Part shown: positions 1-64,000 of the stretch, in pieces
Numbering within the stretch: position 1 is the first letter of the stretch
How the letters are laid out: each line of letters opens with the position of its first letter
Assembly: GCF_004698125.1 (NCBI RefSeq)
Contig: NZ_ML214297.1
Location: forward strand, 1 to 64,000
DNA: 64,000 bases
Direction: 5' to 3'
From: Halosimplex halophilum
GTDB taxonomy: Archaea > Halobacteriota > Halobacteria > Halobacteriales > Haloarculaceae
Position numbers and translations under genes: made by a program
The notes under the pieces: model-generated
Database searches by the model: none
What the model was told of the DNA's origin: nothing
Seen by the model: only the letters and a program-made list of their open reading frames with translations

Positions 1-185
1 CTGCCGGGCAGCCACGCCACACGGGGTAACGGCTGAACGCATCTAAGCCGGAAACCCACCTGGAAAAGAGATACCGCCGAGGTCACTCGTAGAAGACGAG
101 TTCGATAGACTCGGGGTGTGCGCATCGAGGCAACGAGATGTTCAGCCCGCGAGCACTAACTGACCGAAGCCACCAATCATACCGC
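1..185 (+). rRNA. 23S ribosomal RNA, 3' end (partial)
   Basis: The window opens inside the last helices of a 23S rRNA: the segment with the 'ggctgaacgcatctaagc' signature near 30-48, followed by 'gaaacccacct', is the conserved 3'-terminal domain. The 5' part lies outside the window. The exact mature 3' end cannot be read directly; I place it near 165-185. A 5S rRNA follows on the same strand, so this is the distal end of an rRNA operon. Confidence 0.93.
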
Positions 186-242
186 ATTGGATACACGGAC
201 CCGTGATACGGGTCCAGGCGGAACCTGGATTGCACGTACATT

Positions 243-320
243 ACGGTCGTCGCCATCGAATCACCGATACTGGCGTCCCGGATATTGTCCGGGCGCGCGG
301 TTCGATTCCGCGGATCGGCG
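243..320 (+). ncRNA. tRNA-like t-element preceding 5S rRNA
   Basis: The 23S-5S spacer folds as a tRNA-like cloverleaf: acceptor-like stem 244-248/313-317, D-like stem 251-255/271-275, anticodon-like stem 277-282/288-293 with a five-base loop, and a perfect T-arm-like stem 296-300/308-312 closing the loop ttcgatt. The structure ends immediately before the 5S start at 321. In Haloferax a comparable tRNA-like element is cut by tRNase Z to make the 5S 5' end; the same role is inferred here from structure and position. It is not a functional tRNA. Confidence 0.8.
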
Positions 321-442
321 TTAGGGCGGCCATAGCGGCGGGGTTACACCCGTACCCATCCCGAACACGGAAGTTAAGCCCGCCTGCGTTCCGGCGAGTA
401 CTGGAGTACGAGAGTCTCTGGGAAACCTGGTTCGCCGCCTCC
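321..442 (+). rRNA. 5S ribosomal RNA
   Basis: The segment begins ttagggcggcc and contains the highly conserved internal part 'cccatcccgaacacggaag' (357-375), ending in gttcgccgcctcc that pairs with the 5' end. Its 122-nt length equals that of Haloarcula 5S rRNA. It lies about 140 nt downstream of the 23S 3' end and directly after the t-element. No tRNA-Cys gene, found after 5S in some haloarchaea, is seen downstream. Confidence 0.95.
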
Positions 443-481
443 ACTCATCTTCCGGCCATCATCCGGCCGGGCACATTCATC

Positions 482-523
482 ACCCTCGACCAGCCACGGC
501 TGGTCGGGGGTTTGCTATTTTTA
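482..523 (+). terminator. rRNA operon terminator palindrome with T-rich tail
   Basis: A near-perfect palindrome (arms gaccagcc 488-495 and ggctggtc 498-505, extended by ccctc/ggggg with one wobble) is followed by tttgctattttta. It lies 40 nt after the 5S gene. Archaeal termination depends mostly on T tracts, so hairpin plus T-rich tail makes this the likely end of the rRNA transcript. Confidence 0.7.
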
Positions 524-689
524 TACGCGGAGCGACAGCCGTATTCGCAGTGCGGCTAAACCGGGCCAAGCAGCTCGTTCGAGGATGAAGTACGGTTCGG
601 GGTCGACTTCGGCGGTGACGGGACGGGGGATCGGGAGGCCCGGGCCGGGGACGAGTGTGGCTTCAGAGCTGCGCTCGCGGCGGAGAGGG

Positions 690-860
690 CTACTCCACGC
701 TGTGGTCGAACTCGACGCGGTCGATCGAATCGTATCCCGTCGCTTGACCCGGCGGAGACTCCTCAAACTTTCTGCGGGCCTCTTCTTTACTGTCTGCGGC
801 GACAGGGTGGTGTTTCTCTTCTCCGTTCTTCACGTAATACACTTCGTAGTAGTCGACCAT
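690..860 (-). CDS. small conserved-type haloarchaeal protein (56 aa)
   Basis: A 56-residue acidic protein starting MVDYYEVYYVKNGEE and ending VEFDHSVE. Reading frame, ATG start at 860 and stop at 690 were read directly; it is short but has a natural haloarchaeal composition (many Asp and Glu) and intact codons. An AT-rich patch at 889-898 (minus strand ctatatt) is a suitable TATA box 29-38 nt upstream. The alternation YYEVYYVK looks like an opening beta strand followed by a charged helix (DSKEEARRKFEES). I do not recognise a named family; function unknown. Confidence 0.65.
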   Translation of the reverse strand: MVDYYEVYYVKNGEEKHHPVAADSKEEARRKFEESPPGQATGYDSIDRVEFDHSVE

Positions 861-1033
861 GGCCGTAGAGTCCGGTATCGGTCAGGGGGACAATATAGAT
901 TGTGGCAGCTGGAAAATATGACCCTGGTCAGCGTGATAGTACGTGGACGATGTGCCCTCAGACAGCAATCGAATGTCCACGGGGTCTGTTCGTCAGGTCC
1001 GATGTCGAACTGAACTCGCCGACAGAGAGCGAC

Positions 1034-1528
1034 TCATTCGAGGCGTTCGGCGTGTTCGTAATCCTCCGGTCGGGCTTCCGGTCGCTCCCCGTCTAGTTCT
1101 ATTTGCCACTCCTCTAGCGCGCTTGGATCGTTGAGCGCGTTCGTGAGCGTGGTTCTGACGCCGAGAACGTTGACTCCGTAGTAGTCATCCGGGACGCCGT
1201 GAAGGTACTGTAACGCCGTCTTGAAGAGGCTACGCATCCCGTCGTCGTTCTCGAAGTCGAAGTGTTTGTACGCGCCGGCGGCGACCTGGACCATCCCGTG
1301 GAGGAACTTGCTCTCGACGGTGCCGCGGCCGTAGTTGTACCACTCGTCCTCGAAGCAGTCGTGCGATTCGTGGTACTCGCCGGCGTTGAACAGGGCGACG
1401 CCGTGGACGACCGCGCGCCGGAGCGTGCCGTGTTCCCACCCGTTGGACGCGCCGCGGTCGGCCCGCCACCCGGTGGGATCGCCCGACGTGGGCGGCCCGA
1501 CGCCGTAGTCCCGGGTGTGTTCGTCCAT
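1034..1528 (-). CDS. DUF309 family protein
   Basis: A 164-residue protein with the hallmark of DUF309: a helix containing [18 protein letters not shown] (about residues 43-60), matching the family HExxE/W signature of conserved His, Glu and Trp. The family is a small all-helical bundle of unknown biochemical activity. I chose the ATG at 1528 because longer in-frame extensions run into low-complexity sequence overlapping the promoter of the divergent thioesterase gene. Divergent spacing to that gene is about 124 nt. Function is not known; family assignment is good. Confidence 0.85.
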
Positions 1529-1652
1529 CGGCGGACACTCGGGGCGCCCGGAGTGTAATCCCGTCGGTCCGGGCGACGGTCGTGGAGAGTCGACCGACCG
1601 GCGCGCGGCGGAACCCGTGGTCGTTAACCCGCTACCGCTCGACGGGGGAGCC

Positions 1653-2060
1653 ATGGACGCCGCGTTCGAACACGAAGTCCCGGTCCGCTACCGCGACCTC
1701 GACACGTACGGGCACGTCAACAACGTCGTCTACGGCACCTACTGCGAGGAAGCGCGGGTGGCCTACGTCGAGGAGGTGCTCGGCCTCGACGAGATCGACG
1801 AGTTCACCGCCGTCGTCGCGTCGCTGGAGGTCGACTTCCGGTCGTCGGTGACCGAGCTGACGACGGTCGACGTGGGCGTCTCGGTCGTCCGGATGGGCGA
1901 GTCGAGTTTCACGATGGCGTACGAACTCCGCCAGGGGGGCGAACTGGTGGCGGAGGCGGAGACGACACAGGTGTTCGTCGACCCCGAGACCAGGGAGTCG
2001 CGGCCGATCCCCGAGGCGTGGCGCGCGCGGGTCCGCGAGTTCGAAGGGCTGGACGAGTGA
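1653..2060 (+). CDS. acyl-CoA thioesterase, hotdog (4HBT) family
   Basis: A 135-residue single-domain hotdog protein. The N-terminal [12 protein letters not shown] segment (residues 9-20) is the 4HBT active-site signature: the Asp after R/W acts in hydrolysis of the acyl thioester, and the following Gly-His-Val-Asn-Asn is typical of YbgC/FadM-like enzymes. The full hotdog length is present. Start ATG at 1653 directly precedes the conserved first strand. Substrate (short- or long-chain acyl-CoA) cannot be told from sequence. Its 3' end faces a convergent gene 12 nt away. Confidence 0.88.
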
Positions 2061-2072
2061 ACGGGGCGCGGC

Positions 2073-2396
2073 TCAGACGGTATCGTCCGGGTCGTAGCTG
2101 TCGGCCATCCGCGTGGCTTCGGCGGCGTAGCGCTCGCGTTCCTCGGGGTCGGTGACGGTCCCGAGGTTGCGCGGAGGCACGTCGACCGCGGCGGTCGTCT
2201 CGCGCACGTCGCTTGTGAAGCTCGTCAGCGCGCGCTCCTTGCGGAAGTACCGCCGGCCGTCCGGCGTGGCGTAGACGAGGATGATGATGTTCTGCTCGTC
2301 GTCGGAGTAGGTGCGCTCGACGAGCCAGACGCGGACGGCCTCCTCGCTCGCCGTCGAAGCCGTTCCGCTCGTCGGGGACACCGGGTCGTCGGTCAT
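2073..2396 (-). CDS. haloarchaeal hypothetical protein (107 aa)
   Basis: An acidic soluble protein. After a Ser/Thr-rich start of about 18 residues comes a predicted beta-rich core (VRVWLVERTYSDDEQNIIIL, ATPDGRRYFRKERAL) and a charged C-terminal helix (DPEERERYAAEATRMADSY). No membrane segment, signal peptide or metal motif is visible. It sits between the thioesterase (convergent) and htrA (same strand, 66 nt apart). Codon use is ordinary for the window, supporting a real gene. Function unknown. Confidence 0.75.
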   Translation of the reverse strand: MTDDPVSPTSGTASTASEEAVRVWLVERTYSDDEQNIIILVYATPDGRRYFRKERALTSFTSDVRETTAAVDVPPRNLGTVTDPEERERYAAEATRMADSYDPDDTV

Positions 2397-2462
2397 ACCG
2401 ACGGGTAGGCGCCCGAGGCGGATAGGCGTTCGTCGGATTCCGACGGCGTGGGAGTCGACGGG

Positions 2463-3557
2463 TCAGGTCTCCGTCGGGTCGGGTCGCTCGCCGACGGTGA
2501 CCTCGACGCGCTGGACCTCGCCGTCGCGGAGGACCGTCAACTCGACGGTGTCGCCCGGCTCGGTCTCCGTGAGGAGGTACGTACCGAGGGCCTCGCCGCT
2601 CCCGAGCTGCTGGCCGTCGATGGCGAGGATCACGTCGCCGCCGACGGGGACGGGACGGTCGCCGACGGACTCGACTTCGGTCGCGCCCTGCACGGCGTCG
2701 GCCGAGGGGCCGTCCTCCAGGACGGAGACGACCGCGAGACCGGCGGTGCGGTTGAGGTCGTTGGCGTCGGCGACCGCGGGGGTGACGGGCGTCGTCCGGA
2801 CGCCGAGGAACGGGTAGTCGAACTCGCCGTCGGCGACGAGCTCGGGGACGACCCGCTCGACGACGGACTGGGAGACGGCGAAGCCGATGTTCTCGGCGCC
2901 CTGCCGGGCGATGCCGGCCGTGTTGACGCCGACGACCTCGCCCTCGCAGTTCACCAGCGGGCCGCCGGAGTTGCCGGGGCTGATCGGCGCGTCCGTCTGG
3001 ACGACGTCGGGGATCTCGAACCCGAGTTCGGTCGGCAGCGTCCGGTTCAGGCCGCTGACGATCCCGTGGGTGATGGTCTCTTCGAGGCCGAGCGGGTTGC
3101 CCAGCGCCGCGACGCGCTCGCCGCGCTGGGGGGCGTCGGCGATCGAGAGCGCACTCGTCCCCGCGGGCGCGTCGGAGACGTTCACCACCGCGAGGTCGGC
3201 GTAGGCGCTGCGGCCGACGACCGACCCCGACCGGAACTCGCCGTCGTCGAACTCGATCTCGACCGCCGCGGCGTCGCCGACGACGTGGGCGTTGGTCACG
3301 ACGTAGGTGTCGCCGGTCGCGTTCGCGCCGGTCGCGTTCCCGGCGTCGTAGACGAACCCGGAGCCCTGCCCGGAACTCGTCCGGACGGAGACGACCGAGT
3401 CGGTGGTCTCGTCGAACAGCGACTGGTAGTCGCAGGCTGGCTGTTCCTGTTGGGTGTCCGCGACGGGTGCCGCCCCGGGGGCGAGCGCCAGCACGCCGCC
3501 GACGCTTCCCGCCGCGAGCAGAACCGTCAGGAGTACCGCTGTCGTTGTCCGTTGCAT
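2463..3557 (-). CDS. htrA: S1C (HtrA/Deg-type) trypsin-like serine protease
   Basis: A 364-residue exported protease with a C-terminal PDZ domain. Residues 1-30 form a Sec-type signal or anchor (basic MQRTTT then a hydrophobic run). The catalytic triad is intact: His91 in TNAHVVG, Asp121 in YADLAVV, Ser197 in SPGNSGGPL. The PDZ domain covers roughly residues 255-360. A Cys at 42 is not in a lipobox. The ATG at 3557 puts the basic N-region directly before the hydrophobic core; a start 11 codons upstream is less likely. Role inferred from family: degrading or refolding misfolded extracytoplasmic proteins. Confidence 0.92.
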   Translation of the reverse strand: MQRTTTAVLLTVLLAAGSVGGVLALAPGAAPVADTQQEQPACDYQSLFDETTDSVVSVRTSSGQGSGFVYDAGNATGANATGDTYVVTNAHVVGDAAAVEIEFDDGEFRSGSVVGRSAYADLAVVNVSDAPAGTSALSIADAPQRGERVAALGNPLGLEETITHGIVSGLNRTLPTELGFEIPDVVQTDAPISPGNSGGPLVNCEGEVVGVNTAGIARQGAENIGFAVSQSVVERVVPELVADGEFDYPFLGVRTTPVTPAVADANDLNRTAGLAVVSVLEDGPSADAVQGATEVESVGDRPVPVGGDVILAIDGQQLGSGEALGTYLLTETEPGDTVELTVLRDGEVQRVEVTVGERPDPTET

Positions 3558-3785
3558 CGTCTCCGCGTTGCCTCGCCCCGCGGAAGTCACCCCGAATCGT
3601 TTCGTCGCGTTGGCACGGTCAAATCGCGGTCGGGAACGGAGTTGGGAGCGGTTACTCGCGCGACCGGCGCGGCGGCGTCGATAAGCGGTCGATACCGCCG
3701 TCGTCGGTCAGCGGGAGCGTCCGTCGGTCGCAGGACGGCGAGACCGTAGCCTATTCAAGCGGCTCAACCGAACGTCCGCGTGCGT

Positions 3786-3869
3786 GCGAGGGTAGCCAAG
3801 CCAGGAAACGGCGGCGGACTCAAGATCCGCTCCCGTAGGGGTCCAAGGGTTCAAATCCCTTCCCTCGCA
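3786..3869 (+). tRNA. tRNA-Leu (anticodon CAA)
   Basis: A class II tRNA of 84 nt: acceptor gcgaggg (3786-3792) pairs with ccctcgc (3862-3868), discriminator A at 3869, T arm aaggg/ccctt around ttcaaat, a long variable arm, and anticodon loop ctcaaga giving CAA, which decodes UUG. CCA is not encoded. A TATA-like cctattcaag lies about 27-35 nt upstream. Confidence 0.96.
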
Positions 3870-3938
3870 CTGCAGGACCCACGCGGTCCCTCGCCAGTGC
3901 GGAAGGCCCGCGGGGCCGAACGGACGGCCTCGGTGCGA

Positions 3939-3963
3939 GCGGGGTGCGCGACGCGCGCCCCGC
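3939..3963. other. perfect 11-bp hairpin downstream of tRNA-Leu
   Basis: Arms gcggggtgcgc (3939-3949) and gcgcgccccgc (3953-3963) pair over 11 positions, one a G-T wobble, with a 3-nt loop. It lies 70 nt downstream of the tRNA, without a T tract, so a classical terminator is not indicated; a processing or boundary role is possible but unproven. Confidence 0.4.
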
Positions 3964-4080
3964 GAGCGGAGCGGTCTTCCCTCGCAAACTTCTCACGGAA
4001 TCGTCCCCCGAGCGAAAGCTCCGTCCAGAAATCCCGCCGCCGGGGGCAGGTTTATGGGAATCCAGCGCGGAGAATGCGGT

Positions 4081-4281
4081 ATGGCAACGGACGACACGGC
4101 GGCCAACCCGCTGGACGTGCCACCGCTGGAACACACCGCCTTCTTCGACATCGACACCAGGGACGGCTACGTCCGCATCGACCAGTCGTGGGGCGACCAG
4201 ACGCTGTACACGCCGGAGGAAGCCCGCGAGATCGCCGAGTCGATCCTGGAGCGGGCCGACGAGGCCCAGGGGTCGGAGTAG
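4081..4281 (+). CDS. small haloarchaeal protein (66 aa)
   Basis: A 66-residue acidic protein (FFDIDTRDGYVRIDQSW then TPEEAREIAESILERADEAQ): a short beta hairpin followed by an amphipathic helix. The ATG at 4081 is preferred because the preceding gtttatggg (4051-4059) is a good TATA box about 22-30 nt upstream, making a leaderless mRNA; the ATG inside that box would be an unlikely start. It converges with the pyridoxamine-oxidase-like gene, with only 10 nt between stops. No family recognised; function unknown. Confidence 0.72.
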   Translation: MATDDTAANPLDVPPLEHTAFFDIDTRDGYVRIDQSWGDQTLYTPEEAREIAESILERADEAQGSE

Positions 4282-4291
4282 CGACCGCTCG

Positions 4292-4738
4292 TCACCCGCC
4301 GCCCATCCGGTCGGAGAAGTCCCAGGTGTACGCGCGGTCGACGTCGATCCGGATGCGCACCTCCTCGCGCTCGGGTGAGAGCAACTGCCGGGCGAGCTTC
4401 GAGTCCGTGTCGCCCAGGTAGCGCTCGACGAGGTCGCGGAGGACGGTCTTGTCCTTGTCGGGGGCGACGGCGGCGGTGCCCGCGCCGCGGACGCCGCGGT
4501 AGGGCACGTCGTTGGTCGAGATCTCGAAGGCGATGTCGGCGTTCTCGCGGAGATACCCGACGACCGTGGCGTTCGCGCCGGTGGCGCACTCGACGTGGCC
4601 GTCGCGGTAGCGGTACCACAGCGAGAGCATCCAGAGGCCGCCCGCCGGCGTGTGGGTCGCGAGCCGGACCGGGATCGTCTGCTCGTCGAGGAACTGTTCG
4701 GTCCGCTCGCGGTCCCAGTCGCCGGTGATCTCGTCCAT
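4292..4738 (-). CDS. pyridoxamine 5'-phosphate oxidase-like FMN-binding protein
   Basis: A 148-residue split-barrel protein. The pattern of residues 20-70 (IPVRLATHTPAGGLWMLSLWYRYRDGHVEC followed by VVGYLRENADIAFEIS) is the usual start of PNPOx-like/F420 or FMN-binding split barrels: strand, loop, W-Y strand, then helix before NADIAF. It ends with VRIRIDVDRAYTWDFSD, the typical last strands. Family members reduce varied substrates with FMN or F420, or bind heme; the exact ligand cannot be told. The gene stands alone, upstream of none on its strand within 40 nt except the histidine kinase. Confidence 0.82.
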   Translation of the reverse strand: MDEITGDWDRERTEQFLDEQTIPVRLATHTPAGGLWMLSLWYRYRDGHVECATGANATVVGYLRENADIAFEISTNDVPYRGVRGAGTAAVAPDKDKTVLRDLVERYLGDTDSKLARQLLSPEREEVRIRIDVDRAYTWDFSDRMGGG

Positions 4739-4779
4739 CGGGGCTCTACCGGACGGTCGGACGGCAGGGGGATAAATGG

Positions 4780-5940
4780 TCAGACCCGTTCGAGCGCCAC
4801 GCGGAAGTCGGCGCCGCCGGCGTCGCTCTCGCGGACCTCGACGGCCCCGCCGTAGGACTCGGTGAGCGCGCGGACGAACCCGAGCCCGAACCCGGTCCCC
4901 TCGCTGTCGGGCCCCTTGACGCCCATCTCGAAGATGTCGTCGCGGAGGTCGGGGTCGATCCCGCTCCCGTCGTCGGCCATCCCGACGACCAGTCGGTCGG
5001 ACGCGGGCGCCTCGGCGTAGATGTCGACGGTCACCGCGCCCGCGTTGTGGACCGCGGCGTTGGTGAGGACGTTGGTGAACACGGAGTCGAGCAGGTCGCC
5101 GGCGTAGACGCGGTACTCGAACGCCGCGGGGTCGAAGGCGACCGACAGCGACCCGTACTGGTCGGTCGCGTCGCGGACCGTCTCTTCGAGCAGCGGGCGC
5201 AGGTCCCGCGGCTCGGGCTCGCGCTGGGATTCGAGCGTCGAGACCAGGTCGCCCACCCGCTCGACGAGGTCGGCGGAGTTGCTCGCGGCGCGTTCGATCC
5301 TGGCGACGTACTCGCTGGCCTGTTCGTCTTCGACCATGTCCGCGACGGCGTCGGCGAACCCGGCGATGACCTGCAGGTCGTTGCCGATGTCGTGGCGCAG
5401 CAGGCGGTCGTACAGCTCGACCATCTCCTTGCGGGTCTGCAGATCCTGCCGGGCGCGTTCGAGCCGCTCGCGCGAGCGGATGTTGCTGATGGCCGTCGCG
5501 GCGTGGGTCGCCAGGATCTCCATCGGCCGGACGACCTCGTCGCCGAACGCCTCGGCCGAGGTTGAGCGGACGACGATGACGCAGATGGTCTCGTCGACGA
5601 TGCCCTCGGGGACCGCGAGCGTCGCGGTGGTGTCGTCGTCGGCGTCGCGGCCGGCCGCCTCGCCGGTAGCGGTGACGGTCTCGCCGGTCCCGTGGGCCCG
5701 CTTCGCCACCTCGCTGGGCGTGCCGCCGGCGGAGACCTCGGGGTTCGTGCTCCCGGCGACGTGGGGGTCGCCGTCGCGGACCTCGACGACGGTCACGTCG
5801 CTCAGCTCGAAGAGGATCGTGATCGCCTCCAGCGTCAGCGAGACGACCTCGTCGACGGACTCGCACTGGTTCAGCGCCTGTCCGTACTTGTTGAGGTCGG
5901 CGACCTGCCGCGCGAAGTCCTGGCGCTGTTCGAATCCCAT
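4780..5940 (-). CDS. GAF-domain sensor histidine kinase
   Basis: A 386-residue soluble kinase. Residues about 15-150 form a GAF-like sensing domain. The dimerisation/phosphoacceptor H-box is LYDRLLRHDIGNDLQVI with His183, then N-box FTNVLTNAAVHNAG, G1 box DDGSGI and G2 box GTGFGLGF: all ATP-binding elements are intact. No transmembrane segment or receiver domain is seen, so it probably reads a cytoplasmic signal. No response regulator lies next to it, as is common for haloarchaeal orphan kinases. Signal unknown. Confidence 0.9.
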   Translation of the reverse strand: MGFEQRQDFARQVADLNKYGQALNQCESVDEVVSLTLEAITILFELSDVTVVEVRDGDPHVAGSTNPEVSAGGTPSEVAKRAHGTGETVTATGEAAGRDADDDTTATLAVPEGIVDETICVIVVRSTSAEAFGDEVVRPMEILATHAATAISNIRSRERLERARQDLQTRKEMVELYDRLLRHDIGNDLQVIAGFADAVADMVEDEQASEYVARIERAASNSADLVERVGDLVSTLESQREPEPRDLRPLLEETVRDATDQYGSLSVAFDPAAFEYRVYAGDLLDSVFTNVLTNAAVHNAGAVTVDIYAEAPASDRLVVGMADDGSGIDPDLRDDIFEMGVKGPDSEGTGFGLGFVRALTESYGGAVEVRESDAGGADFRVALERV

Positions 5941-6093
5941 GAGGCCCCGAGTGGTTGTCCCACCTTCGGAAACTCCCAGGTAAACCCTTTCCCCGCCGTT
6001 ATCAGCTGTGAGACGGGGCGGTCGCGGGCCGTCGGCCGTTCGGCACGGCGGACCGTGCGTTCGGCCGGGCCGGCCGTCGGTTCGTCGACGCCA

Positions 6094-7170
6094 TCAGTCG
6101 ATCCGGTAGCGCAACAGTGCGGCGATGCCGCCGAGGTTGCGCAGTTGCTGGCCGGGGTCGAACTCGCCGGAGAAGACCGTCACTTCGCCGCCCTTCTGCT
6201 CGGTGGTCTCGATGAGCTCGTCGACGTCGATCTCCCAGTCGCCCTCCTCGCCGCGCTCGGCGCGCAGGCGCTCGTCGAGGACGAGCAGCTGGTCGATGGC
6301 GCCGAACTCGGCGGCCTCGGCGACCTGGTCGGGGCCGTAGGCCACCTCCGAGCCCGTCGCGATGCGCTCGGTCAGCTCGTCGACGAGGTCGGCCTCCGCG
6401 GAGATACGGGTCTGGGTCTGGACCTCGTCGACGGCGCCGCGCTTGAGGACCTCGTGGACGCCCCGGTCGCCGACGCCCGTCGTGTCGACCGTCGTGACCT
6501 GCGCCGGGAGGTCGAAGGCGTTCTCCTCGATGTAGTCGAGCGCGTCCCGCTTCGTGAACCCCGGCCCGGCGAAGATGACCGCCTCGATGTCCATCCGTTC
6601 GAGGATCTCGCCGAGTTCCTCGAACAGTTCCTCGCGGGGTCGGGCGCCGTCGCCCCACGCCGCCTTGCCCGTCGGGCCCGTGATCGACGCCCGCTCCTCG
6701 GTCCCGTACTGGGCGACGGTGTGGACGTGGGCTTCCCCCTCCTCGACGGTCGCGATGGCCACGTCCGGGTTCTCCGCGGCCTCGACGGCCTCCTCGAGCC
6801 GGTCCTCCTGGTCGGGCTTCCAGACCTTCTCGACCTCCAGCTCCTCGAAGGGCTCGACGTTGAGCGTGTGGTGGAAGTCGAGCTGGTCCTCCCGCGAGCA
6901 GTCGACGATGACGCCGCCGACCCGGAGGCGGTTGGCGAACTTGGCGAACTCAACGGTCTCGACTTCGAGTTCGACCCACATGTGCTCGCGCTCGCCGCCG
7001 GTGTCGCGCATGTCGTCGTCGTTGCGCTGGATGCGCCGCGTCGTGTCGCCCGAGACGAGGTCGCCCGGCTCGACGACGTAGGTGAGATGCCAGAGGTCGT
7101 CCAGGCTCTCCGGGACGAGGGTGACCCGCTCCCGACCCTCCGTCGTCGGGTGGCGGTCGTTGACCTGCAT
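6094..7170 (-). CDS. pelA: pelota (Dom34), mRNA surveillance / ribosome rescue factor
   Basis: A 358-residue homologue of archaeal Pelota, the eRF1-related factor that with aEF1alpha and ABCE1 splits stalled ribosomes. The N-terminal Sm-like domain (about 1-130: [17 protein letters not shown], then the [24 protein letters not shown] region), central domain (about 135-260) and C-terminal L7Ae-like domain ([15 protein letters not shown] near 280) are all present; the GGQ motif of eRF1 is absent, as expected. ATG at 7170 (MQVNDRH) is chosen because the longer frame has low-complexity sequence. The upstream zinc-finger microprotein is divergent. Confidence 0.93.
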
Positions 7171-7375
7171 ACTCGCATCTCTGCCTCCGGCGGCAAGTGT
7201 GCTGTTATTCCGCGCGACGGGAGCGTCCGCGACGGTGGCCGCCCGGAGCGGGGCTGCCCGCTCTGCCATCGGACACCCACCGCGGTCCCCGAATGCCTGC
7301 CACGGTCCCCGACCACTCACCACGGCCCCGTTCGGCGCTACGGTTTTCACTCCGCACCCGCTAGTTCGGGCGACA

Positions 7376-7558
7376 GTGACCCACCCACCTTCCGGGGCCG
7401 GCGGCGCGTCGCTCGGCCCGAACGACCCCGTCGAAGCGGCCGACGGCTACTCGCGGACGGTCTACCGGGAGTGTGACCTCTGCGAGACGGTGACCGACCT
7501 CACCGAGTCGCACGGCCTGTTCGTCTGTGGCGCCTGCGAGGAGCAACTGCTGCCCTGA
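7376..7558 (+). CDS. zinc-finger microprotein (60 aa)
   Basis: A 60-residue protein beginning at GTG 7376 (GTG ACC CAC...). The C-terminal half carries CDLC and CGAC, a two-knuckle CxxC...CxxC zinc ribbon with 15 residues between knuckles. Small zinc-finger proteins are numerous in haloarchaea and some affect motility, biofilm or stress; no specific role can be given. Upstream in-frame ATGs overlap the pelota gene, so the GTG is preferred. It precedes folD on the same strand by about 107 nt. Confidence 0.72.
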
Positions 7559-7665
7559 CCGCCGCGTCGGTCGCGAGCGAGGCCGTCCGCGACTGTGTCG
7601 ACTGTGTCGACTGTCCCGGCCCTGTTTCCGGGACCTTCTTGCCCTCGGGTCGCGCCCGTTGGAGT

Positions 7666-8556
7666 ATGACCGAGACCATCGACGGCAACGCGGTCGCCGA
7701 GGACGTGCGCGACGAGGTGAGCGAGGCGGTCGACGCCCTCGAAGCCGAGGGCGTGACGCCGACGCTGGCGACGGTGCTGATGAGCGACGACCCCGCCAGC
7801 GAGACCTACGTCTCGATGAAACAGAGCGACTGCGAGGAGGTCGGCATCGACACCGTCGACGTGGACATCGACTCCGACGCCGACGCCGAGGAGCTGTACG
7901 ACACAATCGACGAGCTGAACGCCGACGACGACGTGAACGGCATCCTCGTGCAGATGCCGGTGCCAGACCACGTCGACGACCGGCGGGTCCTCCGCAGCAT
8001 CGACCCCGAGAAGGACGTGGACGGGCTCCACCCGGAGAACATCGGCCGCCTGGTCGCCGGCGACGCCCGCTACAAGCCCTGCACGCCCCACGGCATCCAG
8101 CGCCTGCTCGAAGCGGCCGACGTGGAGACCGAGGGCGCGGAGGCCGTCGTCGTCGGCCGCTCGCGGCTGGTCGGCAAGCCGATGGCGAACCTGTTCATCC
8201 AGAAGGCGGCGGGCGGCAACGCGACGACGACCGTCTGTCACTCCCGGACGGAGGACCTCGCCGAGCAGACCCGGTCGGCGGACATCCTCGTCGCGGCGGC
8301 GGGCGTCCCGGAGATGATCGACGGGTCGATGGTCGGCGAGGGCGCGGTCGTGATCGACGTGGGCATCAACCAGGTCGACGCCGACACCGAGAAGGGCTAC
8401 GAGCTGGTCGGCGACGTTGACTTCGAGAGCGCGACGGAGAAAGCGTCGGCGATCACCCCGGTCCCGGGCGGCGTCGGCCCGATGACCCGCGCCATGCTGC
8501 TGTACAACACCGTCAACGCGGCCGCGCTGCAGTCCGGCGTCGAGCGCGCGCTGTAA
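7666..8556 (+). CDS. folD: bifunctional methylene-THF dehydrogenase / cyclohydrolase FolD
   Basis: A 296-residue FolD enzyme converting methylene-tetrahydrofolate to formyl-tetrahydrofolate with NADP. The substrate-site YVSMKQSDCEEVGI (residues 45-58) holds the catalytic Lys of the YxxxK motif, the Rossmann segment reads VVGRSRLVGKPMANL, and the C-terminal signature PVPGGVGPMTRAMLL is intact. Haloarchaea use tetrahydrofolate rather than methanopterin C1 carriers, in keeping with a FolD. ATG 7666 gives the normal family length; the preceding nine codons are unlikely. Confidence 0.95.
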   Translation: MTETIDGNAVAEDVRDEVSEAVDALEAEGVTPTLATVLMSDDPASETYVSMKQSDCEEVGIDTVDVDIDSDADAEELYDTIDELNADDDVNGILVQMPVPDHVDDRRVLRSIDPEKDVDGLHPENIGRLVAGDARYKPCTPHGIQRLLEAADVETEGAEAVVVGRSRLVGKPMANLFIQKAAGGNATTTVCHSRTEDLAEQTRSADILVAAAGVPEMIDGSMVGEGAVVIDVGINQVDADTEKGYELVGDVDFESATEKASAITPVPGGVGPMTRAMLLYNTVNAAALQSGVERAL

Positions 8557-8577
8557 CGGGTTTCCCGCCCCGTCCTT

Positions 8578-9297
8578 TCAGAGGTCGACCTCGAACCCGT
8601 CGAGCCGCCGCTGGGCCTCGGCGAGGGCGGTCTCGTCGTCGTCGGCCAGCGCGCGGCCGATGGCGCGGACGATGTAGACGAGTTCGCCCGCGCTGCGGGG
8701 GGACACGTCGCCGTCGAGCGCCTCGATGCGCTTCTGGTGGTCGCGCAGCGTCGCGAGCAGGGACCCGACGGTCTCGTCGGGGTTGTCGTCGAGGTACCGC
8801 CGCAGGTCCGAGCGGTAGGCGTCGACCGCGCGGGCGTAGGCGAGCCCGCGGACCGTCCGCATCGACTCGGGTACCGCGTCGGCGGGCGGGCGCTCGCCAG
8901 CGTCGGCCCCGCGGAGCAGTTCGAGGAAGTAGTACCCCTCGTCGTCGGAGAGGCGCATCGCGCGGGCGACCGCCTCGCCGGCGAGCCGGAGCTCGGCCGC
9001 CGCGAGGTAGGTGTCGTCGAGCGGGCGCAACTCGCCGCCGCTGACGAACCCCGACCGGCGGAGGTACTCCCGGCAGCGCTCGGCGGCGGCCTCGGCCACG
9101 TCCGCCAGCGGCTGGTCGTCGACGAGCCCCCGGATCTCGGTCAGGTCCAACTCGGCGCTGCCGGCGGTGTGCTCGGTGGGGTCGTCGAGCCCGACGCTCC
9201 GCATGCTGCCGCAGTCCGGGCAGACGACGCTCCCCGTCTCGTAGTACGACCAGCGGGTCCCGCACTCCTGGCACTCGCGCTCGCCGCGGATCTTCAT
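8578..9297 (-). CDS. zinc-ribbon haloarchaeal protein (DUF7117-like)
   Basis: A 239-residue protein with an N-terminal TFIIB-type zinc ribbon (CQECGTRW at residues 9-16 and CPDCGSM at 27-33) followed by an all-helical, acidic body of about 190 residues. A single zinc ribbon with a helical domain suggests a protein- or nucleic-acid-binding adaptor, but no catalytic motif is visible. I link it tentatively to the haloarchaeal DUF7117 group. It is convergent with folD, 21 nt apart. Confidence 0.75.
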   Translation of the reverse strand: MKIRGERECQECGTRWSYYETGSVVCPDCGSMRSVGLDDPTEHTAGSAELDLTEIRGLVDDQPLADVAEAAAERCREYLRRSGFVSGGELRPLDDTYLAAAELRLAGEAVARAMRLSDDEGYYFLELLRGADAGERPPADAVPESMRTVRGLAYARAVDAYRSDLRRYLDDNPDETVGSLLATLRDHQKRIEALDGDVSPRSAGELVYIVRAIGRALADDDETALAEAQRRLDGFEVDL

Positions 9298-9430
9298 ACG
9301 TCGGCCTTGCGGCCGAACGCCTAAAGTCGACGCGGTCGAACGGCCGAAACGGCAGTCGTGTCCCCGCTCGCACCCCGGCCGGAAACACGTTAGCCGACCG
9401 TCAGATGGCGATGCGATCCTGGGTCGGTAT

Positions 9431-9437
9431 CTTTAAG
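9431..9437 (+). promoter_or_regulatory. TATA box for ncRNA candidate
   Basis: ctttaag lies 24-30 nt before the first base of the downstream perfect hairpin (9461), the usual distance from archaeal TATA box to transcription start. Confidence 0.55.
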
Positions 9438-9460
9438 TTGTTCCCGGCCGGATGTACAGG

Positions 9461-9562
9461 TGACGCTTCGCTTGGAGGGCCGAAGCGTCAGCGGGGACCA
9501 ATTCAGGGCGGCAAGCGGCCGCGTGGGTTTTTCCCCCACACGGCCGCTTTCCATTCCTTTCG
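9461..9562 (+). ncRNA. candidate structured small RNA
   Basis: Two strong hairpins lie in tandem. Hairpin 1: tgacgcttcg (9461-9470) and cgaagcgtca (9481-9490), a perfect 10-bp stem with a 10-nt loop. Hairpin 2: 9513-9527 with 9535-9549, 14 of 15 pairs and loop tttttcc, followed by pyrimidine-rich tccattccttt. With the TATA box at 9431 the predicted transcript would start at the first hairpin base. A leaderless 66-codon frame from GTG 9460 exists, but its third-position composition is unlike local genes. It does not match SRP RNA, RNase P RNA or a C/D box RNA that I can recognise. Confidence 0.5.
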
Positions 9563-9770
9563 TGACCTCGACTCGCGAGCCGAGGCTACGCTCGCTGTAC
9601 CGGATCGGACACCGGCGCGTGCAGTGTGCGGAGCCGATACCCCGGGGGCGCGCCCGGTAGGTCGCCGTTACCGCCACACAGCGGTCGCTCCGTCGCCGGT
9701 CGTCACCGGGACGACCGTGCGTCGACCGGAACCAGCCGTCGAACGGACGGGCGGCGGGCGAGCGACCGCG

Positions 9771-10049
9771 TCACCTGATCGACAGCGAGTCGTCGGACGC
9801 GTCGGCGTCCTCGTCCCACTCGAGTTCGAGTTCCAGGCCGAGCTCGCCGGGGCCGTCGGCCGGTCCCTCGCGCTCGACTTTCACCTCGAACTCGACCTCG
9901 CGGGGCACGTCCACCGTGATGGAGTCCGCGCCGGTTTCGAGCGTCAGCGGTTCGCCGGTCTCCAGTCGGTCGGCGACGGTCCGGAGATACGAGGCGGTGT
10001 CCGTCCGGGAGAGTCGCCGCTCGTCTTCGAAGAGGACTGTCTCGGGCAT
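9771..10049 (-). CDS. amphi-Trp domain-containing protein
   Basis: A 92-residue protein typical of the amphi-Trp family: an N-terminal strand and helix (LFEDERRLSRTDTASYLRTVADRLETGE), then alternating amphipathic strands (ITVDVPREVEFEVKVERE, GELGLELELEWDED). These small beta-rich proteins are common in haloarchaea and may bind membranes or partner proteins; no enzymatic residues are known. Start ATG at 10049. The gene diverges from the PadR-like gene across a structured 257-nt intergenic region. Confidence 0.82.
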   Translation of the reverse strand: MPETVLFEDERRLSRTDTASYLRTVADRLETGEPLTLETGADSITVDVPREVEFEVKVEREGPADGPGELGLELELEWDEDADASDDSLSIR

Positions 10050-10147
10050 ACTCCCCGTACGCGCCCACCGGAGATAAGTGTCCGCCCCCGTCGGGGCAGC
10101 GCCGCCGTCCGTCGACCGGCGGGACGACGTTTCGAGGGCGATACCTG

Positions 10148-10252
10148 AAATCCAGCGAATACGAGCGCTACCGCGTATTCGTCAGCGGATTTAGCAATGG
10201 GAGAGCGGGTAACGCCGGAGTAATCCGGGCGTTCGCATATCCTGCCCCGCTC
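10148..10252. repeat. two stacked inverted repeats upstream of the PadR gene
   Basis: First repeat: aaatcc (10148-10153) plus gaatacg (10157-10163) match cgtattc (10174-10180) plus ggattt (10187-10192), giving 7 and 6 perfect pairs separated by an unpaired step. Second repeat: gagcggg (10203-10209) matches cccgctc (10246-10252) with inner gc-rich pairing. Both lie in the divergent promoter region between the amphi-Trp and PadR-like genes. Confidence 0.6.
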
Positions 10253-10261
10253 ATCAGTCGA

Positions 10262-10270
10262 TATATTTAT
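10262..10270 (+). promoter_or_regulatory. TATA box of the PadR-like gene
   Basis: tatatttat lies 37-45 nt before the ATG at 10307; this predicts a short leader of roughly 10-15 nt. The surrounding AT-rich stretch stands out from the GC-rich background. Confidence 0.6.
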
Positions 10271-10306
10271 CAATATCCGACAGTAAATTACGAACGGACA
10301 TTACCG

Positions 10307-10582
10307 ATGTACGACCTGACAGGATTCCAGCGTGACCTGCTGTACGTCATCGCGGGGAAGGAGGAGCCACACGGGCTGGCGATCAAGGAGGAGCTCGAGG
10401 AGTACTACGAGAAGGAGATCCACCACGGCCGGCTGTACCCGAACCTGGACACGCTCGTCGACAAGGGGCTCGTCGAGAAGGGCCAGCGCGACCGGCGGAC
10501 GAACTTCTACAGCCTCACCCGGCGCGGCCGCCGCGAGATTGAGGCCCGCCGCGAGTGGGAAGAGCAGTACGTCGACCTCTAG
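10307..10582 (+). CDS. PadR-family winged-helix regulator
   Basis: A 91-residue transcriptional regulator: LTGFQRDLLYVIAGKEEPHGLAIKEEL (helices 1-2), then the recognition-helix region RLYPNLDTLVDKGLVEKG and the wing RRTNFYSLTRRGRREIE. This is the standard PadR fold without the long C-terminal dimerisation coil, the usual short form in haloarchaea. Its own upstream region contains two large inverted repeats, so autoregulation is plausible. The 3' end overlaps the convergent transporter gene by 4 nt. Confidence 0.9.
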   Translation: MYDLTGFQRDLLYVIAGKEEPHGLAIKEELEEYYEKEIHHGRLYPNLDTLVDKGLVEKGQRDRRTNFYSLTRRGRREIEARREWEEQYVDL

Positions 10583-11835
10583 GGGTCACCGCGTGACGTA
10601 TCGCCGGACGCGTCCGGTCCGTCGTCGCTCCCGGCGGCTTCCCCGCCGGGTGTAGTGGCTTCGTCGTCCGTCGGGGGGGATCCACCGGCGGCCGCGTCCG
10701 CGTCGCGGGTCACGCCGTCCCCGCTTTCGTCCTCCGTCGCCGACCCGTCAGCCGCTGCGCCGTCGCCCTCGTCCGGTCGGTCCCGGCCGAGCAGGGCGGG
10801 GACGACCACTCCGCCGAAGTGCGTGAGGAAGACGAGGATCATCGGCCCGAGGAACAGGCCGTACCAGCCAAAGAGTAGCGGGCCGAGGATGTACGCGAAC
10901 ATCACGCTCCCGGTGTGCAGCGACCCGCCGGTGACGTACGGCCGGACCATGAGGTCCGGGATGACGTCGACGACGACGAACGAGACCGCGACGAAGGCGC
11001 CGACGAACACCCAGCCCGTCCCCTCGGTGAACGCGGTCGCGGCGAGGTAGATCGAGACGGGCACGTAGACGAGTTTCATCCCCACGACCGGGATCAGGCT
11101 GGCGATACCGGTCAGCAGGCCGACCAGGGCGGCGTACGGGACGGCGACCTCGGGGGGCGCGAAGACGTTGAGGACGCTGTAGGTGATCGCACCGACCGTC
11201 GCCGTGACGACGGCGTTGAGGATGTTGCCGGCGAAGATGAGTTCGAGGCTGTCGTCGACCTCGCGGGCGAACTCCTCGAAGACGGTCGGGCCGTCGTCGT
11301 CGAAGTCGGCCACCCAGGCGGCGAGCCGGTGGTCGTCGCGCAGCAGGTAGAAGGCGACGGCGAAGATGACGAACAGGTGGAGGAGCCCGGTCCCGAGAAA
11401 GCCCAGGTAGCTGGTCCCGCGGGAGAGCAACGGGCCGACCAGGTCCATCCCGCCGGCGCCCTCGAAGACGCCGCGGGGGTTCTCGACCGCCTGCGTGACG
11501 TTCAGGTAGGGGTCGGCGACCGCGATGTACTCGCCCAGGTCGGTCGTCCCGGCGAACTCCTGGAGCTCCTGGACGCCGATGGCCGTGGCGTACAGCAACA
11601 GTAGCACCGCCGGGAGCGCGAGCGTGACCAGCGCGAGCGCGGCCGAGACGGACCGCTGGCCCACCCGGTCGCGGATCTCCCCGTGGACCCGCCGCGTCGA
11701 GTAGTAGATGAACAGCGCGAACACGAAGGTACCGACGAACGAGTACAGCACCCACAGCAGGGCGAGCCCGAGCACTATCCCCACCGCCGCCCAGCCGATT
11801 CGCCCCCAGTCGGGGTCGAACTCGAACTCGACCAT
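10579..11835 (-). CDS. AI-2E family membrane transporter
   Basis: A 418-residue polytopic protein of the AI-2E/UPF0118 family (pump- or channel-like proteins named for autoinducer-2 export; some are Na+/H+ antiporters). Two N-terminal helices (about 8-65), a soluble linker, then helices around 150-170, 205-245, 250-300 and 320-345, including the conserved IPVVGMKLVYVPV segment. The C-terminal 70 residues are an acidic, Asp/Gly-rich tail typical of haloarchaeal cytoplasmic ends. ATG at 11835 (MVEFEFDPDW) is preferred to a start 16 codons upstream. Substrate not determinable. Confidence 0.88.
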   Translation of the reverse strand: MVEFEFDPDWGRIGWAAVGIVLGLALLWVLYSFVGTFVFALFIYYSTRRVHGEIRDRVGQRSVSAALALVTLALPAVLLLLYATAIGVQELQEFAGTTDLGEYIAVADPYLNVTQAVENPRGVFEGAGGMDLVGPLLSRGTSYLGFLGTGLLHLFVIFAVAFYLLRDDHRLAAWVADFDDDGPTVFEEFAREVDDSLELIFAGNILNAVVTATVGAITYSVLNVFAPPEVAVPYAALVGLLTGIASLIPVVGMKLVYVPVSIYLAATAFTEGTGWVFVGAFVAVSFVVVDVIPDLMVRPYVTGGSLHTGSVMFAYILGPLLFGWYGLFLGPMILVFLTHFGGVVVPALLGRDRPDEGDGAAADGSATEDESGDGVTRDADAAAGGSPPTDDEATTPGGEAAGSDDGPDASGDTSRGDP

Positions 11836-11910
11836 CGTCCGCGCAGTGGGTCGGATCGGGCATAAAACGGCCAGTCCGGTCACGGACCCGGCCGGGGTAA
11901 CGCCCCGCTA

Positions 11911-11917
11911 TTTATAC
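11911..11917 (+). promoter_or_regulatory. TATA box of the MgtC/DUF4010 gene
   Basis: tttatac lies 24-30 nt upstream of the GTG start at 11941, predicting a leaderless transcript and supporting that start codon. Confidence 0.65.
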
Positions 11918-11940
11918 GTGAGAACGGCATACGTCGGGCA

Positions 11941-13218
11941 GTGTTCGGAGTCGCGCAGTTGTCGTCGGTCCCGCTGGACCAGGAGGTGCTCCAGATCACG
12001 CTGGCGGGCGTGCTGGGCCTGTTCCTCGGGCTGGAGCGGGAGTGGTCGCACAAGTCCGCCGGCGTGCGGACGTTCTCGCTGATCAGTATGCTCGGCGCGG
12101 CGTTCACCGTGCTGGGCTCGACGCCGCTGGTAGTCGTCGGCGGCGCGCTCGTCATCGTCCAGGGGACGCTGCTGGCGGTCAGGGGGTTGCTTGCCGACGA
12201 GGCGGAAGACGAGGGGCTGTCGCTGACCACGTCGATGTCGATGCTGGTCGCCTACGCCGTGGGGACGCTCGTCGCCAGCGCCTACACCATCGAGGCGGTG
12301 ACGGTGACGGTCTTCTCCGCACTCCTCCTCGTGCTCAAGCGGGAACTGCACAGCTTCGCCTGGGGGATGACCCGCACCGAACTCCGGTCGGCCGCGGAGT
12401 TCGCCATCCTCGCGTTCGTCGTCTACCCGCTGTTGCCCGCCCGGAGCTACGAGGTCGGCGCCGCCGACCTGATGGTCGAGGTCGAACCCCGGGTCATCTG
12501 GCTGATGGTCGTCACCGTCGCGGCCATCGGCATCGTCAACTACGCCATCGTCCAGACCTACGGGAGCCGCGGCATCGCCGTCACCGGCTTCTTCGGCGGA
12601 CTGGCCTCCTCGACGGCGGTGGTCGGCGCGATGCTCGACCACGTCGAACAGCGCCCCGCGGTGAGCTCCTACGCCGTCGCGGCCATCCTGCTGGCCGACG
12701 CGGCCATGGCCGCCCGCAACCTCGTCATCGCGCTCGTCTTTACCTTCGAGACGGGGCTGCTCCTCGGGGCCGTGGTCCCGCTCGGCGCGGTGATACTCGG
12801 GAGTATCGCCATCGCGGGCTACACCGCCGACTGGACGGAGAACCTGGAGATGGACCTGGAGAGCCCCTTCTCGCTGCGGAACGTCCTGAGCTTCGGCGGC
12901 CTGTTCCTGGTCGTCATCGTCGCCGGCGGGCTGGCCGCCGCCGAGTTCGGCCGGCTGGGCTTCTACGTGACCGCCGCGCTGACGGGGCTGGTCTCCAGCG
13001 CCGGGGCGACCACCTCGGCGGTGATCCTCTACCGCGGCGGCGGCCTCTCCGGCGAGGCGGCCGTCTTCGCCATCCTCCTCGCGACGGCCTCCAGCATCGT
13101 CGTCAAGGCCGGGCTGACCTTCGCCGGCCCCGACCGGGAGTTCGCCGTCAAGACCGCGACGGTCAGCACGGTCCTGCTGGTCGCCGCCGGCGCCGTCACG
13201 GTCGGCGCGACGCTGTGA
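11941..13218 (+). CDS. MgtC/SapB-DUF4010 membrane protein
   Basis: A 425-residue integral membrane protein with an MgtC-like N-terminal domain (LGLFLGLEREWSHKSAGVRTFSLISMLG, residues about 25-52, the family signature with E-R-E and R-T-F) and a DUF4010 C-terminal domain, about 11 membrane segments in all. MgtC relatives affect magnesium homeostasis and ATP synthase in bacteria; the archaeal role is not established. The GTG start at 11941 is supported by the TATA box 24 nt upstream. It diverges from the AI-2E gene. Confidence 0.88.
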   Translation: MFGVAQLSSVPLDQEVLQITLAGVLGLFLGLEREWSHKSAGVRTFSLISMLGAAFTVLGSTPLVVVGGALVIVQGTLLAVRGLLADEAEDEGLSLTTSMSMLVAYAVGTLVASAYTIEAVTVTVFSALLLVLKRELHSFAWGMTRTELRSAAEFAILAFVVYPLLPARSYEVGAADLMVEVEPRVIWLMVVTVAAIGIVNYAIVQTYGSRGIAVTGFFGGLASSTAVVGAMLDHVEQRPAVSSYAVAAILLADAAMAARNLVIALVFTFETGLLLGAVVPLGAVILGSIAIAGYTADWTENLEMDLESPFSLRNVLSFGGLFLVVIVAGGLAAAEFGRLGFYVTAALTGLVSSAGATTSAVILYRGGGLSGEAAVFAILLATASSIVVKAGLTFAGPDREFAVKTATVSTVLLVAAGAVTVGATL

Positions 13219-13311
13219 GGGGCTGGTCGACGCCCGGGACCACCGCGACCGGCGGCCGACCGGCGAGCGCCCGTCAGATCACTTAACTTGCGACTGTGCC
13301 TCACTGCCGGC

Positions 13312-14649
13312 ATGGACAGGGACACGGCGGAGCCCGCGGTGTCGTCGATCCCCGGCGAGCGCGCCCGGGAGTGGGTCGAGTTCCACCACGAGACGGCCGC
13401 CCCGAGCACCTACGTCTACGAGTTCGTCTGGGACTACACCGAACCGGCGGAGGGACCGTTCTGCACCGACGTCGACGGCAACGTCCTCATGGACTTCACC
13501 AGCCACGTCGCCGCCTCCCCGCTGGGGTACAACAACCCCAAACTGATGGAGCGCATGGAGGGGTTCGATCTGGTAGACCCCATGAAGATCGCCGGCCAGG
13601 ACTTCTACGTCGCCAGCGGCGAACTGGGCGACCACCCGTTCCCGACGCCCGCGGACCTGATGGACCGGCTGACCGACCGGAGCGCGCAGTATGGAATGGA
13701 CACCGTCTTCCTCTCGAACTCCGGCGCCGAGGCCGTCGAGAACGCCATCAAGATCAGCTACGACCACACCGGCGCCGACTACGGGATCACCTTCCGCGGC
13801 GGCTTCCACGGCCGGACGCTCGGCGCGCTCTCGCTCAACCGCTCGAAGTCCGTCTACCGCCGCGAGTTCCCGGAGATCTCGAAGGTCCACGACGTGCCGT
13901 TCTGCGACGACCGCACCTGCGGCCCCGACTCCTGCTCCTGTGGCTTCTTCACCGGCGAGGGCTCGCAGTTGCGGAAACTGCTCGACCCGAAGCGCGGCGC
14001 CGTCCACCCCGACGACGTGGCCTACCTGATCGTGGAGCCTATCCAGGGCGAGGGCGGCTACCGCTTCCCGAGCGACGCGTTCGCCCGGGAGATCGCCGAC
14101 CTGTGCGAGGAGCACGACCTGACGCTCGTCGCCGACGAGATCCAGTCCGGCGTCGGCCGCACCGGCGAGTTCTGGGCGTCGGACCACTACCCGTTCGACC
14201 CCGACGTGATCGCGAGCGCGAAGGGGCTGCGCGTCGGCGCGACGATCTCCCGCGAGGAGGTGTTCCCCGAGCAAACCAGTCGACTCTCCTCGACGTGGGG
14301 CGCCGGCGACATCGTCTCGGCGCTGCAGGGCGCGCTCACGCTCGACGTGATCGACGACTACGACCTGATGGACAACGCCGTCGTCCGCGGCCGGGGGTTC
14401 CTCGAATCGATGCGCGACGCCGACCTCGGCCCCGTCGTCGACGTGCGCGGGAAGGGGCTGATGCTCGCCGTCGAGTTCGACACGAAGGAACGGCGCGACG
14501 ACGTGCAGGCCGCGGCGATGGAGCGGGGGTTGCTGACGCTCGGCTGCGGCCACAAGACGCTGCGCGTGCTCCCGCCGCTGGACGTGACCGAGCGGGAGAT
14601 CGACCTCGGCGTCGACCTGCTGACCGCCGCCGTCGGTGACGTGGCCTGA
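13312..14649 (+). CDS. class III pyridoxal-phosphate aminotransferase
   Basis: A 445-residue omega-aminotransferase (4-aminobutyrate, lysine or ornithine type). Seen: LSNSGAEAVENAIK (phosphate-binding), GGFHGRTLGALSLN, the DE pair in VADEIQSGVGRTG, and ASAKGLRVG with the PLP Schiff-base Lys. A cysteine-rich insert, CDDRTCGPDSCSCGFF at about 200-215, has four cysteines in 14 residues and could bind a metal, which is unusual for the fold. ATG at 13312 follows an AT-rich acttaacttgcg patch. Substrate specificity cannot be assigned. Confidence 0.9.
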   Translation: MDRDTAEPAVSSIPGERAREWVEFHHETAAPSTYVYEFVWDYTEPAEGPFCTDVDGNVLMDFTSHVAASPLGYNNPKLMERMEGFDLVDPMKIAGQDFYVASGELGDHPFPTPADLMDRLTDRSAQYGMDTVFLSNSGAEAVENAIKISYDHTGADYGITFRGGFHGRTLGALSLNRSKSVYRREFPEISKVHDVPFCDDRTCGPDSCSCGFFTGEGSQLRKLLDPKRGAVHPDDVAYLIVEPIQGEGGYRFPSDAFAREIADLCEEHDLTLVADEIQSGVGRTGEFWASDHYPFDPDVIASAKGLRVGATISREEVFPEQTSRLSSTWGAGDIVSALQGALTLDVIDDYDLMDNAVVRGRGFLESMRDADLGPVVDVRGKGLMLAVEFDTKERRDDVQAAAMERGLLTLGCGHKTLRVLPPLDVTEREIDLGVDLLTAAVGDVA

Positions 14650-14766
14650 CCGCCAGATCGGGGACGCGGCCCGACCGCCCTCGCTCGATTCCGCCGGGGC
14701 CGGTCGAACTCCCAGCCGGTCGAGCCCTGGGTCCGTCCAAACGCCGACCCTACTCCGGGGTAATCG

Positions 14767-14782
14767 CCGAATAGATATTCGG
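14767..14782. promoter_or_regulatory. perfect palindrome over the ZIP transporter promoter
   Basis: ccgaata-ga-tattcgg forms a 7-bp perfect inverted repeat centred 28 nt before the GTG start at 14803. It covers the AT-rich segment expected to be the TATA box. A bound repressor would block TBP; a metal-responsive regulator is a reasonable but unproven candidate. Confidence 0.55.
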
Positions 14783-14802
14783 ATCCGGCCAGACGGTCGG
14801 CC

Positions 14803-15579
14803 GTGTTCGCGGTCGTCCCGTGGTTCGCCGGAGCGTCCCTGCCCGGAGCGGTGGGGTTCGCGGTCCTGCAGGCGGGCGGGGAGGCCCCGCTCTCGAACCC
14901 GTGGTTCTACGCGGGGGTGTCGGCCCTGTCGCTGCTGGTCGGGTCGGCCGTCGGGATCTGGGTCAGCCCGGCTCGGCGGTGGCAGGCGGCGCTTCTGGCC
15001 GTCGGCGGCGGGTCGCTCGTCATCTCGCTCGCCTTCGAGCTGTTCGGGCCCGCCTTCCGGAACATCGGCGAGTACCCGGCCTCCGGCTACTTCCTCGTCG
15101 GCATCCTCGTCTTCGGGACGCTGGACGTGGCCATCGACCGCTGGGCCGACGACGACACCGAGGAGAACGGCGTGGGCCTGTGGGCGAGCGTGACGACGGA
15201 CGGCATTCCCGAGAACGCCGCCATGGGATCGCTGCTGGCCGGCGACTTCCACGGCGCGCTGGCGCTGCTGTTCGGCCTCGCTGTCACCAACGGCTCCCAG
15301 TCGATGATGTCGGGCACGAACATGGCCGAGACGCACGGCGACCGGAAGACGATGGCCGGCTGGGTCGTCACCGCGGTCGTCGTCGGCGGGGCGGTGATCG
15401 CCGGCTACCGCCTGCTCCCGCCGCTCCCGGACTACTGGATCGCAGCGGTCCGCGCGTTCGCCGCCGGCGCCATCCTCGCCAGCCTCGCCGGCGAGATCTA
15501 CCCCGACGCCTACGAGGAGGCCGGCCCGTACGTCACCCTCGCGACCGCCGTCGGCTTCCTGGTGACCTTCCTGCTCTGA
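14803..15579 (+). CDS. ZIP-family metal transporter-like protein
   Basis: A 258-residue membrane protein with about 8 helices. The amphipathic segment TTDGIPENAAMGSLL (around 127-141) corresponds to ZIP helix 4 (HSxxDGI/PEN), and LASLAGEIYPDAYEE (around 225-240) to helix 5, so metal-ligand positions are partly conserved (Asp, Asn, Glu) while the usual His residues are replaced. Zn2+ or another divalent cation is the likely substrate, by family only. GTG at 14803 is supported by promoter spacing. Its promoter holds a perfect palindrome. Confidence 0.75.
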   Translation: MFAVVPWFAGASLPGAVGFAVLQAGGEAPLSNPWFYAGVSALSLLVGSAVGIWVSPARRWQAALLAVGGGSLVISLAFELFGPAFRNIGEYPASGYFLVGILVFGTLDVAIDRWADDDTEENGVGLWASVTTDGIPENAAMGSLLAGDFHGALALLFGLAVTNGSQSMMSGTNMAETHGDRKTMAGWVVTAVVVGGAVIAGYRLLPPLPDYWIAAVRAFAAGAILASLAGEIYPDAYEEAGPYVTLATAVGFLVTFLL

Positions 15580-15685
15580 ACGGTGTCTTCGGGGGTTGGA
15601 GCGTCCCGGTACGGGTCGCCGTGGGAGTCCCGCACCACGGCACGAGAGCGGCGCGCTTTTGCCGCCGAGACGAGTTCGCCCGTCC

Positions 15686-16261
15686 ATGTACGAGGTCGAG
15701 GTCAAGGTCCGCGCGGACCACGAGGCGGTCGAGCCGGCCCTGGAGGCCGCGGGCGCCGAGTTCGTCGACAGCGTCGTCCAGGCGGACACCTACTACGACG
15801 CGCCCCACCGGGACTTCGCGGAGACCGACGAGGCGCTGCGGATCCGCCGGGAGCACAGCCCGGCGTCGGACGGGCCCGGGGACGAGGGCAGCCCGGAGAC
15901 GACGAAGATCACCTACAAGGGGCCGCTGCTGGAGGCCGAGTCGAAATCGCGCGAGGAGCACGAGACGACCGTCGCCGACGCCGAGGCAGTCGTGGGGATC
16001 TTCGACGGCCTGGGCTTCGAACCGGCCGCCACGGTTCGAAAGGAGCGGGCCCACTACCGCCTCGACGGCTACACCGTCACGCTCGACAGCGTCGACGGCC
16101 TCGGCGAGTTCGTCGAGGTCGAGACCGAGACCGCCGACGACGACATCGAGACCGCACGCGAGGGCGCCCGCGCGGTCCTCGACGACCTCGGTCTGGATCC
16201 CGACGAACAGATCCGCACCTCCTACCTCGGGCTCCTCCTCGCGGATGATGCGAGCGAGTAA
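15686..16261 (+). CDS. cyaB: CYTH-domain protein (class IV adenylate cyclase type)
   Basis: A 191-residue CYTH/triphosphate-tunnel protein. It starts MYEVEVKVRAD, containing the ExExK motif (Glu3, Glu5, Lys7), and continues with DTYYDAPHRDFAETDEALRIRRE and the paired-Arg/Lys strands typical of CyaB. Family members act as thermophilic-type adenylate cyclases or as thiamine triphosphatases or polyphosphate-type hydrolases; cyclase activity is a family name, not shown here. ATG 15686 is directly before the motif. It is followed 60 nt later by the SAM synthetase gene. Confidence 0.87.
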   Translation: MYEVEVKVRADHEAVEPALEAAGAEFVDSVVQADTYYDAPHRDFAETDEALRIRREHSPASDGPGDEGSPETTKITYKGPLLEAESKSREEHETTVADAEAVVGIFDGLGFEPAATVRKERAHYRLDGYTVTLDSVDGLGEFVEVETETADDDIETAREGARAVLDDLGLDPDEQIRTSYLGLLLADDASE

Positions 16262-16287
16262 TTAGATCAGGCGTTCCGGTTTCCGCA

Positions 16288-16296
16288 AGTTATACG
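16288..16296 (+). promoter_or_regulatory. TATA box of the SAM synthetase gene
   Basis: agttatacg lies 26-34 nt upstream of ATG 16322, giving a leaderless mRNA and deciding against the GTG start at 16298, which would fall just after the box. Confidence 0.65.
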
Positions 16297-16321
16297 AGTG
16301 GGGGTATCCAACGCGGAGACA

Positions 16322-17524
16322 ATGACGAACAGGAACGTGAGCGTCCAGCCGGCGGCCGGACGGGCCGTCGAGGACCAGGAAGTGGAGATCGTCGAGCGGA
16401 AGGGGCTCGGCCACCCCGACTCGATCTGCGACGGCATCGCCGAGAGCGTCTCCCAGGCGCTCGCACAGACGTACCTCGACCGCGTGGGGACGGTGCTGCA
16501 CTACAACACCGACGAGACGCAGCTGGTCGCGGGCAACGCGGCGCCCGCGTTCGGCGGCGGCGAGGTGCAGGAGCCCATCTACCTGCTGATCGTCGGTCGG
16601 GCGACCAAGGAGTACGAGGGGACGAAGATCCCCGCCGAGACCATCGCGCTGGAGGCCGCCCGCGACTACCTGCAGGCGAACTTCCCGCACCTGGACGTGG
16701 GGACGGACGTGATCGTCGACGTGCGCCTCGGCGAGGGCAGCGGCGACCTGCAGGAGGTCTTCGGCGAGGAGGGGTCGGTCCCGATGGCCAACGACACGAG
16801 CTACGGCGTCGGCCACGCCCCCCTCACGGAGACCGAGGAGATCGTCCTGAACGTCGAGCGCCGGCTCAACGGCGAGTACAGCGACGAGAACCCGGCGGTC
16901 GGCCAGGACATCAAGGTCATGGGCAAGCGCGAGGGCGACCGCATCGACGTGACCGTCGCCGCCGCCGCGGTCGACGCCCACGTCGGGAGCCTGGAGGAGT
17001 ACCGCGAGACGGTCGCGGGCGTCCGCGAGTACGTCGGCGAGGTCGCCGCCGAGTACACCGACCGAGAGGTCACCGTCCACGTCAACACCGCCGACGACTA
17101 CGACGAGGGCGCCATCTACCTCACGACGACCGGCACCTCCGCCGAGCAGGGCGACGACGGGTCGGTCGGCCGGGGCAACCGCGCCAACGGCCTCATCACG
17201 CCGAACCGCCCGATGAGCATGGAGGCCACCAGCGGCAAGAACCCCGTCAACCACATCGGGAAGATCTACAACCTCCTCAGCACCGAGATCGCCCAGTCGG
17301 TCGTCGCGGACGTGGACGGCATCCGCCAGCTCCAGCTGCGGCTGCTCAGTCAGATCGGCAGTCCCATCGACGAGCCGCACGTCGCCGACGCGACGCTGGT
17401 CACCGAGGACGGCGTCTCCGTCGCCGACATCGAGGACGAGGTCGCCGCCGCCATCGACGAGGAACTCGCGAACGTCACCGACATCACCCGCCGCGTCATC
17501 GACGGCGAGCTCTCGACGTTCTGA
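16322..17524 (+). CDS. mat: S-adenosylmethionine synthetase, archaeal type
   Basis: A 400-residue archaeal methionine adenosyltransferase (different in sequence from bacterial MetK) making SAM from methionine and ATP. Signatures: [14 protein letters not shown] (about 27-40), [30 protein letters not shown] with the nucleotide-binding glycines, and [14 protein letters not shown] near 305. Length equals the family norm. The TATA box sets the start at 16322. SAM made here feeds many pathways, including MoaA chemistry elsewhere in the window. Confidence 0.96.
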
Positions 17525-17588
17525 GCGGCCGCCGCCGGACGAGCGTCCGGTCGGCGGCCCGTCGCCGCCGGCCGCCGTACGAAGGCTG

Positions 17589-17595
17589 TTTATAC
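17589..17595 (+). promoter_or_regulatory. TATA box of thiI
   Basis: tttatac lies 23-29 nt upstream of ATG 17618, consistent with a leaderless transcript. Confidence 0.62.
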
Positions 17596-17617
17596 GCGGG
17601 GTCGTCAACGGGTAGCC

Positions 17618-18835
17618 ATGCACCCGCCGGGCGCAGACGTGGTCGTGGTCCGCCACGGCGAGATCGGGACCAAGAGCCAGCACGTGAGCGCGAAGATGGA
17701 GCGGCGGCTCCGCGAGAACCTCCGTGCGGTCCTCGACGACCGCGGGCTCGACGCCGAGATCGAACAGCGGCGCTTCCGCCTGTGGCTCCACACCGACGAC
17801 CCCGAGGGCGTCACGGCCGCGGCCGCCGACACGTTCGGCGTCGTCTCGGCCAGTCCGGCCGCCCGCGTGGACGCGACCCTCGAATCCGTCCGCGAGGGAC
17901 TCGCCGAGGCCGCCCGCGAGGGCTACGACGGGGGAACCTTCGGCGTCTCCGCGCGGCGGGCCGGCGAGGAGTCCGCACACCCCTTCTCCAGCGCGGACAT
18001 CGAACGCGAGGGCGGCAGCGCCGTCTGGGACGCCGCCGAATCTCGGGGGGTCGACCCCGAGGTGGATCTGGACGACCCCGACACCGAGTTCTTCGTCGAC
18101 TGCCGGGCGGACGACGCGCTGGTCTTCCTGGAGAAGCGGGCCGGCCCCGGCGGACTGCCGCTCGGGACCCAGGATCCGCTCGTCGCCCTGCTGAGCGGCG
18201 GGATCGACTCTCCGGTCGCCGCCTGGGAGGCGATGAAACGCGGCGCGCCCGTCGTCCCGCTGTACGTCGACCTGGGCGACTACGGCGGGGTCGACCACCG
18301 GGCGCGGGCCGTCTCGACGGCCGAGGCGCTGGCCCCCTACGCGCCCGACTACGACATGCGCCTCCGGGTGGCGCCGGCCGGCGACGCCGTCGCCGAAATC
18401 GCCGAGGCCGTCGACGCCGGGCGGATGCTCGTCCTCCGGCGGTTCATGCTCCGGGTCGCGGCGGCCGTCGCCGAGGAGTACGGCGCCGTCGGGGTCGTCA
18501 CCGGCGAGGCGGTCGGCCAGAAGTCCAGCCAGACGACGGCCAACCTCGCCGTCACGAGCGCCGCGGTCGACCTGCCGGTCCACCGGCCGCTGCTGACCGT
18601 CGACAAGACCGACATCACCGCCCGCGCCGACGAGATCGGCACGTTCGACGAGTCGACGATCCCGGCCGGCTGCGAGCGGCTCGCGCCCGACTACCCCGAG
18701 ACGCGGGCGCGGGTCGGCGAGATCGAGGAGCGGGAACCCGACGGCCTGGCGGAGCGGGCCCGCGAGGTCGCCGAGGGGGTCGAGGTCCTCGACGGCGGCG
18801 GCGTCGGCGACCCCCCGGAAGGCGAAACCGCTTAG
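17618..18835 (+). CDS. thiI: tRNA 4-thiouridine synthase ThiI
   Basis: A 405-residue ThiI. Residues about 1-75 are the ferredoxin-like N-domain (VVVVRHGEIGTKSQHV), about 75-172 the THUMP domain, then the PP-loop ATPase motif SGGIDSPVA at 193-201. It activates U8 of tRNA by adenylation for sulfur insertion. There is no C-terminal rhodanese domain, the normal archaeal situation, so sulfur must come from another carrier. The U8 targets are visible in the tRNAs of this window (for example t3793 and t22065). The next gene follows 24 nt later. Confidence 0.94.
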   Translation: MHPPGADVVVVRHGEIGTKSQHVSAKMERRLRENLRAVLDDRGLDAEIEQRRFRLWLHTDDPEGVTAAAADTFGVVSASPAARVDATLESVREGLAEAAREGYDGGTFGVSARRAGEESAHPFSSADIEREGGSAVWDAAESRGVDPEVDLDDPDTEFFVDCRADDALVFLEKRAGPGGLPLGTQDPLVALLSGGIDSPVAAWEAMKRGAPVVPLYVDLGDYGGVDHRARAVSTAEALAPYAPDYDMRLRVAPAGDAVAEIAEAVDAGRMLVLRRFMLRVAAAVAEEYGAVGVVTGEAVGQKSSQTTANLAVTSAAVDLPVHRPLLTVDKTDITARADEIGTFDESTIPAGCERLAPDYPETRARVGEIEEREPDGLAERAREVAEGVEVLDGGGVGDPPEGETA

Positions 18836-18859
18836 GGGCGCCCGCGTCTCGACCCGAGC

Positions 18860-19402
18860 ATGACGCGGGTGTGTCTGGTCGGCGACGAGGACGTGAACCT
18901 CCGCTACGAGCTGCTCTCCCGCGAGACCGCCCGCGAGGCGCTGGCCACCTACGACCTGCGCGAGCCGTTCGCGAACGCGGTCGGCCTGGAGACCGTGAGC
19001 CTCGGGGCGGCGGTGGCGCTGCTGAACGACCTCGACTGGTACCTCGTCCGGTTCGTCGACGAGGCGATGGTGCTCGAACCGAGCGTCAGCGAGGAGGAGT
19101 GGCTCTCCCGCGACCTCGCGACGGCGCTCCGGGACGACGCCGTCGCCCCCGACGAGGCCGCCCGCTTCCTCAAGATCTACGGCCTCGAACCGGCGAGCGC
19201 CGCCGGAGAGGAGACCGACGCGGGCGACGGCTCCGAAGCCGCCGACGACGGGCCGACCGCCGGCCGGGACGCCGACGGACCCGGACGGCTCGTCGAGCCG
19301 ATGTACGTCACGCGGACGGGCGGGGACGTTCCGGAGTACGACCTCCGGGACGTGGCGGAGACGGTCGTCGAGCGCGTCACCGAGTCGGAGTTCGGCGCCT
19401 GA
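18860..19402 (+). CDS. haloarchaeal DUF5804-like protein
   Basis: A 180-residue acidic protein. The N-terminal 115 residues are compact ([21 protein letters not shown]..., [19 protein letters not shown]), followed by an Asp/Glu/Gly-rich linker (about 117-150) and a short C-terminal strand-helix unit ([28 protein letters not shown]). I associate it with the haloarchaeal DUF5804 family from memory of its start sequence; no function is known. It lies 24 nt after thiI on the same strand, so co-transcription is likely. Confidence 0.75.
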
Positions 19403-19449
19403 GGCCGGCCGTTCGGCCGCTCGCCGCGGCCGGACCGTGCCGCCAGCAG

Positions 19450-19456
19450 ATTTATG
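19450..19456 (+). promoter_or_regulatory. TATA box of the secreted HExxH protein gene
   Basis: atttatg is 26-32 nt before GTG 19482, supporting that start and a leaderless mRNA. Confidence 0.6.
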
Positions 19457-19481
19457 CGACGCGCTGTCACACACGGCTAGT

Positions 19482-21116
19482 GTGTCATCGCCCCGATCGG
19501 TCGCGGGGGTCGTGGTCGTGCTCGCGCTCGCGAGCGTCCTCCCGGGACCGGCGGGTGGCGTCCGGACGGACGGCGGGCCCGGCTCCCCCGCGCCGTGGGG
19601 AGTGGACGGATCCGAGTGGGTCGGCGAAACCGGGTGGGCGGCCGATCCGGGGCCCGCGGGTTCGGTCGGGGACAACGAGACCGCACCCGCGGTCGTCCAG
19701 ACGGTCACCTACCGGCAGGTGCCGAACGCGTCGGGGACGATCCTGGCGACCCAGCGCTACCGGGTCGGGGCGAACGTCTCGGCGCTGGTCGTCTACAACT
19801 ACACCCGCGGGCGAGTGGTCAACGCGACCGGGTTCGCGGAGCGGCCGAACGGCCGCTGGGTCTGGGACGGGAACACGACCGACCCGTCGGTGCGGCTCCG
19901 GGTCGGGGTCAACCGGTCGAGCCGGCAGTTCGGCGGCCTGCGGTGGGTCGACACCGGCGACTGGGCGCTCGCCAACCCCCAGACCGACTTCGCCTACCGC
20001 GACGCGGGCCGCGACCGGTGGGTCTACTCCTGGGCGCCGAGCGCCCGCGTCGACCGCCGCACCCGCGTCGGGGCCGACCAGCGCGGCTTCGCCGGCCCGT
20101 CGATCGTCTACCTCGGCGAGTTTGAGGCGTCGACGACCAACGCGACCGCCCAGCGGATCAGGCTGGTCCGGCCGACGACCGCCGACCTGGCCGACGAGCC
20201 CGACCGGGTGCTCCGCGTGCTGTCGGTGGCCGCCGACCAGCTCCGCGTCGGCGCCCGCGACGAGGTGGTCAACGCCTTCGCGGGGCCGCGGCCGCTCCGC
20301 CACGGCGGGACCGCCGCGCTCGGGACCGGCGACGGCCAGGACTTCTGGGTGTCGGCCGGCTCCGACGCGGGCGTCCCGCCCAACACCTGGATCCACGAGT
20401 ACGTCCACACGCGCCAGTCGTTCGTCCTCGGCCAGGAGATGACGTGGTTCCGCGAGGCGAGCGCGAGCTACTACGCCGCCGTCCTCTCGGTCCGGGTGCC
20501 GCCGACGCGACCCGGCGAGTTCGACCGGTTCCGCGCGAGGCTCGGGACCGAACGCGGCGCGAACGCGACGCTGTCGGACCGCTCGTCGTGGTCGACCACG
20601 TACGTCCCCTACGCGAAGGGCGCCCGCGTCCTCGCCGCGCTCGACGGCCGTATCCGGGCGTCAACCGGCGGGAACCGGACCCTCCAGTCGGTCTTCCGCC
20701 GGCTGAACGACCACGAGGGGCTGGTCACGTTCGACGTGTTCGCCGCCGCCGTCGCCAACGCCAGCGGCGAGTCCCACCGCGAGTGGCTGGACGACCACGT
20801 CCGCGGCGGCGCGCCCGTCTCGCCGCCGGCGTCGCCCTACGCCTACACCGCTCCCGGCGGCGAGTTCGACGCGGACGGCGACGGACTGACAGCCGCGGCC
20901 GAGCGCGCGAACGGGACCCACCCGTTCGTCGCGGACACCGACGCCGACGGCGTCGACGACGGGGTCGAACTCCGCCTCGGGACCGACCCGACCGACCCCT
21001 ACTCGACGCCGGCCGTCGGGAACGGGACGCTCGGGAACGCGACCGCCGCGAACGCGACTGCGCGGGATGCGACCGCCTCGCCGACGGACGGGGCGGGCAG
21101 CGGAACGACGGGGTAG
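19482..21116 (+). CDS. secreted gluzincin-like metallopeptidase with calcium-type repeats
   Basis: A 544-residue exported protein. GTG 19482 gives a Sec signal peptide (MSSPRS then a hydrophobic run to about 25). The middle has HEYVH (near residue 305), an HExxH zinc-type motif, followed about 20 residues later by [12 protein letters not shown], whose Glu is placed as the third zinc ligand of M1/M61-type gluzincins. The C-terminus has two Asp-rich repeats ([12 protein letters not shown] and [12 protein letters not shown]) like thrombospondin type 3/calcium loops, then an Asn/Ala/Thr-rich, probably glycosylated tail. Many NxT/S sites occur. Substrate unknown; proteolysis is inferred from the motif. 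Confidence 0.8.
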
Positions 21117-21203
21117 CGCCGGGCGGGGAGCGGGGCGGCGCCGTCCCGGACGGGACCGGCCCGGAACGGCGCTTTCAAGGTGCAGTCGGCCCGCGATCCG
21201 GGT

Positions 21204-21962
21204 ATGACCACAGTCGCCCTGCTCGTCAGGCCGCCCGAGCCTGGGACCGTCCTCGACCGCCTCGTCGACAGCGGGGCGGTGACCGCCGCGGAGGCGGCAG
21301 ACCTCTACGCCGCGATGGCCCGCGACGTGGCGGTCGCCGTCCGGGCCAGCGGCGGCGACCTCCTCGTCAACTACCTGCCCGTCGGGGCCGACGACCCGAC
21401 CGAACCCGCCGAGGACGAGGAGTCGCTGGACGCGGTGCGCTCGATGCTCGCCCCCGCGCTCGACGACCCCGACGCCCCCCGCTACGAGGTGCAGGTCGGC
21501 TCGTCGCTGTCGGCCCGCGTCGGCAACACGGTCACGCACCTGCTCGACCGCGAGGCGGTCCAGAGCGCGGCGGTCGTCCGGCCGTCGGCCCCCTTCGTCC
21601 AGCGCCGAATCGTCGACAGCGCCGCGATGAAGCTCCGGCAGTCGGAGGTCGTCCTCGGCCCGGCGACCGACGGCCGGGTCTCCTACGCCGCGTTCACCGA
21701 GCCGGTCGACTTCGAAGACGCGTTCGCCCAGCCGGCGGTCGAGACGCTGACCGACCGCGGCCGCGACGCGGGCCTGGACGTGGACTTCTTGGAGACACTC
21801 CCGGTGGCGGAGACGCCCGGCGGCTTCGCGACGCTGGTCTCCCAGCTCCGGGCCCGCGGCCGGGCCGACCTGTGGGTGCCGCCCCACACCGCGGCGGTCG
21901 TCGAGGACATCGGGCTGGTCGCCACCGCGACGGCGGACGGCCTCGCGGTCGGGCGGGACTGA
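21204..21962 (+). CDS. DUF2064 / GT-A-like nucleotidyltransferase-fold protein
   Basis: A 252-residue protein with the layout of DUF2064 (a glycosyltransferase A-like fold): TTVALLVRPPEPGTVLDRLV start, a region VQVGSSLSARVGNTVTHLL, VVVLGP-like EVVLGPATDGRVSYAAF in the middle and an ADLWVPPHTAAVVEDIG C-terminal segment. The family may transfer sugars or nucleotides but has no fixed activity. ATG 21204 is chosen over an upstream start. It stands between the secreted peptidase gene and tRNA-Ser. Confidence 0.7.
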   Translation: MTTVALLVRPPEPGTVLDRLVDSGAVTAAEAADLYAAMARDVAVAVRASGGDLLVNYLPVGADDPTEPAEDEESLDAVRSMLAPALDDPDAPRYEVQVGSSLSARVGNTVTHLLDREAVQSAAVVRPSAPFVQRRIVDSAAMKLRQSEVVLGPATDGRVSYAAFTEPVDFEDAFAQPAVETLTDRGRDAGLDVDFLETLPVAETPGGFATLVSQLRARGRADLWVPPHTAAVVEDIGLVATATADGLAVGRD

Positions 21963-22057
21963 GCGGCGACCCGATCGCCGCGATGGTCGCGGGACGCAGG
22001 GCGTCCCGCGGGGCTGACCGACAGGCCTTAGGGTCGACGGCGAGAACCCCCGACCGC

Positions 22058-22141
22058 GGTGGGATAGCGAAGTGGCCTAACGCGCCTGCCTTGAGAGCAG
22101 GTGTCCTCACGGACCCAGGGGTTCAAATCCCCTTCCCACCG
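22058..22141 (+). tRNA. tRNA-Ser (anticodon UGA)
   Basis: Class II tRNA of 84 nt: acceptor ggtggga (22058-22064) pairs with tcccacc (22134-22140), discriminator G at 22141, U8/A9 at 22065-22066, anticodon loop cttgaga giving UGA (decodes UCA), long variable arm, T loop ttcaaat. CCA not encoded. A displaced copy of its 3' end lies 113 nt downstream. Confidence 0.95.
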
Positions 22142-22451
22142 CTTCCTGTCGCGAACACACCGGCGAGCGCCTCGTGTGCTCGCCAGCGTGAGCGACGATC
22201 GCGGCGGCGGGATTTGAACTACGGCAGACCGACGAGGGGAGGTCTGGCATCGAGTTCGAATCCCCTTCCCACCGTGTTCTGCCGTGTCGCTCCCGGCGGT
22301 GAGCGACCGCGCCCGGCACCCCTCGACCCGCTCGATCGCCGCGTGAGCGCCTCGGGAGTCGAATACTGGTTCGACGACCGTCGATATGGCGGCCGAAAGA
22401 AGACGAGTTATGAGGGAGGAGCACACCGATGGAGATAGCGACCGCGTAACA
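22142..22451. other. 310-nt gene-free region with tRNA 3'-end remnants
   Basis: No protein gene is supported. It contains a 21-nt near-copy of the tRNA-Ser 3' end at 22254-22274, an inverted 11-nt copy of the T-loop region at 22209-22219, and a small hairpin (cagacc 22225-22230 / ggtctg 22241-22246) between them. The final 60 nt are the promoter region of the Mqo-like gene. Confidence 0.6.
22254..22274 (+). repeat. displaced copy of the tRNA-Ser(UGA) 3' end
   Basis: gttcgaatccccttcccaccg matches the tRNA T arm and acceptor 3' strand at 22121-22141 in 20 of 21 positions. Copies of a tRNA 3' end just beyond the gene are the mark left by integrase-mediated insertion at tRNA genes; the short spacing suggests a remnant after loss of the element. 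Confidence 0.6.
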
Positions 22452-23849
22452 ATGTCAGACAGCTACGACCTGGTTATCGTCGGCGGTGGAATCAGTGGGG
22501 CATCGCTCCTGTACACGACGGCGAAGTTCACGGACATCGACTCCATCGCGCTGGTCGAGAAGGAGTCGGAGGTCGCCGCGATCAACTCCCATCGGACGAA
22601 CAACTCCCAGACGCTACACTTCGGCGACATCGAGACCAACTACACGCTGGAGAAGGCCCGGGAGGTCAAGGAGGGCGCCGAACTGCTGGCGGGCTACCTC
22701 GAACACCACGACTCCGACCGGGAGATGCACTCGAAGCGGTCCAAGATGGTCCTGGGCGTGGGCGAGGAGGAGGTCGCCCAGCTCGACCGCCGCTACGACG
22801 AGGAGGGCTTCGGCGAGCTGTTCCCGAAGCTCCGGCCCATCGGCCGCAAGGAGATCGCCGACCTCGAACCGAAGGTCGTCGAGGGGCGGGACCCCGACGT
22901 GGAGATGCGCGCGCTCCAGACGCCGGACGGCTACGTCGTCGACTACGGGATGACGACGAAGTCGTTCGTCGAGCAGGCCGCTGAGGAGGCGAGCGTCGAC
23001 ATCTACACCGGGACCGAAGTCACGAGCGTCGAACCGACCCGCGAGGGCTACGAGATCGCGACCTCCGAGGGGGACTTCGAGTGCGAGGCGGCGGTCGTCG
23101 CCGCCGGCTCCCACAGCCTCCAGATCGCCAAGGAACTCGGCTACGGCCAGGACAAGGTGCTGTTGCCCGTCGCGGGGAGTTTCTTCCTCGCCGACGACCT
23201 GCTGAACGGGAAGGTCTACACCCTCCAGATGAAGAAGCTCCCCTTCGCCGCGGTCCACGGCGACGCGGACGTACACGACGGGTCGATCACGCGGTTCGGC
23301 CCGACGGCCAAGCTCGTCCCGACGCTGGAGCGGGGCCGGATCTCGACGGTCTCGGACTTCCTCGACGTGTTCGGCCTGAACGCCGCGGCGTTTCTCAGCT
23401 ACGCGAACATCCTCTCCGACAGGGTGCTCCTGCCCTACGTCCTCCGGAACCTCGTCTACGATCTGCCGGAGGTCGGCCCCCGGCAGTTCCTGCCCCACGT
23501 CCAGAAGGTCGTCCCGAGCGTCGAGCTCGACGACATCGAGCGCGCGGAGGGTTACGGCGGCGTCCGCCCGCAGATCGTCGACACGAGCGAGCGCTCGCTC
23601 GACATGGGCGAGGCGAAGATCGTCGGCAAGGACATCATCTTCAACATCACCCCATCGCCGGGCGCCTCGACCTGCCTGAAGAACGCAATGCGGGACGCCC
23701 GCACCGTCGTCGACTTCCTCGACGGCGACTACGCCTTCGACGAGGAGGCGTTCCGCGCCGAGACCATCGGCCACTTCCCGACCGCCGACGCCGGCGGCCC
23801 GTCGGTCGACGCCGACGGCGCGGCCGGCGTCGCCGCCGACGACGACTGA
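22452..23849 (+). CDS. FAD-dependent oxidoreductase, malate:quinone oxidoreductase-like
   Basis: A 465-residue flavoprotein. The N-terminal dinucleotide motif VIVGGGISGASLLYTTAK (residues 8-25) binds FAD, followed by E at the end of the second strand (LVEKES). The SHRTNNSQTLHFGDIETNYT region and the C-terminal NITPSPGASTCLKNAM segment are like Mqo/L-2-hydroxyglutarate oxidase relatives. Likely membrane-peripheral oxidation of a 2-hydroxyacid with electrons to menaquinone, inferred from family. ATG 22452 (MSDSYDLVIV) is preferred over the longer basic extension. The acidic C-terminus is haloarchaeal style. Confidence 0.85.
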   Translation: MSDSYDLVIVGGGISGASLLYTTAKFTDIDSIALVEKESEVAAINSHRTNNSQTLHFGDIETNYTLEKAREVKEGAELLAGYLEHHDSDREMHSKRSKMVLGVGEEEVAQLDRRYDEEGFGELFPKLRPIGRKEIADLEPKVVEGRDPDVEMRALQTPDGYVVDYGMTTKSFVEQAAEEASVDIYTGTEVTSVEPTREGYEIATSEGDFECEAAVVAAGSHSLQIAKELGYGQDKVLLPVAGSFFLADDLLNGKVYTLQMKKLPFAAVHGDADVHDGSITRFGPTAKLVPTLERGRISTVSDFLDVFGLNAAAFLSYANILSDRVLLPYVLRNLVYDLPEVGPRQFLPHVQKVVPSVELDDIERAEGYGGVRPQIVDTSERSLDMGEAKIVGKDIIFNITPSPGASTCLKNAMRDARTVVDFLDGDYAFDEEAFRAETIGHFPTADAGGPSVDADGAAGVAADDD

Positions 23850-23855
23850 AAACCG

Positions 23856-24200
23856 CTACTCCTCCCCGTCCTGCAGCTCCCGGATCGCGTCCTCCTGTTC
23901 CTTCCGTGCGATCCCGCCGCTCTCGGCGTGGCGGCCCGTGTACTGCGAGTCGGGGATCGCCGACCAGACGGAGCTCTCCCCGGTTTCGGTGGTCCGCGCG
24001 AACCAGACCGCACAGACGACGAGGTAGGCGACGATGGCCAGCGCGAGGCTCGGGACGTAGGCGTTCTCGGCCAGTCCCAGGCCCTCGACGAGGAGGTCCA
24101 GCAGGGCCGCCGCGCCGGTGACGACGACGCCACCCAGCAGGAAGAACACCGCGACGACGCGGACCCAGCGGGGCACCGAGAGGTCGACTGTTCGGGCCAT
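23856..24200 (-). CDS. small two-helix membrane protein
   Basis: A 114-residue protein with two hydrophobic segments (WVRVVAVFFLLGGVVVTGAAALL at about 12-34 and SLALAIVAYLVVCAVWFA at about 51-68) and a charged cytoplasmic C-terminus (IARKEQEDAIRELQDGEE). It is convergent with the Mqo-like gene, 6 nt apart. No family is recognised. Codon use and composition are normal. Confidence 0.75.
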   Translation of the reverse strand: MARTVDLSVPRWVRVVAVFFLLGGVVVTGAAALLDLLVEGLGLAENAYVPSLALAIVAYLVVCAVWFARTTETGESSVWSAIPDSQYTGRHAESGGIARKEQEDAIRELQDGEE

Positions 24201-24354
24201 CGTCGGACGTTCGGTGCGACGGGGAAAAGGTCTTCTGGCCGACCTGTCCGTTCGATTCGACGTGCGTACTTACCGTCGGCATCCGCGCGCCTGTGGCGCG
24301 CGGTTCGACCACCGGAGCCGTCGGAGACGGCGGAGGTGGCCTTTTTCACCCATG

Positions 24355-24415
24355 TTTTTGCCGGCGGGGTTCCCCGCAGGGAGCGGAGCGACCGAGGAAA
24401 CTCCGCCGGCAAAAA
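24355..24415. repeat. 13-bp inverted repeat with structured 35-nt interior
   Basis: tttttgccggcgg (24355-24367) and ccgccggcaaaaa (24403-24415) are perfect inverted copies over 13 bp; inside lies cggggttccccg, a second palindrome, and a purine-rich gggagcggagcgaccgagg stretch. It occupies the divergent intergenic region between the two-helix membrane protein and the zinc microprotein. Because T tracts end both arms, it could stop transcription in either direction. Confidence 0.6.
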
Positions 24416-24480
24416 GATGGCCTGTACTGAACGTCCCGGAGCCCACCAAAGACTCTCGTCGCGGGGCCCGTAGGTCGGGT

Positions 24481-24645
24481 ATGGTCGAGTGCGCGGAGGA
24501 CGGCTGCGGGGCCGAGGCGGTCGTGGAGTTGCACGTCCCCTGGGCCGACAACCGGCGGGTCTGCGCCGGCCACGCGCGGGTGATCGCACGGCAGGACGGC
24601 GTGGTCGCGGACCCGCTCGACGGCCAGGAGGACGAGTGGCCCTGA
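24481..24645 (+). CDS. small Cys/His zinc-binding-type protein (54 aa)
   Basis: A 54-residue protein MVECAEDGCGAEAVVELH... with Cys4, Cys9, Cys31 and His34-type ligands (CAEDGC and CAGH), a compact treble-clef-like or rubredoxin-like arrangement. Sequence between the knuckles (VVELHVPWADNRRV) looks like one beta hairpin. Function unknown; it belongs in the general class of haloarchaeal zinc microproteins. The ATG at 24481 directly follows ggtcgggt; a start inside the inverted repeat upstream is unlikely. Confidence 0.68.
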   Translation: MVECAEDGCGAEAVVELHVPWADNRRVCAGHARVIARQDGVVADPLDGQEDEWP

Positions 24646-24698
24646 GCGGTGGCGGGTCGGAAACGGGTCGGCGGCGAGCCGGGCGAGGCGAGCCGCCG

Positions 24699-25052
24699 TC
24701 AGTCCGGGCCCGAGGAGCCGCGCATCCACTGGTCCGACCGGTATGACTGGGCCACGTCGAGACAGCGCTCGACGAGCGGGTGGGGGTCGTAGCTGACGAC
24801 GCCCTCCTCGCGGTCGAAGTCGACGATACCGGCCTCGTCGAGTTTCGGGAGGTGCTGGTGGTGGAGGGTCGAGCGGAGCGCGTCGGCGTCGACCCCACAC
24901 TCGGTGGCGACCGCTTCGACGAGCGCCGGGAGTTCCAGCGCTCCCCGGGGCGCCGTGCGGAGCACCTCGATCACCGCCCGTCGCCGCCGGTCCGCGAGCA
25001 ACTCGAAGGCCGTGTCCAACTCGTCGTCTTCGTCCCCGTCGTCGGCCGTCAT
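24699..25052 (-). CDS. winged-helix DNA-binding protein (DUF7344-type)
   Basis: A 117-residue ArsR-like winged helix: LDTAFELLADRRRRAVIEVLRTAPRGALELPALVEAVA, then LRSTLHHQHLPKLDEAGIVDFDREEGVVSY, where the LHHxHLPKL stretch is the recognition-helix hallmark of the large haloarchaeal DUF7344 regulator group. No ligand cysteines of metal sensors are present. A TATA box 26-33 nt upstream marks the start at 25052. Targets are unknown. Confidence 0.85.
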   Translation of the reverse strand: MTADDGDEDDELDTAFELLADRRRRAVIEVLRTAPRGALELPALVEAVATECGVDADALRSTLHHQHLPKLDEAGIVDFDREEGVVSYDPHPLVERCLDVAQSYRSDQWMRGSSGPD

Positions 25053-25077
25053 CGCCTACGACTTTGTGGAAACGCTG

Positions 25078-25085
25078 TATAAAAG
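25078..25085 (-). promoter_or_regulatory. TATA box of the DUF7344 regulator
   Basis: On the minus strand cttttata lies 26-33 nt upstream of ATG 25052; leaderless transcript predicted. Confidence 0.62.
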
Positions 25086-25201
25086 ACTACCGTGCTAACC
25101 CGGAGACCGTAGCCGAATCGACAGGTCGGTCACCCGGCCGCCGGACGACGGACTGACGGACGGGCCGCGAACTGCGGGTGGCGGGTCGTCGACACCCGAC
25201 C

Positions 25202-25933
25202 TCAGACCGTCGTCGCGAGCATCACCTCGTCGAGGTACTCGCCGTCGATCCTGTAGTGGTCCTCGCGGACGGCCTCGACCTCCCAGCCGTGGGCTTCGAG
25301 GAAGTCGATGGCGCCCTCGTTGGCGTCGGGGACGCTATTGTAGATCTTCTCGTAGCCGTTGTCGCTGGCCCACTCGACGCCCCGTTCGAGGAGTTCGCCC
25401 CCGATGCCGTGGCCGCGGTACTGTTCGAGGACGCCGACCGTCAGCTCGGCCGTGTGGTCGAGCTTCTCGGTCTCGTGGGTGGTGAGGTTGACCCAGCCGA
25501 CGACCTCGCCGTCGACGGTAGCGACGAAGAACACGCGCGACTGCAGTTCGTTGTGCCGCAACAGCACCTCCTCGGACTCGACCACGTCGGCGACCGTCTC
25601 GGCGTCGACGTAGGTCCCGTCGCCGATGGCCTGGCGGATCACGCCCACGAGCCCCGTCAGGTCCTCCTCGCGGGCGCGGCGGATCGTCACCTGGAGCCCG
25701 TCCGAACTGAACTCCGTCTCGAGCTCGTCGTCGTGGGCGATCCGCAGCTCCCCCTCCGACTCCAGCAGGACGCCGTCCCGCTTGAGGATGGCGACGTGGT
25801 GGCCGAACGCCCGCGGCTCCATGTCCAGCGCCCGCCGGGCCTTCTGGGGCTTCACCGACCCGTGGCGCTCGACGTAGTCGTAGATGTCGCGCCGGTCGTC
25901 GTGGTCGAACGAGAGCTCCGCTGTGAGTTCCAT
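25202..25933 (-). CDS. HTH-GNAT fusion: winged helix plus N-acetyltransferase
   Basis: A 243-residue two-domain protein. Residues 1-80 form a helix-turn-helix unit (HDDRRDIYDYVERHGSVKPQKARRALDMEPRAFGHHVAILKRDGVLLE). Residues about 85-243 are a GNAT acetyltransferase, with the acetyl-CoA pyrophosphate loop in VGVLEQYRGHGIGGELLERGVEWA (R/Q-x-x-G-x-G/A) and the C-terminal ANEGAIDFLEAHGW strand-helix. The combination suggests a DNA-associated acetyltransferase or a regulator sensing acetyl-CoA. ATG 25933 (MELTAELS) is chosen; upstream codons lie in the AT-rich promoter. Confidence 0.85.
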   Translation of the reverse strand: MELTAELSFDHDDRRDIYDYVERHGSVKPQKARRALDMEPRAFGHHVAILKRDGVLLESEGELRIAHDDELETEFSSDGLQVTIRRAREEDLTGLVGVIRQAIGDGTYVDAETVADVVESEEVLLRHNELQSRVFFVATVDGEVVGWVNLTTHETEKLDHTAELTVGVLEQYRGHGIGGELLERGVEWASDNGYEKIYNSVPDANEGAIDFLEAHGWEVEAVREDHYRIDGEYLDEVMLATTV

Positions 25934-26042
25934 GTGGGATGATACCACGCCACGATACTTAGCGTTTATCACGGTTGATCGAGATAGAATACGTCCGGCG
26001 CGAGGAAGGTCCGTTGCGGTTTCGCCGGGAACTCGCTCGCCG

Positions 26043-26441
26043 TCAGGACTCGCCGGGTCCCGTCCCGGACGCATCGCCGTCGCGCTCGGGCACGCCGGTC
26101 AGGATCCGGGCCACGTCGGCGACGTCGTGGGTGTCGAGCAGCGCCTCGGCGGCCGTGCGGACGGAGTGGTCGGTCGCCAGGTCGACGCCGTAACAGCGGG
26201 CGTACAGTTCGAGGTAGGTGTTCAGCGCCCGCTCCAGCCGCTCGAACTCCGCCTCGCCGAAGCGGTCCCACTCGCCCGAGCGGGCGTCGACGTAGACGGC
26301 GACCGCTTCGCCGACCCCCTCCCGGCAGAACGCCATCGCGCGCTCCTCGTCGGGCGGGTCTGCCGGCGGATCGAACGACTCGCGGGCGGCCGCCGCCTCG
26401 TCGGCCAGCTCGTCGATGCGGTCGCGGTACTGTGATGGCAT
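26043..26441 (-). CDS. acidic haloarchaeal helical protein (132 aa)
   Basis: A 132-residue protein that is almost entirely predicted helix (IDELADEAAAARESFD, AMAFCREGVGEAVAVYVDARSGEWDRFGEAEFERLERALNTYLELYARCYGVD). It starts 39 nt downstream of the fixC stop on the same strand, so it may be the last gene of the electron-transfer flavoprotein unit. No metal or cofactor motif is evident. Function unknown. Confidence 0.72.
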   Translation of the reverse strand: MPSQYRDRIDELADEAAAARESFDPPADPPDEERAMAFCREGVGEAVAVYVDARSGEWDRFGEAEFERLERALNTYLELYARCYGVDLATDHSVRTAAEALLDTHDVADVARILTGVPERDGDASGTGPGES

Positions 26442-26480
26442 GGGGTGAGAGAGGGGACGTGAGAGTCGGGAGCGACGGTG

Positions 26481-28148
26481 TCAGCCCTGTTCGTACTCGA
26501 CGCCCTTGCCGCCGCGGGGGTGGGTCCAGTCCGTGTCGGCGACGACGGCGCAGGTGCCACACTCCACGCAGGGCTGGGTGTCGAGGCTGACGACGTGTTC
26601 CTCGGTGCCGTTCGACCCGACGTACTCGTCGCGGTAGCAGCCCCCGCCGAAGTCCTTCGCGCTGACCGGACAGGCCGTCACGGCCGTCCCGCTGGCGGCG
26701 AAGGAGTTGTCCCGCAGTTCGATGTGAGGGTTGCCCTCGTCGATGTCGTAGGTCAGGTCGCCGATGCGGTCGTCCAGCTCCGGCGGCTCGACCGTGTTGA
26801 CCCCCTCGACGGGCTCGCCGAGCTCCTCCGCGATGACGGTCGGGACGGTGACGTAGCCCATCCGCGTGTCGGGGAGCATCCCCATCAGGAACGGGGAGTT
26901 GAACAGCGACTCGGCCCGATCCCCGAGCGCCGAGACGGCCGCGCGGCCGACGGCCGAGTCGGCCACGGCGTTCATCGCCGAGGCGACCGGGCCGACCTCG
27001 CCGAGCTTGCCGAGCGTCCTGTAGCGGGTCGGCCGGAGCTTGTCCATCACGCCCTCGTTCTCCAGTTTCGCCACGTAGCGCTCGCCCGCCGCCGACGTGT
27101 CCCCGCGGGACTTCGCGTCGACGAACGCCTCGGCGGCGAGCGCGCCCGCGGTGACGGCGTGGTTCATCCCCTTGATGATCGGCCCCTGGGCCTGCATCTG
27201 CCCGGCCGCGTCCCCCACGAGCAGGAGCCGGTCCCTGTAGGGCGAGGGGTGGGCCACCTTCTTCGAGTCCGGGACGAGCTTCGCCGAGTACTCCAGCTCC
27301 TCGTAGTCGTCGCCGAGCCAGTCCGCCAGTAGCGGGTGAGTCAGCAGTCCGTCGAGCAGCTGCTGGGGCTCGGCGCGCTCGTCGGCGATGGAGTCCAGGT
27401 GGAAGACGGTCCCGATCGACAGGGACTCGTCGTTCGTGTAGAGGAACCCGCCGCCGCGGACGTTCCGGAACAGATCGCCCGAGAACAGGTGCGCGACGCC
27501 CTCGTCCTCGTCGACGTTGAACCGGTCCTCGATGGCGCCGTCGGGCATGTCGACGACCGCCTTGACGCCCTGGAACCACTCGTCGGGCTCCTCCCAGTCC
27601 ATCAGGCCGGCGTCGCGGGCCAGCTCGGAGTTGACGCCGTCCGCGGCGATGACCACGTCCGCCCTGATGGGATCGAGTTCGTCGCAGGTGACGCCGACGA
27701 TCTCGGCGCCCTCCCGCAGCAGGCCGTTGACTCGGACCTCGGTCAGGAGGCCGCCGCCGGTCTCGCGGGTCATCTCGTGGACCTCGCGGGCGAGCCACGA
27801 GTCCATCTTCCGCCGGAGCACGGAGTCGGCCCACTCGGTGTCGTGGTGGTGCAGGTCCCCGAGGTCGAACGTCTTCACGTTCCGCCCGGCGACGTTGTGG
27901 ATGTAGTGGTCGGTGACCTCACGGTCGCTGGCCGCCTCGCGGAAGCCGGGGAACAGCTCGTCGATGGTGTACGGCGAGGACTCCTCGGCGTAGAGGAGTC
28001 CGCCGGACACGTTCTTGGAGCCGGCGTCGACGCCCCGCTCCAGGACCAGCGTCTCGATACCGTTGCGCGCCAGCGTGGCGGCCGCCGCCGCGCCGCCGGG
28101 GCCGGCGCCGACGACGACCGCCTCGTAGTGTTCGTAGTCGTCCGTCAT
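26481..28148 (-). CDS. fixC: ETF:quinone oxidoreductase FixC with fused FixX ferredoxin
   Basis: A 555-residue flavoprotein. FAD motif VVVGAGPGGAAAAATLAR (residues 9-26), the SKNVSGGLLY substrate/quinone segment, and LLLVGDAAGQMQAQGPIIKGMNHA near 330 identify FixC. The C-terminal 75 residues correspond to FixX: CPVSAKDF, then CVECGTC and the WxxPxGGxGVEYxxG end, giving ligands for one 4Fe-4S cluster. In many organisms FixX is a separate gene, so this is a FixC-FixX fusion. It passes electrons from FixAB to menaquinone at the membrane. Two nt separate it from fixB. Confidence 0.92.
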   Translation of the reverse strand: MTDDYEHYEAVVVGAGPGGAAAAATLARNGIETLVLERGVDAGSKNVSGGLLYAEESSPYTIDELFPGFREAASDREVTDHYIHNVAGRNVKTFDLGDLHHHDTEWADSVLRRKMDSWLAREVHEMTRETGGGLLTEVRVNGLLREGAEIVGVTCDELDPIRADVVIAADGVNSELARDAGLMDWEEPDEWFQGVKAVVDMPDGAIEDRFNVDEDEGVAHLFSGDLFRNVRGGGFLYTNDESLSIGTVFHLDSIADERAEPQQLLDGLLTHPLLADWLGDDYEELEYSAKLVPDSKKVAHPSPYRDRLLLVGDAAGQMQAQGPIIKGMNHAVTAGALAAEAFVDAKSRGDTSAAGERYVAKLENEGVMDKLRPTRYRTLGKLGEVGPVASAMNAVADSAVGRAAVSALGDRAESLFNSPFLMGMLPDTRMGYVTVPTVIAEELGEPVEGVNTVEPPELDDRIGDLTYDIDEGNPHIELRDNSFAASGTAVTACPVSAKDFGGGCYRDEYVGSNGTEEHVVSLDTQPCVECGTCAVVADTDWTHPRGGKGVEYEQG

Positions 28149-28150
28149 TG

Positions 28151-29821
28151 TCAGTCGTCGCTCGCCTCCGCGACCGCCGCAGCCAGTTCGCCCGACTCGA
28201 CCGCCTCGGTCAAGCGGGGCAACACCTCGAACAGGTCGCCCTCGATGAAGTAGTCGGAGAAGCCGCGGATGTCCGCGTCGGGGTCGGTGTTGACCGCGAT
28301 GATCGTGTCCGACTCGTCCATCCCGACCTTGTGCTGGATCGCCCCGGAGATGCCCGCGGCGATGTACACGTCCGGTTCGACGACCTGCCCGGACTCGCCG
28401 ATCTGGCGGTCCTCGCCGATGTAGCTCTCGACGTGGCCCTCGAAGTTGTACGAGGAGGTGATCACCCCCCGCGAGAGGCCGAACGCGGCGTCGTCGAACG
28501 CGTCCACGAGGTCGAGCCCGAGCTCGATCCCCTCGGTCGGGGCGTCGCCGATGCCGCGACCCATCGCGACGACCACGTCGTGGCCGGTCAGGTCGACGCC
28601 CGAGTCGAGCGTGTCGAACTCCGTCACCTCGACCTGGAACCACTCGTCGTCCAGGTCCATCCCGTACTCGACCACCTCGCCCTCGCGCTCGGGGTCGGGC
28701 TCGGGCAGGTCGAAACTGCCCGGGATGACGGAGGCGCCCTGCGGGTGGAAGTCCCGGAACGGCTTGTCGATACAGAGGATCGTCGAGTACTCGAACCCGG
28801 AGAAGTCCGGGCGCTTCATGTGCAGGATGCGCTCGAACTCCTTGCTGTCGCCCGGTTTCCCGGTCTTGGCCGGGTTGGAGATCATCGCCTCCTCGATGTA
28901 GAGTCCGGAGCAGTCCGAGGCCAGCCCCGAGTCGAGTTCGCCCTGCACCAGCGCCGAGAGGTCCCGGCCGTTGTTCGTCGCCGGGAACACCGTGTACCGG
29001 GGTTCGTCGTAGTCCTTCCAGTCCACGTCCTCGTGGCCCTCGTCGGCCACCTGCCCGCCCGCGCGGGCCATCGAGCAGAAGATCTCCGTGTACGGCTTGT
29101 GCCGGAACCGCTCCAGCCGGTCGTCTTCGAGGTAGACGACCCGGTCGGCGCCGTACTCGATGACCTGCTCCGTGAGGTCGCTCACCTCGTCGCCGATGAG
29201 GACCGCGACCACGTCCTCGGGCTCGCCGTCCTCGTCGCCGCCGTACTGGTCGTTGTAGTCGTCCATCAGCCGGCGGGCCTTGCCGAGCATCTCCATCGAC
29301 ACGTCGATGAGCTCGCCGTGCTGGGTCTCGCAGTAGACCCACATGTCGCGGTACTCGGCGTCTTCGAGGCTCTCGACCCACTGCTTGTCGTTGGTCGGGT
29401 GGTCGAGGTCGGGGTGTTTCTCCTCGGGCGGGACGTACTCCAGCTCCTCGCCCTCCTCCTCGCCGCTGCCCTCGACGGACTCGATGCGGTCCTCGATCTG
29501 GCCCTTCGCAGTCTTGCGGTCCTGCCCCTCCTTCTCGCGTTCGAGCAGGTCTTCGAGGACCGCCACGTCGTCGATGTCGCGGACCATGTTGGCGATGTCC
29601 GCGACGGTCAGGTCCTCGAGGTCGACGGACTCGGGGTCGACCTCCCCGTCGTCGCCCTCGACTTTCTCGATGCGGTCCTCGATGAGCGTCTTGACGGGAG
29701 CGCGGTCCTCGCCCTCCTCCTCCAGCTCCAGCATCTCCCGCAGCTCGTCGGCGTCGTCGATGTCCTTGATCTCCGGGCCCAGTTCGGCTATCTCGTGGTC
29801 TGTGGGGTCTATCTCGGGCAT
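28151..29821 (-). CDS. fixB: electron transfer flavoprotein alpha subunit FixB with N-terminal duplicated module
   Basis: A 556-residue FixB/EtfA. The ETF-alpha core starts near residue 155 (MWVYCETQHGELIDVSMEMLGKARRL) and the C-terminal FAD domain has GLSRGVITSS near 450 and the QIGESGQVVEPDVYIAAGISGAIQH signature near 470-495. Unusual is the first 125 residues, which contain two copies of a 39-residue acidic helical module (each with DIDD, ExExxGxDR and IEDRIExVEG). ETF-alpha proteins usually lack this part. It is 2 nt downstream of fixA and 2 nt upstream of fixC. Confidence 0.93.
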   Translation of the reverse strand: MPEIDPTDHEIAELGPEIKDIDDADELREMLELEEEGEDRAPVKTLIEDRIEKVEGDDGEVDPESVDLEDLTVADIANMVRDIDDVAVLEDLLEREKEGQDRKTAKGQIEDRIESVEGSGEEEGEELEYVPPEEKHPDLDHPTNDKQWVESLEDAEYRDMWVYCETQHGELIDVSMEMLGKARRLMDDYNDQYGGDEDGEPEDVVAVLIGDEVSDLTEQVIEYGADRVVYLEDDRLERFRHKPYTEIFCSMARAGGQVADEGHEDVDWKDYDEPRYTVFPATNNGRDLSALVQGELDSGLASDCSGLYIEEAMISNPAKTGKPGDSKEFERILHMKRPDFSGFEYSTILCIDKPFRDFHPQGASVIPGSFDLPEPDPEREGEVVEYGMDLDDEWFQVEVTEFDTLDSGVDLTGHDVVVAMGRGIGDAPTEGIELGLDLVDAFDDAAFGLSRGVITSSYNFEGHVESYIGEDRQIGESGQVVEPDVYIAAGISGAIQHKVGMDESDTIIAVNTDPDADIRGFSDYFIEGDLFEVLPRLTEAVESGELAAAVAEASDD

Positions 29822-29823
29822 GG

Positions 29824-30720
29824 TCAGTCACCCGCCGCGTACGGTTCGAGTTCCTCGACGACCCCTTCCATCTCGGCGTCGTCGTCGGGGTCGACCACCG
29901 TGGCCTCCCGCTCGCTGGGGGCCTTCGGGATGGGGTCGACGCCGGCGACGATGGTCGGCGAGCCGTCGAGCCCGATGTAGTCGGGGTCGAGGTTCAGGTC
30001 GGCGTGGTCCCACATCGTGAACCGGTCCCAGTCGGTCGGGTCGAGATCCGAATCGTCGTCGAGATACTCCCCGAACTCGTCGGCCCGCTGTTGGGTGGTC
30101 TCGCGCAGGTCCTTGTGTTTCAGCCGGTGTTCGGCCCGGCGGTAGGTGGGCTCGAACTCGGGGTCGGCGACGACGAACGCCGGCAGCGGCGCTTCGACGG
30201 TCTCGATCTCCTCCACGTCGCCCTCGACGAGACGCTTGGCGCGGAGGGTGCCTTCCTCCTCGTCGATGTCCAGCGAGATGACGTGGGTGACCAGCGGCAT
30301 GTCGAGACACCACTCGGTCTGGGGGCCGGTGTGGCCCGTCTCCCCGTCGGCGGTCTTGAAGCCCGCGAACACCAGGTCTGGCGGCTCCTCCAGCTTCTGG
30401 ATGCCCGTGGCGACGGTCATCGCCGTCGCCCATGTGTCGGCGGCGCCCATCTCGCGGTCCGAGAGCAGATAGAGGTCGTCGGCGTACACGTCACGCATGC
30501 CCTCCTGCAGGACCTCCATGTAGCCGGGCGGCCCCATGCTCATCAGCGAGACGGTGCCGCCCCGCCGGACCTTCGTCTGCAGCGCCGCCCTGAGCGCGTG
30601 TCTGTCGTTCGGGTTCATCACCGTCGGCGTCTTCCCCCGCTCCAGGTGGCCGTCCTCGTCGAACGAGACCTGGCCCTCCCTGAAGTCGGGGACGCCTTTG
30701 GTCAGTACGACACTATGCAT
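29824..30720 (-). CDS. fixA: electron transfer flavoprotein beta subunit FixA
   Basis: A 298-residue FixA/EtfB. The start MHSVVLTKGVPDF and the segments VMNPNDRHALRAALQ, MGPPGYMEVLQEGM and ADTWATAMTVATGI, with GFKTADGETGHTGPQTEWCLDMPLVTHV, are typical of ETF beta. The subunit binds AMP or a second flavin in bifurcating ETFs. ATG 30720 is chosen; an upstream extension runs through the promoter, whose minus-strand aaaactta box lies about 40-48 nt away. It is the first gene of fixA-fixB-fixC. Confidence 0.92.
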   Translation of the reverse strand: MHSVVLTKGVPDFREGQVSFDEDGHLERGKTPTVMNPNDRHALRAALQTKVRRGGTVSLMSMGPPGYMEVLQEGMRDVYADDLYLLSDREMGAADTWATAMTVATGIQKLEEPPDLVFAGFKTADGETGHTGPQTEWCLDMPLVTHVISLDIDEEEGTLRAKRLVEGDVEEIETVEAPLPAFVVADPEFEPTYRRAEHRLKHKDLRETTQQRADEFGEYLDDDSDLDPTDWDRFTMWDHADLNLDPDYIGLDGSPTIVAGVDPIPKAPSEREATVVDPDDDAEMEGVVEELEPYAAGD

Positions 30721-30964
30721 ATTGGTAGCACACAGTTTGGTAGCCGAGTGGACAGTGGGTAAGTTTTTCGTCCACCGAAACCCACGGATCCGGGACGCGT
30801 CCCGGGATCGTGATCGGTCCGCGGAGACGCGGCTGTGCGGGGCCATTCACGGGTCGGACGACGAGGGCGACGCGACTGACGATGCGGCGGCGGTAAAAGT
30901 ACGGGACGCGACTACCGGAAAAAGTGCGGGACGCGACGGCGGTCGGCCACCGAACCGGGACCGG
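30721..30964. other. intergenic region with a 17-nt direct repeat
   Basis: Between the ferredoxin gene and fixA. It holds the fixA promoter and, nearer the ferredoxin, two tandem copies of aaagtRcgggacgcgac (about 30895-30911 and 30924-30940, one mismatch). A further gggacgcgtcccg palindrome is at about 30792-30804. No gene is seen. Confidence 0.5.
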
Positions 30965-32112
<1,148 letters not shown>

Positions 32113-32157
32113 ATAGACAACGCTTCCGTGTTACACGTCCCGCCCGAAAGCGCCCCA

Positions 32158-32173
32158 GCATGACACATCATGC
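32158..32173. promoter_or_regulatory. gcatga-caca-tcatgc inverted repeat upstream of the Bat-type gene
   Basis: A 6-bp perfect inverted repeat with a 4-nt spacer, 46-61 nt upstream of ATG 32112. Position suits an operator just above the promoter; no T tract follows it. Assignment is tentative. Confidence 0.4.
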
Positions 32174-32286
32174 AGCGTTATCGTTCGTGAATACGGCCGC
32201 GTCAGCCGGGGCTGTAACTCGTTTCGTGACACTGGATCGCCCGCTCGGTCCGGGCGGTCCGGGGACGGCCGGACACGCGCGAGCGG

Positions 32287-34020
32287 TCACGGGTGGGCGT
32301 AGTAGGCGACGGCCGGGTCGCTGTCGAGGTCGTCGAGGCGGGCGAACCCGACCCGTTCGAACTGGACCGTCTCGCCCTCGTCGTAGTCGCTGACGCCCGG
32401 CTCGGCGACGCCGGTCACGTCCCCGTCCATCGTCCGGAGCCGCAGGCGCGGGCCGTCGGCGGGGGCCCAGTGGACCACGTCCACGTCGCCGTCCCGCACC
32501 ACGTCGAGGTCGTCGCCCGTGGCGACGAGCCCGTCGCCCTCGTAGCGGACGGGGCCGTACCCCTTGAGCCAGACGCGGTCGCCCTCGGCCGGCAGGTCGG
32601 CCGTCTCGACCACCACGCCCCCCTCGACGGGGATCGACCGCCGACCGCGGTCCTCGTGGTTGGGGTGGACGAGGGGTTCGCCCTCGTCGGGACCGCCAGA
32701 GACCGGGAGTTCGACGCTCCCCTCGGTGCCGGGGCCCTCGGAGCGGACGAAGAAGGCACGGTCGGTCTCCTCGTCGATCATGTCCCGGTTGTTGGCGTAG
32801 ATCGAGGACATCGCCAGGTCGACGTTCGAGGAGGAGGTCCCCAGTTCCACCATCGCGTCGACGATGGCCTCGCCGCGGATGCCCCGCCGGCGCAGGCTCG
32901 CGATGGTGGGCGCTCGCGGGTCGTCCCACCCCGTGAGCTCGCCGGCCTCGATCTTCTCGATGATGGTCGAGGTGCTCATCGGCACGTCGTAGGCGTCGAT
33001 CTGGACGTGGCCCCAGTGGACGACCTCGGGGTACTCCCAGCCGAAGTAGTCGTAGACGAACGCCTGGCGCTTCGCCGAGTCCTGCAGGTCGATCCCGCGG
33101 ATGATGTGCGTGATCCCCGTGAGGTGGTCGTCGATCCCGCTCTGGAAGTCCAGCATCGGCCAGCAGCGGTACTCCGCCGCCTCCTCCCGGGGGTGGGGCG
33201 TGTCGATCATCCGGAAGGCGACGAAGTCCCGTAACGCGGGGTTCTTGTGCTCGATGTCGGTCTTGACCCGCAGGACCAGCTCGCCGCTGTCGTACTCCCC
33301 GTCGACCATCGCCTCGAACTCCTCGCGAACTGTCTCGGTGTCCTTGTCGCGGTGGGGACAGGGCTCGGCCGAGTTCTTCAGCTCCGAGAACTCCTCGCCC
33401 GGACACGAACAGGTGTAGGCCCCGCCCAGGTCGATGAGTTCCCGCGCGTGGTCGTAGTAGATGTCGAGCCGGTCGCTGGCCTTGATCACCTCGTCCGGTT
33501 CGAACCCGAGGTAGTCGATGGCGTCGAGGATCTCGTCGTAGGCGTCCAGATCCGGACGTTTCGTCTCGGGGTCGGTGTCGTCGAACCGGCAGAGCATCCA
33601 GCCGTCGTAGATGTCCTTGTACGTCCCGATGACCGCGGGCATCCGCGCGCTCCCGAGGTGCCACGGCCCGTTGGGGTTCGGGGCCAGCCGCATCCGCACC
33701 TCGTCGTACTCCTCGACGTTGGGCAGGTCCGGGAGCGCCTGGTCGTCCTCCTCGTCCTCGGCCGCCAGTTCCTCGACGCGCTCGGGCGCGAGTTCCTCCA
33801 GGCGCTCGCGCTTCTCGGCGGCGTCCATGTCGTTGACCCGCTCGACGACCGGCGCGACGACGCCGGCCATCTCGTCGCCGTACTCGCGGAACTCGGGGTT
33901 GTCTCCCATCAGCGGGCCCATGATGGCCCCGACCTGCGCGTCGCTGTCGTGTTTCAGCGCGTTGAACAGCGCGTCGACCTCGGCGGCCTCCTCGGCCCGC
34001 TCGCGTACGTCGTCGTCCAT
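32287..34020 (-). CDS. gltX: glutamyl-tRNA synthetase, archaeal type
   Basis: A 577-residue archaeal GluRS. The class I HIGH motif appears as GPWHLGSARM (near 112-121) and the KMSKS-equivalent as MSTSTII near 345. The N-terminal ~100 residues are the archaeal/eukaryotic type extension, and the C-terminus (about 400-577) is an anticodon-binding beta-barrel like GlnRS. Haloarchaea charge tRNA-Gln via Glu-tRNA(Gln) and GatDE, so the enzyme is likely non-discriminating. It is the last gene of the isoprenoid/RNase J block on this strand, 52 nt after idsA. Confidence 0.95.
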   Translation of the reverse strand: MDDDVRERAEEAAEVDALFNALKHDSDAQVGAIMGPLMGDNPEFREYGDEMAGVVAPVVERVNDMDAAEKRERLEELAPERVEELAAEDEEDDQALPDLPNVEEYDEVRMRLAPNPNGPWHLGSARMPAVIGTYKDIYDGWMLCRFDDTDPETKRPDLDAYDEILDAIDYLGFEPDEVIKASDRLDIYYDHARELIDLGGAYTCSCPGEEFSELKNSAEPCPHRDKDTETVREEFEAMVDGEYDSGELVLRVKTDIEHKNPALRDFVAFRMIDTPHPREEAAEYRCWPMLDFQSGIDDHLTGITHIIRGIDLQDSAKRQAFVYDYFGWEYPEVVHWGHVQIDAYDVPMSTSTIIEKIEAGELTGWDDPRAPTIASLRRRGIRGEAIVDAMVELGTSSSNVDLAMSSIYANNRDMIDEETDRAFFVRSEGPGTEGSVELPVSGGPDEGEPLVHPNHEDRGRRSIPVEGGVVVETADLPAEGDRVWLKGYGPVRYEGDGLVATGDDLDVVRDGDVDVVHWAPADGPRLRLRTMDGDVTGVAEPGVSDYDEGETVQFERVGFARLDDLDSDPAVAYYAHP

Positions 34021-34072
34021 TACGGGGAACTTCTGGCCCCCGCGTAAAAACCGCGTTGGGTTCGGCCGCGGG

Positions 34073-35119
34073 TCAGTACTCGCGCTCGATGAGGTAGTCG
34101 GCGATGTCCTCCAGCCGGGCGCGGGCGTCGTTGTCGGGGAGGACCCGCAGGTTGTCCTTGCCGCTGGCGATGAGGTCCCGGGCGGTCTCGCGGGCGTACT
34201 CGATGGAGCCGGCCTCGCGCAGTTCGTCGACGGCGGCCTCGATCTCGGCCTCGTCGACGGCCTCGACGGAGTCGGTCTCGACCAGGTCGTCCACGTCGAC
34301 GCCCTGCTCGCGGGCGTGCAGCGTGATCAGCGTCTGCTTGCCCTCGACGAGGTCGGACCCGCGCTGTTTGCCCAGCTTCTCGCTGGGCGTCGTCAGGTCC
34401 AGCAGGTCGTCCTGGATCTGGAAGGCCCGACCCACGTCGAGACCGTAGCCGTGCAGCGAGTCGACCGTCTCGTCGTCGGCGCCGACGAGCATGGCCGGGA
34501 TGGCCGCACTGGCGGCGTACAGCACCGCGGTCTTGAGCTCGACCATCTCGAGGTACTCGTCGGTGGCGACGGCCTCGCGGGACTCGAAGTCGATGTCCAG
34601 CGACTGCCCCTCGCAGATCTGGGTGCAGGTGGTCGACAGCTCCATCAGCGCGGCGTTGGTGCGCTCGGGGGCGGCGCCCGTCTCGACGAGGTACTGGAAG
34701 GCCTTCGAGTAGAGGGTGTCCCCGGCGAGGATCGCCGTCGAGAGGTCGTACTCGCGGTGGACCGAGGGGACGCCGCGACGGAGGTCGTCGTCGTCCATGA
34801 TGTCGTCGTGGATGAGGGTAAAGGACTGGATGACCTCGACGCCGACCGCGGCCTTGAGCACGTCGACGGTCCCGCCCTCGGCGGGGAACGACCGGTAGTC
34901 GGCGGTCTCGGGGTCGACGTCGGCGTCGGCCAGCGACTCGGCGACCAGCAGGAGGACGGTCGGCCGGAGTCGCTTGCCGCCGGCGTCGAGCAGGTACCGC
35001 GTCGCCTCGTAGAGCCGCTCGGGCTCGTCGATCGGCAGCTCCTCCGGGATCGCCTGGTTGACCCGCTCGCGGCGCGTCGCGATGGCCCGCTCGACGGCCG
35101 CCTGGGACTGTCGGCTCAT
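34073..35119 (-). CDS. idsA: geranylgeranyl diphosphate synthase
   Basis: A 348-residue trans-isoprenyl diphosphate synthase. The first aspartate-rich motif is DDIMDDDD at 105-112, the second DDLLD at 237-241, with GGKRLRP at 48-54 binding IPP. The residue five before the first motif is Phe100, as in archaeal GGPP synthases where it limits product length to C20. GGPP supplies the archaeol side chains. Only one nt separates it from the RNase J gene upstream, so the two are co-transcribed. Confidence 0.93.
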   Translation of the reverse strand: MSRQSQAAVERAIATRRERVNQAIPEELPIDEPERLYEATRYLLDAGGKRLRPTVLLLVAESLADADVDPETADYRSFPAEGGTVDVLKAAVGVEVIQSFTLIHDDIMDDDDLRRGVPSVHREYDLSTAILAGDTLYSKAFQYLVETGAAPERTNAALMELSTTCTQICEGQSLDIDFESREAVATDEYLEMVELKTAVLYAASAAIPAMLVGADDETVDSLHGYGLDVGRAFQIQDDLLDLTTPSEKLGKQRGSDLVEGKQTLITLHAREQGVDVDDLVETDSVEAVDEAEIEAAVDELREAGSIEYARETARDLIASGKDNLRVLPDNDARARLEDIADYLIEREY

Positions 35120-35120
35120 G

Positions 35121-36461
35121 CTACTCGACCAGCTGGATCATGTTGCCGTTGCGCGTGACGTGCAGGTCACGGCCCAGCTTGTACCCCTCGCTCTCGGCCA
35201 GGTTGACGTAGTCGGAGAAGCCCGAGAGGTCCTGGTGGGCGGGGATGACGTTCTGGGGCTGGAGCGCGTCGAGCATCTCGTAGTGGCCCTCCTTGTTCAG
35301 GTGGCCCGAGACGTGGATGTCGTCGTAGATGCGGGCGCCCTGCATGCCCAGCAGCTTCTCGGACTGGTAGCGCTGGCCCTCGTTGGTCGGCTCGGGGATG
35401 ACCCGCGCCGAGAAGATGACCTTGTCGCCGTCGTCGATCTCGTAGGGCGTCTCGCCGCGGCCCATCCGGGTGAGCATCGCGCGCGGCTCGCCCTGGTGGC
35501 CCGTCACGATCGGCAGGAAGTTCTCCTTGCCCTCGTTCATGATCCGCTTGAACGTCCGGTCGACGGACTTGCGGTGGCCGTACATCCCCAGGTCGTCCGG
35601 GAAGTCGACGAAGTCCAGTCGCTCGGCGGTGCCGGAGTACTTCTCCATCGAGCGGCCCAGCAGGACCGGCTGACGGCCGATGTCCTCCGCGAACTCGACC
35701 AGCGAGGTGACCCGCGCGATGTGGCTGGAGAAGGTCGTGGCGACGATGCCGCCGTCGTAGTCCTCCAGCGAGTACATCACGTCCTTGAGGTGCCGGCGCG
35801 CGACGGACTCGGAGGGCGTGCGCCCCTTCTTGTTGGCGTTGGTGCAGTCCTCGATGTAACAGAGGACGCCCTCGCGGCCGATCTCGCGGAACCGCTTCAT
35901 GTCGATGGGGTCGCCGATGACCGGCGTGTGGTCCATCCGCTTGTCGAGGCCGTAGACGATAGCGCCCTCGGGCGTGTGCAGGACCGGGTTGATCGCGTCG
36001 ATGATGGAGTGGGTGACGTTGACGAACTCCAGTTCGTTCTGGTCGCCGATCTGCATCGTCTCGCCGGCCTCCATCTTCTGGAGGTCGTTCTGGACGCCGA
36101 ACTTCTCCTCGCTCTTGATCTGCTGTTTGACCAGCTCGATCGTGAACGGCGTCGCCACGATGGGCGCGTCGTAGCGGTGGGCCAGCTTGGAGATGGCGCC
36201 GATGTGGTCGAGGTGACCGTGGGTCGGCACGATGGCCTTCACGTCGCCCTCGAGGTCGGACATGATCCGGTCGTCGGGGATCGCGCCCATGTCGATCAGG
36301 TCGAGGCTGTGCATCCGTTCGGTCTCGACGTTGTCGTGGATGAGGACCTTCGAGAGGTTCAGGCCCATGTCGAAGATCACGACGTCGTCGCCTGCGCGAA
36401 CTGCCGTCATCTGGCGGCCGACTTCCTCGTAGCCGCCGATGGTTGCGATTTCGATTTCCAT
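35121..36461 (-). CDS. rnj: ribonuclease J (beta-CASP metallo-beta-lactamase)
   Basis: A 446-residue beta-CASP ribonuclease. The zinc motif HxHxDH is at His81-x-His83-x-Asp85-His86 (THGHLDHIG); motifs 3 and C are in the STTHSI-like [11 protein letters not shown] and the C-terminal PAHQDLSGF region. Archaeal RNase J is a 5'-3' exonuclease. ATG 36461 ([11 protein letters not shown]) is preferred to the GTG three codons before. The TATA box is about 250 nt upstream, implying a long leader. It is followed 1 nt later by idsA. Confidence 0.92.
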
Positions 36462-36741
36462 GGTTTGCACTCCGAGGAAGGCTCGCCCGCGACGGCGGTG
36501 CGACCGGCGAACAGTGGACGCTGGCGTGACTGGCTCGCTCCGGACCGTCCCGGTCGGTCGACCCGCGAGCCGTCGGGCGGTCCCGGCGGCCCCCGCGTCA
36601 CCGGCGCGGTCGGAGCCCAGTCCGCATCGGCGCCCGATGCGTCAGCCGGCCGCCCACTCCGCACCCGGGCGGCCGTATGCTCGGTTACCTCAACCTATAC
36701 GGCGAGGTTTTAAAAAGCGTGCGACTCGTCTCCGAAACCTG
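36462..36741. other. 280-nt region upstream of rnj, candidate long leader
   Basis: No gene is supported here. On the minus strand the only good TATA box (ttttaaaa, 36708-36716) lies close to the end of the upstream membrane gene, giving a predicted transcript start near 36685 and a 5' leader of about 220 nt before rnj. Confidence 0.5.
36708..36716 (-). promoter_or_regulatory. TATA box preceding rnj-idsA-gltX
   Basis: ttttaaaaa is the only strongly AT-rich segment in the 280 nt upstream of rnj. It is 247-255 nt from the rnj ATG, in contrast with the leaderless genes elsewhere in the window. Confidence 0.5.
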
Positions 36742-38349
36742 TCACTCCCCGCCGACGTGGTCCGGTCCCGTCGTCCAGCCGTCTCCGCTCTCGTCGTCCC
36801 CGTCGTCGCCGCTCTGCCCGTCTCCGTCCCCGGTTCGGCCGTCTCCGTCGCCCGCGCTCCCCTCCTCGTCCCCGCTCCCGTCCGGTGCCGATGAGTCGTC
36901 GGACCCCGGGGCCAGCGGATCCCCGGACCCGTCACCGCCGGCAGGCGCCAGCGGGTCGTCGCCGCCGCTCGAAGCCAGCGGGTCCCCGCTCTCGTCCGGC
37001 GCCAGCGGGTCGTCGGGTTCGTCCCCCCCCGGCGAGTCGTCGGGCTCGCCCTCGTCGTCGAGGGGGAACGGCTCCGGTTCGTCGGCGGGGTCGTCCGGGA
37101 CCGCGGCCGGCGTCTCGTCTCCGGTGGCGGCCGGCTCGTCGGACTCTCCCCCGCTCCCGGGGGCGACCGGGTCGCCGGACGCGTCCCCGTCGGCACCCGC
37201 CAGCGGGTCGTCCCCGTCCGATGTCTGCGGGGCCCCGCTCTCGTCCGGCGCCAGCGGGTCCGCGCCCCCGGGGTCACCTGACGCACCGTCGCCGGCGTCC
37301 CCGTCCGGTCCGCCGGCCCCGGCGTCCCCGTCCGCGTCGCCGTCGTCTCCGGGCTCCCGGGCCGCGTCGCCGGGTTCTCGGGCGGGGTCGCCGGGCTGTC
37401 CGAAGCCGAGTTCCTCGGCGATGTCGCTCTCGCTGGCCACGTCTTCCGGCGACTGCTCCGGGTCTTCGGCGCCGTCGCCAGCCCCGTCGCTCGCGCCGTC
37501 GGCGTCATCCGGGCCGGTCGCGGCGTCGGTACCGCTGTCGAATGGGTCGGCGTCCGTGCCGCCGTCGATCGGGTCGTCGTCGTCGCTCCCGGGCCCCTCC
37601 GCTGGCCGGTCCGCCTCTCCCGTCTGTCCGGACTCGGTCGGGCTGTCGGCCGGCGTCTCCCGCTCGCTCACGGTTCCGGGCGACACCCACTCGTCGGCCG
37701 TCGTCTCGCTGGAGCCTTCGTCGGCCGCGGGCTCGGTCGGTTCCGACACGCCGTCGGACCCCTCCTCGCCGCTCGGTTCGTCGGGGTCGGCCCCTCGACG
37801 CTCGTCGCCGTCGGCGCCGCGGTCCGCATCGACACCCCGGTCCTCGTCGGTCGCCGCGGGACCGGTCCGGGGCTCGGCGGCTCGTTCCCGGGGTTCCGGG
37901 TCCGGTCGCTCGTCGGCGCTCGCCTCGCCGCCCGACAGCGGGTCGTCGCCTTCGGCGGCCGGGCCCGCGGCGGGCGCGCCGCCCTCGTCCGTCCGCTCCG
38001 GGTCCGTCTGCGCGTCCTCGGTCGCCCGCGGCTCCTCCGTCGCGTCGTCCCCGGTGTCGGCGGACGACCCCGCGGCGGCGGCGACGCCCGCCCGCGTGCC
38101 GTCCGCGACGAGCTTGTAGGCGAGGCCGGTCTGGCCGGCGCCGTAGCCGAGGACGCCGAGGACGACCGCGAAGCCGCCGGCGGCCGCCCGGGCGCCGTCC
38201 GCGGACACGTCGAACGACGCGAGGGTCCCGTCGGTGAGCAGCCAGAGGCCGCCGCCGACCAGGGCGGCGCAGACGGCTACCAGCACGAGCCAGTACGAGA
38301 AGAGATAGAAGCCGTATCCGAACGCCGCGCGACGGGGGACCGATGTCAT
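36742..38349 (-). CDS. membrane protein with long acidic repeat tail (DUF7139-like)
   Basis: A 535-residue protein. Two N-terminal membrane segments (about 13-42 and 55-82: LFSYWLVLVAVCAALVGGGLWLL and a glycine-rich second helix with GVLGYGAGQTGLAYKLVADG) are followed by about 440 residues of disordered sequence rich in Asp, Glu, Gly, Ser, Pro. The short unit DPLAPDESG and variants (DPLAGADG, DPLASSGG, DPVAPGSG) recur many times in the second half. The tail is probably cytoplasmic. I link the membrane part tentatively to DUF7139. It lies between ipk and rnj. Confidence 0.8.
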   Translation of the reverse strand: MTSVPRRAAFGYGFYLFSYWLVLVAVCAALVGGGLWLLTDGTLASFDVSADGARAAAGGFAVVLGVLGYGAGQTGLAYKLVADGTRAGVAAAAGSSADTGDDATEEPRATEDAQTDPERTDEGGAPAAGPAAEGDDPLSGGEASADERPDPEPRERAAEPRTGPAATDEDRGVDADRGADGDERRGADPDEPSGEEGSDGVSEPTEPAADEGSSETTADEWVSPGTVSERETPADSPTESGQTGEADRPAEGPGSDDDDPIDGGTDADPFDSGTDAATGPDDADGASDGAGDGAEDPEQSPEDVASESDIAEELGFGQPGDPAREPGDAAREPGDDGDADGDAGAGGPDGDAGDGASGDPGGADPLAPDESGAPQTSDGDDPLAGADGDASGDPVAPGSGGESDEPAATGDETPAAVPDDPADEPEPFPLDDEGEPDDSPGGDEPDDPLAPDESGDPLASSGGDDPLAPAGGDGSGDPLAPGSDDSSAPDGSGDEEGSAGDGDGRTGDGDGQSGDDGDDESGDGWTTGPDHVGGE

Positions 38350-38428
38350 ATCGCGACCATTGCATAGCCCGGCCTAATAGGTTACGCCGTTCGTATCGAC
38401 CGCGAGACTCGCGCGGTGGGGCCCCGCC

Positions 38429-39175
38429 TCACCCCTCGCCGGCGACGACGGTCCCCGGCGACCCGCCGGCGACGAACGCGTCCAGCCCGTCGGGGCCGAA
38501 GACGTGCGCCGGCGCGCCGAGCGCGAGGAGTTTCTCCACCTTCGCGGCCATCCCGCCGGTCACGTCCGTCGCGTCGCTCCCCCCGAGCGCGTCGGCGGCG
38601 TCGGCGAACCGCTCGATCCGCTCGATCACCGCGCCCTCGGCGTCGAGGACGCCCGGCACCGTCGAGCAGAGCCCGACCCGGTCCACGTCCAGCCCCCCGT
38701 CCGCGGCCAGCGCCACCACGAGATCGTCCCCGCTCGTGACCGTGACACCGGCCCCCGACTGGACGACCCCGTCGCCGTGGAGTACCGGCGTGAACCCCTC
38801 CGCCAGCATCGTCGCGACGCTCCCCGTCGGCACCGAGAGGTCGCCGTCGGCGCCGCGGCTGGCGAGCGACAGCGGTCGCACCGGGAGCGCCTCGACCCCC
38901 GCCTCGTGGAGCGCGTCGAGGACGGCGGCGTTGAGCCGCCCCATCGCGTCGTGGATCGCGCGGGCGTCCGCCGCCGACCGGGTCCCCGAGTCCGCGCTGA
39001 CCCCGCGCTCGGCCGCGGCGTGGTGACCGAAGCTCCCGCCCCCGTGGACGAGGACCAGGTCGCCGTCGAACCCCGCGACCGCCTCGGCCGCCCGGGCCAG
39101 CGCGTCGTCGTCGACGGTCTCGGGCGAGTCCTTCTCCGTGACGACGCTCCCGCCGAGTTTGAGGACGGTGGTCAT
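38429..39175 (-). CDS. ipk: isopentenyl phosphate kinase
   Basis: A 248-residue amino-acid-kinase-fold enzyme that phosphorylates isopentenyl phosphate to IPP in the archaeal mevalonate route. Seen: TTVLKLGGSVVTEKD (P-loop-like start), LVHGGGSFGHHAA near 45-58 with the IPK-specific catalytic His, and TDVTGGMAAKVEKLL near 200-215. Its ATG overlaps the stop of mevalonate kinase by 4 nt (ATGA), a sign of translational coupling. Confidence 0.94.
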   Translation of the reverse strand: MTTVLKLGGSVVTEKDSPETVDDDALARAAEAVAGFDGDLVLVHGGGSFGHHAAAERGVSADSGTRSAADARAIHDAMGRLNAAVLDALHEAGVEALPVRPLSLASRGADGDLSVPTGSVATMLAEGFTPVLHGDGVVQSGAGVTVTSGDDLVVALAADGGLDVDRVGLCSTVPGVLDAEGAVIERIERFADAADALGGSDATDVTGGMAAKVEKLLALGAPAHVFGPDGLDAFVAGGSPGTVVAGEG

Positions 39176-40155
39176 TCGAGGCGGACTCCCTCGGTGTCCA
39201 GCGCCGCGCGGAACGTCTCCTCGCAGCCGGGCAGGTACCGCAGCGCCGTCTCCGTCTCCTCGGTCTCGTCGAGCGCGACGACGCAGCCGCCGCCGCCCGC
39301 CCCGGTCAGCTTCGCCCCGAGCGCGCCCGCGTCGCGGGCCGCCCACACCATCGCGTCCAGCGACCGCGAGGAGACCCCCAGCGCCGACAGCAGGCCGTGG
39401 TTGAAGTCCATCAGCTCCCCGAGTTCCGCGAGGTCGCCGGCCGAAAGCGCCTGCTCCCCGTTGCGAACCAGGTCGCCGATGGCCGCCACGGTGTCGGCGG
39501 CGAAGTCGTAGGAGTCCTTCAGCTCGCGCACGCCCGCGACGAGCGCGCCCGTGTCGCCCGCCCCGCCGTCGAAGCCGACGACGAACGGGAGCTCCGGCGC
39601 GTCGAGCGAGCGGCAGTCGTCGCCCTCGACGCGGACGGCGCCGCCCGTCGCCGAGCAGAACGTGTCCGCCCGGGAGGCGTTGCCCTCCTGGACCGCGAGT
39701 TCGGCCCGGTAGGCCCGGTCGGCGACCTCCGCCGGGGTCAGCTCCGTCCCCAGCTCCTCGGCGGCGGCGTAGATGCCCGCGGCGGTGACCGCCGCCGACG
39801 ACCCCAGCCCGGCGCCGAGCGGGATCTCGCTCTCGATGGTGATGTCGAAGCCGGCCCCGGGCGCGTCGGCGGCGTCGCGGGCCTGCTCGACCGCGGCGTC
39901 GACGTAGCCGGTCGCCGCCTCGACGAGCGACTGGGAGACGTCCACGTCGGGGTCGGCGTCGGTCGTCCCGCCGTACTCGACGGTGAACCCGTCGAGGCTG
40001 AGGTCCTCGGCGTGGACGCGGAGGTGGTCGTCGGTCCGCCGCTCGACGGTCACCCGCGCCCGGCGGTCGATGGCGCAGGGGACCGCCGGCTCGCCGTACA
40101 CGACTGCGTGCTCCCCGAAGAGGTACACCTTCCCGGGGGCGCTCGCGGTAACCAT
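39172..40155 (-). CDS. mvk: mevalonate kinase
   Basis: A 327-residue GHMP kinase. Motif 1 (SAPGKVYLFGEHAVVYGEPA at 5-24), motif 2 (PLGAGLGSSAAVTAA near 115) and motif 3 (KLTGAGGGGCVVA near 285) are all intact. It makes mevalonate 5-phosphate for isoprenoid lipids. In Haloarcula relatives this gene directly follows rps2; here about 3.7 kb of other genes separate them. The 3' end overlaps ipk by 4 nt. Confidence 0.95.
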   Translation of the reverse strand: MVTASAPGKVYLFGEHAVVYGEPAVPCAIDRRARVTVERRTDDHLRVHAEDLSLDGFTVEYGGTTDADPDVDVSQSLVEAATGYVDAAVEQARDAADAPGAGFDITIESEIPLGAGLGSSAAVTAAGIYAAAEELGTELTPAEVADRAYRAELAVQEGNASRADTFCSATGGAVRVEGDDCRSLDAPELPFVVGFDGGAGDTGALVAGVRELKDSYDFAADTVAAIGDLVRNGEQALSAGDLAELGELMDFNHGLLSALGVSSRSLDAMVWAARDAGALGAKLTGAGGGGCVVALDETEETETALRYLPGCEETFRAALDTEGVRLE

Positions 40156-40234
40156 GTCCGCTCATCGCACCTGCGGGGAAGTAATGGTTTCCGAAGGGCG
40201 GGGGACGGCGCCCGCCCCCGATCCGTCCGCCCGG

Positions 40235-40612
40235 TCAGAGGTCGATGTCGGTGTCGTACTTGACGTAGTTGCCGATCCAGCCGCCCAGGGCGCTCAGGCC
40301 GACGGTGTAGACGAGGACGAAGACGAAGATGATGACGACCACGAAGCCGCCGACGGCGAACGGTAGCGCCTCGCCGCTCCCGAGCGAGACGAACCCGAGG
40401 AAACTGAAGATGAGGACGGCGATCCCGAGGAGCGGGATCGACGCGATGGCACCGGAGATGGCGCCGACCTTCAGCCCGTCCGAGCGGGTCCCGCCCTGGA
40501 AGTAGCCCGCGAGCGCCCCGCCGAGTACCGGCGCGAACGGGATGAAACTGCTCGCGACCGCCGAGACCACCGCTCCCACCAGCGCGTTGACGAACGTGTT
40601 GCCTTCCTTCAT
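40235..40612 (-). CDS. DUF5518 family membrane protein
   Basis: A 125-residue protein with four hydrophobic segments (about 8-35, 45-70, 72-90 and 93-118), glycine-rich as in the haloarchaeal DUF5518 family: VVSAVASSFIPFAPVLGGALAGYFQGG then LKVGAISGAIASIPLLGIAVLIF. The family is found in membranes; function unknown. ATG 40612 (MKEGNTFVNA) is preferred to a start six codons upstream because of the basic run there. It is transcribed toward mvk. Confidence 0.84.
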   Translation of the reverse strand: MKEGNTFVNALVGAVVSAVASSFIPFAPVLGGALAGYFQGGTRSDGLKVGAISGAIASIPLLGIAVLIFSFLGFVSLGSGEALPFAVGGFVVVIIFVFVLVYTVGLSALGGWIGNYVKYDTDIDL

Positions 40613-40705
40613 GCGCCCCCGTTCTCCCACCTCTGACTTAAAAGTGTCACTCGGTCAAACCGCGGGGCACTCGACCGACTCGCGCCCGCGCGGCCCCGCG
40701 ACCGC

Positions 40706-42316
40706 TCACAGCGAGACGGTCACCGAGTGCCAGCCCGTCGATCCGCCGGGGTGGGCGCCGCTCTCCTCGCGCGTCTGGCGCTCGCCCGTCCCGTCGGTCG
40801 CGCGGACGACCACGTCCTTCGGGCCCGAGTCCGGCAGCTCGGCGACGTGGCGGAAGCGCCGCCAGGCGTGGGGCGAGGGCGGCTCCTCCAGATCCGCGTC
40901 GGCCCACGTGTCGCCGCCGTCGAGGCTCACCTCGACGCGGTCGATCCCCCGCCGGCCGGCGTAGGCCACCCCGCCCACCGCGACGCGGTCGCCGCGGCGC
41001 TGGACGCCCCGGACGTACGACAGGGTGTTGACGACGGCCTCCTCGACCCAGCCGCGGGCCTCCCAGTAGGCCTCGTGGTCGCCGGCGCTGACCTCGATGG
41101 TCTCGACCCACTTCGTCGACTTCATCCCGTAGCGCCCGGGGATCAGCAGTCGCGCCGGGAAACCGTGCTCCTTGGGCAGGGTCTCCCCGTCTATCCCCAC
41201 CGCGAGCACGATGTCCTCGCGGTCGCGCACGGCGTCCCACGGGATCGCCTCGGTGTAGCCGTCCGCCGCGCGGGTCACCACGTCCTCGGCGGCGTCCGGG
41301 ACCCCTGCCTCCGCCAGCAGCGCCCGGACGGGCACCGCGCGCCACTCGGCGGTGCTGATCAGGTCGCCGCCGACGGAGTTGGAGATACACGCCATCGTGA
41401 CCGTCATGTCGCGGGCCTCGGGGTGAGTGACCACGTCCGAGAACGACAGCTCGTAGGACTCCTCCACCGCGCCGCGGACCGACAGCGACCACCGGCCGGC
41501 GTCGACGCTCGGGTTGGAGACGTTCTTGTCGACGACGTAGTGGTCGGCGGCGGTCCCGACCGCCGGGGGCATCCCCGCGAAGTCGTAGCCGAAGTCCGGG
41601 TCGGTGCCGGTCTCGGCGACCGAGACGACGACGTTCTCGGTGGTGCTGCGGGATTCGAGGCGCTCGCCGTTCCCGGAGGGCGTCGCCGTCCGCCCGGAGT
41701 CGGGCGTCGTCGTCCCCTCGTCGCGCTTCTCGGCGACCGCGTCGAGCGATTCTCCCGGTTGCGGCCCGTCGCCGGCGGTCGCCGGCCGGCCGAGGCTCCG
41801 GGCGACCAGCCCGCCGCCGGCCGCCAGCCCGACCGCGCCGCCGAGGTTCCGGAGCGTCCGGCGCCGACCGACGCTCGGGCGGTGGGGGTCGCCCAGGGCC
41901 CGGAGGAGGCCCGGCGGGACCAGCGCCAGCGCCGTCGCGGCGGTCCACCGCCAGAGGACGCCGTCGCCCGCCGCCCGGAAGCCCGCGGCCGTCAGGACCA
42001 CCGCGAGTATCGAGACGCCGGTGACGAGGTAGCGGTCCTGCCTGCGGGTCGTCCCGTACCCCTCGGCGAAGGCGGCGATCCCCGCGGCGCCGGCCACCGC
42101 GGCGATCGCGATCCCGGCCATCAGCGCGGGCTGTGCGGCCGCGCCGAGCGTCTCGATCGCCAGCGTCGCCACCGCGCCGGGCGCGCTCTCGATGACGACC
42201 TGCGCGGCGACCGCCAGCGGATGGCCGCCCACCAGCGGCGCCGCCGCGAGGATCCCGACCAGCCACACGGCCGCCGCCGCGGCCCAGCCGACGGCGGCGC
42301 GCTCCTGTCCGTCCAT
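40706..42316 (-). CDS. membrane-anchored molybdopterin (sulfite oxidase-like) oxidoreductase
   Basis: A 536-residue protein. Residues 1-140 contain four membrane helices, then RRRTLRNLGGAVGLAAGGGLVARSL at 151-175 is a twin-arginine-like signal, a 50-residue linker, and a sulfite-oxidase-type Mo domain from about 250. Cys310 (MTVTMACISN) is placed as the Mo-thiolate ligand; a dimerisation/Ig-like domain ends the protein (RGIDRVEVSLDGGDTWADADL). So the catalytic domain is likely outside the cell, inserted by Tat after Sec-inserted helices. Substrate unknown. Confidence 0.88.
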   Translation of the reverse strand: MDGQERAAVGWAAAAAVWLVGILAAAPLVGGHPLAVAAQVVIESAPGAVATLAIETLGAAAQPALMAGIAIAAVAGAAGIAAFAEGYGTTRRQDRYLVTGVSILAVVLTAAGFRAAGDGVLWRWTAATALALVPPGLLRALGDPHRPSVGRRRTLRNLGGAVGLAAGGGLVARSLGRPATAGDGPQPGESLDAVAEKRDEGTTTPDSGRTATPSGNGERLESRSTTENVVVSVAETGTDPDFGYDFAGMPPAVGTAADHYVVDKNVSNPSVDAGRWSLSVRGAVEESYELSFSDVVTHPEARDMTVTMACISNSVGGDLISTAEWRAVPVRALLAEAGVPDAAEDVVTRAADGYTEAIPWDAVRDREDIVLAVGIDGETLPKEHGFPARLLIPGRYGMKSTKWVETIEVSAGDHEAYWEARGWVEEAVVNTLSYVRGVQRRGDRVAVGGVAYAGRRGIDRVEVSLDGGDTWADADLEEPPSPHAWRRFRHVAELPDSGPKDVVVRATDGTGERQTREESGAHPGGSTGWHSVTVSL

Positions 42317-42405
42317 GCCCCGCCCTCAGGACTGGCGCCGGTAATACTTTGTGCGCCGCGGCACCCTCGCGTCCGAGGTCGCCGGGCGGTCGGACCCCTC
42401 GCCCG

Positions 42406-43056
42406 CTACGCCGGCGCGAACCGCTCCTTGTAGGTCGCCGAGAGATAGATCAGGACCGGGGTCCCGACGACGGTCGGCCCCAGCCACCGCACGACGGTCG
42501 GGAGGAACCCGAAGTTGACGGTCGCGAACGCGGTCACCGTCGCGATGTAGGCGGCGCCCATCCGGGTGACGTGCTCGGGCACCCAGGCGCCGCGGTCGCG
42601 CTCGCGCCGGAACTTCAGGGCGTCCGTCCCCGCGAAGACCGCGCCGATCCCGCCGAACACCAGCGCCATCGGCGCGAACGAGTCGCCGCCGAGCGCCAGC
42701 ACCCCGCCCATCGCGAGCAGCGGGACGCTCGCAGCCCCCACCAGCCCGACCGCGAGCCAGTCGACCGCCGCCGCCCCGTCGGTCGGCCGCTTGCGCCCCA
42801 GCACCCGGTAGCCCGAGAACGCGAAGTAGAAGCTGAACACGGCCACCAGCGCGAGGAACCGGCGCAGGAACGTCGGGTCGAAGGCGAACAGGACCAGCGC
42901 CGACCCGGAGACGAACGCCATCGCGTAGACGTACGCCCGACCCAGCCGGCGGTGCCGCCGTCCGCCTTTCTCCGTGAGGAACGCGCCCAGCCCCGCGAAC
43001 AGCGCCACGAACCCCGCCGCGATGTGCGCCCACAGCGTCAGTTCCTCGGGCGTCAT
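42406..43056 (-). CDS. multi-pass membrane protein, DUF2306-like
   Basis: A 216-residue protein with about six membrane helices. The start MTPEELTLWAHIAAGFVALFAGLGAFL followed by KGGRRHRRLGRAYVYAMA is the pattern of DUF2306/YoaI-like heme-associated membrane proteins (a histidine, then a GRRHRRLGR loop). A TATA box (43111-43119) and a palindromic site matching the TetR operator precede it, so it is probably under control of the adjacent TetR regulator. Activity unknown. Confidence 0.78.
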   Translation of the reverse strand: MTPEELTLWAHIAAGFVALFAGLGAFLTEKGGRRHRRLGRAYVYAMAFVSGSALVLFAFDPTFLRRFLALVAVFSFYFAFSGYRVLGRKRPTDGAAAVDWLAVGLVGAASVPLLAMGGVLALGGDSFAPMALVFGGIGAVFAGTDALKFRRERDRGAWVPEHVTRMGAAYIATVTAFATVNFGFLPTVVRWLGPTVVGTPVLIYLSATYKERFAPA

Positions 43057-43110
43057 TCCCGGCCCTCCGCCGGATCGTCGGCTCGCATACCTCGTCGTTG
43101 TGCGACCAGC

Positions 43111-43119
43111 GACTTAAAA
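43111..43119 (-). promoter_or_regulatory. TATA box of the DUF2306-like gene
   Basis: On the minus strand ttttaagtc lies about 55-63 nt before ATG 43056; the TetR-type site is directly upstream of it. Confidence 0.5.
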
Positions 43120-43123
43120 TTAC

Positions 43124-43140
43124 TGAGTGAGTACTTACTT
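43124..43140. promoter_or_regulatory. TetR-type operator A
   Basis: tgagtgag-ta-cttactt, an imperfect palindrome just upstream of the TATA box of the DUF2306-like gene. It shares the half-sites of operator B (43803-43819), 8 of 8 positions in the left arm and 5 of 7 in the right. Confidence 0.65.
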
Positions 43141-43209
43141 CGTAACGGCGACCGGAACGTCACTTCGCCGGGTCGCGTCGGGGGCTCCGAGAATCCGGTC
43201 GAGCGGGGG

Positions 43210-43797
43210 TCAGTCGGCGAGCAGTCCGTCGACGTAGCTCGACCAGCCGGTGTGGAGGTCGTCGCCCACGTCCATGCCGAGCGCGACGTGGATTCCGGTC
43301 GAGCCGTCGCCGGCCGCGAGGAGGAACGCGGCGGTGGCCTCGGGGTCGACCGGGCGGAAGACGCCGGCCTCGACGCCCTCGCGGACCGTCTCGGCGAGCA
43401 CGTCCAGTTTCGCCGACTGGAGCGCGACGAGCGGTTCGCGCAGCGTCTCGTTGTGCGGCGCGTGCGAGAGCAGTTCCATCACCGCGACGTGCAGGTCCGC
43501 CTCCTCCTCGCCCGGGGAGAGAAACATCCGCTCGCACGCGGCGCGGAGCCGGGCCTCGGGGTCGGCGGCCTCGATCCCGTCGAGTTCCTCGCCGAACCGG
43601 CCGACCGCGAACGCCAGGAACGCCGCGATCATCTCGTCTTTCGTGTCGTAGTAGTAGTACAGCCCGGCTTCGCTCTTGGGATAGGCCTCGGCGATCTTGG
43701 CAGTCGTCAGCCGTTCGTAGCCGTGTTCGGCCAGCGCGTCCCGCACCGCGAGCGCGACCTCCGCCCGCGCCTCGGCCGGCACTCCCTCGTCGCTCAT
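43210..43797 (-). CDS. TetR/AcrR family transcriptional regulator
   Basis: A 195-residue repressor. Residues about 12-58 form the TetR HTH (VALAVRDALAEHGYERLTTAKIAEAYPKSEAGLYYYYDTKDEMIAAFL), where YPKSEAGLYYYYDTKDE is the recognition helix and conserved Tyr-rich turn. The rest is an all-helical ligand-binding domain. A perfect palindrome sits immediately before its start, and a matching site precedes the neighbouring membrane protein gene. Ligand unknown. Lies between rps2 and the sulfite-oxidase-like unit. Confidence 0.9.
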   Translation of the reverse strand: MSDEGVPAEARAEVALAVRDALAEHGYERLTTAKIAEAYPKSEAGLYYYYDTKDEMIAAFLAFAVGRFGEELDGIEAADPEARLRAACERMFLSPGEEEADLHVAVMELLSHAPHNETLREPLVALQSAKLDVLAETVREGVEAGVFRPVDPEATAAFLLAAGDGSTGIHVALGMDVGDDLHTGWSSYVDGLLAD

Positions 43798-43802
43798 ACC
43801 CG

Positions 43803-43819
43803 TGAGTGAGCGCTCACTC
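43803..43819. promoter_or_regulatory. TetR-type operator B
   Basis: tgagtgag-cg-ctcactc is an almost perfect palindrome (core gagtgagcgctcactc is exact over 16 bp) 6-22 nt upstream of the regulator's own ATG (43797). Binding here would overlap the transcript start and give autorepression. Confidence 0.7.
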
Positions 43820-43885
43820 GCTTTCAGCGTTGTGCTACGACCGCTCGACGTGCGGAAAACAGCGCGAAACGCGCCAAAAACGGGG

Positions 43886-44674
43886 TTAAATCTCGGTCTC
43901 GAAGTCGTCGAGACCGTAGCTGGGTTCGGCGCCGCGGCGGTCGAGCGTCTCGTTGGCCAGCAGCCAGTAGACGACCGACAGGGCCTTGCGCCCCTTGTTG
44001 TTCGTCGGGACGACCAGGTCCACGTTGGAGGTCTGGTTGTTGGAGTCGCACATCGCGATGACGGGGATGCCGACGGTGATGGCCTCCTTGACGGCCTGGG
44101 CGTCGCCGATGGGGTCGGTGACGACCACGACGTCGGGCTCGATGTAGCCCTCGTAGTCGGGGTTGGTCAGCGTCCCGGGGATGAAGCGGCCGGTGCGGGC
44201 GCGGGCGCCCACGGCGTCGGCGAACTTCTCGGCGGGGAAGCGGCCGTACTGGCGCGACGACGCCACGAGGATCTGCTCGGGGTCGTAGTTGGCCAGGAAG
44301 TCCGCCGCGGTCCGGATGCGCTGGTCCGTCATGCTCACGTCGAGCACGTACAGGCCGTCGGTCCGGACGCGGTGGATGAACCGCTCCATGTCCTTGGTCT
44401 TCTGCTGGGTACCGATGTGGACACCCGCGGCCAGGTAGTCCTCGACGGGGATGAGGAGGTCAGCCTCGTCGTCGGGCATGACGTCCTCGTCGAGGGCGGG
44501 CCCCTCGTCGGCCTCCTCGGCCGCGTCCTCGTCCTCGGCCGCCTCGTCGGCGACCCGCTCCTCGGCCCCAGTGGCCGGTTCCTCAGTCTCTGTCTCGGCC
44601 GCCGCGTCCTCGTCGACCTCGGGGTCGACGTCGGACTCGCTGGCGTCGAGACCTTCGTTTTCGTTTCCGCTCAT
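43886..44674 (-). CDS. rps2: 30S ribosomal protein S2 (uS2)
   Basis: A 262-residue uS2. The conserved fold begins at [25 protein letters not shown] (about 72-96) and includes the [14 protein letters not shown] segment. The first 70 residues are a very acidic extension, typical of haloarchaeal S2. ATG overlaps the enolase stop by 4 nt. It is the last gene of the tRNA-Ser/S13-to-S2 unit. Confidence 0.96.
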
Positions 44675-45876
44675 ACTGCGTTGTCCTCGATTCGGATGAG
44701 TTCGTTCAGCTTGGCAGTGCGCTCGCCCGCGACCGCGCCCGTCTTGATGAACGGGGCGTCCGTCGCGACTGCGAGGTGTGCGATCGTCGTGTCCTCCGTC
44801 TCGCCGCTGCGGTGGGAGACCACGTGTCCGTAGGCGTTCTCGACGGCCAGTTCGATGGCGTCGAACGCGTCCGACAGCGTCCCGATCTGGTTGGGCTTGA
44901 TCAGGATGCTGTTGGCCGCACCCTGCTGGATGCCGTCGCCCAGCCGGTCCGTGTTGGTCACGAACAGGTCGTCGCCACAGACCAGCGTCCGGTCGCCGAC
45001 CCTATCGGTGAGGTCGGCGAAGCCCTCGTAGTCGTCCTCGTCGAGGGGGTCCTCGACGTACTTGAGGTCGTACTCGGCGACGAGGTCGGCGATGTACTCG
45101 ACCTGCTCCTCGGTGGAGCGGACCTGGTCGGAGTAGACGTAGCCGCCCTCCTCCTCGTCGTACATCTCCGCGGCGGCCACGTCGAGGCCGAAGCGGATCT
45201 CGAAGCCGACCTCGTCGGCGACGGCCTTCGTCGCCTCGTCCATGATCTCGAAGGCTTCGGCGTCGTCGATGGAGGGGGCCCACGCGCCCTCGTCGCCCTT
45301 GCCCGCGGGCTCGTCGCGCTCCATCAGGATGTCGTGGACCTTCTGGTGGACCGCGGCGTTGGCGAAGATGGCCTCCGACACGGAGGGCGCCCCGACGGGC
45401 GCTGCGAGGAACTCCTGGATGTCCGTCGCGTCGGCGGCGTGTTCGCCGCCGCCGACGATGTTGCCCAGCGGGACCGGGAAGGTGTTCCCGCGGAAGGTCC
45501 CGCCGAGGTGCTGATAGAGGGGGGCGCCGGTCACGCTGGCGCCGGCCTTCGCGGCGGCCATCGAGATGGCGACCGCGCTGTTGGCGCCGATGCCCGAGAA
45601 GTCGTCGGTGCCGTCCGCGGCGTGCAGTGCCGCGTCGACCTCGCGCTGGTTGCCCGCGTGGACCTCCCCGACGAGTCGGGGGACGGCGTCCTCGCGGGCG
45701 GCGGCGATGGCCTCGCTGGCCGGCAGCTCGATGGCCTCGTACTCGCCCGTGGAGGCGCCGCTCGGCGCGGCCGCGCGGCCGAAGCCGCCCTCCTCGGTGA
45801 GCACGTCCGCCTCGACCGTCGGGTTGCCCCGCGAGTCGAGCACGCGACGCAGTCGAACGTCGGTGACGAGCGTCAT
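44671..45876 (-). CDS. eno: enolase
   Basis: A 401-residue phosphopyruvate hydratase of glycolysis/gluconeogenesis. It shows [15 protein letters not shown] at the N-terminus, the catalytic [15 protein letters not shown] segment, and the C-terminal [18 protein letters not shown] signature. Length fits archaeal enolases. It lies between rpoK and rps2, overlapping each by 4 nt, so it is co-translated with ribosomal genes as in other haloarchaea. Confidence 0.96.
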
Positions 45877-46049
45877 TGCTCACCCCGCCGCACGGTGAAG
45901 GGGAGCACGCCCGCGTCGTACTCCTCGGCGGCGATCAGGATGGGCTGGGTCTGCTCGGTGTCCACGAGGACGGGCGCCCCGTAGGCCACCTGCAGCGCTC
46001 GCGCGCCGATGATGCGGGCCTTCTCGTAGCGGTTGTACGACTGGCTCAT
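45873..46049 (-). CDS. rpoK: DNA-directed RNA polymerase subunit K (Rpo6)
   Basis: A 58-residue Rpo6, homologous to bacterial omega and eukaryotic RPB6. The [22 protein letters not shown] segment (7-28) is the conserved assembly helix. It overlaps rpoN upstream and enolase downstream by 4 nt each, so expression is coupled. Confidence 0.93.
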
Positions 46050-46246
46050 TGGTAGGGGGCGACGATGTCGACCAGGTCCTTGTGCGAGACGAGCATCCGC
46101 CGGCAGCAGTGCCGCTCGACGCCCAGCTCGTCGAGGACCTTCTCGGGGTCCTCGGGGTCGTCGGCCTCGCGGGTGCGGGCCTTGAACTCCTCCCAGTGCT
46201 CGCCGACGACGTTGCCGCACGTGAAACACCGGACCGGGACCATCAT
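46046..46246 (-). CDS. rpoN: DNA-directed RNA polymerase subunit N (Rpo10)
   Basis: A 66-residue Rpo10. The zinc site is formed by CFTCGNV (Cys7, Cys10) and HCCRRM (two adjacent cysteines near 47-48), the standard zinc-bundle arrangement. Start may be ATG 46246 or ATG 46243; both are in frame and I give the longer. It is 7 nt after rps9. Confidence 0.94.
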
Positions 46247-46253
46247 GGCGAGA

Positions 46254-46652
46254 TCACCGGTAGGACTTCTGGTAGCGGGCCCGTGCGCCGGGGCCGCCCC
46301 ACTTCTTGGACTCGCTCTGGCGCACGTCGTTGACGAGCAGCGAGCGGTCGAACTCCATGTAGGCGTCGCGCAGCTCGGCGTCGTTGGTGTGCTGGACCAG
46401 CCCGCGGGCGATGGCGGTGCGGGCCGCGTCGGCCTGCCCCATCACGCCGCCGCCCTGCACGTCCACCTCGACGTCGACGCCCTCGCGGAGGTCGTCGTCG
46501 GCCAGGCGGAACGGTTCGAGCATCTTCAGCTGGGCCAGCTCCGGCTCGGTCAACTCGACTGGCTGTGCGTTGATGCGCACGCGGCCCTCGCCCTCGCGGA
46601 TCGTCGCGCGGGCGACGGCCGTCTTCTTCTTGCCTGATGTGTTCGTTACCAT
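46254..46652 (-). CDS. rps9: 30S ribosomal protein S9 (uS9)
   Basis: A 132-residue uS9. [22 protein letters not shown] at the start and the C-terminal [13 protein letters not shown] tail, which enters the decoding region, identify it. It overlaps rpl13 by 7 nt, consistent with a translation-coupled operon. Confidence 0.95.
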
Positions 46653-47083
46653 GTTTGCTTGGCTCCCAGCGCCTCGCTCACGTCGCCGAGCGAGACGAAC
46701 TTGATGTTCGACAGTCGGTCCAGCGAGGTCCCGTCGAGGACTTCGCCGTCCTCGTCGTAGGGGTTGCCCACGTAGACGCGGACGTTCTCGAACGCCTCGC
46801 GACCGCGGTCGGTCTTGTAGGGCACCATCCCGCGGATCGACCGCTTGAGGATGCCGTCCGGCCGCTTCGGGTAGGCCGGCCCCTGGTCGGAGCCGACCTC
46901 GCGGCGCGTCTCGAACGTGCCGATCACGTCGTCCTCGCTGCCGGTGACGACCGCCGCCTCGGCGTTGACCACCGCGACGCGCTCGCCGTCGAGCGCGCGC
47001 TCGGCGACCTGCGAGGCGACGCGACCGAGGATGCAGTCCCGCGCGTCGACGACCACGTCGGCCTCGAACTCGGCGAGGCTCAT
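46646..47083 (-). CDS. rpl13: 50S ribosomal protein L13 (uL13)
   Basis: A 145-residue uL13 with the signature [21 protein letters not shown] (10-30) and the [22 protein letters not shown] segment (95-117). ATG overlaps the L18e stop by 4 nt. Confidence 0.95.
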
Positions 47084-47430
47084 CGGATCACCCGCACGTT
47101 CGATCCCTCGGGATTGTCTTCGAGTACCTGTTCTAGCGGTGCCGCCTCGCCGACCTGGTCGATCTTCTGCTCGGCGGTGCCGGAGAAGTCGACCGCGGCC
47201 ACGGTCACGTCCTTCTGCAGGACGCCACTGCCGAGCACCTTGCCGGGCACCACCACGGTCTCGTCCTCCTGGGCGTATCGCTCGATACGACCCAGGTTGA
47301 CTTCCGCGTGGGTGCGCCGCGGGCTCTCCAGGCGCTCGGCCACGTCGCCCCAGACGTCGCCGCCCGAGTTCCGGGCGGTCGTCTTGAGGTCGGCGATGAG
47401 GCTACTGAGTCTCGGATTGCTCTTGCTCAT
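47080..47430 (-). CDS. rpl18e: 50S ribosomal protein L18e (eL18)
   Basis: A 116-residue eL18, an archaeal/eukaryotic-specific large-subunit protein. [27 protein letters not shown] and [25 protein letters not shown] are characteristic. It follows tRNA-Leu(CAG) by 15 nt, the classical haloarchaeal order tRNA-Leu, L18e, L13, S9. Confidence 0.95.
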
Positions 47431-47445
47431 ACGTTTCTAGAAAAG

Positions 47446-47530
47446 TGCAGGGAGCAGGATTTGAACCTGCGGACCCCTACGGGACAGCGCCCTGAACGCT
47501 GCGCCGTTGGCCTGACTTGGCTATCCCTGC
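47446..47530 (-). tRNA. tRNA-Leu (anticodon CAG)
   Basis: Class II tRNA of 85 nt on the minus strand: acceptor gcaggga/tccctgc, discriminator A, anticodon loop ttcaggg giving CAG (decodes CUG), T loop ttcaaat, long variable arm. It lies between rpoD and rpl18e, so it may be cut out of the operon transcript or have its own promoter. Confidence 0.95.
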
Positions 47531-47707
47531 TCGCGATTTCTACTTTCGTCGGCCCCTTCAAACCGCTTTCGATCCAGACGCTCGCCGCGCCGGACCGCCG
47601 CTCCGTCCGCGCGTTCGCAGCCGGACGAGCGGGGCGCTCGTGGCCGTCGGAACTGCTGCCCGACGACCGGATGCGAGCGCCGTGGGTTCGAAGGGGTCCG
47701 TTCATCG

Positions 47708-48475
47708 TTACAGTTGCACCGACTGTCGCAGTTCGTCCGCGCGGTCCCGCAGCGAGTCGACCGCCCGGACGACGAGTTCCTCGACCGTCAGCGACCCGTC
47801 GGTCTCGACGTGGAAGACGAAGGCGTTGGGCACGTCCTCGACCTCCAGCTCCTTGCCGGGGTAGCGCTCGGTCAGGTCGTTGTCGAACTCCTCGGTGGCC
47901 ACCAGCTCGCCGTCGTCCTCGATGACCCCGCGCAGGATGTTGGGTTCGTCGTCGGCGAACTCGCCCTTGTCACCGACCACGTTGACGCGCTGGAGGTGCC
48001 GGTAGCCGACGGCCACGCCGCCCTGGTGTTTGGCGTGTTCCCGACCGCGGTCGAGCACCGCGTCGGCCTCGACTTCGAGCCGCTGGCCGGCCTTGAGGTC
48101 GATGATCGGGATGTTGTCGTCGGCCGGCTGGACCATCTCGTCGCTGGAGACGATGTCGCCCGAGTACGCGGTGACGGTCTCGGTCGTCTCCTCGCGGCTC
48201 GGCCCCTCCACGTCCAGCGCCAGCGTCACCTCGTCGCCGACCTCGAACTCGTCGGCGGGGGTGGTCAGCGGGACCAGCCCGAGCCGGAGTCCGATCTGCT
48301 CGTCGAACATGACGCTGGAGTTCTCCACGACGCGCAGCTGGTCGATGGAGAAGGTGGGCACGTCCGCGATCATCGCGCGGCGGATGCCGTTGGCGAACGC
48401 GGGGGTGATCCCCCGCACCAGGAAGCGGGCTTCCCGGTCGCCGCGTTCGACGAACTCGACCTCGTAGTCCTCCAT
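47708..48475 (-). CDS. rpoD: DNA-directed RNA polymerase subunit D (Rpo3)
   Basis: A 255-residue Rpo3, which seeds polymerase assembly (alpha-subunit-like). [42 protein letters not shown] (30-72) is the conserved assembly core. Between residues 100 and 200 no CxxC-type 4Fe-4S ligands are present, so the iron-sulfur domain found in some archaeal Rpo3 is absent. It is 2 nt after rps11. Confidence 0.95.
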
Positions 48476-48477
48476 CG

Positions 48478-48867
48478 TTAGAATCCCGCGTTCTTGGGAC
48501 CGCGGGTGCCGTCGTGGGGGATCGGGGTCACGTCCTCGATGCGACCGATCTCGAGGCCGGCTCGCGCCAGCGCCCGGATGGTCGCCTGCGCGCCCGGTCC
48601 GGGGTTGGTCTGCTGGTTGCCGCCGGGTCCGCGCACGCGGACGTGGACGCCCTCGACGCCCTGGGCCTGGACCTCCTCGGCGACGACCTCGGCCATCTGC
48701 ATGGCCGCGTACGGCGAGGCCTCGTCGCGGTTCTGCTTGACGACGGTCCCGCCCGAGGACTTGGCGAGCGTCTCGGCGCCCGTCTCGTCGGTGATCGTGA
48801 TGATCGTGTTGTTGAACGATGCGTGCACGTGGGCGATGCCCCACTTGTCGTCCTGCGTTTCGCTCAT
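48478..48867 (-). CDS. rps11: 30S ribosomal protein S11 (uS11)
   Basis: A 129-residue uS11. [23 protein letters not shown] (9-31) and the C-terminal [20 protein letters not shown] signature are intact. It overlaps neither neighbour but sits 1 nt after rps4 and 2 nt before rpoD. Confidence 0.96.
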
Positions 48868-48868
48868 G

Positions 48869-49387
48869 TTATTGCTCCTCCGCGCGTTCCGGGTGGAGTT
48901 CGTCCGTCAGCGGGCTCCCCGAGTCGAACTCGACGGCGCCCTCCTCGCTCACGTCGACCTTCTTCGAGGGGCGCGTGACGCGCTGGCCCTCGACGGTGAT
49001 GTGACCGTGGGAGACGAACTGGCGGGCCTGACTCGTCGTGTTGGCCAGCCCCTTCCGGTAGACGACCGTCTGCAGCCGCCGTTCGAGGATGTCCGTCACG
49101 TCCAGCGACAGGATGTCGTCCAGCGAGTCCGTCTCGTCGAGGACGCCGATGCGCTTCAGGCGGGCGAGGAACTCCTCGGTCTCCTTGCCGGCGCCCTCGG
49201 CGTCGGTCTGGCCCAGCAGCTTCCGGGCCTCCCGGCGGTAGGCGCGCAGCTCGGACTGGGCGCGCCACAGCTCCTCCTTGTTCTTCAGGCCGTACTGGCC
49301 GACGAGGCCGGACTCCTCGCTGATGCGCTCGCCCTGGTAGGGGTGGTTGGGCGTCTCGTAGAACTTGGTGTTGCTACCGAGCGCCAT
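48869..49387 (-). CDS. rps4: 30S ribosomal protein S4 (uS4)
   Basis: A 172-residue uS4 with the S4 RNA-binding domain ([41 protein letters not shown] at about 102-142). Its stop and the S11 start are a single nt apart, and its ATG at 49387 overlaps the stop of rps13. Confidence 0.96.
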
Positions 49388-49911
49388 TACTCCTCATCCC
49401 CCTCTTCGGCGGCGGCTTCCTCGGCCTGCTCCTCCTTGATGGCCTCGACGTTGACGCCGATGGTGCCCTCGGAGCGGCCGGTGGACTTGGTTCGCTGGCC
49501 GCGGACCTTCTGGCCGCGCTTGTGTCGGACCCCCTTGTAGGAGTCGATCATCTTCATGCGGTTGATGTCCTGACGGCGGGTCAGTTCGAGGTCGTTGCCC
49601 GTCTCGTGGGTGGTCTCGCCGGCGAAGAAGTCGTTCCGGTGGTTCGTGAGCCACTCGGGCGCCTCCTCGGCGAAGCCCTCCACGAGCGAGACGATCTCGT
49701 CGATGTCCTCCTCGTCGAGTTTGCCGAAGACTGCCCGGCGGTCGATGCCGGCCTCCTCGGCGATGATGCGGGCCGCGCGATGGCCGATACCGTTCATGTC
49801 GGTGAGCGACCGCTCGACGGACTTCGTGCCGTCGAGGTCGGTCTGGCCGATGCGGACGAAGTACTGGATGTCCTCCTCTTCCTCGTCCGGGTCTTGGTCT
49901 TCTGCACTCAT
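49387..49911 (-). CDS. rps13: 30S ribosomal protein S13 (uS13)
   Basis: A 174-residue uS13. [40 protein letters not shown] is the conserved N-terminal helix-hairpin-helix region, and [16 protein letters not shown] the basic tail segment. First protein gene of the operon, 23 nt downstream of tRNA-Ser(GCU). An acidic Glu/Ala tail ends the protein. Confidence 0.96.
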
Positions 49912-49933
49912 GTGTCTGTGATTCGGGTGTGAG

Positions 49934-50018
49934 CGTCGTGGCGGGGATTCGAACCCCGGAGGCTGTACGCCACAGAGTTAGCAACCCTGCGCCTTGGGCC
50001 AGGCTTGGCTACCACGAC
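49934..50018 (-). tRNA. tRNA-Ser (anticodon GCU)
   Basis: Class II tRNA of 85 nt on the minus strand: acceptor gtcgtgg/ccacgac, discriminator G, anticodon loop ttgctaa giving GCU (decodes AGC and AGU), T loop ttcgaat. It immediately precedes rps13 and is followed at its 5' side by a TATA box, so tRNA and ribosomal proteins may share a transcript. Confidence 0.95.
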
Positions 50019-50038
50019 ACGCACTGCGGCGTGCGGTT

Positions 50039-50047
50039 GTATACTGT
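50039..50047 (-). promoter_or_regulatory. TATA box before tRNA-Ser(GCU)/S13 operon
   Basis: Minus-strand agtatacaa lies 21-29 nt before the tRNA 5' end (50018). A second AT-rich box, gtttaaatag, lies further upstream at about 50136-50145, so two promoters are possible. Confidence 0.5.
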
Positions 50048-50237
50048 CGCCCTCGCGTCGCGTGACCGTCGGTCACGTGCGGGACTCGGGGCCCGGCGCC
50101 CCTGCACGAGCGTACCTGAATTACCTCCTGGCCCCTATTTAAACATCACGGAGTGGGCCCGACGCGCGAACACCTGGCACGGTCCCGGACCGGAGGGTCG
50201 CCGTCACCGCTTTGGCCGCCCGGCACGACGTGTGGCT

Positions 50238-50525
50238 ATGGCCGACCCCGACACCGAGTCCGTCGATCCCGGCGACAGCGCGGCCGTCCGGCGGGCGCTC
50301 GAACGCTTCGCGGGGACCGACGCGGTCTCCGAACGCGATGACGGCGCCGTCGTCGCGCAGTTCCGCGGCGTCACGCACGTCACCGTCCGGCCGGACGGCC
50401 GCGTCGAGACGGGGATGCCCCTCCACGAGTTCTCGGGGATCCCCGACCGGCTGGTCGTCGACCACGACGCCGGCGAACTCCACGTCGAGCGCGACGGCGT
50501 CTCCTACACGTTCCGGCGGCCGTGA
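50238..50525 (+). CDS. small haloarchaeal protein (95 aa)
   Basis: A 95-residue acidic protein. A helix (SAAVRRALERFAGTDAV) is followed by antiparallel strands (GAVVAQFRGVTHVTVRPDGRVETGMPLHEFSG, RLVVDHDAGELHVERDGVSYTFRRP). The alternating strand pattern suggests a small beta sheet. No motif allows a function call. It runs divergently from the ribosomal operon; its start at 50238 gives the natural length. Confidence 0.75.
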   Translation: MADPDTESVDPGDSAAVRRALERFAGTDAVSERDDGAVVAQFRGVTHVTVRPDGRVETGMPLHEFSGIPDRLVVDHDAGELHVERDGVSYTFRRP

Positions 50526-50564
50526 TCCGACCGAGCTAACACGTCGGGAGTCGACCGACCGCCG

Positions 50565-51113
50565 ATGACGAACTACCCGCCCGACCATTGTGGCTACTGC
50601 GGAAGCGAACTGCGCGACGCGGACCTCGCGCCCGGCGCGTACGTCTGCGAGTCCTGCGACCGCTACGTCTTCCACAGCCCCACGCCCGGCGCGAGCGTCA
50701 CTGTCGTCGACGGCGAGCGCGTCCTGCTCGTCCAGCGGGCGGTCGGCGACGACGCCGGCCAGTGGGGCACCCCCGCCGGCCACGTCGACTGGGGCGAGTC
50801 CCCCGACCACGCGGCCGCGCGAGAACTGGAAGAGGAGACCGGCCTCTCGGTCGACCGCCGGGACCTGACGCTGGTGGCCGGCCGCGGGACCTGGCCCGAG
50901 GCGGGCAAGCACATGGTCGCCTTCGAGTACGCGGTCCACCGCGACGCGACGGACGGAGTGTTGGAAGCCGGCTCCGACGCGCAGGACGCCCGGTTCTGGT
51001 CGGCCGAGGAGTGGCGGGCCGCCGACGAGCGGATGCGCGACGTGTCTCGGAAGCGCTACGGGACGACCGACGTGGACGAGATCGTCGAGAAAACGTTCTC
51101 TGAGTTGGGTTGA
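50565..51113 (+). CDS. Nudix hydrolase with N-terminal zinc ribbon
   Basis: A 182-residue protein. CGYCG (residues 9-13) and CESCDRY (28-34) form a zinc ribbon like that of NADH pyrophosphatase NudC. The Nudix box GHVDWGESPDHAAARELEEETGL (from about 69) matches G-x5-E-x7-R-E-x-x-E-E-x-G. Possible substrates are nucleoside diphosphate derivatives such as NAD(P)H; no further specificity motif is visible. It starts 39 nt after the preceding small gene. Confidence 0.9.
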   Translation: MTNYPPDHCGYCGSELRDADLAPGAYVCESCDRYVFHSPTPGASVTVVDGERVLLVQRAVGDDAGQWGTPAGHVDWGESPDHAAARELEEETGLSVDRRDLTLVAGRGTWPEAGKHMVAFEYAVHRDATDGVLEAGSDAQDARFWSAEEWRAADERMRDVSRKRYGTTDVDEIVEKTFSELG

Positions 51114-51151
51114 GGAACGATGTGGTTTCGACAGCAGAAGACAGCAAGCGA

Positions 51152-51267
51152 TGAAAGCCCTCGGCGCGCTCACGGTCGCTGAGCGACATACCCTCGCGGC
51201 CGGAGGCCGCTTCGGGTAGGGGTCGCTCAAGCGACTGAACTGCACGCGAGCGCGCCTCGCCCTTTCA
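51152..51267. repeat. cloverleaf-like palindromic element
   Basis: Outer arms 51152-51171 and 51248-51267 are inverted copies with 6-bp (tgaaag/ctttca) and 9-bp (ggcgcgctc/gagcgcgcc) stems around a 5-nt internal loop. Inside are three more hairpins: gtcgct/agcgac (51175-51187), taccc...gggta enclosing gcggcc/ggccgc (51189-51218), and gtcgct/agcgac again (51222-51235). A REP- or MITE-like mobile element, or a structured RNA, is possible. Only one copy is seen in the window. Confidence 0.65.
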
Positions 51268-51434
51268 GTCCGCCAGGACGGCACCGCTACCGCCCCGCAC
51301 AGCACCGCAGAGAGCCACACACCTCCCCAGCCGATTGTGCTCCGCGCGCCTGCGGCGTGCGGTGCTCATCCCTCGCGCGGTTTGCGTCGCGCGCACAAGA
51401 GCGCGCGACAGCGCGCGCCACGTGGAGGGGTACC

Positions 51435-51484
51435 CGGGCCGACACACGTCCCTTCCGGGAAGAGTACCCGGACCGACACACGTT
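51435..51484 (+). repeat. 20-nt direct repeat pair
   Basis: gtacccgggccgacacacgt (51430-51449) and gtacccggaccgacacacgt (51465-51484) differ at one position; starts are about 35 nt apart. They lie between the palindromic element and the IPP isomerase gene. Confidence 0.55.
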
Positions 51485-51533
51485 CACGCGGAAGAGGTAG
51501 TTGTAAGGGGTGGCCGGGGGAACTCCGGGCAAG

Positions 51534-52604
51534 ATGACGGGTCCCGACGAGACGGTAGACAGGAAGGACGACCACGTCAGGATCGTGCGGGAGGAGGACG
51601 TGGAGGAGCCGGGGACCGGGTTCGCCGACGTGTCGCTGGTCCACGAGGCCCTCCCGGAGATCCACCGCGACGAGGTCGACCCGAGCGTCGACTTCCTCGG
51701 CCACGAACTCGCGGCGCCGGTCGTCATCGAGAGCATGACCGGCGGCCACCCGAACACGACCGAACTCAACCGGGCGCTCGCGGCGGCCGCCGAGGCGGTC
51801 GGCATCGCGATGGGCGTCGGCAGCCAGCGCGCGGGCCTGGAGGACGCGGACACCGTCGAGTCCTACTCGGTGGTGCGGGAGGCCGCGCCGACGGCCTTCC
51901 TCTACGGGAACATCGGCGCCGCGCAACTGGAGGAGTACGGCGTCGCGGGCGTCGAGCGCGCGGTCGAGATGATCGATGCCGACGCCGTCGCCGTTCACTG
52001 CAACTTCCTGCAGGAGGCGGTTCAGCCCGAGGGCGACGTGGACGCGCGGGGCTGTCTCGACGCCATCGAGCGGGTCGCCGACGGGCTGTCGGTCCCCGTG
52101 ATCGTCAAGGAGACGGGCAACGGGTTCTCCCGGAACACGGCCCGGAAGCTTGCGGACGCGGGCGTCGATGCCATCGACGTGGCCGGCAAGGGCGGCACGA
52201 CGTGGTCCGGCGTCGAGGCCTACCGGGCCGCCGCCAGGGACGAGCCCCGCGGCGAGCGCCTCGGCGAGCGGTTCCGCCGGTGGGGGATCCCGACGGTCGC
52301 CAGCACCCTGGAGTGCCTGGAGGTCCACGACACGGTGATCGCCAGCGGCGGCGTCCGCTCGGGTATCGACATCGCGAAAGCCGTCGCGCTCGGTGCGACC
52401 GCCGGCGGGCTCGCCAAGCCGTTCCTCTCCCCCGCGGCCCGCGGGACCGGGGCCGTCGTCGAGGCCGCCGAGGACCTGATCGCCGAGCTGGAGACCGCGA
52501 TGTTCGTCACCGGATCGCGGACGGTGGCGGACCTCCGGGACGCCGACGTGGTCGTCGGCGGACCCACCCGGGAGTACCTCGACCAGCGCGGCGTCGGCTA
52601 CTGA
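51534..52604 (+). CDS. fni: type 2 isopentenyl-diphosphate delta-isomerase
   Basis: A 356-residue FMN- and NADPH-dependent IPP isomerase (Fni). N-terminal RKDDHVRIV (substrate phosphate-binding), [14 protein letters not shown] near 62-75, [12 protein letters not shown] near 90-101, [14 protein letters not shown] near 155, and [10 protein letters not shown] with [15 protein letters not shown] are all family marks. It converts IPP to DMAPP for GGPP synthesis. ATG 51534 is chosen over a GTG eight codons before. Confidence 0.95.
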
Positions 52605-52688
52605 GAGCATCGAAAGACCGCCTGTGCCGCCGCCGGAACCGCGCCGCCGCGGCCCGACCGGCGGGTCGGTCGCCGGTTTCCGCTGGCC

Positions 52689-53771
52689 TCAGTCGTCGCT
52701 CTCTGCGGGGGTCTCGTCGACGGTCGGGTACGCGCCGCCGCCGGCCGGCGGGTCGTCCAGGTACTCCTCGTTGACGACCCACTCGCCGTCCTCTTTCACC
52801 ATGTACTCGCCGTAGTAGGGGACGCGCTCGGCGACCGTCTCACGGAACGTCTCGCGGATCTCGGCGCGGCTCATCTCGCCCATCGACCGCAGGTCGTCGT
52901 TGCGGTTCAGACAGCCCTTCAGATACCCCTCGTGGGTCACGCGCACGCGGTGGCAGTTCGCGCAGAAGGTGGGGTTCTCCACCGGGTCGACGATCTCGAC
53001 CATCCCCGCCTTCGACTCGTCGACCGACCCGTCCGCGCCGAGGATGTCGTCGCCGGCGAGGTCGCTGTCCTCCGGTGTGACCCAGTAGCGCCGCCGGTCG
53101 TGCATCTCCCGGCGCTCGACCCGGTCGGCCTGCTCTTCGAGCCAGTCGTGGACGCGTCCGATGTCGACCGCCCACTCCGGGTGGCCGGCGATCTCCGGCA
53201 TGTACTCGATGAGCTGCAGGCGCAGCCCGCCGTTCTCCGCGACGTGTTCGACCATCTCCGGGACGTACCCCGCGGTCTGCTCGAAGACGACCATGTTGAG
53301 CTTGACCGGCGCGAGCCCGGCGGACAGGGCCGCGTCGACGCCGTCCATCACCGCGTCGTAGGCCCCGGCCTGGGTGACCTGCTTGAACGTCTCGCGGTCA
53401 AGCGCGTCCTGTGAGACGTTGACCCGTTCGAGCCCGGCGTCGACCAGGTCTCCGGCTCGGCCCGGGAGCATCGTCCCGTTCGTGGTGAGCGAGACCTCCA
53501 TCGCCTCGGGCGTGCGGGCGACGATCTCCTCCAGGTCGTCGCGCAGGAGCGGCTCGCCGCCGGTGAACTTCACGGAGTCGACGCCGAACTCGGCGGCGAC
53601 CTCCAGAAAGCGGACCACGTCGTCGGTGGACATCTCGTGCTCGCGGGGTGCCATGGGGCCGCGCGTGTCGCCCAGCCCCTCGTTGTGGCAGTAGACGCAG
53701 TCGAAGTTACACCGGTCGGTGAGCGAGACGCGCACCCCCGTCACCTCCCGGCCGAACTCGTCCGCGAGCAT
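52689..53771 (-). CDS. moaA: GTP 3',8-cyclase MoaA (radical SAM)
   Basis: A 360-residue radical-SAM enzyme for the first step of molybdenum cofactor synthesis. The SAM cluster motif is CNFDCVYC near 21-28 (Cys-x3-Cys-x2-Cys); the C-terminal second 4Fe-4S cluster is [18 protein letters not shown] near 265-282. The GG-type end is displaced: GGG is followed by an acidic tail, unlike the C-terminal GG of bacterial MoaA. Start [14 protein letters not shown] gives the family N-terminus. Supplies cofactor to molybdoenzymes such as the sulfite-oxidase-like protein in this window. Confidence 0.94.
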
Positions 53772-53918
53772 ACCGGCTCTTTCGGCCCGGCGGTAATAAG
53801 GCCGGTGCCCGTTGCAAGGTTTCTACAGACCCGACAGCCGCGGCCGAGGCCGATGGCCGCGGCGCAGGGATCGCCGCCGGCGACAGGTTCAAACCGCCGT
53901 GACACCCAGTCCCGTGTC

Positions 53919-55076
53919 ATGACCTCGGGACGGCGGGACGGGGCGTCGGACGGAGACGGATCCCCGGACCGAACGTCGGCGGACGAAGCCGCGACTGGTG
54001 CCGCGGATCCCGACCCGGACGGGCCGGCGCCCAGCGACGCGTTCGGCGCGCTGGGCGGGGAGACGCGGCTGGCCGTCGTCGAGGCGCTCGACGAGGCGTC
54101 GCCGCGGACGTTCTCCGACCTCGTCGACGCGACCGGCGCGGACACCTCCGCCGGGTTCGCCTACCACCTCCGCCAGCTCACCGGCCGGTTCGTCCGCCAG
54201 CGGGCCGACGAGCGCTACGAGCTGACCGACGCCGGCCGGTCGGTCGCCCGCGCGCTCGCGGCCGGCACCTACACTGCCAGCATCGACCGCGAGCCCGTCG
54301 AACTGGACGAGCCGTGCCCGCTGTGCGGCGACGACGGGCTCGTCGCAGCCGTCGCGGACAACGTCACCGAGGTCGGCTGCGAACGCTGCGACGGGACTGT
54401 CCTCCGGCTCTCGCTCCCGCCGGGCGGCTACGCGACCCGCGACGCTGACGGCTTCGCCGACGCGCTCGACGCCCACCACCGCCGCCGCATCGAGTCGTTC
54501 GACGACGGCGTCTGCCCCGAGTGTACCGGGACGGTCTCGACCCGGGTCGAGCCGGTCGTCGACAGCGTCGACGGCGACAGTGGCGCCGACATCGACCGCG
54601 ACCAACTCGACCGGGAACACGACGACGGCGAGCACGTCCCGGTCCAGGCGGTCTACGAGTGCGACACCTGCGGCGCGGACCTGCGCTGTCCCGTCGCGCT
54701 GACGCTGCTCGACCACCCCGCCGTCGTCTCGTTCTACCACGACCACGACCGGGACGTTCGCGACCGGCCCATCTGGAACGTGGGCAGCGAGTGGCGCGAA
54801 CGAGTCGTCTCCCGCGACCCCTGGTGTATCGTCGTCAGTGCCCGCCTCGACGGGGAGGACCTCGTCTGCTACGTCGCGGGCGACGGCCGCGTGGTCGATC
54901 ACCGACGGGACTCCCACGACGACGGTCCGGAGACGAACTCCGGCGTAGCCGACGATGGACCCGCGGACACGACCGCCGACGTGACTTCCCACGCCGGATC
55001 GGAAACGGTCGAGGCGGATTCCGAGGCCGTGAGCGCCGAGGACACGGCTGCAGAGTCCGGTACCGCCGGGTCCTGA
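53919..55076 (+). CDS. winged-helix protein with zinc-ribbon domains (DUF7351-like)
   Basis: A 385-residue protein. After an acidic start of about 45 residues comes an ArsR-like winged helix (LGGETRLAVVEALDEASPRTFSDLVDATGADTSAGFAYHLRQL...), then zinc sites: CPLCGDD / CERCDGT (about 130-155), CPECTGT (near 205) and CDTCGADLRC (near 250). The last 65 residues are low-complexity Asp/Glu/Thr/Ser. The arrangement HTH plus repeated CxxC ribbons is common in haloarchaeal regulators; it fits DUF7351-type proteins. Divergent from moaA. Target unknown. Confidence 0.82.
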   Translation: MTSGRRDGASDGDGSPDRTSADEAATGAADPDPDGPAPSDAFGALGGETRLAVVEALDEASPRTFSDLVDATGADTSAGFAYHLRQLTGRFVRQRADERYELTDAGRSVARALAAGTYTASIDREPVELDEPCPLCGDDGLVAAVADNVTEVGCERCDGTVLRLSLPPGGYATRDADGFADALDAHHRRRIESFDDGVCPECTGTVSTRVEPVVDSVDGDSGADIDRDQLDREHDDGEHVPVQAVYECDTCGADLRCPVALTLLDHPAVVSFYHDHDRDVRDRPIWNVGSEWRERVVSRDPWCIVVSARLDGEDLVCYVAGDGRVVDHRRDSHDDGPETNSGVADDGPADTTADVTSHAGSETVEADSEAVSAEDTAAESGTAGS

Positions 55077-55103
55077 CGCTCGGTCGCGATCGTCCGCCCG
55101 GTG

Positions 55104-55868
55104 TTACGACGCCCCGTCGAACCCGGCGTCTGCCAGCACTGTTTCGCGCCGGTCGCGGTCGAACGCGTCGAAGCCCGCTTCGTCCAGCACGGCCACGTCG
55201 ACTTCCTCGGCGGTCGGCGTCTCGTCGCTGCTCTCCGCGAGCGCAGAGAGTGCGAGCGAGAGGCCCGCCGGAGTGTCCAGCCCGCGCTCGTACTCGGCTT
55301 CGAGGTGGTCGCGGACGGCGTCGCTCCCGCGCCCGACCGCCGTCGCGCGCCACTCCGTGGGCGTCCCGGAGGGGTCGATCTCGTAGAGCCGCGGGTCGAC
55401 ATCGGTTTCGGCAGTTCCCTCCATCGCCGGGGACGCCTCCGGGACGCCGCCGACGAGGAGCGCGGCGCCAAACGGCCGCGTCCCGCCGGTCTGGGTCGAC
55501 TCCTGGATCCGGTCGGCGACGGCCTTCGCCAGCGGTTCGACGCCCGGCGGCTCCCCGTAGCGCAGCCGCTCGCGCTGGGCGAACTGCCGCCCGAAGTCGA
55601 CGAGCCGCCGCGCGTCGGCGACGTGCCCGGCTGTTGCGACGCCAAGCCGGCCGTCCAGATCGTGGACCTTCTCGATGCTGTCGGTCTCCATCAGCGGCGA
55701 CCGCGGTCGGGCGTGTGCGGCGAACACCACCGCCTCCTCGGTCGCCACGCCGACGGCTGGGCTCCCGCGCTTGACCGCCTCGCGCGCGTACTCGACCTGG
55801 TACAGCCGACCGTCGGGGGAGAACACCGTTACCCCGCGGTCGTACGCCTGCTGGTCGTTCGATTGCAT
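55104..55868 (-). CDS. psmA: proteasome alpha subunit
   Basis: A 254-residue 20S proteasome alpha subunit. The N-terminus carries the gating YDR motif (residues 9-11 in QQAYDRGVTVFSPDGR) and the Lys that receives HbYX-type ATPase tails is kept in SIEKVHD. GHVADARRLVDFGRQFAQ and RPFGAALLVGGV are typical. A 12-residue insert, about 155-170 (PEASPAMEGTAETD), is unusual. Its ATG overlaps the stop of the beta subunit by 1 nt, so the two are made as a pair. Confidence 0.93.
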   Translation of the reverse strand: MQSNDQQAYDRGVTVFSPDGRLYQVEYAREAVKRGSPAVGVATEEAVVFAAHARPRSPLMETDSIEKVHDLDGRLGVATAGHVADARRLVDFGRQFAQRERLRYGEPPGVEPLAKAVADRIQESTQTGGTRPFGAALLVGGVPEASPAMEGTAETDVDPRLYEIDPSGTPTEWRATAVGRGSDAVRDHLEAEYERGLDTPAGLSLALSALAESSDETPTAEEVDVAVLDEAGFDAFDRDRRETVLADAGFDGAS

Positions 55869-56584
55869 CAGGCCACCTCCTCGGCGGCGTCGGAACCGTC
55901 AGCGGCTCCCGCCTCGTCGTATCCCTCGATGTCGACCCCGCCGGCGGTGACCGTCGCGATGGTCACGCCGTTCCCGCTCGCGGTGTCGCGCTCGCTCGCC
56001 GCTTCGACCGCTGCGACGGCGGCGTCGGTCGCCTCGCCGAGTTTCGCCCCGGGGTCGAACCGCCGTTCGAGCACGCCGTAGGCGACCTGCATCCCGCTTC
56101 CGCCCGCGGCGTAGTCGGTCGCCATCACGCTCCCGCCGCCGTCCAGCTCGTAGACGTGGCTTCCCTCGCTGTCGACTCCACCGAGGATCGGCGCGACCGG
56201 CAGCCCCCGCACGAGGTGGCCCGCAGTCTGGGAGAGCGCCCGCATGCTCATCCGCTCGTCCCGGCGGGACTCGTAGAGGCTCGTCTCCGCCCGCAGCGAC
56301 CGGACGAGGTTCTGCGCCGGCCCGACCGACCCCGAGATCGCCAGCGCGGCGCTCGGGTGGACCCGCGAGACCTTCTCGGCGTTCTTGTTCGTCGTGAACT
56401 TCCCACCGAGGCTCGCCCGCTGGTCGGCCGCCATCACCACGCCCTCGTCGGCTGCGACCGCGACGATCGTCGTCCCCGTGTCGAAGGTCGGCGCGTCGTG
56501 GTCGGCCTGGTCTCCGTTCGGGAGGTTGTCGTGCGGTAGTTCGTGGAGCGGTTCGTCCGCGGGACCGAAGTCGAGTGGCGTCAT
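55868..56584 (-). CDS. psmB: proteasome beta subunit
   Basis: A 238-residue proteasome beta subunit. A propeptide of about 37 residues ends in TG, and mature protein starts TTIVAV, giving the catalytic Thr1 with Asp17 (AADQRAS) and a Lys in NAEKVSR in the place of Lys33. MATDYAAGGSGMQVAYGVLE is the C-terminal signature with the SGS-like element. A TATA box 25-33 nt before the ATG marks a leaderless mRNA, with psmA next. The order beta then alpha in one unit is worth noting. Confidence 0.93.
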   Translation of the reverse strand: MTPLDFGPADEPLHELPHDNLPNGDQADHDAPTFDTGTTIVAVAADEGVVMAADQRASLGGKFTTNKNAEKVSRVHPSAALAISGSVGPAQNLVRSLRAETSLYESRRDERMSMRALSQTAGHLVRGLPVAPILGGVDSEGSHVYELDGGGSVMATDYAAGGSGMQVAYGVLERRFDPGAKLGEATDAAVAAVEAASERDTASGNGVTIATVTAGGVDIEGYDEAGAADGSDAAEEVA

Positions 56585-56608
56585 CGACAGGGTGTCGGGG
56601 CCGGACAG

Positions 56609-56617
56609 AAATATATG
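56609..56617 (-). promoter_or_regulatory. TATA box of psmB-psmA
   Basis: Minus-strand catatattt lies 25-33 nt upstream of ATG 56584, predicting a leaderless psmB-psmA transcript. Confidence 0.65.
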
Positions 56618-56678
56618 TTAGCTAAAAAATGATTTAGCGGCGAGTGAGCGTGGGAAGTGGTATGTCGGTCGGGGAACT

Positions 56679-57518
56679 TCAGTTAGCCGTCTCATTATGG
56701 AGTGTGAGGTTTCCCGTTCTCCTACTCAAACTATAGGCAAATTCTATCTCATTAGAGGTCATATTCCGTTCAGTCTCCCAATACTGTTCCGTAAATTCTA
56801 CGGCATCAATTTGACCGGTATAGTATTCCCGAACCAATGAATTATTTACATAGATGGACTTTGGCGCAGAACCAGTATTATTCACCTCAATAATCTGAAG
56901 ACCTGAAGTTATCTTCCCGTCAATTTTTCCCGTATCGTAGTGAGCTACAGCTTGCGAATAACCACTGGTTACAAGCGTGTTAATCTGTTTAACCCGTTTA
57001 GAATCATTCTTTGATCGCGCAGTCAGATTAAGGATCATGACTAGAGAGTTCTCTTCTCCGACTGTCCAACCCTGGATTCTAATGGGTGTTTCAGCATCCA
57101 CTCCAGTTTCTCCAGCTACCACGCTGACAAAATCATGATATTTTTTATTCGCATAAGTTTCTGTTGAAGTTGAAGAAGTTGATGCCGTCGGAGGCACTTC
57201 CGTCGGAGATTGTGTAGGCGTTGGGACCGATGTTGGTGTTGGTGAAAGTGTTGGTTTAGAAGTTGGTACTGGAGAAACGATCTGTGTCGTGGTCAACGGT
57301 GTTTCCTGAAACGTTGTGGTTGTGATATCTGACCTTTGAATCTCGGTTGAATTTGGGGTTGGTGTATTCCCAAACTTATTATTTCCACCCTCACTAGACC
57401 AAAAGTGGATCCCTGGATTAGTAATAATGATCGTAGATACAACTAACACAGGGAGGAGTACCAGCCCAACTTGTTTCACCCATTTAGTACTTAAACTGAT
57501 GGCCATGAATTTATTCAT
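56679..57518 (-). CDS. AT-rich secreted or anchored protein with Thr/Pro linker
   Basis: A 279-residue protein. An N-terminal membrane segment (residues about 14-34) is followed by a linker of about 85 residues rich in Thr, Ser, Pro (TPTPTSVPTPTQSP), likely O-glycosylated, then a C-terminal domain of about 150 residues (YHDFVSVVAGETGVDAETPIRIQGWTVGEENSL... ending NLTLHNETAN) with several NxT/S sites. Third codon positions are often A or T, unlike the rest of the window. It starts 5 nt after the PKD-protein stop, so they are one unit. No family recognised. Confidence 0.78.
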   Translation of the reverse strand: MNKFMAISLSTKWVKQVGLVLLPVLVVSTIIITNPGIHFWSSEGGNNKFGNTPTPNSTEIQRSDITTTTFQETPLTTTQIVSPVPTSKPTLSPTPTSVPTPTQSPTEVPPTASTSSTSTETYANKKYHDFVSVVAGETGVDAETPIRIQGWTVGEENSLVMILNLTARSKNDSKRVKQINTLVTSGYSQAVAHYDTGKIDGKITSGLQIIEVNNTGSAPKSIYVNNSLVREYYTGQIDAVEFTEQYWETERNMTSNEIEFAYSLSRRTGNLTLHNETAN

Positions 57519-57523
57519 TTTGT

Positions 57524-58882
57524 TTAAATCCCTGCCCGATACCGATCAGGTGGTACCCGGCCAGTTTTGGTATTTGTAGTACCTGTATCGTTTCCACTGT
57601 TGGTCGTGGTCCCCGACTGTTTTTCTTGTATCGTGTTACGTATTCTATCGGGTATATTTCCGAGATCGCCACTACCAGCGTTTGACGAAGTGCCAGAATC
57701 TCCATTGTTAGATCCAGTAGTCTCAGTTGAGGAATCATCGTCATCAGAACTTGATTTATTGTTAGATGGCGAACCTCCAGAAAGATTACCTGATTCACCA
57801 GACATAGAAATAACTCTTCCATCCGAATTCACCTCAGATTCCGGATCGACGCTCACAGTATCGACACCTAGCGCCTCCTTGTACGCTTCCTGGCTGTCGA
57901 AGGTCACCATGTCGTCCACGGAGTCGTAGGACACGCCGTCGTTGTTCTGGGCGAACTCCTCGTCTACGTTCACCTGGGCCCACTGGACCGACCCGTCGTC
58001 GTCGGCGTCGGAGATGACGATGCCGTTGCTGTCGATCGTCATCCGGTCGTTGTCGCAGTAGCGGTCGTCGTCCCTGTTGTAGTGCGAGCATTCCGACCCA
58101 TCGTCGTCGCCGCCCGAGTCACCGCCGGAAGTGGACCCGCCGCCGGAACCGACTCCGATCGATCCACTGCCGCCGCCGCTACCGGGTGAACTCGGGGCCG
58201 TGACCGTGACGTTCTTCGTCGCCGTGCGCTGGCGACCGAGCCGGTCGACGGCGGTGACCCGGAGCGTGACGGTCCCGTCGTGCCTGAACGCGTGGAGCCT
58301 GTCGACCGACGCGCTCTCGCCCGCGAGCGTCGTCCGGTTGACTCGCCGTCCGTCCGCTCGCCAGACGACCGCCGCGAGGTCGTTCGCACCGGCCGAGACG
58401 GTCGCCGTGTACTGCGCGACGGCGCCTTCGACCACGCTGTCCGGACCGCTGATCGACACCGACGGTCCGTTCGACGGCTCGACGTGGACCCGGAGTGTGT
58501 CCGTGCTGGTGGCACCGTCCTCGTCGGTCACCGTGACCGTCGCGTTGTAGGTGCCGGTCGCGCGCGGGACGAACCGCGTCCGCCCGCAGGTCTCGCACGA
58601 CGGCGTCGTGTAGCTGCCGTCGGGTTTCTCCAGCCGCCAGCGGTAGCTGTCGATCTCCCCGTCGGGGTCGCGGGACCCGGTCGCGTCCAGATACACCGTC
58701 GCGTTGGCGCTGACGGTCCGGTCGAGCCCCGCGTCCGCCAGCGGGGCTTTGTTCCCTCCGCCGTCCGGGCCGCTCCCGGCCGCTGCGACCGCTCCGCCGG
58801 CTACCGGACCAGCGGCGAACGCCGCGCTGACGACCAGCACGGCACTCATCACGACCGTCGGAACCCCCTGTTCCCAGCGCAT
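57524..58882 (-). CDS. PKD-domain surface protein with chimeric base composition
   Basis: A 452-residue exported protein. Residues 1-35 are a Sec signal peptide. Residues about 45-135 are a PKD domain (APLADAGLDRTVSANATVYLDATGSRDPDG...), about 140-225 a second Ig/PKD-like beta domain. A Gly/Ser linker leads to a short CxxxxxxxxxC segment (ECSHYNRDDDRYC) and an acidic region, and from about residue 348 the sequence becomes Ser/Asn/Thr-rich. The nucleotide sequence shifts from GC-rich to AT-rich at about 57840, inside the gene: the 3' end looks recombined. Probable cell-surface role. Confidence 0.82.
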   Translation of the reverse strand: MRWEQGVPTVVMSAVLVVSAAFAAGPVAGGAVAAAGSGPDGGGNKAPLADAGLDRTVSANATVYLDATGSRDPDGEIDSYRWRLEKPDGSYTTPSCETCGRTRFVPRATGTYNATVTVTDEDGATSTDTLRVHVEPSNGPSVSISGPDSVVEGAVAQYTATVSAGANDLAAVVWRADGRRVNRTTLAGESASVDRLHAFRHDGTVTLRVTAVDRLGRQRTATKNVTVTAPSSPGSGGGSGSIGVGSGGGSTSGGDSGGDDDGSECSHYNRDDDRYCDNDRMTIDSNGIVISDADDDGSVQWAQVNVDEEFAQNNDGVSYDSVDDMVTFDSQEAYKEALGVDTVSVDPESEVNSDGRVISMSGESGNLSGGSPSNNKSSSDDDDSSTETTGSNNGDSGTSSNAGSGDLGNIPDRIRNTIQEKQSGTTTNSGNDTGTTNTKTGRVPPDRYRAGI

Positions 58883-58913
58883 CGTTCGGTTGTCGAGAAT
58901 TGCTTTCCCGCTA

Positions 58914-58923
58914 TCATAAAAAT
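58914..58923 (-). promoter_or_regulatory. TATA box of the PKD protein gene
   Basis: Minus-strand catttttatga lies 32-41 nt upstream of ATG 58882, predicting a leader of about 5-10 nt. Confidence 0.5.
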
Positions 58924-59040
58924 GTTCGCAGTAATGGCAGTACCCATATCACGACCGGCCGACCGACCGCTTGCGGCGGAATCCAGCCGGACAACGGTCG
59001 CTCCACAACCCTTTTCGCCGGGACCGCCGGAAACCGAACC

Positions 59041-60084
59041 ATGGACGAAGACGACGTGCTCGACCGTCTCCGGACGGTCGAGGACCCGGATCTGGGCGAC
59101 GATATCGTCTCGCTGGGGCTGGTCAACTCGGTCGAGTTGGACGAGGAGGAGGTGCGCGTCTCGCTGGCGCTGGGGGCGCCGTACTCCCCGACCGAGACCG
59201 AGATCGCGGGACGGGTCCGCGAGGCGCTGTCGGACCTGGACCGGCGGGTCGAACTGGAGGCGGAGGTCGACAGCGGGCTCGTCGCCGAGGGGTCGGTGCT
59301 GCCGGGCGTCGAGAACGTCATCGCGGTCGCGTCGGGGAAGGGCGGGGTCGGCAAGAGCACCATCGCGGTGAACCTCGCGGCGGGGCTGGCGCAACTGGGC
59401 GCCCGCGTGGGGCTGTTCGACGCGGACGTGTACGGGCCGAACGTGCCGCGGATGCTCGACGCGGATCAGCAGCCCCAGGCGACCCCCGACGAGACGCTCG
59501 TCCCGCCCGAGCAGTACGGGATGAAGCTGATGAGCATGGACTTCCTCGTCGGGGAGGACGACCCCGTCATCTGGCGGGGTCCGATGGTCCACAAGGTGCT
59601 CACCCAGCTGTGGGAGGACGTGGAGTGGGGGAGTCTCGACTACATGGTCGTCGACCTGCCCCCTGGGACCGGCGACACGCAGCTGACGCTCCTCCAGAGC
59701 GTCCCCGTCACGGGCGCGGTCATCGTCACGACTCCCCAGGAGGTCGCCATCGACGACGCCCGGAAGGGCCTGGAGATGTTCGGCGAGCACGAGACGCCCG
59801 TGCTGGGGATCGTCGAGAACATGAGTTCCTTCCGCTGTCCGGACTGCGGCGGCGAACACACCATCTTCGGCGAGGGCGGCGGCGAGGCGTTCGCCGAGGA
59901 GGCGCAGATGCCGTTCCTCGGCGAGATCCCGCTGGACCCGGCCGTCCGCGAGGGCGGCGACGCCGGCGAACCGATGGTGCTCGACGAGGACAGCGGGACC
60001 GGCGAGGCGTTCCGGTCGTTCGTCGAGAACGCGGCGAACAACCAGGGGATCGTCCACCGGCGGCGCCACGCCGACCGGCGCTGA
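59041..60084 (+). CDS. mrp: Mrp/NBP35 family P-loop ATPase (Fe-S cluster carrier)
   Basis: A 347-residue protein. Residues 1-85 form a DUF59/MIP18-like domain (VLDRLRTVEDPDLGDDIVSLGL), then the deviant Walker A motif GKGGVGKST near 103-111, DADVYGPNVPRML, and VDLPPGTGDTQLTL. A CPDCGG knuckle near 265 is the ligand for the bridging 4Fe-4S cluster of ApbC/Nbp35. It carries clusters to apo-proteins, of which this window has several. ATG 59041 places the DUF59 domain at the start; upstream frame is promoter. Confidence 0.94.
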   Translation: MDEDDVLDRLRTVEDPDLGDDIVSLGLVNSVELDEEEVRVSLALGAPYSPTETEIAGRVREALSDLDRRVELEAEVDSGLVAEGSVLPGVENVIAVASGKGGVGKSTIAVNLAAGLAQLGARVGLFDADVYGPNVPRMLDADQQPQATPDETLVPPEQYGMKLMSMDFLVGEDDPVIWRGPMVHKVLTQLWEDVEWGSLDYMVVDLPPGTGDTQLTLLQSVPVTGAVIVTTPQEVAIDDARKGLEMFGEHETPVLGIVENMSSFRCPDCGGEHTIFGEGGGEAFAEEAQMPFLGEIPLDPAVREGGDAGEPMVLDEDSGTGEAFRSFVENAANNQGIVHRRRHADRR

Positions 60085-60088
60085 GCGG

Positions 60089-62524
60089 CTACTCGTTCCG
60101 TCCGGGATACTCCAGCGCGTTCCGGTCGACGCTGTAGACCGTCGCGCCGTCCCACTGCTTCTCGACGGTGACGCCAGCCATCGACTCGAAGACAGCCAGG
60201 TCGTCGCTCGTGTATTCGTCGCGCTCGTTGGACCCGACGTAGACGTACTCGACCTCGTAGACGTCGAGGTAGTAGGCCCGCTGTTCGGCGGTGCCGGTGT
60301 AGATGGTGTTCACGTCGTCGACGCGGGCGCGGTAGGCCTCGCCACCGCGGTAGCCGACCTCGTGGGCCCACCCGGCCAGCGTCGGGACGCCGGTGAGGCT
60401 CGCTATCGGGTTGGTCCACCGATACATGTCCTGTCCGGGGGCCGAGGCGGTGTTGGGCTGGCCCTCCAGGTCCTCGAACCACTGGATCGCGGCGTACTCC
60501 TCGGGGTGGGTCTCGTTGATGTAGGTGAACCCGTCGAGCGTGGGGTCGTCGGGGTGGTTGTACCTGCTGAAGTAGCTGTCGCCACTGAAGTGGCCGCCAA
60601 GGGCCAGCGCGCCGTACAGCGAGGTCGAGACGACCAGAACGACCGCGAGCACGCGGAAGACCCCGGCCCACTGCTCGCCGGACAGCGCAAGCTCGGGCGA
60701 GTGGTTCTCGACGAGGTGGGCGAGGACCGCGCCGGCGGCGACCGCCCAGAGCACCCACACGTCCGCGTAGGTCTTGAACACGGTGTTCATCCGCCCGGGA
60801 CCGGCCTGCTCCTTGACGTAGACGAACTCGACGATGACGACGATCCCGGCGCCGGCGACGATCAGGAGCGTCTCGAAGCCGACCACGTCGCGGAGCCGCA
60901 CCGGCTGGCCGGCGTCGTCCGCTGGGGCAGCCTCACCCGTCGCGGGGCCGCCGTCGGTGACCGCTTGCCGGGCGGTCCCGGCGGCGTCGGCCGTCGCGCG
61001 AACGACCGCATCGGCCTGCGACCGCAGGAGCACCCACGCGCCGGCGATCATCGGGCCGAACAGTGCGAGCGCTGCCCCGCCGCCGATCCAAGCGACAGCG
61101 AGCGCGAGCGCGAGCATCGTGGCCGACTCGCCGAGGTCCCCGCGGTCTATCCTGGGCAGCGCGTTGCGGGCCAGATGGAGCGCAAAAAGCAGCGCGAAGG
61201 CGCCGTGGGCCAGGAGGAGTTCACCGAGCGAACTCCTGTCGGTCCAGAAGGCGATAGTCCGGCCGCCGCCGCTGGCGGTCCCCAGCCAGAACGGAAGCGA
61301 CCAGACGAAGCCCGCGAGGACGACAGCGACCGCGCCGGCGAGCGCGACGCAGTGACGGGACAGTTCCCGCTGCCACTCCTCCCCGCGCGGTACCCGTTCG
61401 GCGAGCGGCTTCGGGAGCAGGGATACCGGGTCGGCTGGCGCGAGTGCGAGCGTGAGGAACGTCAGCCCGCCTGCCGTCGCGAACGACCAGGTGTTGACGA
61501 CCGCGAGCAACCCCGCGAGCGGCGGCACGACGGCGAACACCAGCAGCCGCCGGCGCATCAGGTCGGCCTCGGGCGTGCGGTAGTAGCTAAAGAGGAGCGC
61601 GGCGACGAGCAGGACGAACGGCGTGCTCATCATGTGGGCGTGCATGTCGCCGTTGAGCCAGGCGAACAGCGGGAACTCGTTGATCGTGTTGTACCCCCCG
61701 TCGCTGATCACCCGGCTCGCGTCCCAGTAGCGGAACGCACCCGGTCCCTCGCGGCCGACGCGGCCCAGCTCCGTCCCGGTGAGTCCGGCGAGGAACGACG
61801 AGATGCCGTCCGGAAGCAGCCAGGCGACGACCTGAACGGGCGTCGAGATATTGCTCGCGAACCCGACGAAGAAGGCGCCGAACGCGCCCGCGCGGACCCG
61901 GGAGACGCCGCGGCTCGCGGCGACCGAGCCCGCGAGCCCGTAGGCGGCGGTGACGACCATTCCGTAGAAGCCCGCGAGCGCGAGGTTGTAGGCGAACCGG
62001 GGTTCGGTGCCGGTGATCTTCGTCAGCAGCGCGGCGATCAGGTGGCCGCCGTAGTAGTACTTCACCGGCCGGCCGGCGAACCACATGTCCTCCGGGGGGA
62101 GGCGGCCGGCGCGCAGCAGCGACTGCAGCATGCCGAAGTCGAGGAACTTCTCGCCGAGGAACGGGTGGACGCCCGCGTCGACGGCGCGGACGGCGATCAT
62201 GAACAGGAACGCGACGGTGAACACGGCTGCGGCCTCGCCGTAACGCCGGCGGTCGAACAGCGGGACGCCGTCCGTCTCGCTGGCGCGGTAGAGGGCGGCA
62301 CCGGCGGCGGCCGCCAGCGCGGCGAGGCCGACGAGCAGCCCGGCGGTCAGCGAGAGGTGGCCGACGAGGTAGGCGACGATCCACAGGACGGCCAGCGCCG
62401 CCGGGAGCGCGACGCCCGCGCCGCGGTCGGCGAGGCGGGGGAACAGGGTCGCCGCCAGCGGCATCCCCACGGCCAGCAGGGCGAGGTAGGCCACGAGCCA
62501 CCAGAGGACCAGACCGTACTCCAT
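60089..62524 (-). CDS. DUF2298 polytopic membrane protein (glycosyltransferase-like)
   Basis: An 811-residue protein with about 14-16 membrane helices. The motif region after the first helices (HPFLGEKFLDFGMLQSLLR and the KYYYGGHLIAALLTKITG segment, then NEFPLFAWLNGDMHAHMMSTPF) is typical of DUF2298/Chlor_Arch_YYY, a GT-C-like family. The C-terminal ~150 residues form a soluble domain outside the membrane. A charged loop, GTARQAVTDGGPATGEAAPADDAGQP, lies near 535. Role: probable lipid-linked sugar transfer at the cell surface; inferred. It converges with mrp, 4 nt apart. Confidence 0.87.
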   Translation of the reverse strand: MEYGLVLWWLVAYLALLAVGMPLAATLFPRLADRGAGVALPAALAVLWIVAYLVGHLSLTAGLLVGLAALAAAAGAALYRASETDGVPLFDRRRYGEAAAVFTVAFLFMIAVRAVDAGVHPFLGEKFLDFGMLQSLLRAGRLPPEDMWFAGRPVKYYYGGHLIAALLTKITGTEPRFAYNLALAGFYGMVVTAAYGLAGSVAASRGVSRVRAGAFGAFFVGFASNISTPVQVVAWLLPDGISSFLAGLTGTELGRVGREGPGAFRYWDASRVISDGGYNTINEFPLFAWLNGDMHAHMMSTPFVLLVAALLFSYYRTPEADLMRRRLLVFAVVPPLAGLLAVVNTWSFATAGGLTFLTLALAPADPVSLLPKPLAERVPRGEEWQRELSRHCVALAGAVAVVLAGFVWSLPFWLGTASGGGRTIAFWTDRSSLGELLLAHGAFALLFALHLARNALPRIDRGDLGESATMLALALAVAWIGGGAALALFGPMIAGAWVLLRSQADAVVRATADAAGTARQAVTDGGPATGEAAPADDAGQPVRLRDVVGFETLLIVAGAGIVVIVEFVYVKEQAGPGRMNTVFKTYADVWVLWAVAAGAVLAHLVENHSPELALSGEQWAGVFRVLAVVLVVSTSLYGALALGGHFSGDSYFSRYNHPDDPTLDGFTYINETHPEEYAAIQWFEDLEGQPNTASAPGQDMYRWTNPIASLTGVPTLAGWAHEVGYRGGEAYRARVDDVNTIYTGTAEQRAYYLDVYEVEYVYVGSNERDEYTSDDLAVFESMAGVTVEKQWDGATVYSVDRNALEYPGRNE

Positions 62525-62644
62525 TACCAGTGTGGCCGTCTCCGGAGCCTATACCTCTTGTGGACCGCCCGACCGCCCGCGCATTCGCCACCTGCTCCCG
62601 GAATTCGGTACCCTTCCGTCGTCGAGATGTCGCGTTCCGAACGG

Positions 62645-62650
62645 TTTTTA
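62645..62650 (+). promoter_or_regulatory. TATA box of the GT2 gene
   Basis: ttttta lies 26-31 nt upstream of ATG 62676, consistent with a leaderless transcript and supporting that start. Confidence 0.55.
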
Positions 62651-62675
62651 CTCGCCGCGGTGGTCACGGCAGACA

Positions 62676-63440
62676 ATGAGCGCGTCCGTCGGTCTGGTGG
62701 TCCCCGCCTTCCGTCCCGACGTGGACCGGCTCGCGGCCTACGTCCGCTCGCTCGACGCCGAACTCGCGCCCGAGGCGATCCGGATCGAACTCGACGACGC
62801 CGACGAGCGGGTCGTCGCGGCCCTCGCCGACCTCCCGGCGACCGTCAACGTCTCGCCGTACCGCCGCGGCAAGGGCGCCGCCGTCACCGCCGGGTTCGAG
62901 GCGCTGGAGACCGACGTGCTCGGGTTCGTCGACGCCGACGGCTCCACCGCGCCGGGCGAGTTCGCCGACGTGCTCGCCGCCATCGAGGCCGGCGCGGACG
63001 TGGCCGTCGGCTCCCGGCGCCACCCCGACTCGACGATCACCAGCCACCAGACGTTCGCCCGCCGCTTTCTCGGCGATGGCTTCGCCTGGCTCGCCCGCCG
63101 CATGCTCGACGCCGACCTCTACGACTACCAGTGCGGCGCCAAGGCCATCACCGCCGAGTCGTGGGAGGCCGTCCGGCAGCACCTCTACGAACCGGGGTTC
63201 GCCTGGGACGTGGAGCTGGTCGCGATGGCCGGGGCGCTGGAACTCGACGTGGCCGAGGTACCGCTCACCTGGGAGGACAAGCCGGGCTCGACCGTCTCGC
63301 CGGTCCGCACGTCGCTGCGGCTCGCCCGCGCACTGGTCTCCTCGCGCCACCGCGCGAAACAGATCCGGAACAGCCGCGTCCACAACGCCATCGCGGCGAC
63401 CCGCGAGGACCCGACCGCACTGGTGGACAAACATGACTGA
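62676..63440 (+). CDS. family 2 glycosyltransferase (dolichyl-phosphate glycosyl transferase type)
   Basis: A 254-residue GT2 enzyme. GLVVPAFRP at the N-terminus binds the nucleotide sugar; RRGKGAAVTAGFEAL and the DVLGFVDADGSTAPGEF segment contain the DAD (DXD-type) metal site; the C-terminal RTSLRLARALVSSRHRAKQI is a positively charged end. No membrane helix is visible. It likely transfers a sugar to a dolichol-type phosphate for N-glycosylation. It overlaps the GtrA gene by 8 nt. Confidence 0.88.
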   Translation: MSASVGLVVPAFRPDVDRLAAYVRSLDAELAPEAIRIELDDADERVVAALADLPATVNVSPYRRGKGAAVTAGFEALETDVLGFVDADGSTAPGEFADVLAAIEAGADVAVGSRRHPDSTITSHQTFARRFLGDGFAWLARRMLDADLYDYQCGAKAITAESWEAVRQHLYEPGFAWDVELVAMAGALELDVAEVPLTWEDKPGSTVSPVRTSLRLARALVSSRHRAKQIRNSRVHNAIAATREDPTALVDKHD

Positions 63441-63960
63441 CGGCGAGCGGTCGGCGCGGGCGCGTCTGTCGTCGCTCGTGTCGGGGATCCGGTTCGGCAA
63501 GTTCGTCTCTGTCGGGGTCGTCGGTGCGCTCTGCGACACGGCCGTGCTGGTCTTCCTCTCGGAGGTCCTCAAGGCATCCGCGACGCTGGCCTGGGCGGCC
63601 GGCGTCGAGACGGCGATCCTCGTGATGTTTCTGATCAACGAGAACTGGACGTTCGCCGACCACGGCGAGGGAGACCGGGGGTCGTTCCTCTCGCGGCTCA
63701 AGCGTTCGCACGCCGTCCGCGCCGTCGGCGTGACGACCCAGTTCGTCATCTGGTGGAGCATCTACAACCCGCTGTTCGTCGACCTGTCGTTCGGCGACGT
63801 GGCGGTGCTGTCGAACGCGGCCGGCGTCGTCGGGATCGCGTCGGTGCTCTCGGGACTCGACCTGTGGCTGCTCGTGGCGAAAGGCACCGGCATCGCGGTC
63901 GGCATGCTCGTCAACTACGTCTTCGAGAGCCTGTTCACCTGGCAGGTCCACGAGGCGTGA
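63433..63960 (+). CDS. GtrA family membrane protein
   Basis: A 175-residue protein with four hydrophobic segments typical of GtrA (FGKFVSVGVVGALCDTAVLVFLSEV at about 20-45, AAGVETAILVMFLINENWTFAD at 54-76, VGIASVLSGLDLWLLVAKGTGIAVGMLVNYVFESLFTWQ at the C-terminus). An insert between the second and third segments separates them more than usual. GtrA proteins help move lipid-linked sugars across the membrane; here with the overlapping GT2 gene it likely flips the sugar-lipid donor. Stop at 63960. Confidence 0.88.
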   Translation: MTDGERSARARLSSLVSGIRFGKFVSVGVVGALCDTAVLVFLSEVLKASATLAWAAGVETAILVMFLINENWTFADHGEGDRGSFLSRLKRSHAVRAVGVTTQFVIWWSIYNPLFVDLSFGDVAVLSNAAGVVGIASVLSGLDLWLLVAKGTGIAVGMLVNYVFESLFTWQVHEA

Positions 63961-64000
63961 CCGCGGGACTAATTCACGGACGGCGAACGAATCACAACCC

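Follow-up and report, generated by a model that had tools for sequence, protein, structure and literature searches.

Here, we describe a two-gene locus of Halosimplex halophilum that we read, with a probability of roughly 0.6, as a surface module in which an unanchored secreted PKD/Ig-like protein is paired with an anchored partner and which is diversified by cassette replacement. The locus lies in the window, the 64-kb stretch of DNA analyzed here. Based on sequence comparisons, the 3′ tail of the PKD gene and the entire partner gene form an AT-rich cassette that is evidently exchanged as a unit by recombination, and the same comparisons support the two-gene anatomy of the module and the conservation of the compositional step at which the cassette begins. 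From these data, we infer docking between the two proteins, surface display, and function.

The cassette was recognized by its base composition. A two-breakpoint likelihood fit (log-likelihood gain of 176) delimits an AT-rich block of 1,260 bp (56605-57864, assigned to neither strand) with a GC content of 0.431 compared with 0.730 and 0.695 on either side. This block contains the last ~110 codons of the PKD gene, the whole partner gene, and the gap up to psmB. To obtain the background composition, we used 400 kb of samples from the genome, and the contig, of the window; none of 1,540 overlapping 1-kb windows had a GC content below 0.55, and the block is the sole such low-GC place within the 64-kb window. 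Thus, its low GC content is not due to chance. A preliminary description of this DNA had reported strong AT richness from about 57840 down to 56690, a finding that the fitted limits bear out (43% GC versus about 70% outside), and both of its hand counts (25 G+C of 60 for 56761-56820 and 39 of 60 for 12481-12540) were exact on recount. It had also located a breakpoint ~345 codons into the PKD gene. In 15-codon bins over codons ~262 to 382, GC3 is 0.93, 1.00, 0.93, 1.00, 0.93, 0.47, 0.13, and 0.20, which places the edge near codon 340 and agrees with this location; by part, GC3 drops from 0.93 in the PKD and Ig-like domains and 0.87 in a small Cys/Asp-rich domain to 0.30 in the tail. The next gene is compositionally deviant over its whole length, as had likewise been stated (GC 0.42 and GC3 0.37). 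The edge near codon 340 coincides with the end of the predicted fold and the start of predicted disorder; i.e., according to the structural model, the block edge within the PKD gene is a domain boundary.

At the opposite end, the outermost ~75 bp of the block (56605-56678) are intergenic and contain an AT-rich element, CTAAATNATTTTTTAGCTAACATATA (56605-56640, reverse strand), that is conserved before psmB, which encodes the proteasome beta subunit and forms the downstream flank (55868-56584, reverse strand; Pfam Proteasome, 2e-42). The element is conserved in the window and in the loci L045, L046, L047, and L101, and a variant form is found even where the module is missing. It is probably the psmB promoter and, on the downstream side, also the anchor of homology for the exchange. 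The upstream flank is formed by mrp, a gene for an Mrp/NUBPL-type P-loop ATPase (59041-60084, forward strand; Pfam ParA/NUBPL, 2e-101).

The PKD gene (57524-58882, reverse strand) encodes a 452-residue PKD/Ig-like protein with an N-terminal hydrophobic signal and no C-terminal anchor (K319L-like PKD, 1e-16; PKD_4). Its PKD domain (PF22352/PF18911) scores above the Pfam gathering thresholds (60.8 bits versus 27 and 54.9 versus 27). The conserved folded part (residues 44 to 352; 57827-58753, reverse strand) comprises the PKD domain, a second Ig-like domain, a linker, and the small Cys/Asp-rich domain, and is GC rich except for its last ~12 codons. In an AlphaFold2 model based on an 11-row alignment, the protein is predicted to be ordered to about residue 345 except for the linker (residues 236 to 276), where pLDDT is low; pLDDT values are mostly 75 to 96 for residues 56 to 230 and 73 to 86 for residues 281 to 340. 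The tail (residues 341 to 452; 57524-57862, reverse strand) is AT rich, variable, and rich in Ser, Asp, Asn, and Thr, with an amino acid identity of only 0.23 to 0.34 between the window and its Halosimplex relatives, and is predicted to be disordered from residue 351 onward (pLDDT below 50 for residues 351 to 452). In the alignment of the Halosimplex orthologs, it is closed by a conserved TGRVPP-like terminal motif (residues 440 to 445; 57548-57565, reverse strand). A C-terminal hydrophobic segment of 19 residues was found in none of 60 PKD proteins and was also absent from the 11 proteins of the Halosimplex type.

The AT-rich partner gene (56679-57518, reverse strand) encodes a protein of 279 residues with a hydrophobic anchor near residues 14 to 35, a Thr/Pro/Ser linker, and a C-terminal ectodomain (residues 122 to 279; 56682-57155, reverse strand) that is predicted with high confidence to be a compact alpha/beta domain (AlphaFold2 mean pLDDT 90.1, pTM 0.87). 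For this ectodomain, we found nothing above the Pfam cutoff, no PDB sequence match, and no confident fold match (best Foldseek E value 0.09). The fold of the AadA nucleotidyltransferase was considered and rejected, the best VIA-align Z score of 6.3 (rmsd 3.9, 124 aligned residues) being under the level at which this tool is telling. The ectodomain is 80 to 83% identical at the protein level where d4 is about 1, arguing that it is under purifying selection. The named records that match it are those of four species, i.e., Halosimplex pelagicum, Halosimplex carlsbadense, Halosimplex aquaticum, and Halosimplex salinum, and the matches of the narrow ectodomain profile in a class-wide search were nearly all Halosimplex; the wider family was reached via the PKD gene and not via this profile. 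In H. pelagicum (L045:9127-10183, G003:C1), a gene for an IS5-family transposase interrupts the partner gene after the membrane segment and before the linker, and the 9-bp sequence GACTTTTCG is present on both sides of the insertion, like a target-site duplication. Partner genes also occur as two or three tandem copies, behind or away from the PKD gene, in H. salinum (L049:9239-10934) and in the genomes G023 (L052) and G033 (L055).

Exchange of the 3′ cassette of a secreted-protein gene along with the gene downstream is known from polymorphic toxin systems and CDI (PMC3482391). A toxin-like reading of the present locus, with an exchangeable effector at the C terminus of the PKD protein and the partner as the cognate immunity protein, fits the layout with a conserved N-terminal part, a variable 3′ end, and a coexchanged downstream gene, and also the low GC content of the cassettes and the occurrence of partner genes in tandem in H. 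salinum and G023. However, the variable end is predicted to be disordered rather than folded as an effector, and no toxin-like domain or family was detected in the PKD protein or its tail using Pfam and PADLOC. Moreover, the partner, although exchanged along with the tail, is predicted to be an anchored protein that faces outward and has a conserved ectodomain, and would thus differ from a small soluble immunity protein. We therefore regard this explanation as quite unlikely. PADLOC also gave no match to a defense system.

The PKD and partner gene pair is present in six of the seven other Halosimplex genomes, the exception being a genome that is 71% complete, and in all six, an AT-rich block lies in the corresponding place. 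GC3 drops at the homologous codon in each of these six relatives (in G002 as judged by tail values). In the partner ectodomain, the identity at fourfold sites between species is 0.36, compared with 0.26 expected at saturation, and GC4 is mostly 0.36 to 0.47 (0.53 to 0.68 in the two H. salinum copies). The step in all six relatives together with the near-saturated fourfold sites at low GC4 argues that the composition is maintained or constantly resupplied; either the low GC content is kept by selection or local mutation, or it is resupplied by exchange among equally AT-rich alleles.

These data bear on the origin of the cassette. The preliminary description had taken the low GC content as a sign of a recently acquired foreign piece, i.e., AT-rich DNA imported horizontally with a tail and a partner that have not yet ameliorated. 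The sharpness of the step, and the presence of a recombination junction at the step in H. pelagicum, would agree with such an import. However, the step is shared by all six module-carrying relatives and is seen family-wide (see below), the fourfold sites are close to saturation with GC4 still mostly low, and no relatives of the partner were found in IMG/VR contigs, PLSDB plasmids, or PHROGs. On these grounds, we rejected the idea that the low GC content stems from a recent import, which we consider highly improbable; a mobile-element origin of the partner was likewise rejected because no relative was found in these three collections. Nor did the gene with the Thr/Pro linker turn out to be an odd acquisition, as the PKD gene is followed by that of an anchored partner at most loci in the family. 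Against a swap, the preliminary description had set the case of close relatives with the same composition and no polymorphism; the relatives do share the composition, but they are polymorphic. Even though its silent sites are nearly saturated, the cassette stays at ~43% GC in a genome of ~70% GC.

The exchange of the cassette is most evident in H. pelagicum. Compared with the genome G006, its identity at fourfold sites is 0.81 in mrp, 0.89 in the PKD domains, and 0.92 in psmB, and falls to 0.22 in the tail and 0.44 in the ectodomain. Compared with H. carlsbadense, the corresponding identities are 0.65 in the PKD part, 0.64 in the tail, and 0.72 in the ectodomain, and the two cassettes are close to each other (90% amino acid identity). 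At informative sites, H. pelagicum resembles G006 up to about codon 347 of the PKD gene, then H. carlsbadense, and G006 again from the gap between the partner gene and psmB, where the change occurs around the conserved AT-rich element. In AU tests, a grouping of H. pelagicum with H. carlsbadense was rejected on the flanks (p = 4.6e-5) and on the PKD part (3.3e-7), while a grouping of H. pelagicum with G006 was rejected on the cassette (5.9e-79) and on the ectodomain alone (5.2e-4); these p values are somewhat optimistic because the clades were named after the distances had been seen, but the rejections are reciprocal nonetheless. The recombinational swap of the 3′ end of the PKD gene together with the partner gene, as proposed in the preliminary description, is thus supported by the site switches and the reciprocal rejections in H. 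pelagicum and likewise by a second genus. In the window strain itself, the trees revealed no swap, and its cassette is basal to those of the four nearest relatives, the same as its flanks.

Could a relaxed constraint on codons and protein simply let the tail and the partner evolve faster, with a lowered GC content as a by-product and no exchange at all? The predicted disorder of the tail is compatible with this idea, and silent divergence is usually ~3 to 4 times higher in the cassette than in the flanks, including in pairs that show no clear swap (G006 versus G002 and the window versus the others). A faster evolutionary rate of the cassette may therefore contribute. However, rate alone does not account for a d4 of 0.36 between the ectodomains of H. 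carlsbadense and H. pelagicum, which is close to that of their flanks (0.27 to 0.38), when d4 is 1.07 in the closer pair H. pelagicum and G006. Similarly, the purifying selection on the ectodomain and the reciprocal AU rejections, with tree incongruence in several independent clades, speak against relaxed constraint without exchange, and we consider this explanation unlikely.

Evidence for cassette replacement was also obtained in a second genus, g6. Between the loci L112 and L130, identity is 0.95 on one side of the block, 0.62 inside, and 0.91 on the other side; the corresponding values are 0.94, 0.63, and 0.95 for L124 and L131, and 0.91, 0.61, and 0.93 for L128 and L133. The block of low identity spans ~2 kb, and its edges lie within ~70 bp of those of the AT-rich block (653-2530 versus 650-2600, 600-2833 versus 670-2880, and 660-2604 versus 720-2660 in the three pairs). 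By contrast, identity does not drop in the comparison pair L132 and L134 or in L128 and L134, as would be expected if the cassette simply evolved faster. The trees of the PKD part and of the ectodomain conflict at several points: those of the ectodomain reject L112 with L130 (4e-4) and L124 with L131 (1e-4), and that of the PKD part rejects L116 with L117 and L133 (1e-20). The downstream flank was listed for five g6 loci, and the conserved gene behind the module is the same in all of them, whatever the cassette; the cassettes therefore represent alleles of a single locus.

Of the 146 genomes in the family, 106 encode the PKD and Ig-like protein. Among 60 loci fetched from other genera, GC3 falls from a mean of 0.80 in the PKD part to 0.53 in the tail, with a drop in 59 of the 60, and the 600 nt after the PKD gene have a mean GC content of 50% compared with 67% at 2 to 3.5 kb further on, being poorer in 59 of 59 loci. 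Outside Halosimplex, we selected the partner open reading frames with a scored rule, which may have picked the wrong frame in some cases; a lipobox-like motif is present in 29 of the 56 candidates and an N-terminal hydrophobic segment in another 24 (53 in total). The ectodomains of five genera (Halosimplex, g6, g8, g17, and g21) form a single BLASTP cluster of 38, and profile comparisons show a strong link between g6 and g21 (E values of 1e-12 to 1e-25) and a moderate one to the Halosimplex group (3e-5 to 4e-4). In g9, g19, g12, and g43, the fall in GC content is small and the partners lack the common ectodomain; the anchored partners differ between genera, e.g., the partner is YkwD-like in g43.

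In the mechanism that we propose, the first gene would yield a Sec-type secreted protein with a PKD domain and a second Ig-like domain, no membrane anchor, and a disordered tail that ends in a short conserved motif. The second gene would yield the partner, held by an N-terminal membrane segment or a lipobox and exposing, on a Thr/Pro/Ser stalk, an ectodomain that in most cases is of a compact alpha/beta type. The AT-rich cassette of 1.2 to 2 kb consists of the first gene's tail and all of the second gene, and homologous recombination in the conserved flanks, i.e., the PKD/Ig coding sequence upstream and psmB or another conserved gene downstream, would swap it as a whole between related species. 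The complementary anchoring, the close or overlapping gene ends, and the joint exchange suggest that the partner keeps the free PKD protein at the surface by way of the PKD tail; together with the terminal motif, the first and last of these features lead us to infer that the end of the tail docks on the partner. Replacing tail and partner together would then preserve a matched pair and change the exposed part, and the exchange may diversify surface recognition, an adhesion function, or a surface exposed to viruses.

Archaeal recognition and conflict systems are poorly known. The VARTIG modules of Thermococcales, which to date are the only Ig-based hypervariable modules described from archaea, were reported to have no counterpart outside Thermococcales, and owe their C-terminal variability to in situ recombination between species (Makarova et al. 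2021, PMC8416519). Like VARTIG, the locus described here starts with a gene for an Ig-fold surface protein, whose domains are in this case a PKD domain and a second Ig-like one, and continues with variable downstream genes, the partners differing between genera, and in situ recombination between species is found in H. pelagicum and g6. However, the hypervariable part of VARTIG is the distal C-terminal Ig domain, whereas here the PKD and Ig-like domains are conserved and the disordered tail and a separate anchored partner vary; VARTIG proteins are large with a C-terminal sorting signal, whereas the PKD proteins have ~450 residues and the 60 that were inspected lack a C-terminal anchor; and the cassette here is AT rich. 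Tentatively, the module might even be a haloarchaeal counterpart of VARTIG for kin or strain recognition, in which a swappable tail and partner pair would set the specificity of a surface complex (in adhesion, cell fusion or mating, or virus resistance) and be kept variable in many genera of the family as cassettes are replaced, but we regard this more specific idea as doubtful.

In Haloquadratum walsbyi, cell-wall genomic island 1 is a large multigene island with recombined segments of 21 to 25 kb (PMC4535781). It resembles the present module in that haloarchaeal surface genes are diversified by homologous recombination and in its Pro/Thr-rich linkers; it differs in that the unit here is 1.2 to 2 kb, begins or ends within a single gene where two domains meet, and is kept across genera. 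Altogether, the locus looks like a compact surface-variation system that is new for haloarchaea, with sharp, repeatedly used exchange edges and a testable pair of a free secreted protein and an anchored partner. Adhesion, self/non-self recognition, mating, and virus escape are candidate roles.

The genomic position of the module varies. In H. aquaticum (L101:8229-8728), mrp adjoins psmB with a gap of only ~0.5 kb and no module, which instead lies ~180 kb away near cofD. In H. salinum, the module is present twice (L049 and L050; at about 230 kb and 36 kb of G004:C23), the copies being inverted relative to each other and having exchanged flanks, the mrp side being joined to cofD and the other side to psmB, as if a ~193-kb inversion had occurred through the copies. 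The 5′ PKD parts of these copies are 95 to 98% identical over much of ~500 bp, and the remainder is mostly 82 to 89% identical. In other genera, too, the PKD module adjoins mrp, with moaA close by (L161 of g10 and L104 of G022), suggesting that the mrp neighborhood may be ancestral.
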